From Candidatus Aquicultor primus (GTDB taxonomy: Bacteria > Actinomycetota > Aquicultoria > Aquicultorales > Aquicultoraceae): 15,705 nucleotides of DNA. The DNA is taken from positions 4,144 through 19,848 of the forward strand of contig MELI01000079.1 of the NCBI GenBank assembly GCA_001767575.1. The letters run 5' to 3'. The notes beneath the pieces are model-generated. The model had not been told where the DNA came from. It made no database searches and was given only the letters and a program-made list of their open reading frames with translations. Positions 1 to 15,705 of this stretch are shown piece after piece. A program made the translations under genes and the position numbers. Each line of letters opens with the position of its first letter. The first letter of the stretch is position 1.

Positions 1-276
1 GTGCTCTTCATCCCATTCGACGATTTCGAAGCGCTTAAAGACCATGTATTCGACTTCGAAGCGGTATAAAAGCTCGTTCAGCCATTCTACGAGCATGCTC
101 TCCTGGTCCTCGGCTTCAACAGAGATCTCTTGCGACGTCGACGGCTTGATGTTCTCGAGGTCCGTGATGAGGCTGAACATGCCGGTAGCGGCGTTTTCGA
201 ACGCCTCTTTGAGCGTGTGGCCGTGCGCCTTAATGCCGACATCGGCGGTGTGATCTAAGACCTCAAACGGCAACAT
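1..276 (-). CDS. Archease, partial (C-terminal part outside window)
   Basis: Reading the minus strand from an ATG at 274-276 gives 92 residues with no stop before the window edge. The protein opens MLPFEVLDHTADVGIKAHG, and DHTADVGI is the hallmark N-terminal motif of archease. It continues with the expected helix (LKEAFENAATGMFSL) and the region around WLNELLYRFE. A GGGGGAG stretch just upstream can serve as ribosome binding site. Archeases are small proteins of about 140 residues that activate the RNA ligase RtcB in RNA repair and splicing. The gene lies 83 bp downstream of gyrA on the same strand, and no terminator is evident between them, so read-through is possible. An rtcB gene, if present, would be to the left of this window. 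The family call is firm; a functional link to gyrase is not implied. Confidence 0.88.
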   Translation of the reverse strand, partial: MLPFEVLDHTADVGIKAHGHTLKEAFENAATGMFSLITDLENIKPSTSQEISVEAEDQESMLVEWLNELLYRFEVEYMVFKRFEIVEWDEEH

Positions 277-359
277 CGGCTCCCCCGGCGTGCGCTAAAA
301 CGGCTATCTCTAATCCGTGCCTACATTATCCGGCGGTTTTCACAGACTCGTCGGTCGCC

Positions 360-2822
<2,463 letters not shown>

Positions 2823-2849
2823 CGTAATTCTCCTTCTTGACCGAACTCG

Positions 2850-4763
<1,914 letters not shown>

Positions 4764-4794
4764 CTATTATAAAGTAGGGTTTTACAGTAAGAAA

Positions 4795-4810
4795 CGGCTC
4801 TTGTCAGCCG
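4795..4810 (-). other. Short hairpin in the gyrB leader
   Basis: Arms CGGCT and AGCCG pair across a 6-nt loop, 5 bp in all. On the minus strand the hairpin is followed by TTTCTTACTG. It could be a weak terminator for transcripts coming from dciA, or an attenuating or structural element in the gyrB leader. The stem is short and the T-run interrupted, so function is uncertain. Confidence 0.25.
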
Positions 4811-4826
4811 CCACTACAACCCTTTT

Positions 4827-4835
4827 ATTATAGCA
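4827..4835 (-). promoter_or_regulatory. Extended -10 promoter for gyrB-gyrA
   Basis: On the minus strand this reads TGCTATAAT, a perfect -10 hexamer with the TGn extension. No good -35 is present 16-18 bp upstream (AACCTT or similar), as is usual for extended -10 promoters. The predicted transcript starts near 4820, leaving about 70 nt of leader before the gyrB GTG. A second TATAAT lies at 4766-4771 but would start transcription almost on the ribosome binding site. Confidence 0.5.
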
Positions 4836-4853
4836 TATTTCAGACGCGCAAGG

Positions 4854-5399
4854 TTATTTTGACGAACACCCCCGGCACCCCTTTTCGGCCGCGGGTATTT
4901 GCCTGCCGCATCGCTCACAAACCGTCCAACCCTCGGTATCGCGCCACCGGTTGAGTTTTTTGCTCTGTATTATCAAGGACGCCAGCCGCTCCCTTAAATC
5001 ATCGTCGCCTATGGAGGAGGTGGTCTCCGCTGCTTCCTCTACCTCCTGCTCGCCGATGAGAATATCATCTAGTTCAGGCCTGGCGGCCGCGTCGCTTCCC
5101 CCGACCGCCTTTACAAAAGTCTCGCAAGAGAATTTTATTTCTTGGACTACGGGCGCGGCTAAATAATCATTTAATAGTTCCTTGAGTTTAGGGGTGAATC
5201 CGCTCAGTTCTTGCGCCCAGGCCGGGCTTTTCGCTTTAATATGAAGGACGCCGTTTCGTATATATTTCGGTGAGGTATTCTTGGCAATATCGTCCGTGAC
5301 TACCTGATTCCACGCCTCGACAGCCCTGACCTCTTCGAGCTTTTCTTTAAAGTTGCGCGCATTATTAAATTCCCTCATAACATCAGAAAATCTTTTCAC
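4854..5399 (-). CDS. dciA: DciA-type helicase loader (DUF721) with C-terminal zinc ribbon
   Basis: A 181-residue protein. Its first ~95 residues fit the DUF721/DciA family: an N-terminal helix (FSDVMREFNN), the W30-containing helix (VEAWNQVVTDDIAKNT), then the beta segment NGVLHIKAKSPAWAQELSGF followed by LKELLNDYL. DciA loads the replicative helicase DnaB in bacteria without DnaC or DnaI. A low-complexity acidic linker follows, then a C-terminal CxxC-(10)-CxxC cluster (C161, C164, C175, C178) that looks like a zinc ribbon. The start is a GTG with GGCGGAAG upstream. The position between recF and gyrB matches the actinobacterial arrangement. The family call rests on motif and context; the zinc ribbon is seen directly, but its role is inferred to be DNA or protein contact. 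Confidence 0.85.
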   Translation of the reverse strand: MKRFSDVMREFNNARNFKEKLEEVRAVEAWNQVVTDDIAKNTSPKYIRNGVLHIKAKSPAWAQELSGFTPKLKELLNDYLAAPVVQEIKFSCETFVKAVGGSDAAARPELDDILIGEQEVEEAAETTSSIGDDDLRERLASLIIQSKKLNRWRDTEGWTVCERCGRQIPAAEKGCRGCSSK

Positions 5400-5436
5400 A
5401 AAAGCTTCCGCCTAACGACTGTGGCTACACCGACAA

Positions 5437-5451
5437 CGACAAGCTTTGTCG
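5437..5451. repeat. Small inverted repeat between recF and dciA
   Basis: Perfect 6-bp arms CGACAA and TTGTCG flank a 3-nt loop in the 61-bp recF-dciA spacer. There is no T-run on the minus strand behind it, so a terminator is unlikely. It may be only an mRNA stem. Confidence 0.3.
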
Positions 5452-5460
5452 CCCGTTTAA

Positions 5461-6552
5461 TTATTTCACCGAAATGACATTATATTCATAAAGCTCTTGC
5501 TCTTTGAAATATTCCACGTTTGTGCTGGTTATCAATACCTGCGTTCCATTTTTGATATATTTCAAGAGCGCTTCTCTGCGCTTGATATCCAACTCCGACA
5601 TGACATCGTCGAGTAAGAGCACGGGATATTCCTTTATTTTTTCAGTTATAATCCCATGTTCAGTGATTTTCAAAGCAAGCGCGACCGACCTCTGTTCACC
5701 TTGTGACCCATATATCCTCATATCGATGCCGCCGAGGAACATCCCGATGTCGTCGCGGTGCGGGCCCAGAAGGCTTTGTCCTCTCTCTATCTCCGCTCGC
5801 CTTTTTGCGCGCAGTCCCTCCTCAAAGCGTTCCTGAAGGCCTTCGACCGAGCCGTCTTCGCCCACTAGCTGATTCTCGTATTTTAGGCTAAATCGCTCCG
5901 CCGAGTCCGAGATTTGCGAATATATCTCCGTGGCGTGTTCGGCTATCGTCGCCACGGCTTCGTTCCTATATTTTATGATTTTAACTCCCGCCTCGACGAG
6001 CTGCACGTCCCAGCAATCGATCATATCGGGCTTCATTCTTCCCGCGCCGACCTTTTTAAGAAGAAGATTTCTCTGGCGCAACACTTTGCCGTAATGCTGG
6101 CGCCAATATGTATAGTCCGCTTTTATTTTTTCGAGAATCTCATCGAGATAGGCGCGCCTATATTCAGGCATCTCTTTGACTATTTTTAGGTGGTCCGGTG
6201 TAAACATCACCGTTTGCACGGGCCTCGCGCGACCGGAAAAACCTTTTTGTAAAACACCGTTTACTTTGAGCCTTCTTCCCCCGCTCTTTTCCACCATGGC
6301 GTCGACGACGAGGTCCCGATCGGCTCTTTTTACGGATGCTTTCACATGAAGAAATTCTTCGTGCCACTTAATAAGTTCTTGGTGATTTCTAGTCCGGTGC
6401 GAGCGGCCGTTTTCGAGAAAATAGATGGCTTCCAAGAGGTTGGTCTTTCCAACCGCGTTCTTCCCTATAATCAAATTTATGCCTGGCGTGAACCCTGTAG
6501 AAAAATTTTCGTAGTTTCTATAATTATTCAATGACAAATTTTCTATATACAT
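5461..6552 (-). CDS. recF: RecF, DNA replication/repair ATPase
   Basis: An SMC-like ABC ATPase that, with RecO and RecR, loads RecA on gapped DNA and helps stalled forks restart. The 363-residue length is normal. Domains in order: Walker A GKNAVGKT at residues 30-37, ABC signature GSQGEQRS at 282-289, Walker B LLLDD at 312-316 followed by VMSELD. The N-terminus MYIENLSLNNYRNYENF is typical of RecF. The ATG lies 3 bp after the yaaA stop codon, and no clear Shine-Dalgarno sequence is present before it, which suggests translational coupling to yaaA. The order dnaN-yaaA-recF is shared with Bacillus. Confidence 0.97.
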   Translation of the reverse strand: MYIENLSLNNYRNYENFSTGFTPGINLIIGKNAVGKTNLLEAIYFLENGRSHRTRNHQELIKWHEEFLHVKASVKRADRDLVVDAMVEKSGGRRLKVNGVLQKGFSGRARPVQTVMFTPDHLKIVKEMPEYRRAYLDEILEKIKADYTYWRQHYGKVLRQRNLLLKKVGAGRMKPDMIDCWDVQLVEAGVKIIKYRNEAVATIAEHATEIYSQISDSAERFSLKYENQLVGEDGSVEGLQERFEEGLRAKRRAEIERGQSLLGPHRDDIGMFLGGIDMRIYGSQGEQRSVALALKITEHGIITEKIKEYPVLLLDDVMSELDIKRREALLKYIKNGTQVLITSTNVEYFKEQELYEYNVISVK

Positions 6553-6555
6553 ACA

Positions 6556-6771
6556 TTATTTTAGTAACAAGGAGACATTCAACACCTCGTCTTCGATCTC
6601 GACGATGTCTCCCTCTTTTATCTTATAACCCCTTCTAATTTCTTTTTTGCCATTGACCCTGACAAGCCCGCTTTGAATAAGATATTTTGCCTCTCCGCCT
6701 GTCGAGGCGAGATCGGTATATTTCAAAAGCTGCTCCAATTTTGTTCCGGGTTCCACAGCAACTTCCCTCAT
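6556..6771 (-). CDS. yaaA: S4-domain RNA-binding protein, YaaA/RlbA type
   Basis: A 71-residue protein that is essentially one S4 RNA-binding domain: LEQLLKYTDLASTGGEAKYL, then SGLVRVNGKKEIRRGYKI and a closing KEGDIVEI strand. Small S4 proteins between dnaN and recF are known as YaaA (RlbA) in Bacillus and relatives, where a role in ribosome assembly has been proposed. The ATG follows the dnaN stop after only 3 bp and has no strong ribosome binding site, so it probably depends on ribosomes finishing dnaN. Identification is by domain and position. Confidence 0.9.
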   Translation of the reverse strand: MREVAVEPGTKLEQLLKYTDLASTGGEAKYLIQSGLVRVNGKKEIRRGYKIKEGDIVEIEDEVLNVSLLLK

Positions 6772-6774
6772 ATA

Positions 6775-7872
6775 TTAGCCGATTCTAACCGGCATTACTA
6801 AATATATAAAACCCTGATCTTGGGCCGGCCTTACAAGCCCGGGTTTGAGCGGGCTGTTTAATTCGATATTAATTTCATCTTCACCGATAGACTGAAGGCC
6901 GTCTAATAAATAGTTTGAGTTGAAGGCGATTTCCATTCCTTCTCCGTCGGTCTTTGCCATAAGCCTTTCTATCGCGGAGCCGAGGTCTTGGGACATCGCC
7001 GATATCTCTACCTCATTATTGCCTATCTTCATCTTCACAAGAGAGGTATTCTGCGCCAAAAGTGCGACCCTTCGCAGACTGGCGATGAGCTCGTGGCGGC
7101 TGAATTTCACCCTTAAATCGCAATCGCTCGGCAGCAGTTGCTGATAGTTGGGAAACTGCCCTTCTATAAGGCGCGAGATTATAACCGTATCTCCGAGGTC
7201 GAAATAGACCAGATTGGGCTCTAGAATTATCTCCACATCTTTATCGCTTACCGCCTTTGAGACCTCATCGAGGCAGCGGCCGGGAATAATGGCACTGCTC
7301 TGGTTTACAGAGAGCCCCTCTACGGCCACATCTTTTATAGAAAGTCTATAGCTGTCGGTCGCGACCATCTTAAGGTGCCCCTTCTCTATTGTCATCAAAA
7401 CACCGCTTAAGACGGGACGTGTCTCGTCTTTCGAAACCGCTTTTATTACATGCTTCACGACATCTGAGAAGACTCTTCCGTTTATCTTAACACCACTATG
7501 ACCCGTTATATTCGGAAACTTCGGGAAGTCGGAGGGCGAATATGAACGAATATCGAAGACCGCATTCCGGCTAAGAATCTTTATATTGCCGCTCTTATCA
7601 TCGCTAACTATTTCAATATTGCCGGCGGGTAGATTCTTAACGATCTCTCCGAGTAGCCGCGCCGGGATAACCGTCTCTCCTTCTCTTATTACCGTTGCAG
7701 GCAGTGTACACCTTATCGATATCTCTAAATCGGTCGCATATAAATCCAACACACCGTTTGCCGCCTTGAAGAGAATACCGGTTAAAACAGGGAGCAAACC
7801 GCGCGGCGAGACGGCCTTCTGCGCGATTTGGACGACTCTGTTTAATTCTTCCTGAGATATTTGTATATTCAC
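6775..7872 (-). CDS. dnaN: DNA polymerase III sliding clamp (beta subunit)
   Basis: The ring-shaped processivity clamp that tethers DNA polymerase III and other partners to DNA. The 365-residue length is normal for three DnaN domains. Recognisable segments include the N-terminal NRVVQIAQKAVSPRGLLPVL, DLYATDLEISI, the middle-domain ETRPVLSGVLM and ATDSYRLS, and the C-terminal YLVMPVRIG, equivalent to the usual MPMR(L/I) ending near the partner-binding pocket. The start is a GTG at 7870-7872 with a strong AGGAGGG ribosome binding site 3 bp upstream. It is the first gene after the dnaA-dnaN spacer and has its own candidate promoter there. yaaA and recF follow at 3-bp spacings, suggesting one transcript. 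Confidence 0.97.
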   Translation of the reverse strand: MNIQISQEELNRVVQIAQKAVSPRGLLPVLTGILFKAANGVLDLYATDLEISIRCTLPATVIREGETVIPARLLGEIVKNLPAGNIEIVSDDKSGNIKILSRNAVFDIRSYSPSDFPKFPNITGHSGVKINGRVFSDVVKHVIKAVSKDETRPVLSGVLMTIEKGHLKMVATDSYRLSIKDVAVEGLSVNQSSAIIPGRCLDEVSKAVSDKDVEIILEPNLVYFDLGDTVIISRLIEGQFPNYQQLLPSDCDLRVKFSRHELIASLRRVALLAQNTSLVKMKIGNNEVEISAMSQDLGSAIERLMAKTDGEGMEIAFNSNYLLDGLQSIGEDEINIELNSPLKPGLVRPAQDQGFIYLVMPVRIG

Positions 7873-7881
7873 ATTCCCTCC

Positions 7882-7921
7882 TATTAATATTTATATATAT
7901 AAGTATAGTTGTAATTAGTAG
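7882..7921. other. A/T-rich tract with DnaA-trio-like triplets (candidate DNA unwinding element)
   Basis: Positions 7882-7920 have 35 A/T out of 39 bases, the most A/T-rich run in the spacer. Reading the plus strand toward the DnaA boxes it ends AAT-TAG-TAG (7913-7921). This resembles the DnaA-trio triplets that lie between DnaA boxes and the melted region in Bacillus oriC. Only three consecutive triplets fit. Position in the dnaA-dnaN spacer is where Bacillus subtilis unwinds. The tract also contains the dnaN -10 element, so the A/T richness has a second explanation. Confidence 0.45.
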
Positions 7922-7931
7922 GTGTTGTTAA
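7902..7931 (-). promoter_or_regulatory. Candidate promoter for dnaN
   Basis: On the minus strand TTAACA (7926-7931, 5 of 6 to TTGACA) is followed after 18 bp by TATACT (7902-7907, 5 of 6 to TATAAT). Predicted transcription would start near 7895, about 20 nt before the dnaN GTG. The -35 lies inside the left arm of the hairpin at 7921-7947, so a protein binding that palindrome would block this promoter. Confidence 0.5.
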
Positions 7932-7947
7932 TTGTGTTAAGAACACC
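7921..7947. repeat. Strong inverted repeat over the dnaN -35 element
   Basis: Arms GGTGTT and AACACC (6 bp) continue, after one G-G mismatch, into TTAA/TTAA plus a further T-G pair, with a 3-nt loop. That is 11 pairs of a possible 12 in 27 nt. On the plus strand it is followed directly by TTTTT (7948-7952), which looks like an intrinsic terminator, but no plus-strand gene precedes it. On the dnaN-coding strand no T-run follows. It overlaps the dnaN -35 and touches a DnaA box at 7949, so an operator or origin structure is more likely. Confidence 0.55.
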
Positions 7948-7948
7948 T

Positions 7949-8056
7949 TTTTGCACACATCAGAAGTATCGCGGGCCTGTAAGAAAAGTAATGATAAAAA
8001 ATGTGCAAACTCTTAGTAATAAAAAGTTTCAACTATTATCAACAGACATATCAACA
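7949..8056. other. DnaA-box cluster in the dnaA-dnaN spacer
   Basis: Four sites resemble the DnaA box TTWTNCACA: TTTTGCACA (7949-7957, plus), GTTTGCACA (8002-8010, minus, one mismatch), TTATCAACA (8036-8044, plus, one mismatch) and ATATCAACA (8048-8056, plus, two mismatches). The last two repeat at 12-bp spacing. The cluster directly follows the dnaA stop codon and precedes the A/T-rich tract. This fits the downstream half of a bipartite origin, and possibly DnaA control of dnaN. Only the first matches the degenerate consensus fully. Confidence 0.6.
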
Positions 8057-8060
8057 GGTT

Positions 8061-9419
8061 TTAAGTCTTCTGTTTGATGCGATTTGTCAGTTCCTGAATC
8101 TGATTATATACTTCCCGGCGCGTAGTTATCATTTTATTTACCTTGGAGTTCGCGTACATGACCGTCGTGTGGTCACGGCCGCCAAACTCTTCCCCTATCT
8201 TCGGGAGGCTCATGTCGGTCAACTCACGAGCCAAATACATGGCCAGCTGTCGCGGATAGACAACATCTTGTGAGCGTTTGTTTCCGGTAAGCTGCGTCTT
8301 TGATAAGTTGAAATATTTACAGACCTCCGATTGTATGGTGTGTATCGATATGGGCCGGCTCGCCCGGTTAGGAAAGATGTCTTTAAGAACAGTCTCAGCA
8401 AGCTCTCTGGTCAGAGTCTCCTTATTCAGGTTTGAAAAGGCGATAATGCGAATTAGCGCCCCCTCAAGTTCACGGATATTGGATTGTATGCGGGATGCGA
8501 CAAACTCGAGGATATCTTTGTCCACAGAGAGGTGTTCTATCTGAGCCTTCTTGTCTAATATGGCTATTCTCGTCTCAAGGTCGGGAGGTTGTATGTCAGT
8601 GATAAGACCCCACTCAAAACGGGACCGCAGCCGATCCTCCAGGGTCGCGATATCTTTAGGCGGCCTGTCGCTGGAGAGGACGATCTGTTTATTGGCGCTA
8701 TGTAGTGTATTAAACGTGTGAAAAAATTCCTCCTGCGTCGCCTCTTTATTCTCAAGGAATTGTATATCGTCGACGAGGAGTATGTCATTATCCCGGTAAC
8801 GTTTCTGAAAACCGGAAATTTTATCTTTATCACGGATGGAATTTATGAAATCACTCGTAAATTTTTCGCAAGAGACATATTTTATTTTAAGTGACGGATG
8901 ATGTTTTATCGCATAATATACGATAGCCTGGAGTAAATGGGTCTTGCCGAGCCCTACTCCGCCATAGATAAAGAGCGGATTATATGCTTTTGAGGGAGAT
9001 TCCGCGACGGCGAGGGCAGCGGCGTGAGCGAACCGGTTGCTGCCGCCTATTACAAAAGAATCAAAGGTATATTTTTCGTTTAGATTTATCGGACGGCTTT
9101 TGTGCTCGGACGGCTTTTGCCTCTTTTCATCCTGTTGTTCCTGTGGTTGCTCGGCGCTTTCATCGACAACGACCTTAATAAACATCTCCTCGGCCAGGAC
9201 CTGAAAAAGCGCGTCTTCTATCAGGCTGCTGTAGCGCGACTCGAGCCATTCTTTAGCAAAAGGACTTGGTGCGAAGATAACAATAGCGTCGCCATCTATT
9301 TGGGCAGGCTTCGTATTCTCAAACCAGGCATTGAATGTGGGCGGGTTGAGCTGGTTTTTTATTATTTTGAGTACTTCGTTCCAGATGAGATCGAGCTGGT
9401 TTTGCAAGAAAAAAGACAC
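8061..9419 (-). CDS. dnaA: Chromosomal replication initiator DnaA
   Basis: The AAA+ protein that binds DnaA boxes, melts the origin and recruits the helicase. At 452 residues it has all four domains: domain I (about 1-87, [22 protein letters not shown]), a short linker (about 88-113), AAA+ domain III with Walker A GGVGLGKT at 153-160, Walker B LLVDDIQF at 214-221, arginine finger R267 in LRSRFEWGL and sensor [14 protein letters not shown], and the DNA-binding domain IV with the signature GGRDHTT at 413-419. The start is taken as GTG 9417-9419, 4 bp after the stop of the upstream GHKL gene. A GGCGG stretch abuts this GTG, too close for ideal spacing. A TTG four codons downstream would be better spaced but loses little, so the exact start is uncertain. 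Translation is probably coupled to the upstream gene. Confidence 0.98.
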
Positions 9420-9423
9420 CCGC

Positions 9424-10272
9424 CTATTGATTGAGAATATCGTCCAGGTATTCTATCCCTAATAATGTAAGAACCCGTTTACCTTGTTCATCAGAGGAGA
9501 TTAGAGATTTCTCTTCCAAGTATATCAAATCACGGTACGCGGTGCTAAGGCCTATGCCGAGTTCGCCGGCGATTTTAGACGGTCCGGTAGAGCCTATCTC
9601 CATCATCAAGAAGAGAACTTGTTTTTGGCGTTTATTTAGCTCTATTTCTGCCGGCACAGGGGCCTGCTCTCGGCTCTCGGCGGCCACCTTATCGGGAACG
9701 CTCAGAGTTATGACCGTTCCGGTATCGAGGTTGTCTTCCACTTCGATGGCCCCGCCGAGAAATGATATAGTCTCTCTAATAATGGGCAACCCGGAGCCGA
9801 CTCCTTTTATATATTGTTTCATATCAGAGGTCGCTGTGGAAAAACCGGGTTCGCACGCCTTATCCTTGTTCTTTATTCCCGGGCCCTGGTCGGAGATGCG
9901 CACCGTGTTTCCATTGTTATAAATACTGATGACAATATCTCTAAAATAAGCGTGTATCAGGTTCTCAATCGCTTCTCGCAAGACCGTATAGGGAACATTT
10001 CCGCCAATTTCTTTGGAATATTGATAAGTCTTGGTAGCGAGAAGATTTATAAAGTCATCGTAATCTTTAGAATTTAATTCCACCACCCGCGGTGCGGCCA
10101 TAAAGGAATCATAAATAGCAAGCCTGGCGATGTTGTTGAGCTGGGCAGATGGCTCTGTGCCGGCAGAACTGGCGTCGTCTAAAACTTTAGGCGGCTCAAC
10201 CGCCGGCTCTTTGACCGCAGAACCATCGGCAGTCTCTAGATTATTAATGAAGCGTAGAAAATGGCTTTCCAT
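9424..10272 (-). CDS. GHKL ATPase fused to winged helix-turn-helix, upstream of dnaA
   Basis: A 282-residue soluble protein. Residues 1-60 are low-complexity (A/P/E-rich). Residues about 65-195 form a GHKL ATPase fold with N-box E100-x-x-x-N104 in [14 protein letters not shown]1 box DQGPGI (128-133) and G2 box GVGSGLPI (157-164). No phospho-acceptor histidine domain, receiver, sensor or membrane segment is visible, so it resembles anti-sigma/serine-kinase ATPases (SpoIIAB/RsbW-like) more than a sensor kinase. Residues about 210-282 look like a winged helix: [27 protein letters not shown], then a KRVLTLLG wing. The ATG has GGATGG upstream. It is the origin-proximal gene and ends 4 bp before dnaA, so both are very likely one operon. 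I infer a DNA-binding, nucleotide-responsive regulator, perhaps of its own promoter and dnaA. I recognise no named family. Confidence 0.85.
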
Positions 10273-10373
10273 ATCCCATCCAATGTATATTCTTGATTTA
10301 AGTTATCCCCCGGGTTATTAACAATACATCAAAATCTCTAAAAACAAAAAGTCGCGACGTTATCGGGCTTTTC

Positions 10374-10402
10374 ATTAAATATTCTATTGTTGATTGTACC
10401 AA
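10374..10402 (-). promoter_or_regulatory. Candidate promoter for the GHKL-dnaA operon
   Basis: On the minus strand TTGGTA (10397-10402, 4 of 6) and TTTAAT (10374-10379, 5 of 6) are spaced by 17 bp. Predicted start near 10367 leaves about 95 nt of leader. Overlapping alternatives with TACAAT or TAGAAT as -10 have poorer -35 partners. The DnaA boxes at 10458-10499 lie about 55-100 bp upstream, so DnaA control is possible. Confidence 0.38.
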
Positions 10403-10587
10403 AATGAAAAGCTTGCGAAATCGTTCTGACAATAAAAAAGCAGGCGAAAGAGTAAAGTTTTACACATAGATATCCACAGTTGTGGAAAAGTGTTGAAAAA
10501 CATTCGAAATCATTTCATCGAATGGCTTGTAGAAAAAGAATAACCCATAAATTGGCTTTCCAAAAAGATAAGGAGTGGTTTGAATAG

Positions 10588-10625
10588 CCGGCTTCTGTGG
10601 AAAACCTTGTTTTCTTAAAAGCCGG
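10588..10625. repeat. Two-stage inverted repeat in oriC containing a DnaA box
   Basis: Outer arms CCGGCTT (10588-10594) and AAGCCGG (10619-10625) enclose inner arms GAAAAC (10600-10605) and GTTTTC (10609-10614) around a CTT loop, with a small internal bulge (CTGTG opposite TTAA). That is 13 base pairs in 38 nt. The minus-strand DnaA box TTTTCCACA (10596-10604) spans the bulge and the inner arm. No T-run follows on either strand, so a terminator is unlikely. Confidence 0.5.
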
Positions 10626-10978
10626 TCCAAAACCGCCTCATTAATAGGGCTTCGTTTAATAAAAAATAACGACGGCCCTGCGTAAATGATTTTACCCTAT
10701 CTGAGCACGCGTTTTAAAAGCACTAGAAATAGTAGGTGCCTAGAAGGGACAATAATTGCACCTTAAGACAAGCATAAGAACGTGCAAATAAAGGCGATAA
10801 AAAAAGTTATTAACATTATCCACAACAGACAGGCGAACGATTAAGGCAGGGACGCGCAGAACATTTGGATACCCGGGATAGTATTTATTGCCAGGTTTAT
10901 GAAATACGCATCGGCGAGAATCATTATGACGCCGGTGGCTGCGCGGCCGCCCACAAACGACCATGACCGGTATAATCC

Positions 10979-11008
10979 TTGACATCAGCAGCTAGGGAGC
11001 AATATAAT
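10979..11008 (+). promoter_or_regulatory. Consensus promoter of the rpmH operon
   Basis: TTGACA (10979-10984) and TATAAT (11003-11008) both match the housekeeping sigma consensus perfectly, with an 18-bp spacer. Transcription would start near 11015, giving a leader of about 25 nt before rpmH, with its AAGGAG at 11029-11034. Confidence 0.85.
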
Positions 11009-11039
11009 ATAGCAGTTCTTTTTATAAAAAGGAGTTACC

Positions 11040-11174
11040 TTGAAGCGGACATATCAACCAAATAAAAGAAAAAGAAAAAAGACACACGGCTTTCGCATAA
11101 GGATGAGGACCAGAGCAGGCAGAAAGATCATAGCCAACCGCCGTAGAAAAAATAGGGCGAGGCTAACTGCCTAA
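11040..11174 (+). CDS. rpmH: 50S ribosomal protein L34
   Basis: A 44-residue, very basic protein: it begins [19 protein letters not shown] and continues with [22 protein letters not shown], the standard L34 sequence from end to end. L34 is a structural protein of the large ribosomal subunit. The start is TTG at 11040-11042, fixed by the conserved N-terminus and by AAGGAG five bases upstream. It is the first gene to the right of the origin, under a strong promoter, and its TAA stop directly abuts the GTG proposed for rnpA. The rpmH-rnpA pairing is near universal in bacteria. Confidence 0.97.
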
Positions 11175-11531
11175 GTGCACGTTATGCGCAGAGATACCCG
11201 GCTGACCACTGGCAAGGAATATGGAGAGGTATATTCACGCGGCAGGTCGGTCGCAAACCGAGAGCTGGCTTTGTATTTTTTGAAACAGGACTCTGACGTG
11301 ACACGCGCCGGAATATCGATCTCCCGGAGAATCGGTTCGGCGGTCGTGAGAAATCGCATAAAGCGGTTGATAAAGGAGTCCTTCAGAAAAAATGAAGCAA
11401 GAATCACAGCGGGATATGATTTAGTTTTCATCGCAAGACATGCGGCAAAGGGAAAGTCTTTTCACGGAGTTGAAAAGGCTTTTATTGATGTTTTACGCAA
11501 AGCGGAGCTGCTGAAGGAAGAGACCAGATGA
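11175..11531 (+). CDS. rnpA: Ribonuclease P protein component
   Basis: The protein subunit that helps the catalytic RNase P RNA cut 5' leaders from pre-tRNAs. At 118 residues it has normal length. Diagnostic is the RNR motif in [15 protein letters not shown] (R59-N60-R61), with [16 protein letters not shown] near the N-terminus and the central [11 protein letters not shown]. The start is placed at GTG 11175, immediately after the rpmH stop, with GAGG 12 bases upstream. An ATG three codons later (11184) would also give a normal protein and cannot be excluded. The gene ends in TGA overlapping the yidD ATG. Confidence 0.96.
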
Positions 11532-11737
11532 AGAGCGTCATGATAGGACTCATAAGACTCTATCAGAAGACCATATCCCCACTGTTTCCACCATCGTGCC
11601 GGTTCTACCCATCATGTTCCAGCTATGCGCTCCAGGCGATTCAAAAACATGGCGCGATAAAAGGCGGTTTGATGGCGACCGGAAGAATTTTAAGATGTCA
11701 CCCTTTCTCTCCCGGGGGGCACGACCCAGTTAAATAA
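11528..11737 (+). CDS. yidD: YidD, membrane protein insertion efficiency factor
   Basis: A 69-residue protein with the full YidD signature: [30 protein letters not shown] followed by [28 protein letters not shown], given here in two parts. Conserved cysteines are C24, C30 and C57. YidD is a small membrane-associated protein thought to aid insertion by YidC, whose gene follows 14 bp downstream. The ATG overlaps the rnpA stop by 4 bp (ATGA), with AAGGAAGAG upstream, a typical translational-coupling junction. Confidence 0.95.
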
Positions 11738-11751
11738 AGGGGGTTTTATAT

Positions 11752-12432
11752 TTGATAGAGCTTTGGAATGGCTTAATAGACTTACTCAAAGACGTACTGC
11801 AATTCTTCTATATATACGTTAATGATTATGGGGTGGCCATAATTCTGCTGACCGTGGCGATTAGAGTCGTCATCCTGCCGCTCACCATAAAACAGACCAA
11901 GTCGATGTACGAGATGCAGCGGCTCCAGCCCAAACTCAAAGAGCTCCAGGAAAAATATAAAGACAACAAAGAGAAACTCCAGCAGGAGATGCTCAAATTT
12001 TACTCGGAGCACAAGGTCAACCCGTTTGGCGGCTGCTTCCCGCTCCTTCTGCAGATGCCTATCTTTTTCGCGCTCTTCCAGATGTTGATGAAGAACAAAG
12101 ACCTCCTGGACGCGACATCGCTCGGCATATTCGGTCTCGGGACCAGGCCGAGTGCGGCGTTCGGCGAGGGAGTCATCGCGTTTTTGCCGTATCTTATACT
12201 GATCGTCTTGATGGCCCTCACCACGTATATCCCGCAAAAGATGATGGCGACCGACCCACAGCAGCAACGCATGGGCCTTATGCTTATGCCGCTAATGGTA
12301 TTTTTCGCTTGGACTCTGCCGACGGGAGTCCTGTTATATTGGATAACCACAAATGTCTGGACGATAGCTCAGCAATACGTAACCCTGAAGCTGGCAAAAC
12401 AAGCGGAGGTCGCTAATGGCAAGGGCAATTGA
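11752..12432 (+). CDS. yidC: YidC/Oxa1 membrane protein insertase
   Basis: Inserts and folds inner-membrane proteins with or without the Sec translocon. At 226 residues it is the short Gram-positive/actinobacterial form without the large periplasmic domain of proteobacteria. Hydrophobic segments lie at about 25-45, 92-113, 141-161, 174-190 and 190-210. The conserved hydrophilic-groove arginine is R38 in LLTVAIRVVILPLT. The cytoplasmic hairpin MQRLQPKLKELQEKYK and the PFGGCFPLLLQMPIFFALF stretch are typical. There is no lipoprotein cysteine, unlike SpoIIIJ of Bacillus. The start is TTG at 11752-11754, supported by AAAGGGGG eight bases upstream. Its 3' end overlaps khpB by 17 bp. Confidence 0.95.
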   Translation: MIELWNGLIDLLKDVLQFFYIYVNDYGVAIILLTVAIRVVILPLTIKQTKSMYEMQRLQPKLKELQEKYKDNKEKLQQEMLKFYSEHKVNPFGGCFPLLLQMPIFFALFQMLMKNKDLLDATSLGIFGLGTRPSAAFGEGVIAFLPYLILIVLMALTTYIPQKMMATDPQQQRMGLMLMPLMVFFAWTLPTGVLLYWITTNVWTIAQQYVTLKLAKQAEVANGKGN

Positions 12433-13030
12433 GACTGAAGGCAACTCAGTAGAAGAGGCAATCGAGGCGGCACTGGTCGAACTGGGAACGGACCGCGACA
12501 GTGTCGAAATAGAGGTTCTTGAAGAGGGGAGCAGGGGCTTTCTTGGGATTAGCTCGGCCAAAGCGCGCGTCCGTGTGAGCTTGGCGGAGAGCAGTGCACA
12601 ACCTGCGACGACCTTTGTCACCGTGCTCATCGACAAACTGGGGGCGAGCGGCGACGTGGACGTATCCGAAGACAGTGAGACCATCAACATAAACATCACG
12701 GGCCCCAATGCCGGGCTTCTCATAGGTAAGAGAGGGGAGACTCTCGCCGCGATTCAGACGATAACCGGTGTCGTCTTGCGCAAGAACCACATCAAGAAGA
12801 AGCTCGTGCTCGATGTCGAGGATTACCGGAAGCGCCGCGCGGAGAGTCTCACGGAGATTGCGATAAGTGCGGCCCAGAAGGCTCTAAGTATCGGAAGGCC
12901 GGTAGTGCTGCAGCCCATGAATTCATTTGAAAGACGACTGGTCCACCTGGCATTGCAAGATAACGACGAGGTGATTACAATAAGCGAAGGAGAAGAACCG
13001 AGTCGGCAAGTAAGGGTCGCGCCGAGATAG
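12416..13030 (+). CDS. khpB: KhpB/Jag RNA-binding protein (Jag-N, KH, R3H)
   Basis: A 204-residue RNA-binding protein. The N-terminal Jag domain (about 1-55) contains the typical VLEEGSRGFLGI. A type II KH domain follows with the GxxG loop G104-K-R-G107 in GLLIGKRGETLAAIQ. A C-terminal R3H domain shows R173-x-x-x-H177 in FERRLVHLAL. In other Gram-positives KhpB pairs with KhpA and influences cell division and envelope growth through RNA binding. The ATG is preceded by GGAGG at good spacing, and its first codons overlap the end of yidC. The order yidC-jag is widely conserved. A clear terminator follows. Confidence 0.95.
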   Translation: MARAIETEGNSVEEAIEAALVELGTDRDSVEIEVLEEGSRGFLGISSAKARVRVSLAESSAQPATTFVTVLIDKLGASGDVDVSEDSETININITGPNAGLLIGKRGETLAAIQTITGVVLRKNHIKKKLVLDVEDYRKRRAESLTEIAISAAQKALSIGRPVVLQPMNSFERRLVHLALQDNDEVITISEGEEPSRQVRVAPR

Positions 13031-13053
13031 CCGCCCCCAAAACAAAATCTTAG

Positions 13054-13088
13054 ACACCCGGCGTCTCATGAGCCGGGTGTTTTTGTTT
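13054..13088 (+). terminator. Intrinsic terminator of the rpmH-khpB operon
   Basis: Perfect 9-bp arms ACACCCGGC (13054-13062) and GCCGGGTGT (13072-13080) close a 9-nt loop and run straight into TTTTGTTT. It lies 23 bp after the khpB stop, separating that operon from mnmE. Confidence 0.92.
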
Positions 13089-13104
13089 CTCCTCGGTGAG
13101 CTGC

Positions 13105-13134
13105 TTGTTTATTAATAATATACTATTGTATATA
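13105..13134 (+). promoter_or_regulatory. Candidate promoter for mnmE
   Basis: TTGTTT (13105-13110) and TATATA (13129-13134) are separated by 18 bp in an A/T-rich stretch between the terminator and mnmE. Both hexamers match only partly (4 of 6 each), and nearby TATACT and TATATT are alternatives. Some promoter is expected here because a strong terminator lies upstream. Confidence 0.35.
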
Positions 13135-13174
13135 TTTAATGAACGAGCAGGAAAGACGGTATATGTGAGGACTT

Positions 13175-14566
13175 ATGTCAATTATTGTTAACGACACGAT
13201 AGCGGCGATAGCTACGGCTGCGGGTCAAGGCGGAATTGGAATAATCCGGCTGAGCGGACCGGCGGCTATCGATATCGCGGACAAAATATTCAAGGGAAAC
13301 AAAGGAGCGAGGCTCGCCGGGCGTAAAAGCCACAGCTTTTTGTTGGGAACCGTATGTGACCCCGCCGACGGCACCGACGTAGACGAGGTGCTTGTCGCGG
13401 TGATGCGCGCTCCCGGCACCTATACCCGCGAGGACGTCGTGGAAATAAATTGTCACGGCGGCGTAGTGGCCCTACAAAAGACACTTAACTTGGTGTGTGC
13501 CGCAGGGGCGCGCCCGGCGGCGCCCGGCGAGTTTACTATGCGCGCCTTTTTAAACGGCCGCCTTGATTTGGCGCAGGCCGAAGCGGTCATCGATATCATA
13601 AACTCGCAGACCGAGGCGCAACTCAAGGTTGCGGTAGCCCAACTCGAAGGAGGGCTGTCGCAGAAGATAAGGCGCATATCGGATGTGCTCATCGCGGCCC
13701 TGGCCCAGCTTGAGGCGGCGGTCGATTTTTCGGATGAAGACATCGAGGTCCTTCCGGTAGACGACCTCAGCCACATGCTCCGAGAGGCGAACGCGGAGCT
13801 AAAGGCCTTGGGGGAGACATCTAACAGGGGAAGAATTCTAAGAGAGGGCATTGATACGGCCATCGTGGGGCTTCCCAATGTCGGAAAATCGAGCCTGTTA
13901 AACGCGCTTCTTGGTGAAGAACGCGCTATCGTGACGGCGGTGCCGGGAACGACGCGCGATGTCATCGAGGAGGCAATAAGCGTAAAAGGGGTTCCCTTGC
14001 GGATAAAGGACACCGCAGGTATACGCCATTCGGTCGACGAGGTGGAGATAATCGGGGTGGAATTGTCGCGCAAGACCATTAAGACGGCGACGCTGGTCTT
14101 GTGCGTCATAGATGGCAGCCGGCCCATAAGCGCCGAGGACATAGCGCTGGTCGAGGAGATTAAGAGCGAACCGGCCGTTCTCGTGGTTAACAAGGCCGAC
14201 CTCCCTGAGGATAAATCGGTTGCGGGGCTGGAGCTTCCGCAAAACTTTAAAGCGCAGGTGCGGGTCTCGGCTCTAACCGGGGCCGGCATCGAGGAACTCG
14301 AGACTAGCATAGAGAAGTTGTTTTTTGCGGGTGACATTGATATGTCGGACCGGACGCTGATAACGAACGCACGTCACACGCAGCTCATCGAGCGTGCCGT
14401 CGACGCCACGCGAGAAGCGTTCGAGTTGCTGGAGGCGTCTATGCCGGAGGAGGTAGTCTCGACGGTTCTCAAGGATGTCCTAAGCGACCTCGGCGAGATC
14501 ACCGGGGAAACGGTATCCGAAGACATCCTCGGGCGGATATTCAGCCAGTTTTGTATAGGAAAATAA
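13175..14566 (+). CDS. mnmE: tRNA modification GTPase MnmE
   Basis: With MnmG it adds the carboxymethylaminomethyl group to C5 of wobble uridine 34 in certain tRNAs. It has 463 residues, the normal length. The N-terminal folate-binding domain (NDTIAAIATAAGQGGIGIIRLSG) is followed by a helical domain into which the GTPase is inserted: G1 GLPNVGKS at 232-239, G2 TTRD at 259-262, G3 DTAG at 279-282, G4 NKAD at 339-342. The C-terminus is the invariant FCIGK with the conserved cysteine at 460. The ATG has GAGGA three bases upstream, a short spacing. mnmG follows on the same strand after about 70 bp, so the two partner genes probably form one unit. Confidence 0.97.
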   Translation: MSIIVNDTIAAIATAAGQGGIGIIRLSGPAAIDIADKIFKGNKGARLAGRKSHSFLLGTVCDPADGTDVDEVLVAVMRAPGTYTREDVVEINCHGGVVALQKTLNLVCAAGARPAAPGEFTMRAFLNGRLDLAQAEAVIDIINSQTEAQLKVAVAQLEGGLSQKIRRISDVLIAALAQLEAAVDFSDEDIEVLPVDDLSHMLREANAELKALGETSNRGRILREGIDTAIVGLPNVGKSSLLNALLGEERAIVTAVPGTTRDVIEEAISVKGVPLRIKDTAGIRHSVDEVEIIGVELSRKTIKTATLVLCVIDGSRPISAEDIALVEEIKSEPAVLVVNKADLPEDKSVAGLELPQNFKAQVRVSALTGAGIEELETSIEKLFFAGDIDMSDRTLITNARHTQLIERAVDATREAFELLEASMPEEVVSTVLKDVLSDLGEITGETVSEDILGRIFSQFCIGK

Positions 14567-14636
14567 GGGCGCACGCCAAAATGTCTTGGAACAAGAGAGA
14601 TTGGCGCCTTCACGTGCAACAAAAGGATGAGAGTTT

Positions 14637-15705
14637 TTGGGGACGGAATTGTTTGATGTGATAGTCGTAGGCGCGGGGCATGCCGGGTGTGAGGCCGCCA
14701 GAGCGGCGGCTCGCATGGGATGCCGAACGCTACTGGTGACCATAAGCTTGGATGCGGTTGCGCTGCTGCCGTGCAATACCTCGTTCGGCGGTCCGGGGCG
14801 CGGACAGCTGGTCCGCGAAATCGACGCGCTCGGTGGAGAGACGGCGCGGATGATCGACGCCCATACCATCCACTCACGCTGGTCGAACACAGGGAAGGGC
14901 CCCGCGGTGCAGGCGCCGTTTGCCCTGGTCGACCGACGTCGATACCAGCTCGGGATGACATACCTGCTTGAGCACACCGAAGGCCTGTATGTGCGCCAAG
15001 CGCATATCGAAAGCATAGTTAAAGAGGCCGACCGCATCGTCGTCAAGTCGCTCTTCGGTGAGGAATTCGAGGGCAAGACGGCCATCGTCACCACCGGCAC
15101 ATTTCTCGGAGGCCAGGTTGCCTACGGCGAAGTCCGCGAAGATGCGGGCCGCTACAGCGAACTCAGCGCGGCCGAACTCTCTACCAGCCTCTCAGCGCTC
15201 GGTTTTCGCATGGGACGCTTTAAAACCGGGACTTCGCCCCGCGTTTCAGCCGAGAGCGTTGCTTTGGACGAGCTTACCGCGCAACTGCCCGACACTCAAC
15301 CGGAGCCTTTTTCGTTTTGGATCGACGACTATTCACCAGCTTCGTTATCGTGCTATCGAACCCAAACCGGCGAGCAGACGCGGCTGGTTCTGGCGTCGCG
15401 AATCAAAGAATCCCCGCTGTATTCGGGCGCGATACACGCGGGCGGCGCGCGGTACTGCCCGTCGATAGAAGATAAGTTCGTAAGATTTCCTGAGCGCGAG
15501 CACCACCCCATATTTCTACAGCCCGACAGCATCGACCAGGCCGAGCTTTACGTTCAGGGCCTGTCGACAAGCCTGTCGCTCGAGGCCCAAGAGGAACTCG
15601 TAAGCTCTATCGCCGGACTCGAGAACGCCCGCATCATGCGCCCGGGCTATGCGGTGGCTTATGACTTCATCTATCCGGACCAGCTCTATCCGACATTGGA
15701 GACCA
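14637..15705 (+). CDS. mnmG: MnmG, tRNA uridine-5-carboxymethylaminomethyl synthesis enzyme; divergent, 3' end outside window
   Basis: FAD-dependent partner of MnmE in wobble-uridine modification. The frame is open for 356 codons to the window edge. The FAD Rossmann motif G12-A-G-H-A-G17 occurs in FDVIVVGAGHAGCEAA. The two reactive-type cysteines are kept: C46 in PCNTSFGG and C274 in RYCPSIEDK. REIDALGG, GTFLGG, RFKTGT, VQGLSTSL and the closing RPGYAVAYDF also match the family. Several usually invariant residues differ: CNPxxGGxxKG reads CNTSFGGPGRG, KTGTPPR reads KTGTSPR, and the RAxRAQAD region reads QAPFALVD. No ATG is available. The start is taken as TTG 14637, with AAAGGA nine bases upstream; TTG 14649, preceded by GGGGA, is the alternative. 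Context next to mnmE supports function as MnmG despite the divergence. Confidence 0.88.
   Translation, partial: MGTELFDVIVVGAGHAGCEAARAAARMGCRTLLVTISLDAVALLPCNTSFGGPGRGQLVREIDALGGETARMIDAHTIHSRWSNTGKGPAVQAPFALVDRRRYQLGMTYLLEHTEGLYVRQAHIESIVKEADRIVVKSLFGEEFEGKTAIVTTGTFLGGQVAYGEVREDAGRYSELSAAELSTSLSALGFRMGRFKTGTSPRVSAESVALDELTAQLPDTQPEPFSFWIDDYSPASLSCYRTQTGEQTRLVLASRIKESPLYSGAIHAGGARYCPSIEDKFVRFPEREHHPIFLQPDSIDQAELYVQGLSTSLSLEAQEELVSSIAGLENARIMRPGYAVAYDFIYPDQLYPTLET

Follow-up and report, generated by a model that had tools for sequence, protein, structure and literature searches.

The described systems closest to the one we report here share with it a GHKL ATPase domain, a winged-helix (wHTH) domain or both. 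The SpoIIAB/RsbW proteins: these are soluble GHKL domains without a histidine-kinase core, which carry an N box of the ExxxN form, possess no wing and have sigma factors as targets and STAS proteins as partners. The histidine kinases and CheA: the ATPase domains of these proteins (KinB, 3d36; HK853) are the nearest solved sequences and feature a similar lid with GxGxG. DIP2311 (PDB 3lmm): this protein, which we take to be a member of the AlbA_2-containing COG2865 (AlbA_2-GHKL-wHTH), also unites a GHKL-like domain with a winged helix. The CARF-wHTH regulators (Csa3/CasR): these are CRISPR-linked and have a CARF domain in the place of GHKL. The CapK/CapS pair: here a GHKL kinase controls a wHTH repressor, each of the two proteins having a STAS domain, and immune operons are thereby controlled on DNA damage (PMC13373217). 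From the operon of dnaA itself a replication factor has been described: the gene for DciA lies between recF and gyrB in many phyla, the protein acts in initiation, and the title calls it essential (PMC5109545).

In the window, by which we mean the whole stretch of 15,705 nucleotides analysed (Candidatus Aquicultor primus, contig MELI01000079.1, positions 4,144 to 19,848), a GHKL domain and a wing are found in a single polypeptide, whose gene stands between dnaA and the leader reaching to rpmH (Table 1). The window also contains the DciA gene (PF05258) at 4854-5399 (-), flanked as usual by recF and gyrB. The likeness to CapK/CapS lies in a GHKL domain and a wing that control an adjacent operon, which in the present case is a proposal; in contrast to the two STAS-bearing proteins of that pair, we find one polypeptide with no STAS match and with rpmH and dnaA as neighbours.

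Table 1. Coordinates of the features of the ATPase-wHTH locus in the window.
Feature	Position	Strand	Remarks
GHKL ATPase + winged-helix protein gene	9424..10272	-	282 aa
GHKL (Bergerat-fold) domain	9691..10137	-	residues 46-194; N, G1 and G2 boxes intact
Winged-helix domain	9427..9645	-	residues 210-282, C-terminal
N-terminal part	10138..10272	-	short helix at residues 4-12; low-confidence, faster-evolving linker at residues 15-43
dnaA	8061..9419	-	GTG start 4 bp past the stop of the ATPase-wHTH gene
Leader, possible part of oriC	10273..11039		between the ATPase-wHTH gene and divergent rpmH
Leader DnaA boxes	10458-10466(+), 10481-10489(-), 10596-10604(-), 10816-10824(+)		consensus TTWTNCAMA
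Strict DnaA-box match TTTTCCACA	9835-9843	-	inside the ATPase-wHTH gene
21-bp element TGTTRATAAC-N3-GGGGATAA	10303..10323	-	31-51 nt before the ATG; constant 3-nt spacer

The architecture given in the preliminary description, a GHKL ATPase with a C-terminal wHTH and no histidine-kinase dimerisation domain, is upheld. Pfam HATPase_c matches residues 95-194 with 50.7 bits against a cut-off of 26.4, a Pfam scan to E 1 gave no HisKA/DHp match, and the predicted model has a winged-helix fold of the MarR/TrmB/IclR-like kind, which includes a putative DNA-binding wing. Most ten-residue blocks of the GHKL part of this model reach a pLDDT of 88-95, the exceptions being 151-160 (77) and 191-200 (71), and most of the 45 residues before the ATPase domain are of low confidence. 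Across the relatives the linker between ATPase and wing is 7-235 residues long, as judged from an automatic alignment in which some N-terminal starts are probably placed too early; in longer members (L046, 329 aa; L098, 512 aa) P/Q/A-rich linkers separate the two domains. Seven leaders of family f44 share an N-terminal coding stretch, DDFYPFVDSGD-like. The relatives are annotated in generic terms alone, for example as 'ATP-binding protein', 'histidine kinase', 'anti-sigma regulatory factor' or 'hypothetical protein', and we found no description of the ATPase-wHTH family in open-licence PMC literature among the matches listed (titles and abstract starts).

In a MAFFT alignment of 116 ORFs (from the 120 loci described below, with L094 and L096 left out because the automatic choice of the ORF went wrong, and L123 and L124 because they are the halves of one gene split over contigs) residues E100, N104, H107, D128, G130, G132, G157 and G161 are invariant throughout, and the wHTH positions R247, L249, L252, R266 and G272 are kept in 87-98%. 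The N box is of the ExxxN form, as in the GyrB encoded in the same window. Judged by these residues, the GHKL domain is predicted to bind ATP and possibly hydrolyses it. The closest solved GHKL sequences are the histidine-kinase and CheA ATPase domains; unlike histidine kinases, however, the ATPase-wHTH protein has no matched dimerisation/phospho-histidine domain and no sensor, and a C-terminal wing instead. The structure listing (VIA) consists mostly of wing matches, such that the absence of SpoIIAB from it says nothing about kinship. DIP2311 superposes on the predicted model with an rmsd of 10.9 A, which means either that the domains are arranged differently or that the arrangement in the model is wrong; its target chains are longer (477-556 residues, against 282), and AlbA_2 (Schlafen-type) has no match in the window protein (Pfam, to E 1); Pfam matches of 67 relatives (to E 0.01) fall in 24 families, AlbA_2 not being one of them. 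We also considered a reading as a defence gene and set it aside: the PADLOC matches are to the wing of CRISPR regulators only.

The gene is linked to dnaA. A search of a sample of 296 Actinomycetota genomes gave matches at E<=1e-3 in 246, many of them weak and to the ATPase part alone, which are presumably kinases. Orthologues, with E from 4.1e-184 to 1.9e-18, make up 120 loci in 119 genomes and 22 GTDB families; the next match below them among the matches listed, split pieces aside, covers the ATPase part only (E 2.4e-8). In all 112 loci with dnaA on the fetched stretch (21 families), dnaA lies immediately downstream on the same strand; the remaining eight stretches reach a contig end or carry half of a split gene. 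In four of these eight (G041, G195, G237 and G076) the ATPase-wHTH gene is at the very end of a contig that begins with dnaA. The distance from the gene's stop to the start of dnaA has a median of 11 nt and a maximum of 205, being at most 25 nt in 86 and at most 100 nt in 107 of the 112 loci; here the first in-frame start codon was taken as the start of dnaA, and single values may be off. rpmH was located in 107 of the 120 loci, upstream and divergent in 105. In the other two, both from one genus of family f28 (L079, L086), the gene and dnaA have been turned round as a block between dnaN and rpmH. The position claimed for the gene, 4 bp before the GTG of dnaA, is confirmed for the window, and presence next to dnaA across a clade, which had been left to comparison with other genomes, is supported.

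Some lineages lack the gene. Of the 177 genomes without an orthologue we selected by hand 40, from 19 families, for which the place of dnaA was listed: none has a relative upstream of dnaA (tblastn, 1e-3), and rpmH was found in 33 of these regions. In one of them (L125, f13) an ORF on the opposite strand weakly matches the wing alone. Three further genomes were examined. In G180 and G015 rpmH and dnaA are present with no ATPase-wHTH gene between them, while relatives of their class or family bear it; in G233 no relative lies within 1.3 kb upstream of dnaA, which aligns in two pieces. In nine of the 177 (G020, G059, G147, G152, G173, G232, G251, G277, G287) dnaA itself has no match at E<=1e-30 either, and in these the absence is probably an assembly gap. 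In L125 (f13), L132, L133, L157 and L159 (f29), where the gene is missing too, rpmH, rnpA and yidC were not found near dnaA. Since gene-lacking genomes keep dnaA, the latter has no general need of the ATPase-wHTH gene.

We mapped the presence of the gene on a DnaA tree of 145 rows, of which 105 have the gene and 40 do not. At least five changes are needed, four of which well-supported branches make unavoidable; shuffles need 35 on average. The tree is a quick one in which long branches meet, and we therefore limit the claim to clustering and to more than one change. One clade of 32 rows is without the gene throughout. An early origin of the gene with losses fits this distribution best. GHKL and DnaA distances correlate with r=0.76 over 102 rows, a value reached by 0 of 999 permutations. 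For the window against L003, dN/dS is 0.082 for the gene, with 0.037 for GHKL, 0.134 for the wing and 0.345 for the N-terminal 45 residues, and 0.040 for dnaA; against L002 it is 0.052 for the gene, 0.020 for GHKL, 0 for the wing (no amino-acid change) and 0.40 for the N-terminal 45 residues. The low dN/dS and the correlation of distances together indicate that the gene is under purifying selection and inherited with dnaA.

The gap of 4 bp leaves no room for a terminator between the ATPase-wHTH gene and dnaA, and the two are likely to be co-transcribed; the sole terminator-like site falls within the ATPase-wHTH gene but on the plus strand, where 2.6 are expected. Promoter-like sites in 9000-11100 number 8, the expectation being 3.6 (sd 2.0). 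Two of them are minus-strand sites within the gene, and a weak one precedes it at 10410-10381; the case for dnaA having its own promoter there is not convincing, although such a promoter may exist. No riboswitch or leader RNA matched Rfam at the gathering score in the window. The earlier suggestion that dnaA expression probably depends on the transcript of this gene agrees at this locus with the short gap and the likely co-transcription, but does not extend to the gene-lacking genomes, which keep dnaA. A perfect TTGACA-18-TATAAT promoter-like site is present before rpmH, at 10979-11008 (+).

The leader on the other side of the gene is rich in DnaA boxes. These have the consensus TTWTNCAMA and number 11 in the window against 2.0 expected, four of them in the leader. 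Across 105 leaders (median 509 nt), which run to the aligned protein start and thus include some coding sequence, we counted 233 boxes against 16.2 in mononucleotide shuffles, with at least one in 96 and at least two in 71. The minimum of the cumulative GC skew, however, is at 7001-8500, on the other side of dnaA from the leader, and box-like sites are found at 7949 and 8036, between dnaA and dnaN; these observations argue against the leader as the sole seat of the origin, part or all of which may be located on the side of dnaA towards dnaN. The placement of the gene between oriC and dnaA is to be qualified accordingly.

Within the leader a 21-bp element, the one that is strongly conserved there, precedes the gene. 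It is found exactly once per genome in nine of 11 Aquicultor-family genomes, always before the ATPase-wHTH gene, and the backward control pattern has 0 matches in the 11; of the other two, G202 has the element with one mismatch and in G020 the locus is absent. At the corresponding place the two leaders of f3 have TGTTGATAA followed by TGTGGA, the single leader of f6 has TGTTGATAT followed by TGTGGA, and the three of f2 have the TGTGGA part only. These counterparts make a DnaA-box pair at least as likely as an operator. The element may thus be a putative site either of DnaA, as a degenerate box pair, or of the wHTH protein, with the related families favouring the former. Inspection by eye of the leader of G180, a genome of the same class and without the gene, did not show the element; this is too little to decide. 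Enrichment of k-mers and of palindromes with 5-bp arms in the 105 leaders recovered mainly DnaA-box words, along with GTTATTAACA-type and group-specific words, and no wing-specific operator.

We give close to an even chance to the protein being a soluble regulator that serves the dnaA locus specifically, in which the ATP state of the GHKL domain sets the grip of the wing on the rpmH-dnaA leader. The GHKL domain would bind, and probably hydrolyse, ATP; its open/closed or dimer state, governed by ATP state or by contact with a partner, would set the way in which the C-terminal winged helices engage DNA; these would bind the leader between rpmH and dnaA, and the protein would autoregulate the transcript shared with dnaA and with it the supply of DnaA. 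The ATP gating, the DNA target, the sign of the regulation and the effect on the DnaA level are parts of this scheme that we infer. Several points tell against it: the wing is less constrained than GHKL in the comparison with L003, some lineages keep dnaA without the gene, the GC-skew minimum lies beyond dnaA and the conserved element is readable as a DnaA-box pair. The main rival to such a one-component switch on the dnaA leader is an origin-acting replication protein, an ATP-switched DNA binder helping or restraining DnaA at oriC, with transcription not its main role. The place of the gene between a DnaA-box-rich leader and dnaA would suit such a protein, as would its GyrB-like ExxxN box and the precedent of DciA, a replication factor whose gene belongs to that operon (PMC5109545) and is found in the window too; we nevertheless think it rather unlikely, given the lineages that keep dnaA without the gene, the simpler reading offered by a transcription-factor-type wing and a skew minimum outside the leader.

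A kinase that switches partners in the manner of SpoIIAB/RsbW or CapK, with the wing regulated via a phosphorylated partner protein, would account for the ExxxN box and for the match to the spIIAB model TIGR01925 (29.5 bits, E 5.6e-07), and the control of a wHTH repressor by the GHKL kinase CapK (PMC13373217) provides an example. Yet that score is far below the cut-off of 135, HATPase_c_2 gives 12.5 bits against 27.4, and among 20 bearer genomes, hand-picked and weighted to small ones, PF01740 STAS matches are found in 11, the window's own genome with eight included, while the other nine have neither PF01740 nor PF13466 matches; between rpmH and dnaA, the neighbours of the gene, there is no STAS gene. 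The kinship to SpoIIAB/RsbW claimed earlier is weakened by these figures, and the partner-switching reading seems improbable to us. In family f1, that of the window, a STAS gene lies 9.5-11 kb from the ATPase-wHTH gene in the direction of dnaA (G000:C79:1967-2272, outside the window; G060:C7:17807-18112; G083:C211:15787-16086) and may encode a lineage-specific partner. We give little credence to a transcription factor for other genes that has no more than a transcript in common with dnaA, with the effect that its dose tracks replication or growth, dnaA not being its target: the lack of a wHTH-specific operator at the locus would agree with it, but a free-standing regulator would hardly need a linkage kept in 21 families and through an inversion.

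A gene present once per genome, kept with dnaA in 21 families and endowed with an invariant ATP site and a wing is a candidate initiation regulator; its presence next to dnaA over a large, deep part of the Actinomycetota makes it a good candidate for a new regulator of the start of chromosome copying. It is possible, if doubtful, that it represents an ancestral actinobacterial replication control, in which an ATP-gated switch would read the energy state at the origin and adjust DnaA synthesis or origin opening, in gut Eggerthellaceae as well as environmental lineages, and whose loss would have preceded, or come early in, the large clade without the gene on the DnaA tree. We know of no such initiation control in E. 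coli, Bacillus or Caulobacter; how bacteria beyond a few model species set the supply of DnaA is, to our knowledge, largely open. The question of initiation control is directly testable in named bearers. By protein search these include Candidatus Aquicultor, Candidatus Oleimmundimicrobium, Miltoncostaea marina, a Thermoleophilia bin, and Arabiibacter (with the species Arabiibacter massiliensis), Rubneribacter, Gordonibacter and Raoultibacter, which we take to be Eggerthellaceae. For Candidatus Aquicultor the linkage to dnaA was read directly at L031-L033, and a contig scan of other genomes recovered three Aquicultor-type loci and a weak match in Flaviramulus (L034, residues 190-282, 33%).
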